Both the position numbers and the translations under genes were made by a program. The notes beneath the pieces are model-generated. The model had not been told where the DNA came from. It saw only the letters and a list, made by a program, of their open reading frames with translations, and ran no database searches. This document shows, one piece after another, positions 1 to 39,096 of a DNA stretch of 39,096 nucleotides. Within the stretch, counting starts at the first letter, position 1, and each line of letters starts with the position of its first letter. The stretch spans positions 1-39,096 of the forward strand of contig SHYN01000005.1 of the NCBI GenBank assembly GCA_009692785.1, in the 5' to 3' direction. The stretch is from Chloroflexota bacterium (GTDB lineage: Bacteria > Chloroflexota > Limnocylindria > P2-11E).

Positions 1-278
1 TCGCGGCGGGGCTCTTCGCGCGTGCCGCGCACGAGCTCGCGGAGGCCGGCCTGCTCGCTGCCATCGAGGGCCCGAGGCTCTGGAGCACGCTGAGCTTCCT
101 ACCCGACGATCGGGCACCCGGCTCGGTGCTTCGAGCGGTCTTCGGCTACCAGGACGAGCCCACGGCGCTCGAGGTCACGGTCTACGCCGCGTACTTTGTC
201 GTCGTGTCGATCGTCGCGCGCACGAAGGGCCGTCGTGGCCAGGGAGTCATCGCCGTTGAGGCGCCGCGACCGGCCTGA
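1..278 (+). CDS. FTR1/EfeU-type iron permease, C-terminal fragment
   Basis: The gene enters from outside the window; the first full codon begins at base 3 and 91 residues are visible before TGA. The segment resembles the end of FTR1/EfeU high-affinity iron permeases, which move iron across the cytoplasmic membrane: a HELxEAG-like stretch at the start, a luminal WxxSxxLPDD-like loop, then VFGYQDEPTALE, matching the FGYxxxPTxxE element before the last membrane helix (YAAYFVVVSIVA). The tail is short and basic (RTKGRRGQG). The REXXE iron-binding motifs would lie upstream and cannot be seen. It ends 62 bases before mreB and is probably a separate unit. The assignment rests on family memory of a short segment, so the superfamily is likely and the exact substrate less so. 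Confidence 0.68.
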   Translation, partial: AAGLFARAAHELAEAGLLAAIEGPRLWSTLSFLPDDRAPGSVLRAVFGYQDEPTALEVTVYAAYFVVVSIVARTKGRRGQGVIAVEAPRPA

Positions 279-328
279 CCGCCGCCTGCGCCTCCGCGCG
301 CCCGCCATTGCGTGGCGTGTGTCAACGC

Positions 329-334
329 TAGGCT
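329..334 (+). promoter_or_regulatory. Candidate -10 element TAGGCT of a leaderless mreB promoter
   Basis: TAGGCT ends 6 bases before the mreB ATG, so transcription starting 6-7 bases downstream would begin at the start codon. The same hexamer at the same distance precedes polX (34832-34837). A weak TTGCGT lies 15 bases upstream at 308-313. The AGG at 335-337 could instead be a poor ribosome binding site. Confidence 0.45.
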
Positions 335-340
335 AGGTCC

Positions 341-1366
341 ATGTTCGGACCACGGCAGATCGGCATCGACCTCGGCACGGCGAACGTCATCGTCTACGTG
401 CGGGGCAAGGGCATCGTGCTCACCGAACCGTCGGTCGTCGCGCTGGCCCGCGACGAGGCGGATGGCGGGCGTCCGCGGATCGTCGCTGTGGGTGAAGAGG
501 CGCGGCTCATGCTGGGCCGTACACCGGGCAACATCACCGCGCTACGCCCGATGCGTGACGGCGTCATCGCCGACTACATCATCACGGAGCACCTCCTCCG
601 CCACTTCATCAACAAGGTCTGCGGTCGGATCAGGGTGTTCCATCCCGAGCTCATGATCTGCGTGCCGTCGGGCGTGACGAGCGTCGAGCGGCGCGCCGTG
701 CTCAACGCCGCGGTCCGTGCCGGTGCGCGGGAGGCGCACCTGATCGAGGAGCCGATCGCCGCCGCCATCGGGGCGAACATCCCGATCTCCGGCCCGAGCG
801 GCAACCTCATCATCGATATCGGCGGTGGCACCGCCGAGATCGCCGTCATCTCGCTCGGTTTCATCGTCTGCTCGCGGAGCGTGCGGGCCGCGGGAAACCG
901 GTTCGATGAGGCGATCGCGAACTTCATTCGCAAGCGATACAACCTCATGATCGGCGAGCGCACGGCGGAGGACGTCAAGATCCAGATCGGCTCCGCATTG
1001 CCGATGGACCCTGAGCTCACGATGGAAGTGCGGGGGCGCGATCTCGTCGCCGGTCTGCCGCGAACGATCACGATCGGTTCGAATGAGATCACCGAGGCGA
1101 TGGAGCCGGTGCTCCAGCAGATCATCGCCGCGGTGAAGGCGGTCCTTGAGGAGACTCCTCCCGAGCTCGCCTCCGACGTCATTGACAAGGGGATGGTCCT
1201 TTCCGGTGGCGGTGCGCTGCTCCGCAACATGGACAAGCTGCTCACCCAGGTCACGGGTGTCGCGTGCTACGTCGCCGAGAATCCGCTCTACTGCGTGGCG
1301 AAGGGCACCGGTCTCGCGCTGGAGAACATCGACTTCTTCCGCAGAAGCCTCGTCGCCGCGCCCTGA
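341..1366 (+). CDS. mreB: Rod shape-determining protein MreB (bacterial actin)
   Basis: MreB is a cytoplasmic actin-fold ATPase that polymerises under the membrane and guides elongation-mode peptidoglycan synthesis. The 341 residues match the family length and contain phosphate-1 ([10 protein letters not shown], residues 7-16), the connect-1 segment ([11 protein letters not shown], about 133-143), phosphate-2 ([13 protein letters not shown], about 157-169) and the adenosine motif ([11 protein letters not shown], about 287-297). No mreC, mreD or pbp2 follows; instead a WecG/TagA transferase begins two bases after the stop, so this copy sits with envelope-polysaccharide genes. The ATG at 341 is the only good start; a TAGGCT hexamer lies 6 bases upstream. 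Mbl-type paralogues cannot be separated from MreB by reading alone. Confidence 0.95.
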
Positions 1367-1368
1367 GG

Positions 1369-2121
1369 GTGGTCCCGCCGCGTGTCGACGTCCTTGGCGT
1401 TGGCTTCGATCGGGTCGATCTGGCCGGCGCCACCGAGGCCGTTCTGGCGCGCCTCGCGCGGGGTGAGCGGACGTTCGTGATCACCGGCAATCCGGAGTTC
1501 GTCATGCTGGCGCGTCGCGATCCGTCACTCGCCGCGCTTGCACGTGACGCCGATCTCGTGGTGCCCGACGGGACCGGCATCGTCCTGGGCGCGCGGGTGC
1601 TCGGTGATCCGCTTCCCGGGCGCGCCCCAGGCCGCATGCTCGCGGACCTGCTCGCGGCCCAGGCGGCACGCGACGGCCGGTCCATGTACCTTCTCGGTGC
1701 CGCGCCCGGCGTGGCGGAACGGGCCGCGCAGGCACTCGGGCGGCGGCACCCGGGGCTTCGGGTGGTCGGCGCCTCGGCGGGATCGCCGGCGTCGGCCGAG
1801 GACGCCGTCACGACCGCCCGGATCGCGGCGGCCGCGCCGGAGATCCTGCTGGTCGCCTACGGCATGCCACTGCAGGAGCGCTGGATCGCGCGGAACCTCG
1901 GCGCTCTTCCGTCGGTGCGTGTCGCGATCGGCGTTGGCGGAGTGCTCGATCAGCTCGTGGGCCTGGGGACGGTGCCGCCCGGCATCGTGCACGCGGTGGG
2001 TCTCGAATGGCTCTGGCGTCTCGCGCGCGAGCCGCATCGCTGGCGCCGCCAGGGAGCGCTCTGGGTCTACGCCTACCTCGTGCTCTGGACGCGTATCGCC
2101 AGCGGTCGTCGTCGGTCGTGA
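1369..2121 (+). CDS. wecG: WecG/TagA/CpsF-family glycosyltransferase (GT26)
   Basis: This 250-residue protein belongs to the family that transfers N-acetylmannosamine(uronic acid) or another sugar from a UDP-sugar to an undecaprenyl-linked GlcNAc, the second step of teichoic acid or surface polysaccharide assembly at the inner membrane face. Seen: VITGNPEFVML (about 37-47), DADLVVPDGTGIV (about 61-73), the VAYGMPLQERWI block (about 162-173) and the C-terminal GLEWLWRLAREPHRWRR segment that anchors the enzyme to the membrane. GTG at 1369, two bases after the mreB stop, is chosen because upstream codons only mirror mreB. It overlaps the next gene as GTGA. The actual sugar is unknown. Confidence 0.9.
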   Translation: MVPPRVDVLGVGFDRVDLAGATEAVLARLARGERTFVITGNPEFVMLARRDPSLAALARDADLVVPDGTGIVLGARVLGDPLPGRAPGRMLADLLAAQAARDGRSMYLLGAAPGVAERAAQALGRRHPGLRVVGASAGSPASAEDAVTTARIAAAAPEILLVAYGMPLQERWIARNLGALPSVRVAIGVGGVLDQLVGLGTVPPGIVHAVGLEWLWRLAREPHRWRRQGALWVYAYLVLWTRIASGRRRS

Positions 2122-3218
2122 GGCTCGTGCTCGCTCACGAGTACTTCGCGGTGCACGGCGGTGCGGAGGCGGTCGTGGAGGTGTTGCACGCGATGTGGCC
2201 GGCGGCGCCGGTCCACGCGCTGTTCCACGATCTGGAGGGCTACGGCGAGCTTCCCGGTTGGGACCTCCGGCTCTCGCCGCTCCAAGGGCTCCCGCATTCC
2301 AGAGGGCTGCACCGGCTCCTCCTGCCGCTCCTGCCATGGGCGGCGTCGCGACTTGTCGTCGACGAGAGCGTGGACGTCGCCCTCACCTCGACGAGCGCGT
2401 TCGTGAAGGGACTGACGCTGCCCGCGCGGACCGTCCACATCGCGTACTGCCACGCGCCAACTCGCTATCTCTGGGATGCGCGCGACGCCTATCTCGCCGC
2501 AGAGGTGCCCGCGCCGCTTCGCCCACTCCTCGGACGGCTTCTCGACGCCCTCCGCGCCGCGGATCTTCGTGCGGCTGCGCGCGTCGATCGCTGGATCGCC
2601 AACTCACACGCGGTCGCCGCGCGCATCCAGCGCTTCTACGGTCGGACGAGCGAGGTGGTGCACCCGCCGATCGACGTCTCCTCGTTCGTACCCGTGGCGG
2701 GGGAGCGTGGCGACTTCTGGCTGTTCGTCGGGCGGCTCTCGGCCTACAAGCGAGCTGACCTCGCGGTCAGCGCATTCGGGCGCCTCGGGATGCGGCTCAT
2801 CGTCGTTGGTGAGGGTCGCGAGCGCGGGCGCCTCGAGGCTCTCGCGCGCGACAACGTCGAGTTCACTGGACGGGTGGATGAGGAGACGAAGCGGCGCCTT
2901 TTGGGCAGTGCCCGTGGACTCATGTTTCCGTCGGAGGACGACTTCGGCATCGTCTGCGCCGAGGCGCTCGCATCCGGAGCGCCGGTCGTCGCACTTTCCG
3001 CCGGTGGCGCCCCAGAGATCATCCGTGACGAAGCCGAGGGTGCTCTCGTGACGGCGCAAGAGCCGGACGCCTTCGCGGACGCGGTACTCCGGGTCGAGCG
3101 CCAGAAGCTCGACCCCGCTGCGCTTCGCGCGTCTGCCGGTCGCTTCGATGTGGCACGATTCAGGGAGCGCGTCGCCGGCATCGTTCTGGACGCGAGCGAG
3201 AAGGGGCGTGCCACTTGA
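2118..3218 (+). CDS. Glycosyltransferase family 4 (GT-B fold)
   Basis: A 366-residue GT-B glycosyltransferase. The N-terminal acceptor domain begins LVLAHEYFAVHGGAE, a usual GT4 opening with a glycine-rich loop. The C-terminal nucleotide-sugar domain starts near FVGRLSAYKR and contains the EX7E-type motif in FPSEDDFGIVCAEALASG (about 270-287), followed by VVALSAGGAPEII. The chosen GTG at 2118 overlaps the wecG stop as GTGA; codons further upstream are the other frame of wecG. It probably adds a sugar during assembly of the same undecaprenyl-linked surface glycan as its neighbour. Donor, acceptor and linkage cannot be read from sequence. Confidence 0.88.
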   Translation: MRLVLAHEYFAVHGGAEAVVEVLHAMWPAAPVHALFHDLEGYGELPGWDLRLSPLQGLPHSRGLHRLLLPLLPWAASRLVVDESVDVALTSTSAFVKGLTLPARTVHIAYCHAPTRYLWDARDAYLAAEVPAPLRPLLGRLLDALRAADLRAAARVDRWIANSHAVAARIQRFYGRTSEVVHPPIDVSSFVPVAGERGDFWLFVGRLSAYKRADLAVSAFGRLGMRLIVVGEGRERGRLEALARDNVEFTGRVDEETKRRLLGSARGLMFPSEDDFGIVCAEALASGAPVVALSAGGAPEIIRDEAEGALVTAQEPDAFADAVLRVERQKLDPAALRASAGRFDVARFRERVAGIVLDASEKGRAT

Positions 3219-3907
3219 CGGGAGCCGCGCCGCGACGGATCCGGGTCGACATGCACACGCACTGCGAACACTCGCGGGACAGTCGGACCCCGGTCGCGGC
3301 CCAGGCCGCCGCCGTGCGACGCGCGGGTCTCGCGGTCATCTGCGCCACCGATCACGACACGATCGAGGGCGCATTGCGCCTGCGGGAGCTCGCCGATGGT
3401 TTTCGCGTCGTGGTTGGGCAGGAGGTCACGTCTCTGGACGGCGATATCGTCGGCCTCTTCCTCGAGCGGGCGATCCCCCGCGGGCTGTCGGCCGAGGAGA
3501 CGATCCACAGGATCCACGAGCAGGGTGGGCTCGTGAGCATTCCGCACCCCTTCAGCCGAAATCGCCTGAACCACATCCGTCGCGAAGCGCTCGAGCGGAT
3601 CGCCGCGACGATCGACCTGGTGGAGATCTTCAACGCACGTGAGCTCACCGGTCGCGAGAATCGGCGGGCGGCCGCGTGGGCAGCCGAGCACGGCGTTCCA
3701 GGGGTCGCGGGGAGCGACGCCCACCGGACCCTGGAGCTGGGCCACGCCTGGGTCGAGATGGCCGACTTCACCGACCGCGACACGTTCCTTGCCGCGGCCC
3801 GTGAGGGGACCGTTCACGGCCAACTCACCGGAGTGCTCGTCCACGTTCTGACCCGATACGACAAGCTCATGAACAAGGTCGCCCCACGCGTGCCCTCGGC
3901 CGCATGA
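3215..3907 (+). CDS. PHP-domain metal-dependent phosphoesterase
   Basis: A 230-residue single-domain PHP protein. Metal-binding motifs in order: DMHTHCEHS (residues 11-19), ATDHDTIEG (about 43-51), GQEVTS (about 68), IPHPFSR (about 109) and GSDAH (about 165). These form the trinuclear site of PHP phosphoesterases such as RNase AM/YciV and histidinol-phosphatase-like enzymes. It starts at TTG 3215, overlapping the GT4 stop as TTGA, and overlaps the next gene as ATGA. Small PHP proteins occur in glycan loci, where they may act on phosphosugars or nucleotides; here the substrate is unknown. The length excludes a PolX or DnaE role. Confidence 0.85.
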   Translation: MTGAAPRRIRVDMHTHCEHSRDSRTPVAAQAAAVRRAGLAVICATDHDTIEGALRLRELADGFRVVVGQEVTSLDGDIVGLFLERAIPRGLSAEETIHRIHEQGGLVSIPHPFSRNRLNHIRREALERIAATIDLVEIFNARELTGRENRRAAAWAAEHGVPGVAGSDAHRTLELGHAWVEMADFTDRDTFLAAAREGTVHGQLTGVLVHVLTRYDKLMNKVAPRVPSAA

Positions 3908-4944
3908 CCGACCACCTTCCTCCGCACGTGGAGGACGCAGGGATCGAGGACCTGGCGCTCGCGGCCGGACGGACCGACGAGCGCGAGGTCCGTCGGCGGC
4001 TGTTCGGCTTCCGTGAAGCCATCTCCCTCGTCGTCCCCCTCGCGCTGCTCGGGCTCTTCGCGCGCAACGTGGACTGGGCCGAGGCCGCCGCGACCGTCGG
4101 CCGCGCCAGCCCCTTCTTCGTGCTCCTCGCCCTCGCGATCTACTACCTCTCGTTTCCGGTCCGCGCGTGGCGCTGGGCACTGCTCCTGCGCGAGGGTGGG
4201 GCCGACGTCCGCGGGAAACAGCTCCTCCGCATCCTGCTGCTCGGTTGGTTCGTGAACTGTCTCGTCCCGGCCAAACTCGGCGACCTCTACCGCTCGTATC
4301 TCGTGAAGCGCAGATTCGGGATCTCCCTCTCCCGCACGGTGGGGGTCATCGTGGCGGAACGACTGCTCGACGTGTTCGCGGTCTTCGGACTCCTCGCCGT
4401 CGGGGGGACCATCGCCTTCGGTCGCACGATCGTCGCGGATCTGCGTCTGGTCTACCTGGCGGGCGCGGTCCTCGCCGTGCTCATCAGCGTGGGTTTCGTC
4501 GCCATGTACGCGGTGGCCCCGCGCCTGGCACGGTACTTTCCGACGAACGTCCGTCGCGTCGGGCGCCTCTTCCGCGAAGGCGTGCTCCATTCGTTCCGCG
4601 CATTGCCCGCGGCGGGTCCACTGACCCTCATCGTGTGGCTCTGCGAAGCCCTCCGGCTGTACTTCGTGCTTGCCGCCCTCGGTCTCGACCTTCCGTACTC
4701 AGGCGTCATCTTCGTTGCTGTCGCGTCATCGCTCCTCACGACGGTGCCCCTGACCCCCGCCGGTTTTGGCTTCGTTGAGATCGCGATCGTCTATCTGCTC
4801 ACGTCCGGCTTTGGCCTGGCGCAGCACGACGCGGTCGCTGTCGCGCTCCTCGATCGTGCGGTGAGCGTGTTCTCGGTGATCGTCGTCGGCGGGATCCTCT
4901 ACGCGCGTAACGCCGCCTCTGAACGGATCGGCGCGACAGGCTGA
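3904..4944 (+). CDS. Flippase-like membrane protein (lysylphosphatidylglycerol synthase TM family)
   Basis: A 346-residue polytopic protein of the UPF0104/LPG_synthase_TM family, related to the flippase domain of MprF and to AglD. After a short charged cytoplasmic N-terminus come about eight hydrophobic helices, with family hallmarks: SFPVRAWRWALLLR (about 80-93), the conserved LVPAKLGDLYRSYLVKRR (about 117-134), SLSRTVGVIVAERLLDV (about 140-156) and the C-terminal TPAGFGFVEIAIVYLL (about 284-299). It closes a four-gene overlapping unit with two glycosyltransferases, so a role in moving or modifying a lipid-linked glycan is plausible. No aminoacyl-transferase domain is present, so lipid lysinylation is not indicated. 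Confidence 0.85.
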   Translation: MTDHLPPHVEDAGIEDLALAAGRTDEREVRRRLFGFREAISLVVPLALLGLFARNVDWAEAAATVGRASPFFVLLALAIYYLSFPVRAWRWALLLREGGADVRGKQLLRILLLGWFVNCLVPAKLGDLYRSYLVKRRFGISLSRTVGVIVAERLLDVFAVFGLLAVGGTIAFGRTIVADLRLVYLAGAVLAVLISVGFVAMYAVAPRLARYFPTNVRRVGRLFREGVLHSFRALPAAGPLTLIVWLCEALRLYFVLAALGLDLPYSGVIFVAVASSLLTTVPLTPAGFGFVEIAIVYLLTSGFGLAQHDAVAVALLDRAVSVFSVIVVGGILYARNAASERIGATG

Positions 4945-4946
4945 GC

Positions 4947-4970
4947 CCCCAGCGTCGGTCGTTCGCGGGG
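4947..4970. terminator. Possible hairpin between convergent genes
   Basis: CCCC (4947-4950) can pair with GGGG (4967-4970) and GCG (4952-4954) with CGC (4964-4966), with one bulged A and a 9-base loop. It fills the 32-base gap between the convergent flippase-like gene and tupA. There is no T-run on either strand, so it would be a weak or factor-assisted terminator. Confidence 0.3.
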
Positions 4971-4976
4971 TCGAGT

Positions 4977-5879
4977 TCAGCGCACATCCTCGTCGCGCTT
5001 GCCCGCATCGGGGAAGAAGAGCGGCTGGCCGTACTTCGCCGTCCCGAACGAGCCCGCCAGGGCTTGCCCCTCCGCTGACACGAGGTAGTCGGCGAACGCG
5101 TTTGCCCCCGCAACGTTGACGTTCGGGAATTTCGCCGCGTTGACAGTGATGACGTGATAGAGGTTCAGAAGTGGTGGCGTGTTCTCGATGAGCACGTCCA
5201 GCTGCACCTGATCCTTGTGTGCGAGATACGTGCTGCGGTCGGTGATCGTGTACGCGCGTTTCTCTGAGGCGACCCGCAGGGTTTGGCCCATGCCGGTCGC
5301 CGCCTCCACGTACCAGGGCGACCTGGGCGTGAGGTTGGCCGCCTTCCAGAGGCCCTTTTCGAGGATGTCGGTGCCCGAGTTATCGCCGCGCGAAATGAAG
5401 AGCGCGGCCTTCGTCGGCAGTGCCGCGAGAGCGGCGGACACGGAGAGGCCCCTGATCCCGGCGGGGTCGCTCGGCGGTCCGACGAGGACAAAGTCGTTGT
5501 GGAACACAAGATGGCGTCTCGCTCCGTTTCCGGCTGCCATGAACGGGAGCTCGACCGATGGGGCGTGGACGAGCAGCACGTCCGCATCGCCTCTCGCGCC
5601 GATGGCCAGCGCCGCGCCGGTCCCGACCGCGTTCGCCTTGACCCGGTAGCCGGTGCGCTTCTCGAAGTCGGGGATCAGAACGTCGAGCAGACCGGAGTCC
5701 TGCGTGCTCGTCGTGGTCGCGAGCAATATGTCGGGTCGGGCAGGTCGGAGCGGCGCCGCTGCCGCGGGGGCCGCGGTGCCGCCCGACACCAGTGCACCGC
5801 CGGCACCGGGTGCCGTGCAGGCCGCGCTGACGAGTGCCGCCGCGAGGAGGACCCGGATCCCGTCGGCCGCGCGAGTCAT
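4977..5879 (-). CDS. tupA: TupA-like tungstate ABC transporter substrate-binding lipoprotein
   Basis: A 300-residue periplasmic-binding lipoprotein. The signal peptide ends in a lipobox (LVSAAC, Cys21), followed by a low-complexity Ala/Gly/Pro tether. The mature domain opens with ATTTSTQDSGLLD (about 54-66), the signature of TupA/WtpA-type tungstate-binding proteins, and continues with AVGTGAAL, GDADVLLVHAP, NDFVLVGPPSDPAGI, SRGDNSGTDI, GMGQTLRVASE and ITDRSTYL in family order. It should capture tungstate outside the membrane for a TupB permease and TupC ATPase, but neither is adjacent; it overlaps a glycosyltransferase as ATGA instead. Molybdate or a related oxyanion as ligand is possible, though the motif set favours tungstate. 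Confidence 0.88.
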   Translation of the reverse strand: MTRAADGIRVLLAAALVSAACTAPGAGGALVSGGTAAPAAAAPLRPARPDILLATTTSTQDSGLLDVLIPDFEKRTGYRVKANAVGTGAALAIGARGDADVLLVHAPSVELPFMAAGNGARRHLVFHNDFVLVGPPSDPAGIRGLSVSAALAALPTKAALFISRGDNSGTDILEKGLWKAANLTPRSPWYVEAATGMGQTLRVASEKRAYTITDRSTYLAHKDQVQLDVLIENTPPLLNLYHVITVNAAKFPNVNVAGANAFADYLVSAEGQALAGSFGTAKYGQPLFFPDAGKRDEDVR

Positions 5880-6595
5880 GCGGAGCGGCGCACCCCTCGC
5901 GCCTCCTCGAGGCGCACGAGGAGGCCGAGCCTGAGCAGCTCCACCAGGGTCAGCACGGCCACGCTGAGCTGGCCCCCCTTCGCCTGGCCGGCGATGCGCG
6001 GTAGCTGGCGCACCTCGAGCGTCGCGAGGCGAGCGCCGCGCCGTCGCGCGCGGAACAGGATCTCGGGCAGGAGCGAGGCGCTCCGTGGCCGCGACCGAAA
6101 CGGCATCGCGTCCAGGAGCGCACGGCGGAAGAGGAACGCCGAGGAGAACTCGCGTTCGGGGAGCGCGAAGATCATCCGAGCCAACAGGTGAAAGCCGCGC
6201 GACAGCGTCTTGCGAAAGATCGTTTCCGACCTCGTCTCGCGGACCCCAACGACGACGTCCGCCTCGGCAGCCACCGCCAGGAAGCGAGCGAGCTCGGCGA
6301 TCGGGGTCTGCCCGTCGGCCGCCGCGAGGAACACCCAGTCACCGCGCGCCTCGCGGAAACTGGTGGTCATCGCGCCACAGAACCCGCGGTTCCTGTCGTG
6401 GTGGATGACGCGGACCTCGTCGGAGGCGAGGCGATCCGCGAGCACCCCCGTGCCGTCGGTCGAGCCGTCGTCAACGACGAGGATCTCCGCGTCGCCGCCG
6501 AGCGACAGGGCGGCGATCACCGCCTGAGCCTCGGCGACCACTCGCTCCAGGCTCGCCACCTCGTCATAGGCCGGGAGGGCGATGGTGACGCGCAT
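5876..6595 (-). CDS. Glycosyltransferase family 2
   Basis: A 239-residue GT-A enzyme. It opens VTIALPAYDEVASLERVV, has the nucleotide-binding VVDDGSTDGTG (about 45-55), a DxD-like AADGQTPIAE region and a C-terminal amphipathic stretch. The pattern is that of polyprenol-phosphate mannose/glucose synthases and related GT2 enzymes without a large membrane domain. The start at 6595 is preferred over ATG 6613, because conserved sequence begins immediately and GAGACT lies 6 bases upstream, the spacing seen at other unit heads here. Its stop overlaps tupA as ATGA. If it makes a polyprenol-phosphate sugar, the divergent GT-C-like protein at 6629 would be a natural user; that link is inference. Confidence 0.82.
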   Translation of the reverse strand: MRVTIALPAYDEVASLERVVAEAQAVIAALSLGGDAEILVVDDGSTDGTGVLADRLASDEVRVIHHDRNRGFCGAMTTSFREARGDWVFLAAADGQTPIAELARFLAVAAEADVVVGVRETRSETIFRKTLSRGFHLLARMIFALPEREFSSAFLFRRALLDAMPFRSRPRSASLLPEILFRARRRGARLATLEVRQLPRIAGQAKGGQLSVAVLTLVELLRLGLLVRLEEARGVRRSA

Positions 6596-6622
6596 TTGAT
6601 GAGTCTCGCGCATCCCTAGACT
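6596..6622 (+). promoter_or_regulatory. Candidate leaderless promoter of the 6629 membrane-protein unit
   Basis: TTGATG (6596-6601) and TAGACT (6617-6622) are separated by 15 bases, and TAGACT ends 6 bases before the GTG at 6629. The spacer is short for a sigma-70 promoter, but the -10-to-start distance matches the other unit heads in the window. Confidence 0.4.
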
Positions 6623-6628
6623 CAGCGC

Positions 6629-8131
6629 GTGGGGGAGCCCGTTTCCCGACGGATCGTCATGCTCTCACTCGCGCTCCTCATCGTGCGCCTCGCCTCGCTC
6701 GTGATCGTTGCGCAGCCCGGCTACACCGACGCCTACTACTACGCCTCGGTCGCCGAGCGACTTGCTCGGGGCGATGGGCTGACGGCCGACTTCGTCTGGA
6801 ACTTTCTCGAGGCTCCCGGCCTCGCCCCGCTTCCCGTCGCGAGCCACCGGTTCTGGATGCCCCTCGTTTCCGCGGCCGCCGCCGCCGGCATCGCCGTCCT
6901 CGGGCCCCTCCTCGGAGCATTCCGCGCCGGACAGGTCCCGATCGTCCTCGCCGCCGCATGCATCCCCTGGCTCACGTGGCGCGCCGCGCGCGCGCTGGGG
7001 GCGTCGCCCAACGCCGCGCTCGTCGCGGCGGGGCTTGCCGGCCTCGGTGGGCTCTTTGCGCCCGCCTGGGTCGCGTTCGACGGCTTCGCCCCCGCGGCGT
7101 TTCTGGGCACCGCGTTCTTCCTGGCCTACCGCGGCGCGGCGAAGGGCTCCGTGCGCCTCGGCCTGGGCGCGGGTCTCGCCTGTGGCCTGCTCTACCTGGC
7201 GCGGGCCGAGGGCGCGCTGTTCGGTCTGGCGCTCCTCACGCTGCTCGCGCGGCCGGCGGCGCGACGTGCGGGCATCGCGGGGTGCCTCGCCGCCCTGGCG
7301 GTCGGAGCGGCGTGGTTCGCACGCGGCGCGCTCGCCGGCGGTGCGGGCGACGCGGTCGCGCGAGGCCTGTTCCTCGTGCGGTACGAGGATTTCTTCGCGC
7401 TCCGGCCGGTCGGCGCCGGCGCGCTGCTCGCGGCCCCGGGCGATGCGCTTGCTGTGCGCGCACAGGCGCTCGCCGGTGACGCGGTGACCGCCGCGGCCGC
7501 GCTCATGTTCCTGCTCGTGCCCGCCCTTGCCGTTGGCCTCTGGGCCGGCCGGCGCCAGCCCGAGGTGCGTGCCTTCGCCCAGCTCGCGCTCGCGATCTAC
7601 CTCGTGGAGGGCATCCTCTGGCCGCTCCACGCGACGCGCGGCTCGTACTTCCACTCCCTCGCCGCGTTCTTCCCGTTCGCGGTCGCACTGTCCGCCGCGG
7701 GCGGCGAACGCTGGCTCGCGCCCCGCGGCGTCGCCACGCTCCACCTCGCCTCCGGTGGAGCGGTCGCCGCCGCGTTGATCCTCTCCGCAGCGTCGGTGCA
7801 GCAGTGGGACACGGCCTTTAACGGACCGCTCGGCGTCCGCACCGCCGCGCTCGATGCGATCCCGCCCGGACCGCTCCTCGCGATCGACGGCGGAGCCTGG
7901 CGCTGGATCGCGTCGCGGCCCGCGCTCGTCACCCCGGCAGACGGCCTGGCCGCCGCGGCCTGCGTCGCGCGCGCGTACGGTGCGCGCTCGGTGGTGCTGG
8001 AGGCCGCGCACTTTCAGGCCTACGGCCCTCTCTATCGAGGCGCCGAACGTCCGGCCTGGCTGGGTGCCCCGATCGAGCGTGGGCCGGTCAGGGTGTTCCC
8101 AGTGATCTCCCTGCCGCCGTGCGTGCAATGA
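6629..8131 (+). CDS. GT-C-like polytopic membrane glycosyltransferase (GT39/ArnT-like)
   Basis: A 500-residue protein with about ten hydrophobic helices. The N-terminal helix is followed by QPGYTDAYYYASVAERLARGDG (about 30-51), the first outer loop with the acidic residue typical of GT39/PMT and ArnT-type GT-C enzymes, which move a sugar from a polyprenol-phosphate to an acceptor outside the membrane. The C-terminal part (about 390-500) is a small soluble domain. GTG 6629 is the start, with TAGACT 6 bases upstream. It overlaps the next gene as ATGA and diverges from a GT2 gene that could make its donor. Overall similarity to characterised enzymes is low, so the specific activity is unknown. 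Confidence 0.7.
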   Translation: MGEPVSRRIVMLSLALLIVRLASLVIVAQPGYTDAYYYASVAERLARGDGLTADFVWNFLEAPGLAPLPVASHRFWMPLVSAAAAAGIAVLGPLLGAFRAGQVPIVLAAACIPWLTWRAARALGASPNAALVAAGLAGLGGLFAPAWVAFDGFAPAAFLGTAFFLAYRGAAKGSVRLGLGAGLACGLLYLARAEGALFGLALLTLLARPAARRAGIAGCLAALAVGAAWFARGALAGGAGDAVARGLFLVRYEDFFALRPVGAGALLAAPGDALAVRAQALAGDAVTAAAALMFLLVPALAVGLWAGRRQPEVRAFAQLALAIYLVEGILWPLHATRGSYFHSLAAFFPFAVALSAAGGERWLAPRGVATLHLASGGAVAAALILSAASVQQWDTAFNGPLGVRTAALDAIPPGPLLAIDGGAWRWIASRPALVTPADGLAAAACVARAYGARSVVLEAAHFQAYGPLYRGAERPAWLGAPIERGPVRVFPVISLPPCVQ

Positions 8132-9564
8132 CCGCTCTGACGACAGGCCGGCGGCCTCTCGCCACGATGCGTGCGACGACCGTTCTCGCGGCATTCGTTG
8201 CCGCGGTGACCGCGGCGGTCGCGGTCACGCTGCCCGCGAACGATTCGGATCTGTTCTGGCACCTGGCGAGCGGCGACTGGATGCTCGATCACGGCCGCCT
8301 GCTTGACCATGACGTATTCTCGTTCACTCGCGCCGGCGTGCCCTATGCCTCAGGGCAGTGGCTCGGACAGGTCGTCATCGCCCTCGCGTTCCGCAGCGGT
8401 GGCTGGGTGGGGATCGAGGTGCTTCGTGCCGCGCTGGTCGGCAGCTGCGCCTTCTTCATCACCCGCGCGACCCTTCGGCTCCAGCCGCACCCGTTCTGGG
8501 CATTGCCGCCGGTCGTGCTGGCGCTCCTCGTGACGAAGACAACGTGGGGCGACCGACCCCAACTGTTCACGCTCGCGCTCTTCGCGCTGTTGCTCGATCT
8601 TCTCCTCGCCGCCCGCCTCGAGGGGCGCCTGCGGCGGCTCGTGCTCGTGCCGCTGCTGTTCCTGGGTTGGGCCAACCTCCACGGCGCGTTCGTTGTGGGC
8701 ATCGTGCTGCTGGCCTTGTTCCTGATCGAGGCGCTTGTCACCGGAGCTCGTCGTCGGCCATTCGCGGCGGCGCTCATCGCGGCCGCGGCCGCAAGCCAGC
8801 TGAATCCGGCGGCCGGCGGCGCCTTCAGCTGGGCCGTGGCCTACGCCGCCACCCCCGCGGCCCTGATCCTCGAGGAGCGTCCGCCCGACATCCTGAGCGG
8901 TCCGGGGCTCGTGTTCGCCGTGCTGCTGCTCGCCGGACTCGGCGCGGCCCTCGTGCTCGGCCGTGAGGGCGTGGCCCGCGCGGTCGGAGCGCCCCTCCTG
9001 TGGCCGGCTCTGCTCGTGCCGTTCGCACTGCTTGGGCTCGCGATCCAGCGGCAGCTTCCACTCGCCTGCATGATCCTTGCGCCCTGTGTGGCCGCCGCGC
9101 TGCCGGCGGCGCTCGGACGCGCTCGGGTGACGGCGCCACGGCTCCCTCGCTCCCTGGGCCTGGGGCTGTGCACCGGGTTCTTCTGCATCGCCGGCGGGGT
9201 CGCCGCGTTCGCCGGGCCGCGTGCGCCGGACCTCGCCTGGTATCCGGCGGCGGCGCTGCCCTTCCTCCGAGCCGCATCCGGCAACCTTCTGAACGAATAT
9301 GACTGGGGCGGCTACCTGATCCGCGAAGCCCCCGGCAGCCCGGTCTTCATCGACGGACGAGGAGCGCTCCTCTTCGGAGCGGGGGTGCTCGACGATTTCG
9401 AGCGGTCGGTGCACATCCGCTCCGGCTTCCGCGAGCCCCTCGTCGCATGGGACATCCAGCTCGTGCTGCTGCGTCCCGGCAGGCCGCTCGTTGAGGTCCT
9501 GCAGACCGACGGATGGCGGACGCTCGCACGCGGGGACCGCTTCGTCCTGCTGGAACGTCCGTGA
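8128..9564 (+). CDS. Polytopic membrane protein, first of two tandem paralogues
   Basis: A 478-residue membrane protein. The first outer loop reads NDSDLFWHLASGDWML (about 37-52), then a PYASGQWLGQ segment; many helices follow, and a soluble tail carries EYDWGGYLIREAPGSPVFIDGR (about 389-410). The same blocks in the same order occur in the next gene, so the two are tandem duplicates. The DxDxFWxLA loop recalls the acidic first loop of GT-C glycosyltransferases, but I know no characterised member with the DWGGYLI/FIDGR tail. ATG 8128 overlaps the preceding stop as ATGA and is preferred over GTG 8119. The function is unknown; envelope glycan or lipoglycan work is a guess from context. Confidence 0.75.
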   Translation: MTALTTGRRPLATMRATTVLAAFVAAVTAAVAVTLPANDSDLFWHLASGDWMLDHGRLLDHDVFSFTRAGVPYASGQWLGQVVIALAFRSGGWVGIEVLRAALVGSCAFFITRATLRLQPHPFWALPPVVLALLVTKTTWGDRPQLFTLALFALLLDLLLAARLEGRLRRLVLVPLLFLGWANLHGAFVVGIVLLALFLIEALVTGARRRPFAAALIAAAAASQLNPAAGGAFSWAVAYAATPAALILEERPPDILSGPGLVFAVLLLAGLGAALVLGREGVARAVGAPLLWPALLVPFALLGLAIQRQLPLACMILAPCVAAALPAALGRARVTAPRLPRSLGLGLCTGFFCIAGGVAAFAGPRAPDLAWYPAAALPFLRAASGNLLNEYDWGGYLIREAPGSPVFIDGRGALLFGAGVLDDFERSVHIRSGFREPLVAWDIQLVLLRPGRPLVEVLQTDGWRTLARGDRFVLLERP

Positions 9565-10916
9565 AGAGCTCGCTCGCGGTACCGCTGCTCGTCGGCGGCG
9601 CCTTTGCGTTCCTTTCCACCCGCTTTGCGGTGCATGACAGCGACGTGTTCTGGCAGCTCGCCACCGCCCGCGACCTCCTCGCGCGAGGTTTCGCCCGGGG
9701 GGACGCGTTCTCGTGGACCGTCGCCGGTGCACCGCTTGCGTCGGATCAATGGCTCGGTCAGCTGCTCTTCTATGGCGCGTGGTTGCTCGGCTCGTGGCAG
9801 GGGATCATCGCCCTGCGTGCCATCGCGGTCGGCGTCCTCGTCGGACTCGTGGTCTTCGCGGCATCGGATGCGCGACGCGATCGTCCGTTCGTCGCGGTCC
9901 TCGCGGCTCTTCCCGCGGTCTTTCTCTCGCGCTTTGTCTGGGCCGAACGCCCGGAGCTCCTCGGGTTCGTGTGCTTCGCGCTCCTCGTCGTGCTGCTGCG
10001 CCGCGGCCGCGCCGGCAGCGACCGCGCCCTTGTCGCCACGGCGCCGCTCGTCGCTCTCTGGGCGAACCTTCACGGGTCGTTCGCCCTCGGCGTCGTGCTC
10101 GTCGGTGTGGTGTGCGCCGAAGGTGCGTGGAGCGATCCCGCGCGCCGCCGAAGCTACGTCGCTGTGGCCCTCGCTGCGGTTGCCGGCAGTCTCGCCACAC
10201 CGGCGGGTCTCGGGGCGTGGACCGCGCCCGGCTTCCACTTCACGCAGCCGCCGCGGGAGATCCAGGAGTGGTCGGTGATCGACGTGCGCTCGATCCCCGG
10301 TGGGCTCTTCGCGCTGTGCCTCGGGGCGGTGCTTGCCCTGGCCTTCACCTCCCCGCGCGCTCCGCTCTCCGAGATCGTGCTGCTGCTGCCGGTCGCCTTC
10401 CTCTCGCTCACCGCGGCCCGGCAGATGCCCTACCTGGCCATCGCCGCGGCGCCGTTCATCGCCGGACGGCTCCCCTGGCCACGCCTTCCGCCGAGCGTTC
10501 CGTCGGGCCGTCGCGCGGCGCGGATCACCGCCGCGCTCGCGGCAGGGCTGGTGATCGTCGGTGTCGGTACCTCGGCGCCGACTCCCGATCTCTCGGGGTT
10601 TCCCACGGGGGCCCTCGCGGCGCTGCCGTCCGGACCTGGGACGCTCACGCTCTACGACTGGGGCGGCTACCTCATCTGGTACGCCCCGGGTACGCCGGTG
10701 TTCATCGATGGGCGGCTCGTTCCGTACGTCGGTGCGACGCTCGATGAGTATCGGGCGGTGCTCGGTGTCGCGCCGGGGTGGCGCGCGATCGTGGAGCGCG
10801 CGGCAATTCGCACGCTGCTGGTCCGTCCGACCGATCCGGTGGCGGTGCGGGCCGTGGATCTTGGGTGGCAGGTGCTCGCACGGGGCCCGGAATTCATGCT
10901 GCTGCGGATTCGGTGA
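9561..10916 (+). CDS. Polytopic membrane protein, second tandem paralogue
   Basis: A 451-residue paralogue of the gene before it. HDSDVFWQLATARDLL (about 25-40), PLASDQWLGQLLF (about 55-67), a WANLHGSFALG helix and the tail YDWGGYLIWYAPGTPVFIDGR (about 365-385) all have counterparts in the upstream protein. About ten hydrophobic helices lie between. GTG 9561 overlaps the preceding stop as GTGA; upstream in-frame codons are the other frame of that gene. It overlaps the kinase pseudogene start in the same way, so the membrane proteins and the regulatory genes appear to form one transcript. No catalytic role can be assigned. Confidence 0.75.
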   Translation: MKSSLAVPLLVGGAFAFLSTRFAVHDSDVFWQLATARDLLARGFARGDAFSWTVAGAPLASDQWLGQLLFYGAWLLGSWQGIIALRAIAVGVLVGLVVFAASDARRDRPFVAVLAALPAVFLSRFVWAERPELLGFVCFALLVVLLRRGRAGSDRALVATAPLVALWANLHGSFALGVVLVGVVCAEGAWSDPARRRSYVAVALAAVAGSLATPAGLGAWTAPGFHFTQPPREIQEWSVIDVRSIPGGLFALCLGAVLALAFTSPRAPLSEIVLLLPVAFLSLTAARQMPYLAIAAAPFIAGRLPWPRLPPSVPSGRRAARITAALAAGLVIVGVGTSAPTPDLSGFPTGALAALPSGPGTLTLYDWGGYLIWYAPGTPVFIDGRLVPYVGATLDEYRAVLGVAPGWRAIVERAAIRTLLVRPTDPVAVRAVDLGWQVLARGPEFMLLRIR

Positions 10917-11905
10917 CCAGTACGAAGGTCCTGCCGCATACTTCAGCTATCGAGGATCCACGGCTGCATCGTCCCGCCACCTCCGCGTCGGTCGATCTCG
11001 ACGCGAGCTTCGACGCGCTCTCGGAGGAGCTGCAGGACGACTTTCGCCGACTTCGAGGATCGCGCGATTGATCTGGGGTCGCGTATGCGGAGCGGGTGGA
11101 TGCGCTGGGCGCGGCGGAACCGGATGACGCCCTGCGGCGGGCTTTCCGTCGACTGCGGCAGCTCCAGCTGGTCGTCCACACCATCGAGTCGAGCGCGGCG
11201 TACCTCTCCGGTTCGGGCATCGTGCCGGTTCAGCGCGCGGACGATCCCGCCGTCTCCGCGCTTCGCGTGCATGACAGCCTGGAATCGGAGCGCTCGCGAC
11301 TTTCGCGCGAGGTCCACGACGGCCCCGCGCAGGTGCTCGCGAACGCCATCTTCGAGATCGAGCACCTTGAGCGCAGCGCCGAGCGCGCTCCGCTCGAGGT
11401 GCGGACCTCGTCACGGGCCGAGCTTGCCGGGATCGAACGATCGTTCCGCAGCTCCCTCGACTCGGTCCGCGCGATGATCTACGACCTTCGGCCATCGGAG
11501 CTCGCGACGCTCGGCCTCGCCGAAGCGCTGCGCAATTATGCGGGCGAGTACGAGTCGCGTTACGGCTTGACGGTCGCCTGCCACCTCGAGACCGCGGACA
11601 CGGCGCTCATGCCGATGCAGGAGCTCACCGCCTATCGAATCGTCCAGGAGGCGCTCCAGAACGTTCACAAGCACGCACGCGCCTCCAAGGTCGGTCTCAT
11701 CTGGCAGCGCACCGCCGCGGGCTAGTCGCTTTCGTGCACCGATGACGGCACTGGCTTCGACGTCATGAAAGCCGCGCGCGATCCGCGGACGCTCGGGCTC
11801 GTGTCGATGCGCGAGCGTGCGGAGCTCAGCAACGGAACGCTCGATGTCCGCTCAACGTGTATAAAAGGGGACCACAGTCATGCTCACATTCCTCGCCCGG
11901 ACTGA
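10913..11905 (+). pseudogene. DegS-type sensor histidine kinase broken by two in-frame stop codons
   Basis: One reading frame from GTG 10913 to TGA 11903-11905 encodes a full NarX/DegS-type kinase, interrupted by TGA at 11069-11071 and TAG at 11723-11725. Before and between the stops lies a helical, coiled-coil-like sensor region and the HisKA_3 H-box EVHDGPAQ (His codon 11315-11317), then DLRPSELATLGLAEAL and the N-box RIVQEALQNVHKHA. After the TAG, still in frame, come the G1 box TDDGTGFD and G2 box LGLVSMRERAEL. Catalytic boxes are therefore conserved across point nonsense mutations with no frameshift. The GTG overlaps the upstream membrane-protein stop. The longest stop-free part, starting GTG 11096, would lack the ATP lid. 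A young pseudogene is most likely; two sequencing errors are possible. Confidence 0.8.
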
Positions 11906-11934
11906 CGCCGATGACTGACGCCGATGACTGACGC
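11900..11934 (+). repeat. 13-base tandem repeat at the kinase-regulator junction
   Basis: The unit GACTGACGCCGAT occurs at 11900-11912 and 11913-11925, with a partial third copy (GACTGACGC) at 11926-11934. It spans the kinase stop and the regulator start, creating two candidate ATGs (11911 and 11924). The 11911 ATG reads only six codons before TGA; the 11924 ATG opens the regulator. Because 13 is not a multiple of 3, copy number shifts the frame. Confidence 0.85.
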
Positions 11935-12637
11935 GCGGACCGCGAACGCCGAGCGTCGTTCCGTCGTGCGCGTTCTGCTCGCCTCAAGCCGTCTCACCCT
12001 CATCGGCCTCCGTCAGGTTCTCGAGGCGGAGCCCTACGTCGAGATCGTTGCCGCGGTCAACGACGGCGAGGAGGCGCTTGCGCAGACGATCGAGACCGAG
12101 CCGGACGTCGCGATCATCGATGCCGATCTCCGCCCGATCAGCGGGAACGACGCTGCTAAGCGGATCCGGCGTGAGCTCCCGCATGTCGGCGTGGTCATCC
12201 TCGCGTCGGACGACAAGGAGGAGACGCTCTTCGACGCGATCCGAGCGGGCGCCGCCGCGTACCTTAACAAGGATTGCGAAGCTGCCGAGCTCGTCGACGC
12301 GATCCGTCGCGTTCGCGCCGGCCAGTTCATCATCAACGAGAAGGTCTTCACACGGCCGGCGCTCGCAATGAAAGTGCTCGCCGAGTTTCGCGAGCTTTCC
12401 GTGTATGGCACCGGTGCGGCGAAGATCTTCTCGCCCCTTTCTCCCCGCGAAGGGCAGATCCTCGACAGCATCGCGCAGGGCCGCACGAACAAGGAGGTCG
12501 CCTACGCCCTCGCGATCTCCGAGCAGACGGTGAAGAACCACATGTCGAGCATCCTGCGGAAGCTCGCGGTGAACGACCGCACCCAGGCCGTCGTGTACGC
12601 GATGCGCCAGGGCTGGATCAAGGGCGTGGAGTCCTGA
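11924..12637 (+). CDS. LuxR/NarL-family response regulator with atypical receiver
   Basis: A 237-residue regulator with an N-terminal receiver (about 15-135) and a C-terminal GerE/LuxR helix-turn-helix (LSPREGQILDSIAQG to TVKNHMSSILRKL, about 168-215). The DNA-binding half is canonical. The receiver is not: the usual acidic pair after the first strand (LLADDH-type) is LLASSR, so Ser21-Ser22 replace the Mg-binding aspartates. The phosphoacceptor loop reads IIDADLRPISG, giving Asp66 or Asp68 with one extra residue before the proline. The conserved Lys is present (LNKD, Lys116). It may work without classical phosphorylation. It lies between a broken and a degenerate kinase gene. ATG 11924 has no clear ribosome binding site. 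Confidence 0.9.
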   Translation: MTDARTANAERRSVVRVLLASSRLTLIGLRQVLEAEPYVEIVAAVNDGEEALAQTIETEPDVAIIDADLRPISGNDAAKRIRRELPHVGVVILASDDKEETLFDAIRAGAAAYLNKDCEAAELVDAIRRVRAGQFIINEKVFTRPALAMKVLAEFRELSVYGTGAAKIFSPLSPREGQILDSIAQGRTNKEVAYALAISEQTVKNHMSSILRKLAVNDRTQAVVYAMRQGWIKGVES

Positions 12638-12667
12638 TGAGCGATCCGGCGACGCCGGGGGAACTTG
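12637..12667 (+). other. Probable frameshift at a G5 run joining ATG 12637 to the kinase frame
   Basis: ATG 12637 overlaps the regulator stop and encodes MSDPATPG before GGGGG (12657-12661). In the given frame it stops at 12717 without resemblance to a kinase. With one G fewer it continues NLLTQFAAER into the coiled coil, restoring a coupled start. A base-calling slip, a real mutation or polymerase slippage would all look the same. Confidence 0.55.
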
Positions 12668-13684
12668 CTCACCCAGTTCGCCGCCGAGCGGGAGCGCGTC
12701 GGCGCGGAGCTGCGTGAGATCACGGCGCTCGTCGAGTCGACCCGTGGCGAGGTCGCCCGCCTGCGGGCTCGGGAGGAGCAGGCCCTCGCGGAGATCACGG
12801 CTCTCCGCGATCTGGCCGACGCGACCGGGAGCGCCGCGTTCGCCGTCTCGGATGAGCTCGTCGCCGTTCTCCGCCGCGGTGGCGCGATGGTCGCCGAGCT
12901 CGAGACGCTCCAGGCCAAGGCGAAGCTGCTCGATCGTCTGAACGCCCAGGTCGTCAGCTTCGCCCGGCGACTCGGTCTCGTCGACGGTGCCGCGGTCCCG
13001 CGTCCGGTGGGCGCACCCCCAGCCGCGGCCGGGGACGAGACCCTGCTGCGTGCCGTCCTGCAGACCCAGGAGGAGGAGCGCCGCCGGATCGCGCGTGCAG
13101 TCCATGACGGCCCCGCCCAGGCCATGGCGAACGTGGTGTTGCAGTCGGAGATCAGCGAGCGGCTCTTCGCGATCGACGCGGGCCGTGCGCGCACCGAGCT
13201 CGCCGCGCTCCGCGCAATGGTCGGCCGCACCCTCCAGGAGCTGCGGGGCTTCATCTTCGAGCTTCGGCCGATGATCCTCGATGACCTTGGCCTGGTGCCG
13301 ACCCTCCGTCGCTACATCCAGACGCTCGTGGACAAGCACGGCGTCAAGGTGGACTTCTCGAGCGTGGGCCGCGATCGACGCCTGCCCACCGACGACGAGG
13401 TCGCGGTGTTCCGCCTCGTGCAGGATGCGCTCCTCGAGCGCGTGCAGAAAGCCGTCGCCAAGGAGCTGGCGGTCGCGCTCGACTGGCGCGACCTCACGGT
13501 CGAGATCCGCCTCCAGAGCGACGGCAAGGCGCTCGCGACCTCGGGTGAGCTTGCCTCGTGGCTGCCGCCGAACGAGCGCGTCGGACTCCTTCGCGCCGAG
13601 GCGGTGCAGGAGGAGCGGACCGACGGTCAGACCATTTTGAACGTCCGCGTGCCGATCGTCGCAGCCTCGCGCATGATCACGTGA
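12665..13684 (+). CDS. DegS-type sensor kinase homologue with degenerate ATPase domain
   Basis: Residues 1-125 form a cytoplasmic coiled coil (AAERERVGAELREI onward). The HisKA_3 H-box RRRIARAVHDGPAQA follows (His147), then FELRPMILDDLGLVPTLRRY. The ATPase part has lost its signatures: the N-box aligns as LVQDALLERVQKA (Asn replaced by Glu), G1 reads QSDGKALA rather than DDGxGF, and G2 reads RVGLLRAEAV. ATP binding is doubtful, so it may be a pseudokinase or phosphotransfer partner. The frame opens at TTG 12665, but an ATG at 12637 overlapping the regulator stop (TGATG) would read into it if the GGGGG run at 12657-12661 had four Gs. The frame before 12641 is closed by TGA. Confidence 0.75.
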   Translation: MLTQFAAERERVGAELREITALVESTRGEVARLRAREEQALAEITALRDLADATGSAAFAVSDELVAVLRRGGAMVAELETLQAKAKLLDRLNAQVVSFARRLGLVDGAAVPRPVGAPPAAAGDETLLRAVLQTQEEERRRIARAVHDGPAQAMANVVLQSEISERLFAIDAGRARTELAALRAMVGRTLQELRGFIFELRPMILDDLGLVPTLRRYIQTLVDKHGVKVDFSSVGRDRRLPTDDEVAVFRLVQDALLERVQKAVAKELAVALDWRDLTVEIRLQSDGKALATSGELASWLPPNERVGLLRAEAVQEERTDGQTILNVRVPIVAASRMIT

Positions 13685-13776
13685 GCGGTATCCGGTCGAT
13701 CGGCGGCGCGACCGTGGCTCGCTTGTCGCCGCGTTGCGCGGGGGTCCCGAACGTCCCTCGCACGCCCGACGGGATG

Positions 13777-14091
13777 CTACGGCGCACGCGGCGCAGGCGA
13801 ATCCTGTCGCACATGAAAGAGGCGCAGGAACGTGACGGGAGCGTCGCGCCGGCGTGGGTCGATGGCGTACCAGACGTAAAAGGGCGCGCGTCGAAGTCGG
13901 AGCTTCCGCAGGACCGGAGTGTCTTCGCGCGGGGCAGCACCGGCCTCCGGAAAGGTGGCGAGCAGGCCCTCGAGGTCGGCGAGATGCTCTTGAAGGACCG
14001 TGACCCAGGAGAGCTCCCGATGGCCCACGAGGTACGCGAGCTCCTTTGAGAGGTCACGCGCGAACTCATCCCGATACGCGATGCTCGGCAC
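13777..14091 (-). CDS. ParE/RelE-superfamily toxin of a type II toxin-antitoxin pair
   Basis: A 104-residue protein of the ParE/RelE fold. It begins IAYRDEFARDLSKELAYL, has a central helix (LADLEGLLATFPEAG) and ends with the typical beta strands RKLRLRRAPFYVWYAID and VTFLRLFHVRQD. Members either poison DNA gyrase (ParE) or cleave mRNA on ribosomes (RelE); the target cannot be told here. The start is GTG 14091, three bases after the antitoxin stop TAA, so translation is probably coupled. It is convergent with the kinase gene ending at 13684. The 92 bases between them show no gene or clear terminator. Confidence 0.82.
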   Translation of the reverse strand: MPSIAYRDEFARDLSKELAYLVGHRELSWVTVLQEHLADLEGLLATFPEAGAAPREDTPVLRKLRLRRAPFYVWYAIDPRRRDAPVTFLRLFHVRQDSPAPRAP

Positions 14092-14094
14092 CGG

Positions 14095-14442
14095 TTACCG
14101 GGGTCGCGCCATGGGCTCCCGCCCTGCCAGCGCGTCCGCGAAGATCCGCTGGATCTGCTCACGCGGTGCCGCGGCGCCCTTGCCCTGACGGAAGCGGTCC
14201 CAGGTGGCGTATGCCTGCTCGAACTGCCAGCGCTCCGCATGTGCAAGCTCGCGTTCGGTCTCGGCCTCGTCGAGATACTCAGAGACGACCATCCGGAGCG
14301 CCTCCGCTTCGGCCAGATTGCGCTGCTCGGCGAAGCGCCGCAGACGTAGCCGTAGCGGCTGCGGCATGCGGAAGTTGAGCGGCGACGTGGGTATGGTCGC
14401 TGCCTTCCGCGTACGCGTCTTCGCGTTGCCTCTCTCGCCCAT
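14095..14442 (-). CDS. Antitoxin partner with ribbon-helix-helix-like N-terminus
   Basis: A 115-residue basic protein upstream of the ParE-like toxin. The N-terminal segment LNFRMPQPLRLRLRRFAEQRNLAEAEALRMVVSEYLDEAE (about 21-60) has the strand-helix-helix pattern of CopG/Arc-type antitoxins; only its outline is recognised. The C-terminal half is a long charged helix that would wrap the toxin. ATG 14442 is chosen because AAGGA lies 8 bases upstream and an inverted repeat operator lies just before that; the longer upstream frame is the other frame of the SpoIID gene. It probably binds the operator at 14456-14472 and represses the pair. Confidence 0.78.
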   Translation of the reverse strand: MGERGNAKTRTRKAATIPTSPLNFRMPQPLRLRLRRFAEQRNLAEAEALRMVVSEYLDEAETERELAHAERWQFEQAYATWDRFRQGKGAAAPREQIQRIFADALAGREPMARPR

Positions 14443-14455
14443 TCGGCACGTCCTT

Positions 14456-14472
14456 GTAGTCGCTTTGACTAC
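14456..14472 (-). promoter_or_regulatory. Inverted-repeat operator of the toxin-antitoxin operon
   Basis: On the plus strand GTAGTC (14456-14461) and GACTAC (14467-14472) form a perfect 6-base inverted repeat with a 5-base spacer. It abuts a TACGAT hexamer read on the minus strand (14473-14478), a likely -10 element, so a protein bound here would cover the transcription start. Autoregulation by the antitoxin is the expected use. The AAGGA ribosome binding site follows at 14451-14455 (minus strand). Confidence 0.6.
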
Positions 14473-14483
14473 ATCGTACTCGG

Positions 14484-16004
14484 TCACCCCCCGCCGACCT
14501 GTGTGAGCGCGATCCCCTGGTAGTAGTGGGTGAGGATCTGCTCGTGGGTCGCCCCGGCCAGGGCCATGCCCTGGGCGCCCCACTGGCTCATCCCCACACC
14601 GTGGCCGAAGCCGCGACCGTCAAAGACCCAGCGGGCGGGCAGCCGGTAGCGGAAGGCCGAGGGGACGAACTCCTGCGGCTCCGAATCGGAGCCGGGGACC
14701 GGCGTGTAGAGGGTCCCGGCAAGCTCCGCACCGAGCACATCCATGTCGCGGAGCCGCACATCGTCGCGACGCGGCACATCCTCGCTCTCGTCGTTCGTGT
14801 GGAGCGCGACGGTGAACACACCGCTCTTCAGGCCAAAGTAGTAGCGGCTGCCGTCCTTACCGATGTCGCGCGAGCCGGCGCTGCCGATGACGCGCGAGCG
14901 AACAACGGTGCCGGACGCGGTCACCTGAAGGAGCTGGATCGTGCGCAGGTCCCCAACGTCGATGCCGCGTCGGGCCATGAACGTACGGAGCTGCTTCGGC
15001 GTGTATTCCAGATTCCAGGTGTATCCGTGCCGGCCCCAGTCGGACGCCAGGGCGACGCTGTCGCCGGGAGACGCCACGCCTCGCAGGTAGGGCAACGCGT
15101 TCGGGAACACGTTCTCGGAGTCCTCGGTCCGCCCGCCCGCGTTGGCGGAGTAGAGCGCCGAGATCGGAACCCCACGGTACGTCGCGACCACGCCCGCGGT
15201 CCGCCGGACCGCAAGGGTCGTCGACGGCGCCTCGCTCAGGACGCCGTCGTACTGCTGGTCGCGGGTGTCGCCCTCGAGGTCGTAGGCGTCGTGGCGATCC
15301 AGGTGGGTCAGGAGATATGTGCGGGCGGCGATCGCCTGAGCGGCAAGGGCTTCCGGCGCCCAGGAGGACGGGACCTCTGAGCCGACGACCGAGGCGAGGT
15401 ACTCGTTCGTGGCGACCGTGTTGACGACGATCATGTCCCCCTCGTCATCGCGCGCGATCTCCAGCGCCCCGCGAAACAGGCGGCCGTTGAAGGACAGGAA
15501 ACCGGCATCCGTCGCAAAGCGCACACCCACGATCGCACGCGCGGCGAGGAGCGGTGGCTCCGTCCCGTCATTGGCGTTCTCGAGGACCGCGACCTCGAAG
15601 GGGATCGTGGCGATCTCCGGCGCCACGGCGGTCGCCCGCTCGAGGCGCGCCTCGTGGAGCAGCGCGCGCAGGCTCAGCGGGTCCGCCGAGTCACCGGACG
15701 GTGGGATCTCCGCGCCGGTCGTCGTCCCGCGGCGCACGCCCAGGCGCACGAGGATCGGCGCGGGGCCACGGTAGAGCGTGCGGCCGTCGGGCGCGGTGAG
15801 CGTGAGCGTCGATGCGGAGGCGATGAGCACTTGACTGACCCCCAGTCCGGCGACGTTGACCCGGATCGTCGCGGGGAGCGCCGTCGCCGGCGCGCCGGAG
15901 GCGGGGGTCGCAAGCGCGGAGCTGGTGAAGATGACGAGCGCCGCCGCGAGCGCGAGCCGACGCGTTGAGGTCACCCCTCGCCACCGCGCTGCACGCTCGC
16001 CCAT
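14484..16004 (-). CDS. SpoIID/LytB-domain secreted protein
   Basis: A 506-residue exported protein with an N-terminal signal peptide (LALAAALVIFTSSALATPASGA, about 17-38). The SpoIID/LytB domain shows NEYLASVVGSEVPSSW (about 199-214), AAQAIAARTYLL, a long beta-rich centre with SANAGGRTEDSENVF, and the terminal block GRGFGHGVGMSQWGAQGMA (about 463-481). SpoIID family members are lytic transglycosylases acting on denuded glycan strands, or amidase enhancers (LytB). No sporulation genes surround it, so a cell-wall remodelling role in a non-sporulating cell is likely. Its ATG overlaps the hpt stop as TAATG. Roughly 100 residues between signal peptide and domain are beta-rich and unassigned. Confidence 0.9.
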   Translation of the reverse strand: MGERAARWRGVTSTRRLALAAALVIFTSSALATPASGAPATALPATIRVNVAGLGVSQVLIASASTLTLTAPDGRTLYRGPAPILVRLGVRRGTTTGAEIPPSGDSADPLSLRALLHEARLERATAVAPEIATIPFEVAVLENANDGTEPPLLAARAIVGVRFATDAGFLSFNGRLFRGALEIARDDEGDMIVVNTVATNEYLASVVGSEVPSSWAPEALAAQAIAARTYLLTHLDRHDAYDLEGDTRDQQYDGVLSEAPSTTLAVRRTAGVVATYRGVPISALYSANAGGRTEDSENVFPNALPYLRGVASPGDSVALASDWGRHGYTWNLEYTPKQLRTFMARRGIDVGDLRTIQLLQVTASGTVVRSRVIGSAGSRDIGKDGSRYYFGLKSGVFTVALHTNDESEDVPRRDDVRLRDMDVLGAELAGTLYTPVPGSDSEPQEFVPSAFRYRLPARWVFDGRGFGHGVGMSQWGAQGMALAGATHEQILTHYYQGIALTQVGGG

Positions 16005-16564
16005 TACGTGCTTCGGTAGATCTCTGGGCGGAGAACGCCGATGTAGGGCAGGTTGCGGTAGCGCTCGGCGTGATCGAGACCATACCCGACGACAAATTCA
16101 TCGGGGATCTCGAATCCCCGGTACTGGATCGAGATCGGCACGATGCGGCGCGCGGGCTTGTCGAGCAGCGCGCAGAGCTGCACCGAGGCAGGGTGTTGCC
16201 CGCGCAGATGCTCGAGCACGTAGTTGAGCGTGAAGCCCGTGTCGAGGACGTCTTCGATGACGAGCACATCGCGGCCCTCGATCGGGTGTGCGAGATCTTT
16301 GAGGATCCTGACGACCCCGCTTGATTCGGTGGCTCGTCCGTACGACGAGACCTCGAGGAAATCGACCGCCAGCGGAAGGGGAATGCGCCGCATGAGATCG
16401 GCCATGAACGGCAGCGAACCCTTGAGGACGCTGACGAGAATAAGGTCCTTGTTCTCATAGTCGGCCGCGATGCGCGCGCCCAACTCGGCGACCTTCGCCG
16501 CGATCGTCGCCTCATCGATGAGGATGCGTGCGATATCTTCCGCCGGGGGACGGAGCCTGATCAT
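16004..16564 (-). CDS. hpt: Hypoxanthine phosphoribosyltransferase
   Basis: A 186-residue purine salvage enzyme that makes IMP or GMP from hypoxanthine or guanine and PRPP in the cytoplasm. Seen: LVSVLKGSLPFMADL, the flexible-loop region DFLEVSSYG with the Ser-Tyr pair, the PRPP-binding VLVIEDVLDTGFTLNYV (about 97-113) and the C-terminal base-recognition segment FEIPDEFVVGYGLDHAERYRNLPYIGVL. ATG 16564 gives the usual family length; GTG 16594 would overlap the upstream gene by 16 bases and add ten unsupported residues. It shares its stop with the spoIID start. In many bacteria hpt precedes tilS or ftsH, but here it lies among envelope genes. Confidence 0.93.
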   Translation of the reverse strand: MIRLRPPAEDIARILIDEATIAAKVAELGARIAADYENKDLILVSVLKGSLPFMADLMRRIPLPLAVDFLEVSSYGRATESSGVVRILKDLAHPIEGRDVLVIEDVLDTGFTLNYVLEHLRGQHPASVQLCALLDKPARRIVPISIQYRGFEIPDEFVVGYGLDHAERYRNLPYIGVLRPEIYRST

Positions 16565-16578
16565 CGGTCGGGCAATTG

Positions 16579-16884
16579 TCACACGTACTTGCACGCGAGG
16601 GCGTCGACGTCGCGGCGGTAGAGCATTCGCAGGGTCATCCCGGGGTATCGCTCGCGGAACCGGCGCAGCTTGCCGTTCTTCTGCGTCACGAGCTGCTGGC
16701 GGAGGACCGTCAGCTCGACGTAAACGCCCTGCTCGGGGAGCCAGAAGTCGGGGGTGAATGCCTCTCGGACCGCGCCACCCGCGTCCTCGCGCAGCGCGAA
16801 CGTGTGCGGTTCGTATTCCCAGCGGATCCGGTAGAAGTCAAGAAGGCGAGCAAAGCGAGCCTCGCTGCGGTGGGCAAAACGCAC
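16579..16884 (-). CDS. Small conserved protein with PD-(D/E)XK-nuclease-like layout
   Basis: A 101-residue protein. SEARFARLLDFYRIRWEYEPHTF is followed by AFTPDFWLPEQGVYVELTVLRQ, then TQKNGKLRRFRERYPG and MLYRRDV. The order Glu helix, PDF-x-LP, strand with Glu, then Lys-rich helix matches PD-(D/E)XK restriction-like folds, but the expected E-x-K reads E-L-T, so the site is altered. I recall similar short proteins beside hpt in other high-GC bacteria, without known function. GTG 16884 is the start, 14 bases after the cupredoxin stop; its stop falls before ATG of hpt with a 14-base gap. Nuclease activity should not be assumed. Confidence 0.65.
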   Translation of the reverse strand: MRFAHRSEARFARLLDFYRIRWEYEPHTFALREDAGGAVREAFTPDFWLPEQGVYVELTVLRQQLVTQKNGKLRRFRERYPGMTLRMLYRRDVDALACKYV

Positions 16885-16898
16885 CCGGCGGCGCTGGG

Positions 16899-17612
16899 TC
16901 AGCGCGATCGCAGCCGCCAGACCGCACTCGCCCCGAGCGCAAGAATGAACGCCGCTCCACCGACGAGGAGCGCGTTCGGACCATCGGCCGCGGTCGGCGC
17001 GGAGGTCGTGGGCGCGGTCGTCGGCGCGGCCGCCGCGACCGCCGCGCTGATCGGGGCGGCCACCGGGGTGGGTGATGCGGAGGGTCGCGGGGCCGCGCTC
17101 GTCGCGGGCGCGGGCGCCGCTGGCGTGAGCGCGGGTGTCGGCGCGGCGACCGGTACCGCGACAGGTGCGGGTGTCGGCGCTGCCGTCGGTGCGGGCGTTG
17201 GTGTGGCGACCGGCGGCGGCGCCTGGGTCGGTGCGGGCGCCGGAGCCGGGGTGGGTGCGGCGGCGGCCGCGGCCGCCGCGGCGACGACCGTGATTATCCC
17301 TCTCATGCTCGAATGGAAGTCGCAGTGGTAGGCGAAGACGCCTGCCACGTTGAACGTGACGCTGCCCAGACCGCCGCCACCGCTCAGCATCTGGTTGAAC
17401 CCGGCGCTATCCGCGGTCGCAGTGTGCGCCGTTCCGTCGCGATTCGTCCAGGTCACCGTGTCTCCCACCGTGACGGTGAGGGTCGCCGGGCCGAAGGCGA
17501 AGCCCTGCACCGTCACCGGCTGCGTCGCGCCGAGCGCGACGAATGCCGGCAGCTCGAGCAGTACGAGTGCGAGAGGGACCGCGATGAGCCACGACGCGAT
17601 GCTCCTGGGCAC
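16899..17612 (-). CDS. Membrane-anchored cupredoxin (plastocyanin-like)
   Basis: A 237-residue exported protein. An N-terminal hydrophobic segment (SWLIAVPLALVLLELPAFVALGA) leads into a cupredoxin domain (about 33-110) with copper-ligand pattern: His in DGTAHTATAD (about 63) and Cys, His and Met in YHCDFHSSM (about 94-102). A tether of about 100 residues rich in Ala, Pro and Thr follows, then a C-terminal helix (ALLVGGAAFILALGASAVW) and RLRSR. It likely carries electrons or binds copper outside the membrane. GTG 17612 is preferred to ATG 17618 because the minus-strand TATCGT ends exactly 6 bases before it; both are possible. It diverges from rsmG. Confidence 0.85.
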   Translation of the reverse strand: MPRSIASWLIAVPLALVLLELPAFVALGATQPVTVQGFAFGPATLTVTVGDTVTWTNRDGTAHTATADSAGFNQMLSGGGGLGSVTFNVAGVFAYHCDFHSSMRGIITVVAAAAAAAAAPTPAPAPAPTQAPPPVATPTPAPTAAPTPAPVAVPVAAPTPALTPAAPAPATSAAPRPSASPTPVAAPISAAVAAAAPTTAPTTSAPTAADGPNALLVGGAAFILALGASAVWRLRSR

Positions 17613-17617
17613 ACGCA

Positions 17618-17624
17618 TACGATA
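17618..17624. promoter_or_regulatory. Symmetric TACGATA heptamer: -10 elements for both rsmG and the cupredoxin unit
   Basis: On the plus strand TACGAT (17618-17623) ends 7 bases before the rsmG GTG at 17631. On the minus strand TATCGT (17624-17619) ends 6 bases before the GTG at 17612. The two hexamers overlap in all but one base, so the same site would melt for transcription in either direction and both messages would be leaderless. No convincing -35 is seen on either side. Confidence 0.5.
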
Positions 17625-17630
17625 GCGGGA

Positions 17631-18362
17631 GTGCCAGCCGCGGCCGAGCTCCCTCTACCCTCCCTCACGGCCGAAGCCGCGCGTGTGGGGGTCATGCTCA
17701 CCCCGGTGCAGCTGACGCAGTGCGAGAGGTATGCGGCGCTTCTCCTCGAGCGGAATGGCACCGTCAACCTCACCGCGATCACCGATCCTGTCGAGGTCGC
17801 ACGCAAGCACTTTCTGGATTCGTTCACCGCGCTCGCGGCGCGGCACTGGTCCGGTCGAGAGCGTGTCGTGGATGTCGGCAGCGGCGCCGGTTTCCCTGGG
17901 CTCGCCCTCCGTATCGCTCTCCCGGGCATCCGGGTCAGCCTGATCGAATCGGTCGGCAAGAAGGCACGCTTCCTCGAGGAGGTCGTTGCGCTGCTCGGTC
18001 TTGACGGCGTCGAGGTCAGCAACGAGCGCGCCGAGGAGCTCGGCCGCACCCGCCGCGGCGTCTACGACGTGGGCACGATCCGAGCGGTCGGCTCGATCGG
18101 CGCCGATCTCGAGTATCTGCTGCCGTTCCTGCGGGTCGGCGGCGACGCGATCATCTGGAAAGGCCGGATCGATGCGGAGCAGGTCGGCGCGGAGCGTGCT
18201 CTTGCCGAGCTCGGCGGCGGTCCGCTCCAGATCACCGCCACGGTCGCGATCGGCTTGGGTGATGTCCTTCCGGGCCGCCATCTGGTCGTCGCGCGGAAGG
18301 TGCGGGTCACGCCGGACCGGTATCCACGACGCGCCCTCGACATGCGGAAGCGCCCGTGGTGA
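17631..18362 (+). CDS. rsmG: 16S rRNA (guanine527-N7)-methyltransferase RsmG
   Basis: A 243-residue class I methyltransferase that uses S-adenosylmethionine to methylate G527 in the 530 loop of 16S rRNA. The N-terminal part holds CERYAALLLERNGTVNLTAITD and VARKHFLDSF, typical of RsmG/GidB. The SAM site is VVDVGSGAGFPGLALRI (about 79-95), followed by LIESVGKKARFLEEV and a SNERAEEL segment. GTG 17631 is chosen because upstream codons overlap the divergent gene; ATG 17694 would cut into the first helix. It overlaps the HisA-like gene by a few bases. The gene is not next to the usual mnmG, parA or parB. Confidence 0.93.
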   Translation: MPAAAELPLPSLTAEAARVGVMLTPVQLTQCERYAALLLERNGTVNLTAITDPVEVARKHFLDSFTALAARHWSGRERVVDVGSGAGFPGLALRIALPGIRVSLIESVGKKARFLEEVVALLGLDGVEVSNERAEELGRTRRGVYDVGTIRAVGSIGADLEYLLPFLRVGGDAIIWKGRIDAEQVGAERALAELGGGPLQITATVAIGLGDVLPGRHLVVARKVRVTPDRYPRRALDMRKRPW

Positions 18363-19093
18363 TCATCCCGTCGGTGGACGTCCGGGGCGGGAAGGTGGCG
18401 TTCCGCACCCCCACCGTTGGCGCCGACGTCACGCCGGAGGACCTCGCGCGACGCTTCGTCGCGATGGGTGCGCGGGAGCTGCACCTTGTCGATCTTGATG
18501 GCGCTGAGACCGGCGAGCATCTGAATGCCGCGCTGCTCGGTCGCATCGCGCGTACCAGCGGCGTCACCTGCCGCCTCGCCGGCGGCATCGACTCGCTCGC
18601 CAAAGCGGGTGAGGCCCTCGAGGCCGGCTTTGCCGGCGTTCTCTTCTCGTCGGCGGTCTTCGGCGACGACACGCTCGTCGAACGCATCGCCACCACGCTC
18701 GGTGACGCGGCGACCGTCGAGCTGGAGACGGCGGAGGGCTGCCTCCAGCCGCGGGGCGGCGATCCGACACTCGCGGCGCGAGCGCGCGGCCGGACGATCG
18801 ACGATGCCGCTCGTGCGGCGGTCGACGCGGGGGTCCGGTCGCTCTATGTGATCGATGTCACGAGCGATGGCAGGCTGAGCGGGCCGGCGCTCGGGCTCCT
18901 TGAGCGGGTCCGAAGCTCGCTCGGACCTCGTGCGAACGGCGTGGCCTTCCACACTGGCGGCGGGATCCGCGACCTCACCGATCTCGGCCTTCTCGCGCGA
19001 TGGGGCGCCGCGTCCGCGGTCGTCGGGCGGGCACTCGCGGACCGGCGCTTCACGTACGAGGACGCCGTTGCCGCGGGGGAGGAGGTCCCGTGA
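18356..19093 (+). CDS. HisA-like TIM-barrel protein with altered catalytic residues
   Basis: A 245-residue homologue of HisA, the ProFAR isomerase of histidine synthesis. It keeps the first-strand Asp (IPSVDVRGGKVA), LHLVDLDGA, RLAGGIDSL and the C-terminal phosphate site TGGGIRDLTDL and VVGRAL. It departs elsewhere: the QGDY loop after strand 1 is missing; the second catalytic Asp aligns with Glu (VELETAEG); the W after it is absent; and the Thr of the Y/HTDI segment aligns with Ile (YVIDVTSDG). It may therefore not catalyse the HisA reaction. No other his gene is near. GTG 18356 or 18359 starts it, overlapping rsmG; it overlaps the next gene as GTGA. Confidence 0.8.
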   Translation: MVIIPSVDVRGGKVAFRTPTVGADVTPEDLARRFVAMGARELHLVDLDGAETGEHLNAALLGRIARTSGVTCRLAGGIDSLAKAGEALEAGFAGVLFSSAVFGDDTLVERIATTLGDAATVELETAEGCLQPRGGDPTLAARARGRTIDDAARAAVDAGVRSLYVIDVTSDGRLSGPALGLLERVRSSLGPRANGVAFHTGGGIRDLTDLGLLARWGAASAVVGRALADRRFTYEDAVAAGEEVP

Positions 19094-19809
19094 TCGTCGC
19101 GCTGCTCTCCGACATCCACGGCAACCTCATGGCACTGGAGGCCGTGCTCGGTGCGCTCCCACCGGTCGAGGGGCTCTGGGTCACCGGCGATACCGTCGGC
19201 TACGGCCCGGACCCGTCCGACGTCCTCGCGCTCCTCCGTGAACGCGGCGCGCTCATGGTCGCCGGGAACCACGACCGCGCCGTGGCGACCGGCGCGGGCC
19301 TCGCGCTCTTCAACCGGCACGCCGCCGACGCGGCGCGGCTCCACGCGGAGTGGCTGAGCGCGGAGGAGCGCGACGTGCTGGCCTCGTTGCCCGAGACGGC
19401 GGTGCGCGGCGCCTTCACGCTGTGTCACGGCAGCCTGCGTGATCCGCTCTGGGAGTACATGCAGACGCCCGGCGCGGCCGCCGCCAGCCTCGCCATCGCC
19501 GACACCGCTCACGGCTGCTGCGGCCACACCCATGTGCCGGCACTCTTCCGCGGCGGCTCCGAGGCGACCGTCCTCGTGCGACCCGCCGACGGAACCGTGT
19601 GGGACCTGGAGGAGCGGGCGTTCGTAAATCCAGGGAGCGTCGGGCAGCCCCGTGACGGCGATCCACGCGCCTCCTACGCGCTCATCGACCCTGAACGGGC
19701 AAGCGTGTCGTTCCACCGCGTCACCTACGCCGTGGCGGAGACGCAGCGCCGCATTCGGGCACAGAAACTGCCGGCCATCCTCGCGGACCGGCTCGCGCAC
19801 GGCCTCTGA
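19090..19809 (+). CDS. Calcineurin-like metallophosphoesterase (YfcE/MJ0936 type)
   Basis: A 239-residue dinuclear-metal phosphoesterase. Motifs in order: LLSDIHGNLMAL (about 5-16), WVTGDTVGYGPDP (about 36-48), VAGNHDRAV (about 56-64), TLCHGSLRDP (about 114-123) and CCGHTHVPALF (about 149-159), then FVNPGSVGQPRDGDPRASYAL typical of the YfcE-like subgroup. Such enzymes hydrolyse phosphodiesters or phosphomonoesters, but the natural substrate is rarely known. GTG 19090 overlaps the HisA-like stop. It ends the three-gene rsmG unit; the next 61 bases hold a small CCTGC/GCAGG inverted repeat and the promoter of the following gene. Confidence 0.88.
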   Translation: MIVALLSDIHGNLMALEAVLGALPPVEGLWVTGDTVGYGPDPSDVLALLRERGALMVAGNHDRAVATGAGLALFNRHAADAARLHAEWLSAEERDVLASLPETAVRGAFTLCHGSLRDPLWEYMQTPGAAAASLAIADTAHGCCGHTHVPALFRGGSEATVLVRPADGTVWDLEERAFVNPGSVGQPRDGDPRASYALIDPERASVSFHRVTYAVAETQRRIRAQKLPAILADRLAHGL

Positions 19810-19857
19810 TCTGCTCGAGCGACCCCCCCTGCCGCCGCAGGCGGCCCCGCACCCGAC

Positions 19858-19863
19858 AATAAT
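19858..19863 (+). promoter_or_regulatory. Candidate -10 element AATAAT before the permease pseudogene
   Basis: AATAAT ends 7 bases before TTG 19871. It differs from TATAAT at one base and is the most AT-rich hexamer near the gene. No -35 is evident. Spacing matches other leaderless heads in the window. It could still drive the downstream intact genes. Confidence 0.42.
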
Positions 19864-19870
19864 CAGGGGC

Positions 19871-21492
19871 TTGACCGAGGAGAACACCCCGCGCGAGGAC
19901 AACGTCGCCCACCAGGTGCGCCTCGAGCGTCTGCACGAGAAGCAGGGAATGCTGCTTGGTGATCGGCGCGTCCGAGTGGTGTGGCCCCGCGAGTTCAGGC
20001 GCGAAGGCGGGAACATCGTCGCGACCGAGGACGCGCTGGCGCCGCGAGGAAACGTCGAGCGCGTGCTCACCGCGGTCAAACGCGTGCTCGTCGGCCGACG
20101 CCTCGCGACCGAGGAGTCCGAGAGGCGGGACTGGTCTTCGCCGGCCCCACCTACCTGTATGTCGCGACGCTGCTCAGCCTGGTCGGCTTCGGGTTCTGGC
20201 GGGTCGCCACGGGTGCTGTCCCGATCCCCGCGACGCCACTCGAGACGTTCCCCGCCGCGGGCACTGAGGCGCTCACGATCTTCCTCGTGCTGAAGGCGTT
20301 CTCCTCAGGCTCGGTGGGTCTCTCGGGGACCGAGGCGGTCGCGAACGGCGTGCCCGCGTTCAAACGCCCAGAGTCACGGAACGCAGGCATCGTCCTGATC
20401 GTCATGGGCGCGCTCTTCGGCACGCTCTTCTTCGCCGTCTCCTACCTTGCCACGCGGATCGGTGTCCAGCCCGACCTCACCGAGACGCAGACCGTCCTGA
20501 GCCTCCTGGGCCGGTCGCTCGTCGGCGAGGGTCCGTACTTCTACCTCCTCCAGGCGTCGACCGCGGTCATTCTCATCCTCGCCGCGAACACGTCCTTCAG
20601 CGGTTTTCCGCGTCTCGCCTCGATCCTCGCGAACGATCGATTCATGCCGCGGCAATTCGCCCAGCGCGGTGAGCGCCTCGCGTTCACCGCCGGCATTGTC
20701 GCGCTCGCGCTCCTCGCCGCGCTCCTCGTGTTCCTCTACGACGGGAGTGTCACCGGCCTCATTCCGCTCTACACGATCGGCGTGTTCGTGGCGTTCTCGC
20801 TCTCGCAGGCGGGGATGGTCCGGCGCTGGGCGCGCATGCGCACGCGAGGCTGGCTCGCGAGCGCCGCGATCAACGCTCTGGGAGCGGTCGTCACGACCGT
20901 CGTGGCGGTGATCGTGGCGGTTACGAAGTTCGCGCTCGGCGCCTGGCTCGTCATCGCCGTCCTTCCCCTTGTCGTCATCGGGCTTTACGCGATCCACCGG
21001 CATTACCGCTACATGGAGGATCGCCTCATGGTGCCTCTGGGCACCGTGGCGCACCTGGTCCCGACCCGCCCGCGGGTCATCGTCCCGGTCAGCCGCCTCG
21101 ACCGGCCCGCGCTGCTCGCGCTCAGCATCGCGCGAGGGCTCGGCGGCGACCTCGCCGCGGTGCACATCTCCTACGACGAAGATGGCGCCCCAGGGGCCGG
21201 CTCCGCTGGGCCCAGAGCGTGGGGACGGACATCCGCCTCGACACCGTCATTTCACCCTATCGTGCTGTCATCAAGCCGCTGCTCAAGTACATCGACGCCA
21301 TCGACGCAAGGAGACCCGCGCCGCCCAGTGGTCGTGGTCTTGGCCGAATTCGTCCCGCGCCACTGGTGGGAGGCGATCCTCGACAATCAGACGGCGCTGC
21401 TCATGAAGCTCCGGTTGTTCGTCCGCCCGAACACTGTGGTCGTGGATGTCCCCTTCCACCTCGCCGACGGGGCAGCGGACGCAGAAGCATGA
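19871..21492 (+). pseudogene. Decayed KimA-like APC-superfamily potassium permease (paralogue of the next gene)
   Basis: From TTG 19871 the frame encodes the same N-terminal cytoplasmic domain as the downstream permease (LGDRRVRVVW, FRREGGNIVATED, VLVGRRLATEESE). At about 20126 it jumps to sequence matching REAGLLFALPTY far downstream in the paralogue, now in another frame. About 430 bases covering the first several helices are missing, with a TCCGAGAG-like microhomology at the join. The remainder keeps SGTEAVANGVPAFK, SGFPRLASILAND and LIPLYTIGVFVAFSLSQ. In the USP-like tail the frame shifts near 21190-21205 (homology continues as RLRWAQSVGTDIRLD) and is restored near 21310-21335 (VVVVLAEFVPRHWWE). 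It cannot make a full transporter; the stop is at 21492. Confidence 0.85.
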
Positions 21493-21499
21493 GGGCGGG

Positions 21500-23575
21500 A
21501 TGACAGGTCCGCCGGACCACGAGTCCAACTCACCGTCGCTCGAGGGACGCGAGACGCAGACCGGGCGTCTCCCGGGTGACCGCTACGTCCGCATCGTCCA
21601 CCACGCGTCAGGCGAATTCCGAAGGCAGGGTGGTCGCTACGTCGCGACCGAGGAGATCGACCGGCCGCTCGATTGGGGCGGACGCGCCCGGAGCGCAATA
21701 CGGCGCGTCCTTATCGGGCGACGCCTTTCGACCGAGGCCGAGGCCGAGGAACGGGTCTCGAAGAAGACCGGACTCGCGATCCTTGCCTCGGACAACATCT
21801 CGTCGTCGGCGTACGCGACCGAGGAGGCGATGCGCGTGCTCGCGCTCGCCGGGGCCGGTGCCTTGGCGCTCACCATGCCGGTCGCGCTGGCGGTGGTCGC
21901 GGTTCTCGGCATTGTCATCCTTAGCGAGTCGCGCGTGATCCGTGCGTATCCGGGCGGCGGCGGTTCGTACATCGTTGCCAAGGAGAACCTGGGGGTCATT
22001 CCCGGACTCATCGCTGCTTCGGCGCTTCTCATCGATTACGTCCTGACGGTGGCCGTGTCCACCGCCGCGGGCGTTGCCGCCCTCTCGAGCTTCGCGCCAG
22101 CGCTCCACGAGGACCGCGTGGTCTGGGCGCTCCTGCTTATCGCGCTCCTCACCGTCGGCAATTTGCGCGGCATCCGTGAGGCCGGTCTGCTCTTCGCCCT
22201 GCCGACCTACGCCTACATGCTCGCGCTGTTCGCCCTGATCGCGGTGGGGCTGTGGCGCGTGCTGTCGGGTGACGTTCCGACGGCGGTCCTGCCCACGGCG
22301 AGTCTTGAAAGTCAGGGTGTGACGGTCCTGTCGACCCTGCTCGTGCTTCGCGCCTTTGCCTCGGGTGCGGTCGGGCTCACCGGCAGTGAGGCGGTGGCCA
22401 ACGGGGTCCCCAGCTTCAAGCCGCCCGAGTCGCGGAATGCGGCGATCACGCTCGTCGTCATGGGCTCCTGCTTCGCCGCGCTGTTCCTTGGTGTCACGTT
22501 CCTCGCAACGAGCATCGGGATCCAACCGGACCACAGCGAAGTCGAAACGGTGAACAGCATGCTCACGCGCTCCATCGTCGGCAGCGGCACGCCCTTCTAC
22601 TACTTCGTGCAGGTCACCACGGCGGTCATCCTGCTGCTCGCCGCCAACACCGGGTTCTCGGGCTTTCCGCGCCTCGCTTCCATCCTCGCGCACGACAGAT
22701 TCCTGCCGCGGCAGTTCTCTTTCCGGGGCGATCGGTTGGCCTTCTCGACCGGGATCGTCGCGCTCGCGGTGATGGCGGCGATCGTGCTCGTCGCATTCGG
22801 TGGGAGCGTCACGAACCTCATCCCGCTGTACACCATCGGCGTCTTCCTCGCGTTCACCCTCTCGCAGACCGGCCTCGTCCGCCGCTGGTGGAAGCTTCGG
22901 AATCCCGGTTGGCGCGCGAGCATGGCGATCAACACCCTTGGCGGGACGGTCACAGGAGTCGTGCTCGTCGTGGTCGCGGTCACGAAATTCGCGCTGGGCG
23001 CCTGGATGGTGCTGCTCCTGCTGCCTGCGCTCGTCCTGGTGCTCTCGGCGATCAACCGGCACTACAACGCGATCGCCGACGCCCTCACCCTTCCCGATCT
23101 CTCGGTGCCGATCCCGGTTCCCGGCGCCCCGGTCGTGATCGTCCCCATCGCGCGACTCGACCGCGCCGCGGTCAAGGCGATCGGCTATGCGCGATCGATC
23201 TCCCCGCGCGTTCGCGCCGTGCACATCTCGTACGATCCCGAGGGCGCGGCAGCCTTCCGCGCGCGATGGGAACGCTGGGTCACCCAGGTGCCGCTTGACG
23301 TGATCGAGTCGCCGTACCGGTCACTCGTGCCGCCGCTCCTGCGGTACATCGACAGGGTCGCGGAGCGTGAGGGCCAGCAGATCACCGTGGTCCTTTCCGA
23401 GTTCGTTCCGCGAAACTGGTGGGAGTTCGTCCTGCACAGCCAGACAGCACTCCGCGTGAAGGCGAGCCTGCTCTTCCGGGCAAATACGGTCGTGGTCGAT
23501 GTGCCGATCCACTTTGAGGACATCATTCGCGACCTGGCGGCGGACGAGGCGTCGAAGGTCGGTCCAGCGCACTAA
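21500..23575 (+). CDS. KimA-like APC-superfamily potassium permease with USP-like C-terminal domain
   Basis: A 691-residue transporter. Residues 1-85 are a soluble N-terminal domain; then KKTGLAILASDNISSSAYATEE opens the APC (LeuT-fold) core of about twelve helices, with YPGGGGSYIVAKENLG, LIDYVLTVAVS, GSEAVANGVPSFKPPESRN and FSGFPRLASILAHDRFLPRQF. From about 530 a cytoplasmic USP-like alpha/beta domain follows (VVIVPIARLD, VRAVHISYD, VVLSEFVPRNWWE). This is the layout of KimA (B. subtilis) and Rv2690c-type permeases. Two TrkA-type proteins follow, as with ceoB and ceoC in mycobacteria, supporting potassium uptake. ATG 21500 has GAGGGCGGG just upstream. The ion is inferred, not shown. Confidence 0.85.
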   Translation: MTGPPDHESNSPSLEGRETQTGRLPGDRYVRIVHHASGEFRRQGGRYVATEEIDRPLDWGGRARSAIRRVLIGRRLSTEAEAEERVSKKTGLAILASDNISSSAYATEEAMRVLALAGAGALALTMPVALAVVAVLGIVILSESRVIRAYPGGGGSYIVAKENLGVIPGLIAASALLIDYVLTVAVSTAAGVAALSSFAPALHEDRVVWALLLIALLTVGNLRGIREAGLLFALPTYAYMLALFALIAVGLWRVLSGDVPTAVLPTASLESQGVTVLSTLLVLRAFASGAVGLTGSEAVANGVPSFKPPESRNAAITLVVMGSCFAALFLGVTFLATSIGIQPDHSEVETVNSMLTRSIVGSGTPFYYFVQVTTAVILLLAANTGFSGFPRLASILAHDRFLPRQFSFRGDRLAFSTGIVALAVMAAIVLVAFGGSVTNLIPLYTIGVFLAFTLSQTGLVRRWWKLRNPGWRASMAINTLGGTVTGVVLVVVAVTKFALGAWMVLLLLPALVLVLSAINRHYNAIADALTLPDLSVPIPVPGAPVVIVPIARLDRAAVKAIGYARSISPRVRAVHISYDPEGAAAFRARWERWVTQVPLDVIESPYRSLVPPLLRYIDRVAEREGQQITVVLSEFVPRNWWEFVLHSQTALRVKASLLFRANTVVVDVPIHFEDIIRDLAADEASKVGPAH

Positions 23576-23588
23576 ACTGGCCCTGTTG

Positions 23589-24017
23589 ATGCAGATCAGG
23601 CGAATGCTCGTGGCGATCTCCGGGGCCGTGATCGATCCGGACGTCGTTTCTCTTGCGGCTACGATCGCCCGACCCACGAAGGCCGAGATCCGCATCGTGC
23701 ACGTGATCGAGGTCCCCTGGAACCTGGCGCTCGATGCTGTCCTTGAGACCGCACTTGAACGGGGTGAGGCGCTGCTGAGCGCGGCGGCAAAGGTCGCGCA
23801 GAGTACGGGGGTCAAGGTCGAGATCGAACTGCTGCAGGCGCGCGAGGCCGCGGCTGCCATCGTCGACACCGCGCGTGAGCGAAGGTCCGACCTCATCATC
23901 CTCGGGATGCCCTACCGGCGGCGGCTCGGCAAGGTGTACATCGGCCGGACCGTCCAGAGCGTGTACACACGCGCGCGCTGTGCCGTCCTCGCGTATCGTC
24001 AGGAAGAGCCATCGTGA
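23589..24017 (+). CDS. Universal stress protein (UspA) family
   Basis: A 142-residue single-domain UspA-fold protein: RRMLVAISGAVIDPDVVSLAATIA at the N-terminus, IRIVHVIEVP, then IVDTARERRSDLIILGMPYRRRLGKVYIGRTVQSVYTRARCAVLAYR. The C-terminal G-x2-G-x9-G ATP motif of UspA is only partly recognisable, so nucleotide binding is uncertain. It lies between a KimA-like permease, which itself ends in a USP-like domain, and two TrkA proteins, so it probably belongs to potassium-transport control. ATG 23589 is used; TTG 23586 is also in frame, 7 bases after TAAACT, a possible internal promoter. The stop overlaps the next gene as GTGA. Confidence 0.88.
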   Translation: MQIRRMLVAISGAVIDPDVVSLAATIARPTKAEIRIVHVIEVPWNLALDAVLETALERGEALLSAAAKVAQSTGVKVEIELLQAREAAAAIVDTARERRSDLIILGMPYRRRLGKVYIGRTVQSVYTRARCAVLAYRQEEPS

Positions 24018-24487
24018 ACGTCGTCATCATCGGTTGTGGGCGGGTCGGCGCGTTCCTCGCGGGTCTCCTCGTCGATGACGGGCATCCCGTCACGATCGTG
24101 GATCTCGAGCGGACGGCATTCGCGCGCCTCGACAGGCCCTTCAAGGGGACGACGCTCCTGGGGAACGGCACCGACCTCGACGTGCTCCGCCAGGCCGGGA
24201 TCGAGAAGGCAAACGCCTTCCTCGCGCTCACCCAGGGCGACAACCGCAACCTCATGGCGGCGCAGGTCGCGAAAGAGGTTTTTCGCGTACCGCAGGTCAT
24301 CGCGAAGGTGAACGATCCCATCCGCGCTCAGACGTATCGGAGCCATGGCATCTACACTTGGTCGCGGACGACGATCCTTGGGACGCTCCTCCATGCGGTC
24401 CTCACGGGTAACGAGGATCTCGGGCCGCGGCTCATCGCGGAAGCGATGCGCCACGAGAACGACCTCGCGGGCCGCATGGGCTCGTAG
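24014..24487 (+). CDS. TrkA-N (RCK) domain protein, first of pair (CeoB/CeoC-like)
   Basis: A 157-residue RCK protein with a Rossmann opening VVIIGCGRVGAFLAGLL (residues 3-19), the acidic ribose-binding end of strand 2 (TIVDLERTA), GNGTDLDVLRQAGIEKANAFLALTQGDNRNL and VIAKVNDPIRAQTY. It binds NAD(H) or adenine nucleotides on the cytoplasmic face and gates a potassium transporter. It has no obvious separate TrkA-C domain, ending soon after the Rossmann fold. GTG 24014 overlaps the uspA stop. Together with the next gene it resembles the ceoB-ceoC pair beside KimA-like permeases; which is which cannot be decided here. Confidence 0.88.
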   Translation: MNVVIIGCGRVGAFLAGLLVDDGHPVTIVDLERTAFARLDRPFKGTTLLGNGTDLDVLRQAGIEKANAFLALTQGDNRNLMAAQVAKEVFRVPQVIAKVNDPIRAQTYRSHGIYTWSRTTILGTLLHAVLTGNEDLGPRLIAEAMRHENDLAGRMGS

Positions 24488-24488
24488 G

Positions 24489-25145
24489 TTGTATTTCGTC
24501 ATTGCGGGCGGAGGCGAGGTCGGCTTTCACCTCGCCAAAGCGCTCCTTGAGTCCGGGCACGAGATCATGCTCATCGAGCGGGATCGCCGGCGCGCGCAGT
24601 ACATCCAGGAGCAGCTCGGCTCCGTGGTCATCAATGCCCCCGCCGACGAGGGGCGGTACCAGCTCGAGGCGGGCTGCGGGCGCGCCGAGGCCGTGATCGC
24701 GGTGACCGGCGACGACGAGGACAACCTCATCATTTGCCAGCTCGCGAAGTTCCAGTGCCATGCCAAGCGGGTCATCGCGAGGGTCAACAACCCCAAGAAT
24801 GAGATCGTCTTCAAGACCCTGGGGATCGATGAAACGGTCTCGTCGACCCGGCTCCTCATGAGTGTCATCGAGCAGGAGCTGCCGACCGGCGGCTTCCTCC
24901 CGCTCATGCCGCTCACCGGCGCGCACCTTGAGCTCATCGAGGCCGAGATCGCGGCGGGGACACCCTCGGCCGGGAAATCGATCGGCACCCTCGGCCTTCC
25001 TGCGGGGGCCCTCATCGGTGGGATCGTGCGGCACGGGGTCATCCTGCACGCCGACGCCGATGTCGCCCTGGAGGTGGGGGACCGGGTCATCGTCTTCTCC
25101 CCGACCGCGGCCGAGGCCGAGGTCCGAAAGGCGCTCTTCGGCTAG
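24489..25145 (+). CDS. TrkA family protein with TrkA-N and TrkA-C domains, second of pair
   Basis: A 218-residue protein. TrkA-N: YFVIAGGGEVGFHLAKALLESGHEIMLIERD (residues 2-32) with GxGxxG and terminal acidic residue, NAPADEGRYQLEAG, VIAVTGDDEDNLIICQLAK and VIARVNNPKNE. TrkA-C (about 140-218): LELIEAEIAAGTPSAGKSIGTLGLPAGALIGGI and GDRVIVFSP, a ligand-binding domain that in some systems senses c-di-AMP. TTG 24489 is taken as start, one base after the previous stop; no better codon precedes the first beta strand. It ends the potassium unit 85 bases before hspR. Confidence 0.9.
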   Translation: MYFVIAGGGEVGFHLAKALLESGHEIMLIERDRRRAQYIQEQLGSVVINAPADEGRYQLEAGCGRAEAVIAVTGDDEDNLIICQLAKFQCHAKRVIARVNNPKNEIVFKTLGIDETVSSTRLLMSVIEQELPTGGFLPLMPLTGAHLELIEAEIAAGTPSAGKSIGTLGLPAGALIGGIVRHGVILHADADVALEVGDRVIVFSPTAAEAEVRKALFG

Positions 25146-25195
25146 GCTGAGCTCGTCATCGTCTGGGCGCATCTATCGCCTGGGCGTCATCTGTC

Positions 25196-25224
25196 TTGAC
25201 AACGTCATTGATAGGTCTTATACC
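25196..25224 (+). promoter_or_regulatory. Strong sigma-70-type promoter giving a leaderless hspR message
   Basis: A perfect TTGACA (25196-25201), a 17-base spacer and TATACC (25219-25224) lie 6 bases before the hspR ATG at 25231, so initiation about 7 bases past the -10 falls on the start codon. The -35 overlaps CTTGAC, a half of the HspR-binding HAIR motif (CTTGAGT-N7-ACTCAAG), but no matching right half is seen. TGAC-AAC-GTCA (25197-25207) is a small inverted repeat. Confidence 0.75.
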
Positions 25225-25230
25225 AGTCTC

Positions 25231-25596
25231 ATGCCACGTGGCCACAGGCCGGTCTACGTCATTTCCATCGCCGCGAACCTGACGAGATGCCATCCACGGA
25301 CGCTGCGTATCTACGAGGAGGAGGGTCTCCTCGAGCCGGTCCGGACCGAGTCCAACATCCGGCTCTACTCCGATGAGGATGTGCGCCGGGTTCGCGTGAT
25401 CCGGTATCTCACACAGGTTCGCGGGGTGAATCTCGCGGGGGTGAAGATGGTGCTCCAGCTTCGCGACATGGCAGAGCTCATGCGAGACTTCGCCGATGCC
25501 CTCGACGCGATGGAGGATGCGGCGGAGCCCGAGGCGCTCGTGACGTCGTCGCGCCTCCACCCACGCGTCAGCGGTGGCTCCGGCGGCACACGATGA
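25231..25596 (+). CDS. hspR: HspR-like MerR-family heat-shock repressor
   Basis: A 121-residue MerR-type regulator. VYVISIAANLTRCHPRTLRIYEEEGLLEP is the winged helix-turn-helix with the HspR-style VYVIS start, followed by NIRLYSDEDVRRVRVIRYLTQVRGVNLAGVKMVLQL, matching HspR rather than metal-sensing MerR proteins (no cysteine effector loop). In actinobacteria HspR represses dnaK and clpB operons and uses DnaK as corepressor. Here it heads a unit with lon, a J-domain protein and clpB, so it likely controls them and itself. The C-terminus is a short helix and a Ser/Gly tail. It starts leaderless at ATG 25231, and its stop overlaps another ATG at 25593. Confidence 0.88.
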   Translation: MPRGHRPVYVISIAANLTRCHPRTLRIYEEEGLLEPVRTESNIRLYSDEDVRRVRVIRYLTQVRGVNLAGVKMVLQLRDMAELMRDFADALDAMEDAAEPEALVTSSRLHPRVSGGSGGTR

Positions 25597-25762
25597 CCGA
25601 GAACGGCGCGCCGATGGGAATGCCCGCTCGCGCGATGCGGTTGTCACAGCATGACCGGACGTGCCCGATGGAGCGAACGAGCCGCGACGCAGCCGGGGCG
25701 CGAAGACGATGTCCGAGAACACGCCTGAACCTGCGACCCGCGAACGACGAAAGGCAAGGAAC

Positions 25763-25766
<4 letters not shown>
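25593..25766 (+). CDS. Possible 57-codon coupling ORF between hspR and lon
   Basis: ATG 25593 overlaps the hspR stop (ATGA), and its TGA at 25764-25766 overlaps the lon ATG 25763 (ATGA), so it fills the gap between the genes exactly. The product would be basic with two cysteines and match nothing I know. The first 35 codons have mostly G or C in third position, as in real genes here; the rest use AGA, CGA, ACA and CAA, unlike neighbours. It may only pass ribosomes from hspR to lon, or be chance. Confidence 0.3.
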
Positions 25767-28156
<2,390 letters not shown>

Positions 28157-28168
28157 TCGGGGACCAGG

Positions 28169-29110
28169 GTGTCGGTCGAGTTCAAGGACTACTACAAGAC
28201 CCTCGGCGTGACGCGCACCGCGTCCGCCGAGGAGATCAAGAAGGCCTACCGAAAGCTTGCCCGCCAGCACCATCCCGACGTGGCGAAGGGGCCAAAGAGC
28301 GAGGCGCGCTTCAAGGAGATCAACGAGGCGAACGAGGTCCTCTCCGATGCCGAGAAGCGCGGCCGTTACGACACGCTCGGACCGAACTGGCAGCAGCAGT
28401 TCACCGGTGGCGGCCAGGGGCGACCCCACTGGGCGCAGGGGCAGCCCGGCGCCGATCCGTTCGGTGCGACCGCGGACTTCTCGGATTTCTTCCGGACGGT
28501 GTTCGGTGGCGCCGACGCGACCGGTCCGATGCGCGGCCGCACCCGCGCTCGGGCGGGCAGCGACCTCGAGCAGGAGGTCCCGGTCTCTCTCGTCGAGGCC
28601 TACCAGGGTGCGGAGCGCGCGTTCGAGATCCGTCCGGCCGGCGCCGAGGGTCGGTCACGAACGATCGAGGTGAAGATCCCCGCCGGTGTCCAGAGCGGCC
28701 AGCGCATCCGTCTCGCCGGCCAGGGTGGTCCGGGGAGCGGCGGCGGGCCCGCCGGGGACCTGTATCTGCGAATGAATATCACGGCCCATCCGTTCTTTGA
28801 GAGGGATGGGGATGATCTCCGGGCCGACCTGCCGGTGGCATTCCACGAGGCGCTCCTGGGAGCGGAGGCCACGGTGCCCACCCTCAAGGGGCCGGTGAGC
28901 CTCCGGATCCCACCGGAGACCCAGAACGGTCGCACGATCCGGCTCGCCGGACAGGGGATGCCTCGCGCAAAAACGCGCGGCGGCGGTCATGGCGATCTGT
29001 ATGTGACCGTCAAGGTCATCCTGCCGCAGAAGCTCAGTGACGAGGACCGCGAGCTCATTGCACAGCTGGCCCTGCGTCATGGCGAGGATGTTCGCGCGCA
29101 CCTGCTCTGA
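28169..29110 (+). CDS. dnaJ: DnaJ-family cochaperone without zinc finger (CbpA type)
   Basis: A 313-residue type II J-domain protein. The J-domain spans about 6-70, with HPD at 35-37 and the [15 protein letters not shown] helix; a Gly/Phe-rich linker ([13 protein letters not shown], then [18 protein letters not shown]) follows. There are no CxxCxGxG repeats. The two C-terminal beta domains contain [41 protein letters not shown] and GDLYVTVKV. It stimulates a DnaK ATPase and delivers substrates, here next to clpB, which works with DnaK on aggregates. No dnaK or grpE lies in the window. GTG 28169 follows the lon stop by 12 bases. Confidence 0.93.
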
Positions 29111-29137
29111 GCCGCAGGACCGGAAGGGAGCACGTCG

Positions 29138-31776
<2,639 letters not shown>

Positions 31777-31780
<4 letters not shown>

Positions 31781-32871
31781 GCGGCCGCACGCGCAACCTG
31801 GCGCTGCTGCTCCTCGTCGTCGTCGCCGGGTGTGCCTTCGGCGCCTGTGGGGCCGCGGTGGCCGTCGCCCCCGCCGCCCCCTCGTTGATCTCGCGATCGC
31901 CCGGGACGGCCACCCCGCCCGCCACGACCGCCCCGACACCGACACCGACACCGACACCGACCGCTTCGCCCAGCCCCTCTCCGGCGCCGCGGAGCATCGC
32001 CGAGGTGCTCGACCGCCTCGATCCCGCGCGGCTCGACGAGCACCTCGCGGCGCTCGTGGGCGTCGTATCGCGCGACCCACGGCATCCCGGCCACGAGAAG
32101 GCGGTCGCCTATCTGGAGGCCCAGTTGCGCCAGGTCGAGGGCCTCAAGGTGGAGCGGCAACTTGCCTCGGCCGGCGGGATCCCCCTCACGAACCTCATCG
32201 CGACCCTCGATCCGCCCAACGGCGCTCCGGCGGACGGTTGGATCCTCCTCGCGACCCACTACGACACGATCGCGAACAACACGCCCGGCTGGAGGCCGGC
32301 GTTCGATCCCGCGCCCGGCGCCGACGACAACGGCACGGGCACCGCATCGCTCCTCGAGATCGCGCGAGTGCTTGCCGCCGAGCGCGCGACGCTGCGGCAA
32401 CGCGTGGTGCTGGCGTTCTTCGACGGCGAGGAGCTGGGCTTCAAGGGTGCCGGCGCGTACCTGGTCAGCCTCAGCAAGCCGTACCCGGTGGCGGCGGTCA
32501 TCAACCTCGACATGGTCGGGCAGAACCCGATCGCGGACCGGCTGGATCTCATCTGGTACCGGCAGGGATCGGCCCTGCTGCGCGACCGCATCGTCGCCGC
32601 GAACGACCGCTTTGCGATCGGGATCAAGCCGCTCAATCAGCAGTTCGCGTCAGACAGCGGCACGATCCTCGATGCCGCGCCGTTCGGGATGGCGGGTATC
32701 CCCGCGGTCGCGCTCGTGGAGCGTTACGGTCCCGACGACGCGACCTATCCCGGTAACGCGGTGTGGCACACGGTGAACGACGACATCGCGCACATCACGA
32801 ACAAGCGCCTCTGGCTGAAGGCCACGCGTCTCACCCTCGCGGTCGCTCTGGAGCTCGCCCGCTCCCGCTAG
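31777..32871 (+). CDS. M28-family zinc peptidase lipoprotein, apparent CTG start
   Basis: A 364-residue predicted lipoprotein. From CTG 31777 the frame reads a basic N-terminus, [11 protein letters not shown] (lipobox, Cys19) and an Ala/Pro/Thr tether with a TPTPTPTPT run. The M28 aminopeptidase domain shows the two-zinc ligands in order: ATHYDT (His about 161), GADDNGTG (Asp about 183), FFDGEELGF (catalytic and ligand Glu about 215), NLDMVG (Asp about 245) and VWHTVNDDI (His about 331). The next in-frame start, GTG 31858, falls after the lipobox and would leave no export signal. CTG overlaps the clpB stop as CTGA, like the ATGA/GTGA/TTGA overlaps elsewhere. It probably trims peptides outside the membrane. 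Confidence 0.8.
31933..31962 (+). repeat. In-frame hexanucleotide repeat (CCGACA) coding for Thr-Pro
   Basis: Four CCGACA units and one CCGACC run in tandem inside the peptidase gene, encoding the Thr-Pro tether between lipobox and catalytic domain. Unit length is a multiple of three, so slippage would change tether length without shifting the frame. Confidence 0.9.
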
Positions 32872-32887
32872 ACCGAGGGCGTCGCGG

Positions 32888-34108
32888 TCAAGAAGCCTCC
32901 ATGAGCTCCGTCTGGATGTGGCGGACCTCGCCGATCTCCTCGAGGTAGCGGCGGATCTGCAACGCCGCCGCCGCACCCTCGCCTACCGCTGAGGCGACCT
33001 GCTTGGTGCTTCCCGCACGCGCGTCGCCCGCCGCGAACACACCCTTCACGCTCGTGCGAAGGTCCGGCGCATCGATGAAGCCCTCGCTCGTCAGGTCGAC
33101 CACTCCATCGAGGAACTTCGTATTCGGCCGAAGTCCGATGAACACGAAGACCGCCGCGGGCCGAAGCGTTTCCTCCCTGCCCCCGCTCTCGATGACGAGG
33201 CCCTCGAGCCTGCTGGTGCCGATGAACTCCTTGACCCCGGTGTTGAAGCGGACCGCCATCTTGGGATGATTCATCACCTTGTCGTGGTAGATCTTGCTGG
33301 CGCTGAGCCTGTCGCCCCGCACGAGCAGGGTCACCTTGGATGCGAACTGTGTGAGGAACTGTCCTTCCTCTGCGGCCGAGTTGCCGCCGCCGATGACGAC
33401 GAGCTCCTTGCCTTTGTAGAAGGGTCCATCGCAGGTGGCGCAATAATGGATGCCCGCGCCGATGAGGTCGGCCTCGCCCTTCGCGCCGAGTCGCCGATAC
33501 GTCGTGCCTGGTGCGGCGAGCACGGCGTGCGCGCGGTACTCGGAACCATCCGTCGTGCGGACGAGGTGGTCGAGATGCCCCTGCTCCTCGGCCACGATCG
33601 TGCTGACCTCTGCTGCCGAGACCATCTCGACGCCGAAGCGCCGCGATTGCTCGGTGAGGCGTTTGCCGAAGTCGGATCCGCTCAGGCCGTCGGGGAAGCC
33701 GGGATAGTTGTCGAGACGCTCGGTCAGTGCCGCCTGCCCGCCGAGCGACGAGCGCTCCAGGACGAGCACGGAGAGCCCCTCGCGGGCGGCGTAGAAGGCG
33801 GCGGTGAGTCCCGCCGGACCGCCACCGATGACGACAACGTCGTAGAAGCGGTGTTTTGCCTCGGTCGGGAGGCCCAGCTTGCGGGCGAGGTCCGCGTTGG
33901 AGGGCTCGACGAGGACGGAGCCATCGGCAAACACGATCGTCGGAATGATCGTCTTGCCGTCGTTGTGGCTCTCGACCAGCGCGCGCCCCGCCGTATCGGC
34001 CTCGACGTCGACGAAGCGGTACTTCACCTGCTGCTCGCCGAGGAAGCGCTTCGCTCGCTTGCAGTCGCTGCACCAGCTGGTCCCGTAGACAATGAGCTCA
34101 GCGGCCAC
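32888..34108 (-). CDS. trxB: Glutaredoxin/mycoredoxin-thioredoxin reductase fusion
   Basis: A 406-residue fusion. Residues 1-80 form a glutaredoxin-like domain with LIVYGTSWCSDCKRAKRFL (CxxC at 13 and 16), TIIPTIVFADGS and PSNADLARKLG, closest in feel to actinobacterial mycoredoxins. From about 88 a low-molecular-weight thioredoxin reductase follows: FAD site VVIGGGPAGLTAAFYA, redox centre CATCDG (about 223-228), NADPH site VIGGGNSAAEE, and C-terminal FAD contact VFAAGDARAGSTKQVASAVGEG. Electrons could pass from NADPH through FAD and CATC to the attached CSDC. GTG 34108 follows dtd by 11 bases, with AAGGGGG just upstream. It ends 17 bases from the convergent peptidase gene. Confidence 0.93.
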   Translation of the reverse strand: MAAELIVYGTSWCSDCKRAKRFLGEQQVKYRFVDVEADTAGRALVESHNDGKTIIPTIVFADGSVLVEPSNADLARKLGLPTEAKHRFYDVVVIGGGPAGLTAAFYAAREGLSVLVLERSSLGGQAALTERLDNYPGFPDGLSGSDFGKRLTEQSRRFGVEMVSAAEVSTIVAEEQGHLDHLVRTTDGSEYRAHAVLAAPGTTYRRLGAKGEADLIGAGIHYCATCDGPFYKGKELVVIGGGNSAAEEGQFLTQFASKVTLLVRGDRLSASKIYHDKVMNHPKMAVRFNTGVKEFIGTSRLEGLVIESGGREETLRPAAVFVFIGLRPNTKFLDGVVDLTSEGFIDAPDLRTSVKGVFAAGDARAGSTKQVASAVGEGAAAALQIRRYLEEIGEVRHIQTELMEAS

Positions 34109-34119
34109 CGGTTACCCCC

Positions 34120-34593
34120 TTACTTCGCGCCGAGGTCGCCCTCGGCCCACCCGTCGCTCGTGAGAATGATCGTCACCGGGCCATCGCAGTCCAGCGCGAT
34201 GCGCATCTGCGCGCCGAATCGTCCCTCGCGGACGTCCACGCCCTCGCCTCGGAGCGACCCGCAGAACCCAGCGAACAGTCGTTCGCCGTGGGATGGAGCG
34301 GCGGCCGCGCCAAAGTCCGGACGTCGTCCGCGTCGGACGTCGGCGTAGAGCGTGAACTGCGGGATCGCGAGCACTCCCGCCGCGGGGAGATCGCGAAGGC
34401 CGAGGTTCATGCGCCCGGTGGGATCCTCGAAGACCCGCAGTGCCGCGATCTTCGCCGCGAGCCGCTCGCCGTCTTCGGCGCGATCCCCATGGCCGACGCC
34501 GACGAGGATCGCAAAGCCCGTTCCGATGGTGGCCACCTCCGCGGTGCCCACGGTGACCGTCGCGCTCATGACCCGTTGCACGACGGCGCGCAT
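34120..34593 (-). CDS. dtd: D-aminoacyl-tRNA deacylase
   Basis: A 157-residue Dtd that hydrolyses D-aminoacyl-tRNAs and Gly-tRNA(Ala) mischarges. It starts MRAVVQRVMSATVTVG, has ILVGVGHGD, LRVFEDPTGRMNLGL and RRGRRPDFG. The two active-site motifs differ in their first residue: the usual SQFTL reads PQFTL, and NxGPVT reads CDGPVT; the Gly-Pro pair and Thr are kept. The enzyme is probably functional, but this should be checked. It lies between a 68-residue conserved protein (10 bases upstream) and the thioredoxin reductase fusion, forming a compact three-gene minus-strand unit. Length agrees with the family (about 145-155). Confidence 0.93.
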   Translation of the reverse strand: MRAVVQRVMSATVTVGTAEVATIGTGFAILVGVGHGDRAEDGERLAAKIAALRVFEDPTGRMNLGLRDLPAAGVLAIPQFTLYADVRRGRRPDFGAAAAPSHGERLFAGFCGSLRGEGVDVREGRFGAQMRIALDCDGPVTIILTSDGWAEGDLGAK

Positions 34594-34603
34594 CAGCCCG
34601 CCG

Positions 34604-34810
34604 CTAGTCCAGCATCCAGGGGTTGTCGCCGCGGATCACCGTCTCGACCTCGGCCGCGTCAAGGTGACCGGGCGTGAAGACCGTCTCACTCTTTGAGAGC
34701 GGGAGGCGCGTGATGTACGTGACCCTCCCAAAACGGTAGCCGTGTTGGAACAGGAAGGGCCTTCCGTCGACCTCCACGAGCTGCCGCCGGTCGGTCGATG
34801 TGGTGGGCAT
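34604..34810 (-). CDS. Small conserved-looking protein of unknown function
   Basis: A 68-residue soluble protein. VEVDGRPFLFQHGYRFGRVTYITRLPLSKSETVFTP and the end HLDAAEVETVIRGDNPWMLD show no domain I recognise; the mixture of strands and a final helix looks like a small folded protein. ATG 34810 is the start: CATACT lies 6 bases upstream in the same position as other leaderless heads, and there is no ribosome binding site. It leads the unit with dtd and the reductase fusion, and diverges from polX with a 33-base intergenic region. The longer open frame beyond it is the reverse of polX. Confidence 0.6.
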   Translation of the reverse strand: MPTTSTDRRQLVEVDGRPFLFQHGYRFGRVTYITRLPLSKSETVFTPGHLDAAEVETVIRGDNPWMLD

Positions 34811-34816
34811 GGGGAA

Positions 34817-34837
34817 AGTATGCCGGAGTCGTAGGCT
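34817..34837. promoter_or_regulatory. Back-to-back candidate -10 elements for the dtd unit and polX
   Basis: The intergenic region is only 33 bases. On the plus strand TAGGCT (34832-34837) ends 6 bases before the polX GTG. On the minus strand CATACT (34822-34817) ends 6 bases before the ATG at 34810. The two promoters would need -35 regions inside the opposite genes; none is obvious. Confidence 0.42.
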
Positions 34838-34843
34838 GAGGGC

Positions 34844-36589
34844 GTGCCGCCAGCGTCCGCCGGGCTTGACAACGACCGTGTCGCGGCCGTTCTTGACGAG
34901 ATCGGCGATCTCCTCGAGCTTAAGGGCGAGAACGTCTTCCGCGCCGTCACCTACCGGGCCGCGGCGCGCGCGATCCGCGACCTCCGCGAGCCGCTGCGGG
35001 ACCGCCTCGCTCAGGGCCGGCTCGGCGAGATCCCAAAGGTCGGACCGTCGGTCGCCGAGGCGATCGAGCAACTGCTTACGACCGGGCGGTCGAAACGCCA
35101 TGACGAGCTCACCGCGCTCGTTCCCGAGGGTCTCCTCACGCTGCTCAAGGTGCCCGGCGTGGGCCCCGCGACGGCGCGGGCGATCTACGACAGGCTGCAG
35201 ATCACGACCATCGATGGCCTCGCGGAGGCTGCGGCGGCAGGTCGGCTGCGCGGCATGCCCAAGATCGGGACCAAGACCGAGGAGAACATCCTGAAGTCGA
35301 TCGCGGCGCTCCGGCAACGGACAGGACGGTCGCTCATCCACGACGCCCGCCGCGCCGCGGAGGCCATGGCCGCCCACCTGCGGACCCACGGAGCGCGCGA
35401 GGTGCACGTCGCGGGCAGCCTGCGACGGTGGAAGGAAACCATCGGCGACGTGGATCTGCTCGTCGCCGTGGCCGACCCGACTCCGCTCATGGCGGCCTTC
35501 GTCGCCGGTCCCTCTGTCCTGCGCGTGCTCGCGAACGGCGAGACGAAGTCCTCGGTCGTTCTCGAGAGTGGACTCCAGATCGATCTACGGGTCGTGCCCG
35601 AGGTATCGCTTGGTGCGGCGCTGCTCTACTTCTCCGGCTCCAAAGAGCACAACGTCCGGCTCCGCGGTCATGCGCTACGGCGGAAGCTCACGCTCAACGA
35701 GTACGGGCTCTACCGCCTCGGCGATGAGAAGGGCAAGCCGGTCGCCTCCCGCACGGAGGAGGAGATCTACGCGGCGCTCGCGATGGACTGGATCCCTCCG
35801 GAGCTTCGCGAGGACCACGGTGAGATCGACGCGGCGCTCGCGCACACCCTCCCGGAACTCGTCGGCGTCACGGACATCAGAGGTGACCTTCACACGCATT
35901 CCAACTGGACCGATGGCCGCGACACGATCGAGGAGATGGCACTTCGCGCCAGGGCGAAGGGCTATGCCTACGTGGCGCTCACGGATCATTCGGTCGGGCT
36001 CGGCATGACGCAGGGGCTGAACGTGGAGCGGATCAGGAAGCGCTCGTTGGAGATACGGGCCCTCAATGCCACGCTGGCGCCGTTCCGGATCCTCATCGGC
36101 ACCGAGGTGGACATTCGCGCGAACGGCAGGCTCGACTATCCGGATGAGGTCCTCGCGGAGTTCGATATCGTCACCGCCTCGGTGCACTCGGCTTTCGCGC
36201 AGACCCGCGACGTCATGACGAAGCGGATCATCGGCGCGATGGAGCACCCGCTTGTGAACGCGATCTCGCACCCGACCGGTCGGCTCCTCGAGCGGCGCCC
36301 CGGCTACGAGGTGGACATCGACGCTCTCATCGACGCGGCGGTGCGCACCCACACTCGGCTCGAGATCAACGGCGGACCCGAGCGTCTCGACCTCGCCGAC
36401 GTCGCGGTGCGCCGCGCGGTGGAGAAGGGCGCCGCGCTCGTGATCAACTCCGACGCGCATGCCGTGGAAGAGCTCGAATGGATGGAGTACGGCGTCGCGA
36501 CGGCCCGTCGTGGCTGGGCGACCAAGGCCTCGGTCCACAACACGCTTGGCCTCGACGATGTGCTCGCGACCGCCGAGGGCAAGCGATAG
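34844..36589 (+). CDS. polX: Bacterial family X DNA polymerase with PHP domain
   Basis: A 581-residue PolX used in base-excision and gap repair. Helix-hairpin-helix elements IPKVGPSVAEAIEQL and VPGVGPATARAIYDRL and MPKIGTKTEENIL precede the palm, whose catalytic aspartates are in IGDVDLLVAV (about 201-210) and IDLRVV (about 246). The C-terminal PHP domain (about 345-575) contains DLHTHSNWTDG, VALTDHS, IGTEVDI, ASVHSAF, AISHPTGR, EINGGPERLDL and NSDAHAVEEL, the metal ligands of its 3'-exonuclease and phosphatase activity. GTG 34844 with TAGGCT 6 bases upstream is the start. It is convergent with a small membrane-protein gene. Confidence 0.95.
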   Translation: MPPASAGLDNDRVAAVLDEIGDLLELKGENVFRAVTYRAAARAIRDLREPLRDRLAQGRLGEIPKVGPSVAEAIEQLLTTGRSKRHDELTALVPEGLLTLLKVPGVGPATARAIYDRLQITTIDGLAEAAAAGRLRGMPKIGTKTEENILKSIAALRQRTGRSLIHDARRAAEAMAAHLRTHGAREVHVAGSLRRWKETIGDVDLLVAVADPTPLMAAFVAGPSVLRVLANGETKSSVVLESGLQIDLRVVPEVSLGAALLYFSGSKEHNVRLRGHALRRKLTLNEYGLYRLGDEKGKPVASRTEEEIYAALAMDWIPPELREDHGEIDAALAHTLPELVGVTDIRGDLHTHSNWTDGRDTIEEMALRARAKGYAYVALTDHSVGLGMTQGLNVERIRKRSLEIRALNATLAPFRILIGTEVDIRANGRLDYPDEVLAEFDIVTASVHSAFAQTRDVMTKRIIGAMEHPLVNAISHPTGRLLERRPGYEVDIDALIDAAVRTHTRLEINGGPERLDLADVAVRRAVEKGAALVINSDAHAVEELEWMEYGVATARRGWATKASVHNTLGLDDVLATAEGKR

Positions 36590-36602
36590 ACGGAGCGGGC
36601 TG

Positions 36603-37004
36603 CTAAGCGGTGCGCTTCTTTCGACGCCTGCGCTCAGGCTGCGGAATGTACTTCTGGCGGCGAACCTCGCGCTGCCACTCGGCGTCGCGTGGCGGGAGCC
36701 AGACGGCGTAAAGGTAGACGAGGACGCCGAGGTCGATCGCGAACGAGATCGCGATCACGAGGAACGGTACCTTGGCGATCACGAGGAGCAGGACCCAGAT
36801 GAGCGCGATGAGGTTGGCCCAGACCGCCCACGGGCGAGCGGCGATCTCACCAGGCGGAACGCTGGTCCGTCGCTGCGTGTAGTACCAGACGATGTTGGCG
36901 ACCAGAGCCGCGGCGAGCGCAAGGACGAGCGGCCAGTAAAAGCGCGACTCGCTGTTAAAGGGTTCGAAGAACCGGCCGATGAGGTGGCCGAGACCAAGGT
37001 CCAT
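36603..37004 (-). CDS. Small membrane protein of unknown function (two to three helices)
   Basis: A 133-residue protein. Hydrophobic helices lie at YWPLVLALAAALVANIVWYY (about 23-42), VWANLIALIWVLLLVIAKV (about 61-79) and FLVIAISFAIDLGVLVYLYAVWL (about 81-103). A short extramembrane loop has YTQRRTSVPPGEIAARPW, and the C-terminal tail is strongly basic (EVRRQKYIPQPERRRRKKR), predicting it inside the cell. I do not recognise the family. ATG 37004 lies 8 bases after a minus-strand TACTAT that overlaps a plus-strand TATAGT serving purH. It is convergent with polX, 13 bases away. Confidence 0.6.
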   Translation of the reverse strand: MDLGLGHLIGRFFEPFNSESRFYWPLVLALAAALVANIVWYYTQRRTSVPPGEIAARPWAVWANLIALIWVLLLVIAKVPFLVIAISFAIDLGVLVYLYAVWLPPRDAEWQREVRRQKYIPQPERRRRKKRTA

Positions 37005-37011
37005 TGCGACC

Positions 37012-37018
37012 TATAGTA
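37012..37018. promoter_or_regulatory. Symmetric TATAGTA heptamer between divergent genes
   Basis: The plus strand offers TATAGT (37012-37017) toward purH, and the minus strand TACTAT (37018-37013), which ends 8 bases before the ATG at 37004. This is the same one-base-offset arrangement as at 17618-17624. Toward purH the message would carry a leader of about 40 bases containing a GGAGGG ribosome binding site at 37055-37060. Confidence 0.45.
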
Positions 37019-37064
37019 GAGGTGTTCTGGCATGGTCCGCTCCTCGACCAGAACGGAGGGAACC

Positions 37065-38600
37065 GTGCGCGCTCTGCTCTCCGTCTCGGACACGTCCGGC
37101 CTCGTGGCGTTCGCGCGCGGCCTGTCGGATCTCGGCTGGGAGCTCATCGCCACCGACGGCACGCGCGCCGCGCTCGCCCGCGAGGGGATCAACGCCCGTG
37201 GCGTCTTCGAGGTCACGAGCAGCCCCGAGCTCCTTGGCGGCCGTGTCAAGACGCTCCACCCGCGCATCCACGCGGCCATCCTCGCCCGCCGCGCCGACCC
37301 GCAGCACCTCGCGGACCTCGCCCGTGAGGGGATCGAGCCGATCGACCTCGTCGCCGTGAACCTCTACGCCTTTGCCGACGCCGCCGCGGCGGGCGTCAGC
37401 GGCACCGCCCTGTTGGAGAAGATCGACATCGGGGGGGTCGCGCTCCTCCGCGCGGCGGCGAAGAATCACGACGACGTCATCGTCGTCGCCCGCCCGGCCC
37501 GCTACGACACCGTCCTTGAGGAGCTGCGCGAGCGCGGCAGGATCGGCGGCGAAACGCGCCGCGCGCTTGCCGCCGAGGCGTTCTCGGTCACCGCGGCCTA
37601 CGACGCCTCGATCGCGTCGCGCCTGACCGCCGATGCCGGCACGCTGTTCCCGGACGACCTGACCCTTTCGCTTCGGAAGGTCCGCGACCTCCGCTACGGA
37701 GAGAACCCCCATCAGCACGCGGCGTTCTACGCGCTCCGCGGCGAGGACGGCGCGATGACCCGGATGGAGCAGCTGCACGGCAAGGCGACCTCGTTCAACA
37801 ACATGCTCGACGTGAGCGCGGCCTGGCGCATGGCCGCGGATTTCGCGCAGCCGACCGTCGCCATCGTCAAGCATCAGAACCCCTGCGGCATCGCCTCGGA
37901 GACCACGGTCGCCAAGGCCTATGAGCGCGCCTTTCTCGGCGACCCGATCTCGGCGTTCGGGGGGATCGTCGGCGTGAACCGGGTGGTCACCCGTGAGCTC
38001 GCGGAAGCGCTTCGCGACACCTTCTATGAAGCGATCGTCGCGCCCGGCTACGAGGACGAGGCGCTCCCACTCCTCAAGCGGCGCAAGAATCTCGAGATCC
38101 TCGCCGTCCCGGGTCCGGCGACCGGCGCGCGTGGGCAGCGAAACGGTGTCCTTGATCTCAAGCGCGTGCCCGGTGGCTTCCTCGCGCAGACGCCGGACGA
38201 GGCGGCCGCCGAGGAGAACTTCAAGGTCGTGACCGAGCGCCACCCGACTCTCGACGAGCTGACCGACCTCATCTTCGCCTGGCGCTGCGTGCGCCATGTG
38301 ACCTCCAACGCGATCGTGCTCGCGAAGGGACTCGCGACCGTGGGGGTCGGCCCCGGCCAGCTTTCGCGCGTCGTCTCGGTGGAGGTTGCGGTGCGCAGGG
38401 CGGGGGAGAACGCGCGGCTCGCGGTGATGGCTTCAGATGCCTACTTCCCGTTTCCCGATGGCATCGAGGTCGCGGGCCGCGCCGGCGTGACCGCGATCAT
38501 CCAGCCCGGCGGCTCACTCCGCGACGCGATGATGATCGAGACCGCGAACAAGCACCGCATCGCGATGCTCTTCACCGGACGACGTCACTTCAAGCACTGA
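37065..38600 (+). CDS. purH: Bifunctional AICAR transformylase/IMP cyclohydrolase
   Basis: A 511-residue enzyme for the last two steps of IMP synthesis. The N-terminal IMP cyclohydrolase (MGS-like, about 1-140) shows LLSVSDTSGLVAFARGL, GGRVKTLHPRIHAAILARR and VNLYAF. The C-terminal AICAR formyltransferase has LRYGENPHQHAAFY, the catalytic Lys-His of IVKHQNPCG (about 267-275), DPISAFGGIVGVNR, WRCVRHVTSNAIV and the end RIAMLFTGRRHFKH. GTG 37065, after GGAGGG with a 4-base gap, matches the usual VRALLSVSD start; ATG 37032 would add 11 residues without homology. It is a monocistronic purine gene here, with no purN nearby. Confidence 0.96.
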   Translation: MRALLSVSDTSGLVAFARGLSDLGWELIATDGTRAALAREGINARGVFEVTSSPELLGGRVKTLHPRIHAAILARRADPQHLADLAREGIEPIDLVAVNLYAFADAAAAGVSGTALLEKIDIGGVALLRAAAKNHDDVIVVARPARYDTVLEELRERGRIGGETRRALAAEAFSVTAAYDASIASRLTADAGTLFPDDLTLSLRKVRDLRYGENPHQHAAFYALRGEDGAMTRMEQLHGKATSFNNMLDVSAAWRMAADFAQPTVAIVKHQNPCGIASETTVAKAYERAFLGDPISAFGGIVGVNRVVTRELAEALRDTFYEAIVAPGYEDEALPLLKRRKNLEILAVPGPATGARGQRNGVLDLKRVPGGFLAQTPDEAAAEENFKVVTERHPTLDELTDLIFAWRCVRHVTSNAIVLAKGLATVGVGPGQLSRVVSVEVAVRRAGENARLAVMASDAYFPFPDGIEVAGRAGVTAIIQPGGSLRDAMMIETANKHRIAMLFTGRRHFKH

Positions 38601-38631
38601 CCCGGGCGCCACCCCGCCGCCGGCCCGCCTT

Positions 38632-39096
38632 CTACGCGAGCTCGATGAAGCGGAACGCCTCCGCGGCCTCGAGGCCCCAGACGCGGCCGTTGCTCGTCGC
38701 GAATGCACGCATCCGCTCTGCGAGCCGGACCGGGTCGGAGACCTGACTAGTGTGCGAGCTGATCGCCGCGATCTTCCGGTCGAGCGTGCCGGCGATGTCG
38801 AACCAGATGTTCGGGTCGCTTGTACCGAAGAGGTAGACCCGCGTCACGCGGTGGTGGGTGAGTCCGCGTTTCAGCTGCTCAGGGAAAAAGAGGTGATCGC
38901 GCGCGGCGATCACCGCGTCGAGACCCGACCAGCCGGCGACCCGGTGGTCGGGGTGCATCTGATACGAGCGCCACGGGTCCTGGGTGAGGACGACGTCCGG
39001 CTTGTGGACCCGGATCGCCCTGCAGACCTCGCCGCGTAGCCGCATCGAGACCTCGGTCTCGCCGTCCTGGCGCCGCAGGAAGACGAACTCCTTGGC
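38632..39096 (-). CDS. PIG-L family deacetylase, C-terminal part
   Basis: The gene enters from beyond base 39096; 154 codons are visible up to the stop at 38632. The fragment opens with KEFVFLRRQDGETEV, continues VCRAIRVHKPDVVLTQDPW, and has the zinc motif MHPDHRVAGWSGLDAVIAARD of PIG-L/LmbE deacetylases (HPDH), then LFGTSDPNIWFDI and KIAAISSHTSQV. These enzymes remove acetyl groups from N-acetylglucosamine-linked substrates, including GlcNAc-PI and mycothiol or bacillithiol precursors. The N-terminal AHPDD motif is outside the window. A mycothiol- or bacillithiol-type role is attractive given the mycoredoxin-like fusion nearby, but this is speculation. It is convergent with purH. Confidence 0.88.
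   Translation of the reverse strand, partial: AKEFVFLRRQDGETEVSMRLRGEVCRAIRVHKPDVVLTQDPWRSYQMHPDHRVAGWSGLDAVIAARDHLFFPEQLKRGLTHHRVTRVYLFGTSDPNIWFDIAGTLDRKIAAISSHTSQVSDPVRLAERMRAFATSNGRVWGLEAAEAFRFIELA

Follow-up and report, generated by a model that had tools for sequence, protein, structure and literature searches.

A shared TACGATA heptamer as a candidate bidirectional core promoter for leaderless rsmG and cupredoxin messages in a Chloroflexota family

The window, by which we mean the whole 39,096-nucleotide stretch of Chloroflexota contig SHYN01000005.1, contains two divergently transcribed gene sets, one beginning with rsmG (transcribed rightwards) and the other with a cupredoxin gene (transcribed leftwards). 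The features of the two predicted operons and of the sequence between them are as follows.

14484–16004, minus strand: SpoIID-domain protein gene (PF08486).
16004–16594, minus strand: hpt-like phosphoribosyltransferase gene (PF00156).
16579–16884, minus strand: gene for a conserved 101-aa protein with homologues in relatives and no Pfam family, presumed to share the cupredoxin transcript.
16899–17612, minus strand: cupredoxin gene (PF00127, E 5e-8/PF13473), predicted to be leaderless from GTG 17612, with a rival start at ATG 17618–17616.
17619–17624 (read 17624–17619), minus strand: predicted -10 hexamer TATCGT for the cupredoxin gene, with a spacer of 6 to GTG 17612–17610.
17618–17624, no strand: shared heptamer TACGATA, in which A17619/T17623 are the predicted -11A/-7T of one strand and, through their partners, the -7T/-11A of the other.
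17618–17623, plus strand: predicted -10 hexamer TACGAT for rsmG, with a spacer of 7 to GTG 17631; present in 25/25 family and order loci and matching a clade-wide signature.
17631–18362, plus strand: rsmG, 16S rRNA methyltransferase G (PF02527, E 1e-39), predicted to be leaderless from GTG 17631.
18356–19093, plus strand: hisA-like gene (PF00977), which overlaps rsmG by coordinates and is presumed to be on the same transcript.
19090–19809, plus strand: metallophosphoesterase gene (PF12850), presumed to be on the rsmG transcript.

The cupredoxin has a signal-peptide-like start, and GTG 17612 is in frame. Home-made gene calls had placed an antisense ORF over the cupredoxin gene and the rsmG start at ATG 17694; Pfam matches and homology contradicted both calls, which were discarded. 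A second cupredoxin gene is found farther down the same minus-strand operon at seven loci in relatives (L002, L005, L012, L013, L022, L023 and L025), and we note that in the ORF list two neighbouring permease-like frames of the window (19981–21492 and 21500–23575) have the look of tandem paralogues. Scanning the window for Rfam families and tRNAs gave no matches, and no relative was found in a viral sequence collection.

Read directly, positions 17610–17633 are CACACGCATACGATAGCGGGAGTG. The plus-strand TACGAT and minus-strand TATCGT have five of six bases in common, and the preliminary description of this DNA was exact in reporting hexamers that overlap in all but one base, each 6–7 bases from a GTG (17631 and 17612). 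Because A17619 and T17623 each pair with the T and A of the other strand, they supply the -11A and -7T of both predicted promoters, which are thus reciprocally base paired. No TTGACA-like hexamer was found 15–19 bp from either -10. There is no Shine-Dalgarno sequence at a usable distance before 17631, the upstream sequence being GCATACGATAGCGGGA with GGGA directly against the GTG, and a purine-rich stretch was looked for upstream of GTG 17612 and not found. The minus-strand ORF includes a further ATG at 17618–17616, omitted from the preliminary description, which touches the minus hexamer (spacer 0) and has no Shine-Dalgarno sequence ahead of it.

The TANNNT signature before start codons is general in this clade. 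A sample of approximately 1.10 Mb from seven genomes, with genes called by a simple codon-usage caller, contains 1,099 starts and 112 divergent pairs with gaps of up to 250 bases. TANNNT is present at spacers of 6, 7, 8 and 9 before 60, 34, 24 and 33 of these starts, respectively, a total of 151/1,099 where about 15 are expected; the background at spacers 15–39 averages 3.7 per position, and four permuted motifs show no peak before starts. As the starts are roughly called, the real TANNNT-linked share is probably higher. The rsmG and cupredoxin spacers (7 and 6) both lie inside this 6–9 peak. Leaderless genes are reported from 4 of 12 Chloroflexi genomes, with a mean of 4.7%, in an excerpt of a published survey (PMC3160421).

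We found 25 RsmG loci, in 24 of the 28 family genomes and the single other genome of the order; the counts are without class-level RsmG matches lacking a locus and without class-level loci L026–L030, where cupredoxin is absent at the site. TANNNT precedes rsmG in all 25 loci, at spacers of 6 (n = 2), 7 (18), 8 (3), 9 (1) and 10 (1). The number of residues ahead of the conserved N-terminal stretch varies among these loci, and the same start spacing is found despite the differing N-terminal length. From its sequence context, rsmG is very likely leaderless and transcribed from TACGAT. Loci L026–L030, which belong to another family of the class, have a conserved GGGAAGACCGAAA-like stretch followed by a GGAGGCATTT-like sequence upstream of rsmG.

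The cupredoxin gene starts at the site in 19 of the 25 loci. TANNNTA is kept in 16 of these, including L024 from another family of the same order, and the core is CGA in 11, CTT in three, CCC in one and GTC in one; the final A is lost in L010, L017 and L020. The preliminary description held that loss of TANNNTA in close relatives with unchanged gene order would refute a shared heptamer; the motif persists in 16/19 such loci and fails in three. An in-frame GTG or ATG lies at a spacer of 6–9 in 14/16 cupredoxin loci with the heptamer (GTG at 6 in 12, GTG at 7 in one and ATG at 9 in one), compared to 0/3 without the seventh A. The two misfits, L022 and L023, keep TACGATA and have GTA and CTA in place of the GTG, with no start at 6–9. 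In L021 the cupredoxin gene is gone, and the TTG that opens an hpt-like frame lies at a spacer of 9 from the same heptamer. Across all loci the seventh base is A in 15/15 with an in-frame minus-strand start at 6–9 and in 2/10 without (p = 4e-5); the rows are related and the seventh base needs just three changes on the RsmG tree, so that Fisher values overstate independence. The seventh A is present in 17 loci, one of which lacks cupredoxin at the site, and absent in eight, five of which lack it.

The spacer-0 ATG occurs in 15/19 cupredoxin loci, among them all five that lack a start at 6–9, and in 1/6 loci without cupredoxin at the site, a distribution from which the ATG looks used. A message starting at 17612 would exclude it. 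This ATG may be a real start in some species, with a different promoter, or may be a second start. The cupredoxin gene is predicted to be leaderless from the shared heptamer, and we grade this as likely, as opposed to very likely for rsmG, because the spacer-0 ATG is conserved. The preliminary proposal of leaderless messages in both directions from one heptamer thus holds in part: the rsmG side agrees in 25/25 loci and the cupredoxin start in 14/16, but the conserved ATG (15/19) and the misfit of L022 and L023 limit the support.

In ten of the 19 cupredoxin loci the ATG at 0 occurs together with a start at 6–9, as would be expected if there were two minus-strand starts, with a leaderless message from GTG 17612 and a longer, leadered one that arises at an upstream promoter and is translated from ATG 17618. 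There is precedent in Zymomonas, where about half of the leaderless units are also leadered according to an excerpt of PMC7566282, and such an arrangement is compatible with the bidirectional reading as far as the shared box is concerned. No upstream minus-strand promoter was found, however; a sigma-70 scan of positions 14000–20000 that included -35 boxes detected a single promoter-like site, which is on the plus strand and away from the heptamer. We consider this arrangement conceivable but on the unlikely side.

Slightly less probable again is a promoter that acts in one direction, with TACGAT serving leaderless rsmG only and the cupredoxin message arising from inside rsmG and being read from ATG 17618–17616; the seventh A would then be inherited, or constrained merely by its nearness to that ATG. 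The invariant rsmG -10 (25/25) and the frequent ATG (15/19) agree with this, L010, L017 and L020 have the ATG without a minus-strand -10, and no other reading accommodates L022 and L023. Against it, the ATG at 0 is missing from L002, L005, L014 and L024, which keep a GTG at 6–7, the A stayed through changes of the core, the ATG lacks a Shine-Dalgarno sequence, and hpt appears to have been recruited to the same heptamer in L021. Such an A is also rare elsewhere. Among the 151 TANNNT boxes at spacers 6–9 the next base is A in 5/121 where the neighbour is co-oriented, distant or missing and in 7/30 where a divergent neighbour lies within 60 bases (p = 0.0024, with a shared box countable from both genes), so that A after TANNNT is disfavoured where no second promoter requires it. 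A TAGGCTA at window positions 329–335, with ATG 341 six bases after TAGGCT, has no clear divergent gene leftward and carries a seventh A without an obvious partner.

The expected number of such sites was estimated for the pattern CAY/TANNNTA/RTG with spacers of 6–8, using 200 first-order shuffles; a first pattern guess had no match in the organism's own genome. The window has one site where the shuffle mean is 0.01 (reported P 0.01), and the 505,745 bp of the organism's own genome have three where 0.2 are expected, all three at divergent gene pairs. In the 28 family genomes, CAY-N5-TANNNTA-N5-RTG (spacers 6/6) occurs at 24 distinct sites, compared to six for reversed-pattern controls (p = 0.0014), and CAY-N5-TANNNTA-N6-RTG (spacers 6/7) at 42 compared to 27 (p = 0.09). 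The 6/6 pattern gave 8 sites and 7 reversed in 15 genomes of the same class or order, and was not enriched in 133 other genomes of the phylum (309 and 489 reversed). Of 66 distinct pattern sites, 47 were obtained as loci and examined; 38 of these lie between two frames that are each the best coding frame of their stretch, and 11 are the rsmG site itself. Sites found through the pattern are unusable as proof that the pattern is conserved. In the 1.10-Mb sample, at spacers 6–9, TANNNTA lies between coding starts in 5/6 cases and eleven decoy motifs in 3/52. Once one box exists, chance favours sharing, since the shared register costs one extra base, but two start codons happening to flank one -10 in AT-poor DNA is a very improbable account of the site, and chance as the whole explanation is rejected on the shuffles (0.01 expected per window), the decoy motifs and the conservation across genera.

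The preliminary description treated the site as one extreme case, and here it needs revision, as the site is one of several of its kind in the family. In the own-genome sample, an automatic search picked out TACTCTA in the gap separating dnaJ from a membrane-protein gene and TAGAGTA in that separating a rhodanese gene from an HTH_67 gene. Pairs that recur by mutual BLAST are rsmG/cupredoxin, Peripla_BP_2/72-aa protein, plsY/HIT, a 58-aa AhpC/TSA-like frame/67-aa protein, and rpoN/501-aa frame.

The plsY and dnaJ loci were collected by protein search, so there was no selection for a box. Among 22 strong plsY loci (not counting L319–L326, which are weak or partial matches), a divergent HIT gene is present in 17, and all 17 have NANNNTN with starts at 6–9 on both sides; TANNNTA is complete in seven and TA is present on one side only in ten. 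Among 25 dnaJ loci (not counting L196–L200, which are weak partial matches), the left gene is present in 18, and 17 of these have a NANNNTN 7-mer with wider spacers, of 4–10 and 5–10; L186 fits by eye only. The dnaJ 7-mer is mostly GATAATG, in which the -12T is gone on both strands and the A and T are retained. NANNNTN is a weak motif, with a chance estimate of about one in ten for a given pair, and the plsY and dnaJ evidence therefore rests on its repetition in related genomes. Where the divergent gene is absent (L189–L193), several dnaJ loci have TGAGAAACT or TGAGACACT six bases before a GTG, which are extended -10 (TGN) boxes with the -12T replaced, and the cofE loci of the same genera have TGCCACACT.

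There is another register, ANNNTANNNT, in which two bases are shared, with three sites across the samples. A DAHP synthase/hexapeptide (carbonic-anhydrase-like) pair has this register in the own genome and TATCGTA in G009 (L223 compared with L296), and so shows two ways of sharing. A cofE pair with the ANNNTANNNT register in G004 was set aside, as by eye it is not conserved in the other 19 cofE loci, of which L220 is misanchored and unreadable. The window itself has a second shared heptamer, TATAGTA at 37012–37018, between a small membrane-like gene on the minus strand (ATG, spacer 8) and plus-strand purH. purH looks leadered, with GGAGGG ahead of GTG 37065, and of the two messages from this heptamer one may be leaderless and the other have a Shine-Dalgarno sequence.

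We propose that TACGATA is a bidirectional core promoter with a leaderless message each way, and put the probability of this at about 0.68 on the sequence comparisons described. RNA polymerase with the housekeeping sigma factor would bind in either orientation, with no recognisable -35 box, and RNA would start 6–7 bases past the hexamer, at the G of GTG 17631 in one direction and the G of GTG 17612 in the other, 19 bp apart. Both messages would be leaderless, with ribosomes initiating at the 5' GTG, and some 18 bp would be the entire core control of two operons. Points counted against this are the spacer-0 ATG, L022 and L023, the absence of the seventh A in L010, L017 and L020, and the 42 and 27 sites at spacers 6/7.

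Divergent initiation from symmetric -10 sequences is, as the preliminary description said, known in bacteria (excerpts of PMC10268837 and PMC12825309). In the excerpted parts of these E. coli and Salmonella studies, the commonest bidirectional promoter has reciprocally paired -7T and -11A and start sites usually 18 bp apart (PMC10268837), and opposing polymerases are unable to bind simultaneously (PMC12825309). The present site resembles these in its reciprocal -11A/-7T, its divergent genes and a predicted start-site distance of 19 bp (about 18 bp there, with 7–25 bp as the range for such promoters). The geometry matches, and the two polymerases here would be expected to exclude each other. 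It differs from them, as far as the excerpts go, in having a start codon tied to the box on each side, in having no other element between the genes and in being conserved across genera; searches within the two papers found no mention of leaderless messages or leaders. The TANNNT leaderless genes described in parts of PMC3160421 and PMC12340547 are similar in the position of the first T about 12 bases before the start, the GC-rich genome and the missing Shine-Dalgarno sequence, but as described there have one gene per box, and the words 'divergent' and 'bidirectional' do not occur in either paper.

The nearest case is prpD/Rv1129c of M. tuberculosis, divergent neighbours for which both leaderless messages were mapped; the excerpt of PMC3898074 describes closely juxtaposed divergent promoters as common in M. 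tuberculosis and does not state one common -10 for this pair. The M. tuberculosis lysG/lysE promoters also overlap divergently and include one leaderless start, but according to the excerpt of PMC5648196 have a 108-bp intergenic region and a regulator site, and the leaderless start does not belong to the overlapping promoter. No report of leaderless messages both ways from one -10 was found in the literature covered, which is partial and mostly leaves out subscription journals. Bidirectional promoters and leaderless genes are each known already, and what is described here is a variant, their conserved fusion.

Whether the arrangement is general is an evenly balanced question. Symmetric -10 boxes flanked on both sides by leaderless starts could equally well be, or not be, a standard and selected design for divergent pairs in this Chloroflexota family. 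With the same even odds, that design would take in rsmG/cupredoxin, HIT/plsY, dnaJ/membrane protein, periplasmic binding protein/small protein and others. If so, the heptamer could, with the odds again level, determine both start sites and both start codons and force the polymerase into one direction or the other, and there is an equal chance that the operons have no further regulatory DNA between them.

If the proposal is true, it would show purifying selection acting on bidirectional promoters for the making of mRNA both ways, and the heptamer with its two starts would be close to the minimum control region that two operons can have. The choice of polymerase orientation would be testable in a 19-bp piece of DNA, and one motif would annotate divergent gene starts in this clade. 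The counts of the seventh A and of cupredoxin at the site further raise the prospect that a single-base loss could first uncouple a neighbouring gene and later lead to its disappearance.
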